Part shown: positions 1-7,324 of the stretch, piece by piece
How positions within the stretch are numbered: the stretch's first letter is position 1
Layout of the letters: each line of letters opens with the position of its first letter
Assembly: GCA_030615745.1 (NCBI GenBank)
Contig: JAUWYR010000064.1
Span: 1-7,324, forward strand
Direction of reading: 5' to 3'
DNA: 7,324 nucleotides
From: Candidatus Zixiibacteriota bacterium
Lineage (GTDB): Bacteria; Zixibacteria; MSB-5A5; SM23-73-2
Program-made: the position numbers and the translations under genes
Notes under the pieces: model-generated
Seen by the model: the letters and a program-made list of their open reading frames with translations, nothing else
The model's database searches: none
Told to the model about the DNA's origin: nothing

Positions 1-108
1 TAGTATTTCAAGTCTTATTGGTGGAAGATTGAGTATTTCTTGATCTATGTTTCGGAATCTCTCTTTCAATATCTCAACCGGAGATTTATTATCTCTGTAT
101 CTGTTTTT

Positions 109-141
109 TGCGTATGCCGAAGGTCAAGAGACATCAAGAGA
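109..141 (-). repeat. 33-bp direct repeat, copy 2 (inside the transposase remnant)
   Basis: These 33 bases are identical to 273-305 and in the same orientation. On the minus strand the unit begins TCTCTTGATGTCTCTTGACC and ends TTCGGCATACGCA; it contains TCTCTTGA twice, 10 bases apart. It lies between the transposase pieces ending YFNYIR and beginning KNRYRDNKSPVEIL, and it brings in a TGA stop. Its length is a multiple of three, so the downstream frame is kept. No target-site duplication is visible. Confidence 0.85.
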
Positions 142-272
142 CCGGATGTAATTGAAGTAGAGTTGATAGGCATAAGCCTTACCTAAAAACTCTATTTTGT
201 TTTTATAGCTTTCTATTCTCTGGGAGCTCATCTTCCACTATCCCATGAAAAGTCTCTACATCACCTTGAAGG

Positions 273-305
273 TGCGTATGCCGAAGGTCAAGAGACATCA
301 AGAGA
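273..305 (-). repeat. 33-bp direct repeat, copy 1 (inside the transposase remnant)
   Basis: This is the identical partner of 109-141, 164 bp away. On the minus strand it falls between IPPGCSY and LQGDVETFH, adding 11 codons with no stop in this frame. Removing it gives IPPGCSYLQGDVETFH, whose spacing matches the usual transposase pattern IPPG-x3-W/L-Q-x-DVE-x2-H. This suggests precise insertion into a formerly intact motif. Confidence 0.85.
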
Positions 306-369
306 TATGAACATCCGGGAGGAATCCTCCCATGTTCGATCTCAAACTCCTTCAGTATCTTTTGAAAAG

Positions 370-426
370 CAGAGAGGCCGGGATTCGAACCCGGGGTACC
401 TTTTCCCGGGCACTGTCGCTTGACAG
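370..426 (-). pseudogene. 3' fragment of a tRNA-Ser (T arm and variable arm)
   Basis: On the minus strand this holds a T arm (CCGGG, TTCGAAT, CCCGG), a paired variable arm (GTGCC with GGTAC) and the 3' acceptor strand CCTCTCT. Bases 372-400 are identical to 1197-1225 in the intact tRNA-Ser; one mismatch (371 versus 1196) lies before four more matching bases. Upstream the similarity fades: the anticodon-like arm is a 5-bp stem with only 4 loop bases (413-426), and the D arm and 5' acceptor strand are missing. It cannot be a working tRNA. It may be one end of an integrated element or a remnant of a second tRNA-Ser. The stop codon of the DUF4145 gene lies only 12 bases upstream. Confidence 0.75.
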
Positions 427-438
427 ATAGAGATGTTG

Positions 439-1116
439 CTAATTTCCTTTAGGCATCTCCTTTTCATATTTTTTCGTTTTCTCCTCTGAATCAATCCACA
501 TTACAACTAAATCAATTAAATCTTTTAAGTTTTCAATATCTTTATCTTGCCATACTCTTACATAATGACTCTCATCATTTCCAAGCCAAGCCGCTCTTTC
601 CGCGCAGATTTTTATGTTTCTATTATTGATTCTTTCAATGGTCTTCCCTAACCATAGCTTCTTAATCTCATCTTCCTCATTCGGATGCAATAATATTAGA
701 TAATCTTTGATTAAAAACTCAAGGGCTCTTCTATAACCACAACCGCATACCTGATCTAACCCGTTTTTTTCAGCAAGCATAGCTTGGTTAAAAATTGTGA
801 GGAACTCCTTTGATATATCTTTTATAATATCTGGAAATTTTCTTTTCTCAACAATCAGGGGCAACATTGAACTTCGCATAACAAAATAATCATAAGGTGG
901 TCCCAAAACATAGTAATATGCTACGAATAAATGATTACAGCCCTTGCTTGGACATCTGAAGACAATCTCTATCCTACTATGGTCTAATGAGCCATATCCA
1001 AAGGCACAGTAAAACACAGCATCTATCTTACGACCACACGCAGGACACAAATCAGGTTTTCCTGAAATACGACATACGTGCGTTTTGTTCTCTAAATCAC
1101 GGTACTCAATATCCAT
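439..1116 (-). CDS. Zinc-ribbon and DUF4145 (HEPN-like) domain protein
   Basis: This encodes a 225-residue protein of unknown function. The N-terminal quarter has two Cys pairs (C24-P-A-C27 and C55-x4-C60) that would form a zinc ribbon. The rest resembles DUF4145: FNQAMLAEKNGLDQ, then GCGYRRALEFLIKDYLI, and near the end GNDESHYVR followed by a helix ending in VVMWID. DUF4145 belongs to the HEPN-like helical families and occurs both in restriction or defence proteins and alone. The canonical Rx4-6H ribonuclease motif is not obvious, so RNase activity should not be assumed. The ATG at 1116-1114 has a GGAGG 6 bases upstream (1123-1127), which settles the start. It lies alone between an intact tRNA-Ser and a duplicated tRNA-Ser 3' end, which suggests acquired cargo. 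No membrane segment or signal peptide is seen. Confidence 0.8.
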   Translation of the reverse strand: MDIEYRDLENKTHVCRISGKPDLCPACGRKIDAVFYCAFGYGSLDHSRIEIVFRCPSKGCNHLFVAYYYVLGPPYDYFVMRSSMLPLIVEKRKFPDIIKDISKEFLTIFNQAMLAEKNGLDQVCGCGYRRALEFLIKDYLILLHPNEEDEIKKLWLGKTIERINNRNIKICAERAAWLGNDESHYVRVWQDKDIENLKDLIDLVVMWIDSEEKTKKYEKEMPKGN

Positions 1117-1122
1117 TTAAGG

Positions 1123-1127
1123 CCTCC
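1123..1127 (-). promoter_or_regulatory. Ribosome binding site of the DUF4145 gene
   Basis: GGAGG on the minus strand lies 6 bases before the ATG at 1116. It is a strong Shine-Dalgarno sequence and supports the chosen start. Confidence 0.75.
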
Positions 1128-1173
1128 ATGTTCTTGATTTTCCATCTATCTATTACTTGATAAATTTAGTTGT

Positions 1174-1193
1174 TTGACTTCGACTGAACTCAA
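1174..1193. repeat. Imperfect palindrome just downstream of tRNA-Ser
   Basis: TTGA-c-TTC-gact-GAA-c-TCAA can fold into a 7-bp stem with one C-C mismatch and a 4-base loop. It overlaps the bases immediately past the tRNA 3' end (minus strand). No T-run follows, so it is more likely a dispersed palindrome or a processing signal than an intrinsic terminator. Confidence 0.4.
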
Positions 1194-1194
1194 G

Positions 1195-1283
1195 CGGAGA
1201 GGCCGGGATTCGAACCCGGGGTACCGTATTAGGGTACAACTGCTTAGCAGGCAGCTGCCTTAAGCCAGCTCGGCCACCTCTCC
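1195..1283 (-). tRNA. tRNA-Ser (anticodon GCU)
   Basis: This is a complete 89-base class-II tRNA on the minus strand. The acceptor strands are GGAGAGG (1283-1277) and CCTCTCC (1202-1196), with G as discriminator at 1195; CCA is not encoded. The D stem is GCC/GGC. The anticodon stem is GCTGC/GCAGT around the loop CTGCTAA, giving anticodon GCT. A long variable arm (GTACC with GGTAC) is diagnostic of Ser/Leu/Tyr tRNAs. The T arm is CCGGG-TTCGAAT-CCCGG. Its 3' 29 bases recur at 372-400, so this gene is a likely integration site. Confidence 0.95.
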
Positions 1284-1500
1284 GGCGGGGCCAGTTGATA
1301 GTGGTTAGTTGTTAGTCCCTACCACCCACCACCCAAAACCTAAACCAAAATCCACTACAACTTCAACTCTAATTACCATATCCTTTTTATATTATATCGA
1401 AACTATTTTCAAAAAGCAAGCATTTTTCTTTTTTGAGAAACAAGAAAAAGTTTTTAAGTCTTAAAAAAGTCCAAAGAAAACTTTCTTAAAAGACGTATTT
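1284..1500. other. Intergenic region with short heptamer repeats
   Basis: No gene is seen here. Near the tRNA, three imperfect heptamers run in tandem (GTTGATA, GTGGTTA, GTTGTTA at 1294-1314), followed by two exact ACCACCC units (1321-1334). The rest is AT-rich and should carry the divergent promoters of the tRNA (minus) and the regulator gene (plus), but no confident -35/-10 pair could be assigned. Confidence 0.5.
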
Positions 1501-1506
1501 AATAAC

Positions 1507-1532
1507 AATTATTAATTAATAATTATTATTAA
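1507..1532. promoter_or_regulatory. Candidate PerR/Fur operator (overlapping AT palindromes)
   Basis: AATTATTAATTAATAATT (1507-1524) is a perfect 18-bp palindrome. It overlaps a 7-3-7 inverted repeat, TTAATAA-tta-TTATTAA (1516-1532). Both lie directly before the start of the PerR-type gene. Fur-family repressors bind AT-rich inverted repeats such as TTATAATnATTATAA and often control their own genes, so this is a plausible autoregulatory operator. The match to the consensus is not exact, and AT-rich DNA produces palindromes by chance. Confidence 0.5.
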
Positions 1533-1538
1533 TAAATA

Positions 1539-1979
1539 ATGGAGAAAATTAACAAGCTCATTAAGTCATTCAGGGATAAAGGGTTGAAAATAACTCCCCA
1601 GAGGCTGGCTATCTTTAAGATTCTTGAGAATAACAACTCCCACCCTTCAGCTGAACAGATATATCATAATCTCAAGAGAGGCTATCCTACTATCTCTTTA
1701 GCAACGGTCTACAAAACCTTGGAGATTTTAGAAGAGATGGGGGAGGTAAAACTTTTAAAAATAAACTATGACAGAAAAAGATATGATCCAGATTGTTCCC
1801 CTCATCATCATCTGATCTGCGTTGGATGTCGCAAGATAGTTGATATATTCGAGGACTATTCAAATGCTTTAAAGGTTCCATCTCAAATTAAAGATGAATT
1901 CACAATAACAGACTTCCGGGTGGAGTTTTTTGGCCTATGTAAGAAGTGTAAGAACAAACGCAAATTTAAAGAAAAATAA
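1539..1979 (+). CDS. perR: PerR-type peroxide-sensing repressor (Fur family)
   Basis: This 146-residue protein has normal Fur-family length: a winged-helix DNA-binding domain (about 1-85, with ITPQRLAIF and the recognition segment ATVYKTLEIL) and a metal-binding dimerisation domain. Structural zinc ligands are C94/C97 and C134/C137. The regulatory metal site matches PerR: H35 (in HPSAEQIY), D83, H89, H91 and D102. The Asp at the last position (IVD) is typical of PerR, whereas Fur usually has Glu. In PerR, Fe(II) and peroxide oxidise the site's histidines and release DNA. No Shine-Dalgarno is visible before the ATG, so translation may be weak or start close to the transcript end. It heads a tight group with the next two genes (30 bases to the next start). 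Palindromes directly upstream suggest autoregulation. The Fur-family call is very secure; the PerR subtype is likely. Confidence 0.9.
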   Translation: MEKINKLIKSFRDKGLKITPQRLAIFKILENNNSHPSAEQIYHNLKRGYPTISLATVYKTLEILEEMGEVKLLKINYDRKRYDPDCSPHHHLICVGCRKIVDIFEDYSNALKVPSQIKDEFTITDFRVEFFGLCKKCKNKRKFKEK

Positions 1980-2009
1980 GCTAAATTTTTATAAATTAGA
2001 GGAAAGTCT

Positions 2010-2990
2010 ATGACCGAAGATAAAAAGGATTTAATTATCGATATTCTTCTGCAGGCAGTGAAGAAGGAGACTGATGCTTTTAATCACTATAATAAAGCCA
2101 GCCAGAGCTCTCCTTTTCCTGAAACCAAAGGATTGTTATCCCAGTTAGCTGGGGAGGAAAGAAAACACCGGATGATTTTGCTCCGTGAGATTCAGGCTCT
2201 GAAGGGCCAGGTCAAGCGAAAAGGTAAAAGTAAGGAATATATCGAGGAGAAGGATATAAGCTATCACTTACCAGAAAAACCCACTTTTCAAAAGTTTTTA
2301 GTTTTGCAGAAGCTCGATTTAGCTGTGGTCAGTTTTCCCACGCAGTTTATTGGAGGAGATTATTTCGATAGTTTTCCCTTAGGGGAGAATCATCAGGCTC
2401 TGCTTCTTTTCGATGTTACCGGTCATGGGATTGAAGCAACCGAAACTAAAGCACAGGCAAAAAATATTTTAGGTGAATTTAAGGAGGCGCTTTTAGGGGC
2501 ACAAACAGGAGCTGATTTATTTCAACCACAAGCTTTGGTAACGATGCTGAATCAAAAACTATGGAATATCTGTCAGAAAAATGTCTCATTCATTACCTTG
2601 TTTTACGCTCTTTTTGATGTTCAAAAAAATGAAATTTCCTATGTCTCAGCCGGACATGAGCCTCCTGTGTTTTTCAGAGGTGGGAAAGAAGATTTTTTTG
2701 CAATAGAGACTGACCTTTTGATCGGCGTGGATAAAGATAAAACATATGCTGAGACCAAATTAAATTTTAACCCGGATGATATCTTTATCCTTTTCTCTGA
2801 TGGTTTGGTGGAGAGTTTCAATTATTATGATCTGGAGTTTAAACGAGAAAAGATCGTTGATTTAGTCAGGCACCAGAAATCCTATAGTGCAGAGATAATA
2901 ATTGAAAAGATATTAGACGAGGTGAGAAAAACCCTTAAAGGAAAGCCCTTGAGGGATGATTTTACCCTGTCGGTGTTAAAGTTAAAATAG
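2010..2990 (+). CDS. Half-ferritin (rubrerythrin-like) / SpoIIE-RsbU PP2C phosphatase fusion
   Basis: This 326-residue cytoplasmic protein has two parts. Residues 6-65 form a helical pair of ferritin-like type, with E20, Y27 and the diiron ligand motif E50-R-K-H53. Only one of the two usual Glu/ExxH halves is present, so a diiron site would need a dimer. From about residue 100 to the end is a complete SpoIIE/RsbU-like PP2C domain: GGDYFD (115-120), FDVTGHG (134-140), SAGHEPPV, SDGLVE around D264, and DDFT (316-319). The metal-binding Asp residues are therefore present. Such phosphatases dephosphorylate STAS-type antagonists in partner-switching control of sigma factors or other outputs; no STAS or anti-sigma gene is in the window. 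GAGG at 1999-2002 supports the ATG. It lies between perR and a rubrerythrin gene, so a redox- or iron-controlled phosphatase is a reasonable inference. The fusion is not a frameshift artefact: it is one continuous frame. Confidence 0.85.
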   Translation: MTEDKKDLIIDILLQAVKKETDAFNHYNKASQSSPFPETKGLLSQLAGEERKHRMILLREIQALKGQVKRKGKSKEYIEEKDISYHLPEKPTFQKFLVLQKLDLAVVSFPTQFIGGDYFDSFPLGENHQALLLFDVTGHGIEATETKAQAKNILGEFKEALLGAQTGADLFQPQALVTMLNQKLWNICQKNVSFITLFYALFDVQKNEISYVSAGHEPPVFFRGGKEDFFAIETDLLIGVDKDKTYAETKLNFNPDDIFILFSDGLVESFNYYDLEFKREKIVDLVRHQKSYSAEIIIEKILDEVRKTLKGKPLRDDFTLSVLKLK

Positions 2991-2992
2991 AA

Positions 2993-2997
2993 AGGAG
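2993..2997 (+). promoter_or_regulatory. Ribosome binding site of the first rubrerythrin gene
   Basis: AGGAG precedes the ATG at 3002 by 4 bases. It lies wholly in the 11-base gap after the phosphatase stop, which indicates translation from a shared transcript. Confidence 0.65.
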
Positions 2998-3001
2998 AGC
3001 T

Positions 3002-3520
3002 ATGCCAGAAAAAAGACCATATACAGAAGCAGGAGGAGCTTTTCCTGAGGGTATCGGACCCCTGGAAGTTTTGAGTCTGGGGATATATAACGAGCAAAAA
3101 GCTTATGATTTTTATATTTTAGTATCCGAGAAAATAAAAAACCAAAGTGGCAAAGAGAAGTTTAAATTCTTGGCTTTAGATGAGAAAAGGCACAGAAAAA
3201 TTCTTGAGGATTGGTATCGAAAAGAAAGTGGCAAAAATTTTAGCTTCGATCCATCCAAGGTCAAAAAGATTAAATTCGAGATAAAAGACCAAACCGGTGC
3301 TTTTGAAGTAATAGATATAGCCATGGAGGCCGAGCGTCAGGCTTATTTATTTTACACCTCTTCTTCAGAAAAAGCTGAAAATCCGGAGGCTAAAAAAATG
3401 TTTTTGACTCTGGCAGAAGAGGAAGATGGTCACTACCAGAAGCTTTCTGCTGAAAGAAATGCTTTATCCGGAGGGTTTTACTGGTTTGATATTGAGGGTT
3501 CGGGATTTGTTGAGGATTGA
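3002..3520 (+). CDS. Rubrerythrin-family ferritin-like diiron protein without rubredoxin domain
   Basis: This 172-residue protein contains two successive helix-pair repeats of the rubrerythrin fold. The first has E31, Y38 and E61-K-R-H64; the second has E111, Y118 and E141-D-G-H144. Together these form a full four-helix diiron site. Rubrerythrins reduce hydrogen peroxide to water using electrons from rubredoxin-like partners. The C-terminal Cys4 rubredoxin domain of classical rubrerythrin is absent and the protein has no Cys, so it would need a separate electron donor, for instance the rubredoxin-domain protein encoded next. It starts 11 bases after the phosphatase gene and is probably co-transcribed with perR. 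The first 20 residues are a poorly conserved, Gly/Pro-rich lead-in. A general ferritin-like role (iron oxidation) is the alternative. Confidence 0.85.
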   Translation: MPEKRPYTEAGGAFPEGIGPLEVLSLGIYNEQKAYDFYILVSEKIKNQSGKEKFKFLALDEKRHRKILEDWYRKESGKNFSFDPSKVKKIKFEIKDQTGAFEVIDIAMEAERQAYLFYTSSSEKAENPEAKKMFLTLAEEEDGHYQKLSAERNALSGGFYWFDIEGSGFVED

Positions 3521-3542
3521 AGATCAAGTAAAGATGTATACC

Positions 3543-3686
3543 AAGAACAGAAAAAAGCAACCTCTTGTTTATATATTATGGATGATATGGTAAATGTGAA
3601 AAAAGATTGGGTTAAACAGTAAAGTAGAAAGAGATGGTAATATTATTACTTCCAAAAAACGGATGACTTCATAGCTTTCTGTTCTT
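3543..3686. repeat. Intergenic segment bounded by an 11-bp inverted repeat
   Basis: AAGAACAGAAA (3543-3553) and TTTCTGTTCTT (3676-3686) are perfect reverse complements 122 bases apart. The pairing can continue through GC after a 3-base bulge. No gene lies between them and no target-site duplication was seen. It may be a long-range RNA stem, a tiny mobile-element remnant, or chance in A-rich DNA. Confidence 0.3.
3637..3649. promoter_or_regulatory. Candidate Fur-family operator
   Basis: GTAATA-T-TATTAC is a perfect 6-1-6 inverted repeat with an odd centre, as in PerR/Fur boxes (7-1-7). It lies 101 bases before the rubredoxin-domain gene. The link to PerR is inferred from its form and from the neighbouring regulator gene. 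Confidence 0.3.
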
Positions 3687-3700
3687 ATAAACTTTTTTGT

Positions 3701-3728
3701 TTGCTTTTGAACTCAATTTTCATATTTT
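3701..3728 (+). promoter_or_regulatory. Possible promoter of the rubredoxin-domain gene
   Basis: TTGCTT and TATTTT are separated by 16 bases and lie 22 bases upstream of the ATG at 3751. It is a weak sigma-70-like match; no better candidate was seen in the 230-base gap. Confidence 0.25.
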
Positions 3729-3750
3729 AAACCGAAAGGAGGGAGCTAAA

Positions 3751-4086
3751 ATGAAGAAATGGAAATGCTCGGTATGTGGGTATATTCACGAGGGTGACAA
3801 CCCCCCGGACAAATGCCCGAGATGTGGTGCACCTAAGGATAAATTTGAGAAAATTCCGGATGATAAATCCAAGTTGATCGACAGAGCCAGACTTACAAAC
3901 GGATTCCACAAGAAACTTTTCACTATCTTGGAAGAGGTGGAGAACATCGGGATTAAAGGAGTGGAGGATAACTTAGACTCCGGGTGTGTGGCCATCTTCA
4001 TCAGAGCAAAAGATGAGGCAAAATTGTTGCGTAAGTTCATCCGTGCAGAGATCGAGGTTCACGTGAACAAAGGGAAATGGGGTTAG
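3751..4086 (+). CDS. Rubredoxin-like Cys4 domain protein with an unassigned C-terminal domain
   Basis: This 111-residue protein begins with a short rubredoxin-like domain of the kind at the end of rubrerythrins: C6-x2-C9-GY, then C22-PR-C25-GAPKDKF. It should bind one iron through four Cys and carry electrons, most simply to the rubrerythrin-type proteins encoded nearby. Residues about 40-111 are mostly helical (RARLTNGFHKKLFTILEEV) and include GVEDNLDSGCVAIF and an ending NKGKWG; I do not recognise this part. It lacks the His ligands expected of a desulfoferrodoxin centre II. An upstream in-frame ATG exists at 3697, but AGGAGG directly before 3751 and the normal start of the Cys4 domain favour 3751. 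It follows a 230-base gap, so it probably has its own promoter. Confidence 0.8.
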   Translation: MKKWKCSVCGYIHEGDNPPDKCPRCGAPKDKFEKIPDDKSKLIDRARLTNGFHKKLFTILEEVENIGIKGVEDNLDSGCVAIFIRAKDEAKLLRKFIRAEIEVHVNKGKWG

Positions 4087-4115
4087 TAGTCTTCGAAACT
4101 GTTATCAAAATGGAG

Positions 4116-4135
4116 TGCAACAACTTGTTGTTGCA
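4116..4135. repeat. Perfect hairpin after the rubredoxin-domain gene
   Basis: TGCAACAA-CTTG-TTGTTGCA gives an 8-bp stem with a CTTG tetraloop (a ninth C-G pair can close inside it). It lies 30 bases after the stop at 4086. No T-run follows, so it may stabilise or process the transcript rather than terminate it. Confidence 0.5.
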
Positions 4136-4235
4136 TAAAGAATCAAACGATTAAAGGTATTTAAAACTTGGATGAAAACTTTTGTTACGTAGTGGAAGTT
4201 CATTGGGAGTTTTCACGACGACAAACAGAAAAACC

Positions 4236-4243
4236 AAGGAGGT
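4236..4243 (+). promoter_or_regulatory. Ribosome binding site of the peroxiredoxin gene
   Basis: AAGGAGGT lies 5 bases before the ATG at 4249. It is a near-perfect Shine-Dalgarno and implies strong translation. Confidence 0.75.
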
Positions 4244-4248
4244 AACCA

Positions 4249-4785
4249 ATGCCCTTACAACTTGGGCAACCTGCTCCTGATTTCACTTTAAACAGCACCA
4301 AAGGAAAGATCTCGCTTTCGGATTATAAAGATAGGTGGGTGGTCTTATTCACTCATCCAGCTGACTTCACTCCTATCTGCTCGACCGAAGTTCCTGAGTT
4401 TGCCAGAAGATCAAAGGAATTCGAGGAATTGAATGCCCAGCTTATCGGCGCCTCAGTGGACTCTGTTTTCTCTCATATTGCCTGGATAAAGGATTTGGAA
4501 AAATCGACCGGAGTCAAAATAAACTATCCCATTGTAGCAGATATAAATAAGGAATTAGCTAAGAAATACCAAGTGTATGATGAGGAGTCTGGTCTGACCT
4601 ATCGGGGAGTGTTCATAATTGATCCCGAGGGGAAGCTTCAGTATGCCCTATATCATCCTATGCAGATGGGGAGGAGTGTTGAGGAGATATTGAGGGTTTT
4701 AAAAGCTTTACAAACTAAAGGATTAACTCCTGCTGAGTGGAAGCCAGGAGAACCTCTTTTAGAACCACCGAAAACAGAAATTTAA
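4249..4785 (+). CDS. Peroxiredoxin, 1-Cys (AhpC/TSA, Prx6-like)
   Basis: This 178-residue thiol peroxidase would reduce hydrogen and organic peroxides in the cytoplasm. The N-terminal GQPAPDFTLNST and the active-site block HPADFTPICSTE are typical; the peroxidatic Cys is C44 in the PxxxTxxC motif, with T41 and the later Arg in YRGVFIIDP as its partners. C44 is the only Cys in the protein. Many Prx6-type relatives of this size carry extra Cys in a longer C-terminal tail; here the tail reads TPAEWKPGEP without one and ends soon after. A 1-Cys mechanism with an external thiol or other reductant is therefore expected. The desulforedoxin-like gene begins 23 bases later and is likely co-transcribed, making its product a candidate partner (inference). 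Confidence 0.92.
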   Translation: MPLQLGQPAPDFTLNSTKGKISLSDYKDRWVVLFTHPADFTPICSTEVPEFARRSKEFEELNAQLIGASVDSVFSHIAWIKDLEKSTGVKINYPIVADINKELAKKYQVYDEESGLTYRGVFIIDPEGKLQYALYHPMQMGRSVEEILRVLKALQTKGLTPAEWKPGEPLLEPPKTEI

Positions 4786-4796
4786 CCTAAACAAAA

Positions 4797-4806
4797 AGGA
4801 GGTGAG
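4797..4806 (+). promoter_or_regulatory. Ribosome binding site of the desulforedoxin-like gene
   Basis: AAGGAGGTGA is an extended Shine-Dalgarno ending 2 bases before the ATG at 4809, with GGAGG at ordinary spacing. It is strong evidence that this very short frame is a real gene. Confidence 0.75.
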
Positions 4807-4808
4807 AA

Positions 4809-4982
4809 ATGCCAGTCAAGAAAAAGACCACCAAGAAGAAAACCACAGCTAAAAAAGTTTACGTGTGCGTCCCCTGTGGCACTGAGGTGACAGTAACAAA
4901 AAAGGGGATGGGAGTTACCCGAATTATGTGCTGTGGTGAGGTGATGAAACCAAAGAGGACTCCCACGCGCAAAAGATGTTAA
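4809..4982 (+). CDS. Small Lys-rich desulforedoxin-like protein
   Basis: This is a 57-residue protein. Residues 1-16 are almost only Lys, Thr and Ala (MPVKKKTTKKKTT), followed by YVCVPCGTEVTVTKKGMGV and then MCCGEVM. The arrangement C20-x2-C23 with the adjacent pair C41-C42 and a following Gly and Met is that of desulforedoxin and of the N-terminal domain of desulfoferrodoxin, which bind one Fe in a Cys4 site. A fifth Cys (C57) is the last residue. The catalytic superoxide-reductase domain is absent. A role as a small electron carrier for the peroxiredoxin or rubrerythrins is likely; the basic N-terminal arm could bind nucleic acid or an acidic partner (inference). A Zn-binding role cannot be excluded. 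A strong ribosome site and the operon position support expression. Confidence 0.8.
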   Translation: MPVKKKTTKKKTTAKKVYVCVPCGTEVTVTKKGMGVTRIMCCGEVMKPKRTPTRKRC

Positions 4983-4991
4983 GACAACTAA

Positions 4992-5023
4992 AGCTGGGGA
5001 GGGGAAAAATTCTCTCCCCTGCT
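4992..5023 (+). terminator. Possible hairpin terminator or attenuator
   Basis: AGC-t-GGGGAG and CTCCCC-t-GCT form a 9-bp stem with one T-T mismatch around a 12-base loop, 9 bases after the stop of the desulforedoxin-like gene. No T-run follows directly; a T-rich stretch occurs only at 5044-5057. It may partly terminate or separate expression of the following rubrerythrin gene. Confidence 0.4.
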
Positions 5024-5071
5024 TGCAAAAGAAACTTAAGATGATTTTAATTTTTTAAGCTGAGGATAGAA

Positions 5072-5524
5072 ATGGACCTTTCAAATTTCAATGAGATGAT
5101 AAGATTTGCCATAAGAAAAGAACAAGATGCAGCTACCATGTATGAGACCTACGCTAATCTGGCAGAAAATCCCGGAACAAAGAGGATGTTTGAAGAGCTT
5201 GTGGAGGAGGAGAAAAAACACAAAAAACTTCTCGAGGATGTTACCCGAAAAGATGTTGAGGACTACAAGTTAACTGATATTCCCAATTTGAAAATTGCAG
5301 AGTATTCAGAAGAAGAGGAATTCAAGCCGGAGATGAGCTTTCAGGAAGCTTTGATCTTAGCTATCAAGAAAGAGGAGAAATCATATCATCTTTATAACAG
5401 TTTCGTTAAGGGAACAGATAACCCTCAACTGAAAAAGCTATTTCAGTCCCTTGCCCAGGAGGAAGCAAAGCATAAGTTGAAATTAGAAACTGAGTATGAC
5501 CAGCATGTCTTTAAGGAGGATTAA
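5072..5524 (+). CDS. Second rubrerythrin-family ferritin-like diiron protein
   Basis: This 150-residue protein is built from two helix pairs. The first has E17, Y24 and E47-K-K-H50; the second has E101, Y108 and E131-A-K-H134. All ligands for a rubrerythrin-type diiron centre are present, while the Cys4 rubredoxin domain is missing and the protein has no Cys. An acidic linker (YSEEEEF, about 78-84) joins the halves. It likely reduces peroxide with electrons from the separate rubredoxin- or desulforedoxin-like proteins encoded just upstream. GAGGA at 5062-5066 supports the ATG. It shares the two-repeat layout of the protein at 3002-3520 but differs clearly in sequence, so the two are not a recent duplication. 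It is the last gene of the plus-strand group. Confidence 0.87.
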   Translation: MDLSNFNEMIRFAIRKEQDAATMYETYANLAENPGTKRMFEELVEEEKKHKKLLEDVTRKDVEDYKLTDIPNLKIAEYSEEEEFKPEMSFQEALILAIKKEEKSYHLYNSFVKGTDNPQLKKLFQSLAQEEAKHKLKLETEYDQHVFKED

Positions 5525-5556
5525 AAATAAAGAAGTGGCAGTATTTGGTCCTCTTA

Positions 5557-5590
5557 GTGGGGGGATTGGATTTCCCGCACCTCCTTTTTT
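5557..5590 (+). terminator. Weak candidate terminator of the rubrerythrin gene
   Basis: GTG-g-GGG (5557-5563) can pair with CCC-g-CAC (5574-5580), leaving one G-G mismatch and a 10-base loop. A run of six T at 5585-5590 follows after four bases. It lies 33 bases past the stop codon. Confidence 0.35.
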
Positions 5591-5611
5591 CTGTTAAAAA
5601 GTACAGAAATT

Positions 5612-5627
5612 CCCTGGCCGGGCAGGC
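5612..5627 (+). repeat. 16-bp direct repeat, copy 1
   Basis: CCCTGGCCGGGCAGGC recurs exactly at 5669-5684, 57 bases away. Here TGGCC-gggca-GGCCA (5615-5629) can form a small 5-bp hairpin. The GC-rich repeat contrasts with the AT-rich genes around it. Confidence 0.7.
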
Positions 5628-5659
5628 CAATTCCTGCAATAACGAAAAGTGTGTGCCCC

Positions 5660-5895
5660 TCAGGTCCCCCCTGGCCGGGCAGGCTGACCTGACGGGATGA
5701 ACTCTCCTGTCGTGTCAGGAGACACGACAGGCACGAATAGTAGGTCAATTTTCTAAAATCGACTTTCTTTTAGTCGGATTTGGAAATCCGACCTACAGCC
5801 TTTTGTGCTGTCGGGAGTTACCTCCCGACAGTCCTCGTAGTCCCACCTTGCCCCCAAGGTGGGTTCTTTCGACCCATGTTGAGGGCAACATGGGT
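5660..5895. repeat. Array of six closely spaced hairpins between convergent genes
   Basis: Six stem-loops follow one another with 8 to 13 bases between them. (1) 5660-5692: TCAGGTC/GACCTGA outside CCTG/CAGG. (2) 5706-5731: CCTGTCGTGTC, loop AGGA, 11 perfect pairs. (3) 5740-5796: GTAGGTC/GACCTAC around an inner GTCGGATT, loop TGGA, AATCCGAC (5773-5792). (4) 5808-5831: CTGTCGGGAG, loop TTAC, 10 perfect pairs. (5) 5842-5863: CCCACCTTG, loop CCCC, 9 perfect pairs. (6) 5872-5895: ACCCATGTTG, loop AGGG, 10 perfect pairs. The stems differ in sequence, while hairpins 2 and 4-6 and the inner stem of 3 all have 4-base loops. None is followed by a clear T-run. No coding frame here is credible. They may be accumulated palindromic elements, or form a shared transcript end for the two converging genes. 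Confidence 0.8.
5669..5684 (+). repeat. 16-bp direct repeat, copy 2
   Basis: This copy is identical to 5612-5627. It forms the inner part of the hairpin at 5660-5692, where its CCTG and CAGG pair. Confidence 0.7.
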
Positions 5896-5911
5896 TTACT
5901 AATAAATTGCT

Positions 5912-7324
5912 TCAATACCCCAATATCTCCAACTCCGCATATTTCACCATAAGCAGTTTTTTAAACCCAGCCCTGAATTTGACCTCCACCCTCATGTCCT
6001 CTCCAAATCCCTCTTTTTTTATAACCTCCCCCTCACCAAAATAAGGATGCAAAACCAAAGTCCCAACCTTTAAAAAAGAATCCTCAAATCTCTCTTCTCT
6101 TTCTCTTTTCTCTATCTCTTTCTCTATTCCAATAAAATCCTCAATCTCCAATAAATCTTCTGGTAACTCGTCTAAAAACCTCGATTTTAAATTGGTCATC
6201 TCACCAAATCTTTTCCTGTGACGGGCATAGGATAAGAAAACCTTCTGTTTTGCTCTTGTTAAACCCACGTAAAAAAGCCTTCTTTCCTCCTCTAATTCTT
6301 TTGGCTCTTCGATGGAACGGGAAAGAGGGAAAAGTCCCTCCTCCATTCCGGTTATAAAGACCACTGGAAATTCCAATCCCTTAGCTGAATGAAGGGTCAT
6401 AAGATTGACCTTATCTATGCTTTTATCCCAGGAGTCTATATCAGTCAAAAGGGATACCTCCTCCAAAAAAAAGTCCAGAGATGAAATTTCTGTTCTCTCT
6501 TTAAACTCCTCAGTTGCGGATATAAGCTCTTTAACATTTTCTGCACGACTTTCTGCCTCAGGTGTTCCTTCCTCCTTGAGCATATCCAAATAGCCAGTTT
6601 TTTCTATTATCAGCTCAGTCAAATCATCAATAGACAAATTATTTTTTGTTTCTATAAAACCATTGATTAAATCATAAAAATCTTTGAGCTCATTTTTTTT
6701 CCGACTTGCAATACCATCTATCTTTTCTACCATTTTTAAAGCTTCAAAAAAACTTACTTTGTTTTTTCTGGCAAATTCTTCAACTTTCATGATAGTCTTA
6801 TCTCCTATTCCTTTTGGAGGAACATTTATTATCCTTTTTATGTTGACAACATCTTTTGGGTTGGAGATAATCTTCATATAAGCTAAAATATCTTTTATCT
6901 CCTTTCTCTGGTAAAATCTCACCCCTCCCACAATCACATATGGTATTGCTGAATCCCTGAGCTTCTGTTCTAAAACTCTTGATTGCGCATTTGTGCGGTA
7001 GAGTATCACCAAATCGGAAAAGGAAAGATCGGTATTTTTTATAAAATATTGAACTTTTTGAACGCAAGAGGATGCCTCCTCTGTCTCATTTTCAACAAGA
7101 GTCAAAACAACCTTATCCCCTCCTTCTTTCTCAGTCCATAAGGTTTTTCCCTTCCTTCCAAAGTTGTTCTCAACCACGGCTGAGGCAGCATCCAAGATCG
7201 CCCGGGTTGAACGATAGTTCTGCTCCAGTTTTATTACCTGGCAATCAGGATAATCTTTTTCAAAATCTAAGATGTTATTCAAATCAGCCCCTCTCCATCC
7301 GTAGATCGACTGGTCGTCATCCCC
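5912..7324 (-). CDS. PcrA/UvrD-type superfamily 1 DNA helicase, C-terminal part (incomplete)
   Basis: The frame is open to the right edge, leaving 470 residues of a protein usually about 700-750 long; the N-terminal ATPase part with the Walker A motif is outside. The visible part begins at the DEXX-box motif II/III region (GDDDQSIYGWRGAD), then LEQNYRST (motif IV, 33-40), domain 2B, TLHSAKGLEFPVVFITG (motif V, about 306-325), and RRLFYVGLTRAKQ (motif VI, about 350-360). The C-terminal tail (about 420-470), with HPYFGEGEV and LLMVKYAELEIL, is the Tudor-like extension of PcrA/UvrD that contacts RNA polymerase. Such helicases unwind DNA 3'-5' in nucleotide excision repair and in replication conflicts. 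It converges on the rubrerythrin gene, is probably unrelated to the oxidative-stress group, and appears undamaged. Confidence 0.95.
   Translation of the reverse strand, partial: GDDDQSIYGWRGADLNNILDFEKDYPDCQVIKLEQNYRSTRAILDAASAVVENNFGRKGKTLWTEKEGGDKVVLTLVENETEEASSCVQKVQYFIKNTDLSFSDLVILYRTNAQSRVLEQKLRDSAIPYVIVGGVRFYQRKEIKDILAYMKIISNPKDVVNIKRIINVPPKGIGDKTIMKVEEFARKNKVSFFEALKMVEKIDGIASRKKNELKDFYDLINGFIETKNNLSIDDLTELIIEKTGYLDMLKEEGTPEAESRAENVKELISATEEFKERTEISSLDFFLEEVSLLTDIDSWDKSIDKVNLMTLHSAKGLEFPVVFITGMEEGLFPLSRSIEEPKELEEERRLFYVGLTRAKQKVFLSYARHRKRFGEMTNLKSRFLDELPEDLLEIEDFIGIEKEIEKREREERFEDSFLKVGTLVLHPYFGEGEVIKKEGFGEDMRVEVKFRAGFKKLLMVKYAELEILGY

Follow-up and report, generated by a model that had tools for sequence, protein, structure and literature searches.

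A two-helix half-ferritin fused to an RsbU-type PP2C phosphatase in an order of Zixibacteria, a candidate dimer-dependent diiron input

The encapsulated ferritin EncFtn of Rhodospirillum rubrum (Rru_A0973) is a two-helix chain that provides E32, Y39, E62 and H65, with Y39 among the coordinating residues, and two such chains dimerise in a metal-dependent manner, sharing one diiron site at their interface (PMC5012862). Rubrerythrins (PF02915, including sulerythrin) hold both E-x29-E-xx-H halves in one chain. Diiron modules can also control signalling outputs, as in hemerythrin-DGC and hemerythrin-HD-GYP proteins; in the sensors Bhr-DGC, Bhr-HD-GYP and DcrH a non-heme diiron module of the hemerythrin family, whose single chain holds the entire site, is coupled to c-di-GMP enzymes or a chemoreceptor (PMC9388753). 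The PP2C (PPM) regulators RsbU, RsbP, RsbZ and RssB combine a C-terminal SpoIIE-type PP2C domain, which carries metal-binding aspartates, with an N-terminal regulatory module, and they are activated when these modules and the linkers join the PP2C domains, improving the loading of the metal cofactor; dimerisation through swappable N-terminal modules has recently been proposed as a general principle for RsbU-type phosphatases (PMC12143880). Oxygen sensing feeds into partner switching and iron metabolism in the Vibrio vulnificus stressosome, where the sensor is heme in RsbR (PMC9237108).

We analysed a window of 7,324 nucleotides, the whole of a 7.3-kb contig in a draft genome of the uncultured Zixibacteria (2.28 Mb, 98.6% complete), which encodes a half-ferritin joined to a SpoIIE/RsbU-type PP2C phosphatase (Table 1). 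The protein is best filed as a variant RsbU-type PP2C regulator with an EncFtn-like, not encapsulin-linked, half-ferritin input. It shares with EncFtn, EncB and Pyrococcus PFC_05175 the two-helix half-ferritin and the ligand spacing, and these are its closest solved structures; EncFtn, however, is a stand-alone encapsulin cargo, whereas the half-ferritin of the fusion sits on a PP2C domain. The encapsulin family PF04454 had no match in the 11 genomes of the order (control matches in 3 of 14), and the curated NCBIfam models for EncFtn and EncB score the fusion at 22.2 and 20.7 bits, below their cut-offs of 90 and 125. The rubrerythrins share its sequence family, helix-pair register and locus, but the fusion has one half only. 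Its resemblance to the RsbU family extends to RsbV/RsbW-type partners present in the same genome, whereas the helical coiled-coil linker of that family is not predicted in the monomer model. Unlike the hemerythrin sensors, it has a PP2C output and a module of another family, and unlike the stressosome it would sense by a diiron site on the phosphatase. The inputs named for the RsbU family are the helical domain of RsbU, PAS, receiver, GAF and HAMP, none of them ferritin-like (PMC12143880), which bears out an earlier remark that such an input is unusual. Ferritin, rubrerythrin and hemerythrin go unmentioned in the main text of a survey of PP2C domains (PMC12088040), and a full-text literature search, which covered few subscription papers so that absence is not proof, returned nothing relevant on a rubrerythrin or ferritin-like domain with SpoIIE or PP2C.

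Table 1. Coordinates of the features in the window
Feature	Position	Strand	Evidence or remark
perR-like Fur-family regulator	1539..1979	+	PF01475; best NCBIfam model PerR, below its cut-off
Fusion gene, half-ferritin + SpoIIE/RsbU-type PP2C	2010..2990	+	326 aa; Pfam, AlphaFold2, orthologues
Two-helix half-bundle, residues 3-66	2016..2207	+	PF02915; AlphaFold2; EncFtn/EncB/rubrerythrin matches
E20 codon, predicted metal ligand	2067..2069	+	EncFtn E32 equivalent by spacing; invariant in relatives
Y27 codon	2088..2090	+	EncFtn Y39 equivalent by spacing; invariant
E50-R-K-H53 codons, predicted ligands	2157..2168	+	EncFtn E62/H65 equivalents; E50, H53 invariant
Linker, residues 67-100	2208..2309	+	Low confidence 68-81; poorly conserved except S84, P88
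PP2C (SpoIIE family) catalytic domain, D117, D135, D264, D316	2310..2987	+	PF07228; RssB/SpoIIE/RsbX structures
Stand-alone rubrerythrin rbr1, two E-x29-ExxH halves	3002..3520	+	PF02915; adjacency kept in relatives
Peroxiredoxin (AhpC/TSA)	4249..4785	+	PF00578; oxidative-stress neighbourhood
Second stand-alone rubrerythrin rbr2	5072..5524	+	PF02915; orthologue flanks fusion in other families of the order

The gene is one uninterrupted frame from its ATG start to its stop. Pfam places Rubrerythrin (PF02915) on residues 11-81 (E=4.2e-8, above the curated cut-off) and SpoIIE (PF07228) on residues 127-325 (E=1.1e-36, profile positions 3-191 of 192), and both families match all nine relatives scanned. 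Since the PF02915 alignment covers only 75 of the 137 profile positions, the fusion carries half of the rubrerythrin family domain; no rubredoxin domain was found on it with Pfam, and no hemerythrin family appeared among the Pfam matches up to E=1. The first-pass annotation had described a single unbroken frame joining a rubrerythrin-like helix pair to a PP2C domain with its acidic motifs, lying between perR-like and rubrerythrin genes; the frame, the numbering of E20, E50 and H53, the acidic motifs and the gene order all proved correct.

In the AlphaFold2 model the N-terminal part consists of two main helices only (residues 3-33 and 37-66, pLDDT about 80-94), as in half of a ferritin bundle. 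The motif E-x29-E-xx-H occurs once in the fusion and in both halves of each neighbouring rubrerythrin, in the same register. Counted from E20, the offsets of E20, Y27, E50 and H53 (0, +7, +30 and +33) are identical to those of E32, Y39, E62 and H65 in EncFtn. These four residues are invariant in 10 orthologues, and a partial copy (G007) keeps them too; the invariant positions of the half-bundle are I12, L13, A16, E20, A23, Y27, S31, S34, L42, Q45, L46, A47, E49, E50, H53, L57 and E60. The conserved residues cluster on a single face of either helix (permutation p=0.0001 and 0.0009); the angle to the centre of this face is at most 17 degrees for E20, Y27 and H53 and at most 46 degrees for E50. 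Between close relatives, dN/dS was 0.03-0.08 for the half-bundle, about 0.06-0.13 for the PP2C domain and 0.13-1.07 for the linker, counting only pairs with measurable dS (saturated pairs dropped) and with noisy values for the 34-residue linker. The half-bundle had the lowest value of the parts in most comparable pairs. It is thus under strong purifying selection, and the values indicate that it is constrained at least as much as the enzyme.

Structure comparison of the N-terminal model pointed in the same direction as the ligand spacing. The best 48 Foldseek matches were two-helix encapsulated or EncFtn-like ferritins, with probabilities of about 1.0 and E-values of 0.03-0.2, which are weak alone for two helices. 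With VIA-align, EncFtn, EncB, sulerythrin and rubrerythrin were among the best matches (top Z 9.8 for EncFtn/EncB; EncB at 1.2 A over 59 residues, Z 9.7), mixed with unrelated hairpins; similar Z values are reached between two-helix hairpins and many coiled coils that are not related to them. A sequence profile against the PDB retrieved the rubrerythrin-like protein 2fzf (E=1e-7) and the Pyrococcus encapsulated ferritin (E=3e-4). The model thus probably represents a ferritin-like fold, as had been anticipated, its closest structures being EncFtn, EncB and rubrerythrin. The accompanying suggestion that a metal site may require a dimer gains strength, by analogy, from the PDB matches and from ligand spacing equal to that of EncFtn, for which the dimer was shown experimentally (PMC5012862).

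The phosphatase part has Pseudomonas RssB, SpoIIE, Rv1364c and RsbX as its nearest solved structures. Its four aspartates are invariant in relatives and the first three motifs align with RssB; residue 317 is D in the genus of the window and E in other families. The monomer model (AlphaFold2) shows no linker helix, with low confidence at residues 68-81, and does not predict an RsbU/RssB-like coiled coil; the linker of RsbU itself is flexible while the protein is inactive (PMC12143880).

Full-length fusions are present in 10 of the 11 genomes of the order, the window's included, the others being 34-71% identical to that of the window. The eleventh copy (G007) matches to residue 132, where about 100 Ns mark an assembly gap, and has V in place of D117. 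Among named genomes the closest relative, and the only close one found, is in candidate division Zixibacteria SM23_73_2 (71% identity). The fusion of a ferritin-like half to a PP2C domain is real. In a tree, the fusion half-bundles group together in one clade (support 98/98), which makes a single origin likely on the sequences at hand. The first halves of rbr3 proteins lie nearest to this clade, with support of 80/76 and long branches, and we do not claim them as donor.

No fused frame was among the matches listed for the 121 other genomes of the phylum; there the N-terminal profile matched short frames, mostly of 150-220 aa, as expected for stand-alone rubrerythrins, and the phosphatase part alone matched other proteins. 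In the phyla of L006 (400 genomes, E<=1e-40) and L007 (392 genomes, E<=1e-36), where scoring took in the top five candidates of each genome, so that distant fusions could be missed, only the phosphatase part was matched and the fusion was not seen. Viral contigs gave no relatives of the fusion. Several candidates were set aside. The L006 (Caldilineales) match starts at about residue 85-102 and its N-terminus has a zinc-finger-like CxxC pattern, proteins of ~175 aa matching the half-bundle and linker are ordinary two-half rubrerythrins, and a plasmid match (H1, residues 13-324) to a 670-aa SpoIIE protein at 24% identity, whose N-terminus was unprofiled, was judged a chance helical alignment.

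The order of genes in the window is perR-like, fusion, rbr1, rubredoxin-like, peroxiredoxin, a lone desulfoferrodoxin N-terminal domain and rbr2, with 30 bases separating the perR-like gene from the fusion and 11 bases separating the fusion from rbr1. The fusion adjoins rbr1 and/or rbr2 in 8 of the 11 genomes, co-directionally and with a spacing of 4-22 bases in several families; in family f2 (G002, G006, G008) rbr2, 4 bases, the fusion, about 20 bases and rbr1 follow one another. In genus g3 (G003, G010, G007) rubrerythrins are not adjacent, and the downstream contig is short in G010 and others. Linkage to perR was seen in G000 and G001 only, in the genus of the window. The AT-rich stretch before perR (1500-1531) has PerR-box-like matches with 2-3 mismatches that overlap a promoter-like site, so that autoregulation is possible; a PerR-box-like site at 1517-1531 has 2 mismatches, lies within very AT-rich sequence and has 3 mismatches in its G001 equivalent, and is not claimed.

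Other features of the contig were recorded alongside. The protein at 3751-4086 combines a rubredoxin-like domain (RUBY_RBDX) with about 75 family-less residues and is kept in several genomes of the order, while 4809-4982 encodes the lone desulfoferrodoxin N-terminal (metal ribbon) domain, of 57 aa with a lysine-rich start and lacking the superoxide reductase domain, conserved in G001. In family f2, a 245-aa FAD_binding_4 protein (L034 7058-7795; also G002, G008 and G004), its family tested in G006 only, is encoded upstream of rbr2, of the fusion or of both. The 3' end of a tRNA-Ser(GCT) gene (1194-1283, minus) is repeated at 33 of 34 bases, 825 bases apart (367-400 and 1192-1225); the two copies flank a 225-aa ORF (439-1116, minus) that has CxxC pairs and matches no Pfam or NCBIfam family, an arrangement resembling an att-type duplication on either side of a small inserted element. 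A perfect 33-base direct repeat (109-141 and 273-305, 164 bases apart) lies near the contig end. At 5912-7324 (minus), the C-terminal part of what appears by eye to be a UvrD/PcrA-type helicase is cut by the contig end, and its G001 homologue is longer (717 aa, 79% identity).

Components of a partner-switching pathway are encoded elsewhere in the genome. It has one clear RsbW-type kinase (C61) with a STAS gene beside it, this STAS gene being adjoined by that of a GAF-SpoIIE protein. Another two STAS proteins (C34, C12) and another two SpoIIE phosphatases are encoded in addition. A kinase-type ATPase match above cut-off occurs in 9 of the 11 genomes of the order and is missing in G006 (90% complete) and G008 (74% complete). 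The RsbW-like kinase and the three STAS proteins are possible partners of the fusion; there is no kinase or STAS gene beside the fusion, so we infer the pathway link.

We regard it as somewhat probable that the protein is an RsbU-type PP2C phosphatase with an EncFtn-like half-ferritin input, in which paired hairpins hold a symmetric interfacial diiron site that switches the phosphatase. In this scheme, where the metal identity, the dimer, the redox sensing, the direction of the switch and the STAS substrate are all putative, the N-terminal hairpins of two chains of the cytosolic protein would assemble a four-helix bundle, in which E20, E50 and H53 of each chain, with Y27, would together hold a single diiron site between the chains. 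Binding of iron, and its oxidation through O2 or peroxide, would alter the stability or geometry of the dimer; how the PP2C domains pair and take up their metal would change with it, so that dephosphorylation of a phospho-STAS protein would go up or down and shift an RsbW-type switch; our guess is that the iron-loaded dimer would be the active state. Iron-driven dimerisation of a half-ferritin fits the activation logic of RsbU-type enzymes, because there too N-terminal modules pair the PP2C domains (PMC12143880), while the variable linker, with no coiled coil predicted, makes transmission the weak step. We hold more tentatively, as a serious possibility, that the diiron site exists only across the dimer and so constitutes a dimerisation switch of a Ser/Thr phosphatase; with the same reserve, iron or redox state may make or break the ferritin-like bundle and turn partner switching on or off.

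Conservation of the half-bundle bears on the idea that it is a plain dimerisation scaffold with no regulatory metal, the input coming from another protein, as with RsbT for RsbU. The N-terminal domain of RsbU is indeed helical, serves for dimerisation and binds a partner (PMC12143880), and the variable linker is compatible with such a role; the polar E20, E50 and H53, however, remain invariant on the conserved face in spite of the overall divergence, and this part of the protein shows the lowest dN/dS in most pairs, so that we consider a mere scaffold unlikely. It is rather unlikely that the half-bundle docks on rbr1 or rbr2 as a hetero-oligomer, the rubrerythrin sensing and the fusion reading the signal through a shared four-helix bundle: each rubrerythrin already contains two complete halves, the ligands of the fusion itself are invariant and its gene is unlinked to rubrerythrin genes in genus g3, even though the close co-directional spacing in several families and the common helix register would suit such a complex.

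A half-bundle acting as an enzyme, a ferroxidase or peroxidase fused for co-localisation and exerting no control over the phosphatase, appears improbable. EncFtn dimers are ferroxidases (PMC5012862), and a natural rubrerythrin-[FeFe]-hydrogenase fusion is reported in which the rubrerythrin is a working enzyme (PMC11926857); yet the electron supply that a rubredoxin domain would give is lacking in the fusion, and in RsbU-type PP2Cs it is input domains that usually occupy the N-terminus (PMC12143880). That the gene is an assembly join, or that a frameshift has fused a rubrerythrin gene to a phosphatase gene, could be suspected from a short contig making up the entire window in a draft genome, and absence of the fusion from close relatives had been named as the sign of it; the full-length orthologues exclude an assembly join and, together with the well-supported half-bundle clade, refute this explanation, to which we assign next to no probability.

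If the proposed reading of an EncFtn-like input on an RsbU-type phosphatase is true, a half-ferritin that needs two chains to bind metal would act as a dimerisation switch of defined chemistry, through which iron, O2 or peroxide would feed directly into partner switching. The system is small and soluble, and it lends itself to testing in vitro with a few point mutants.
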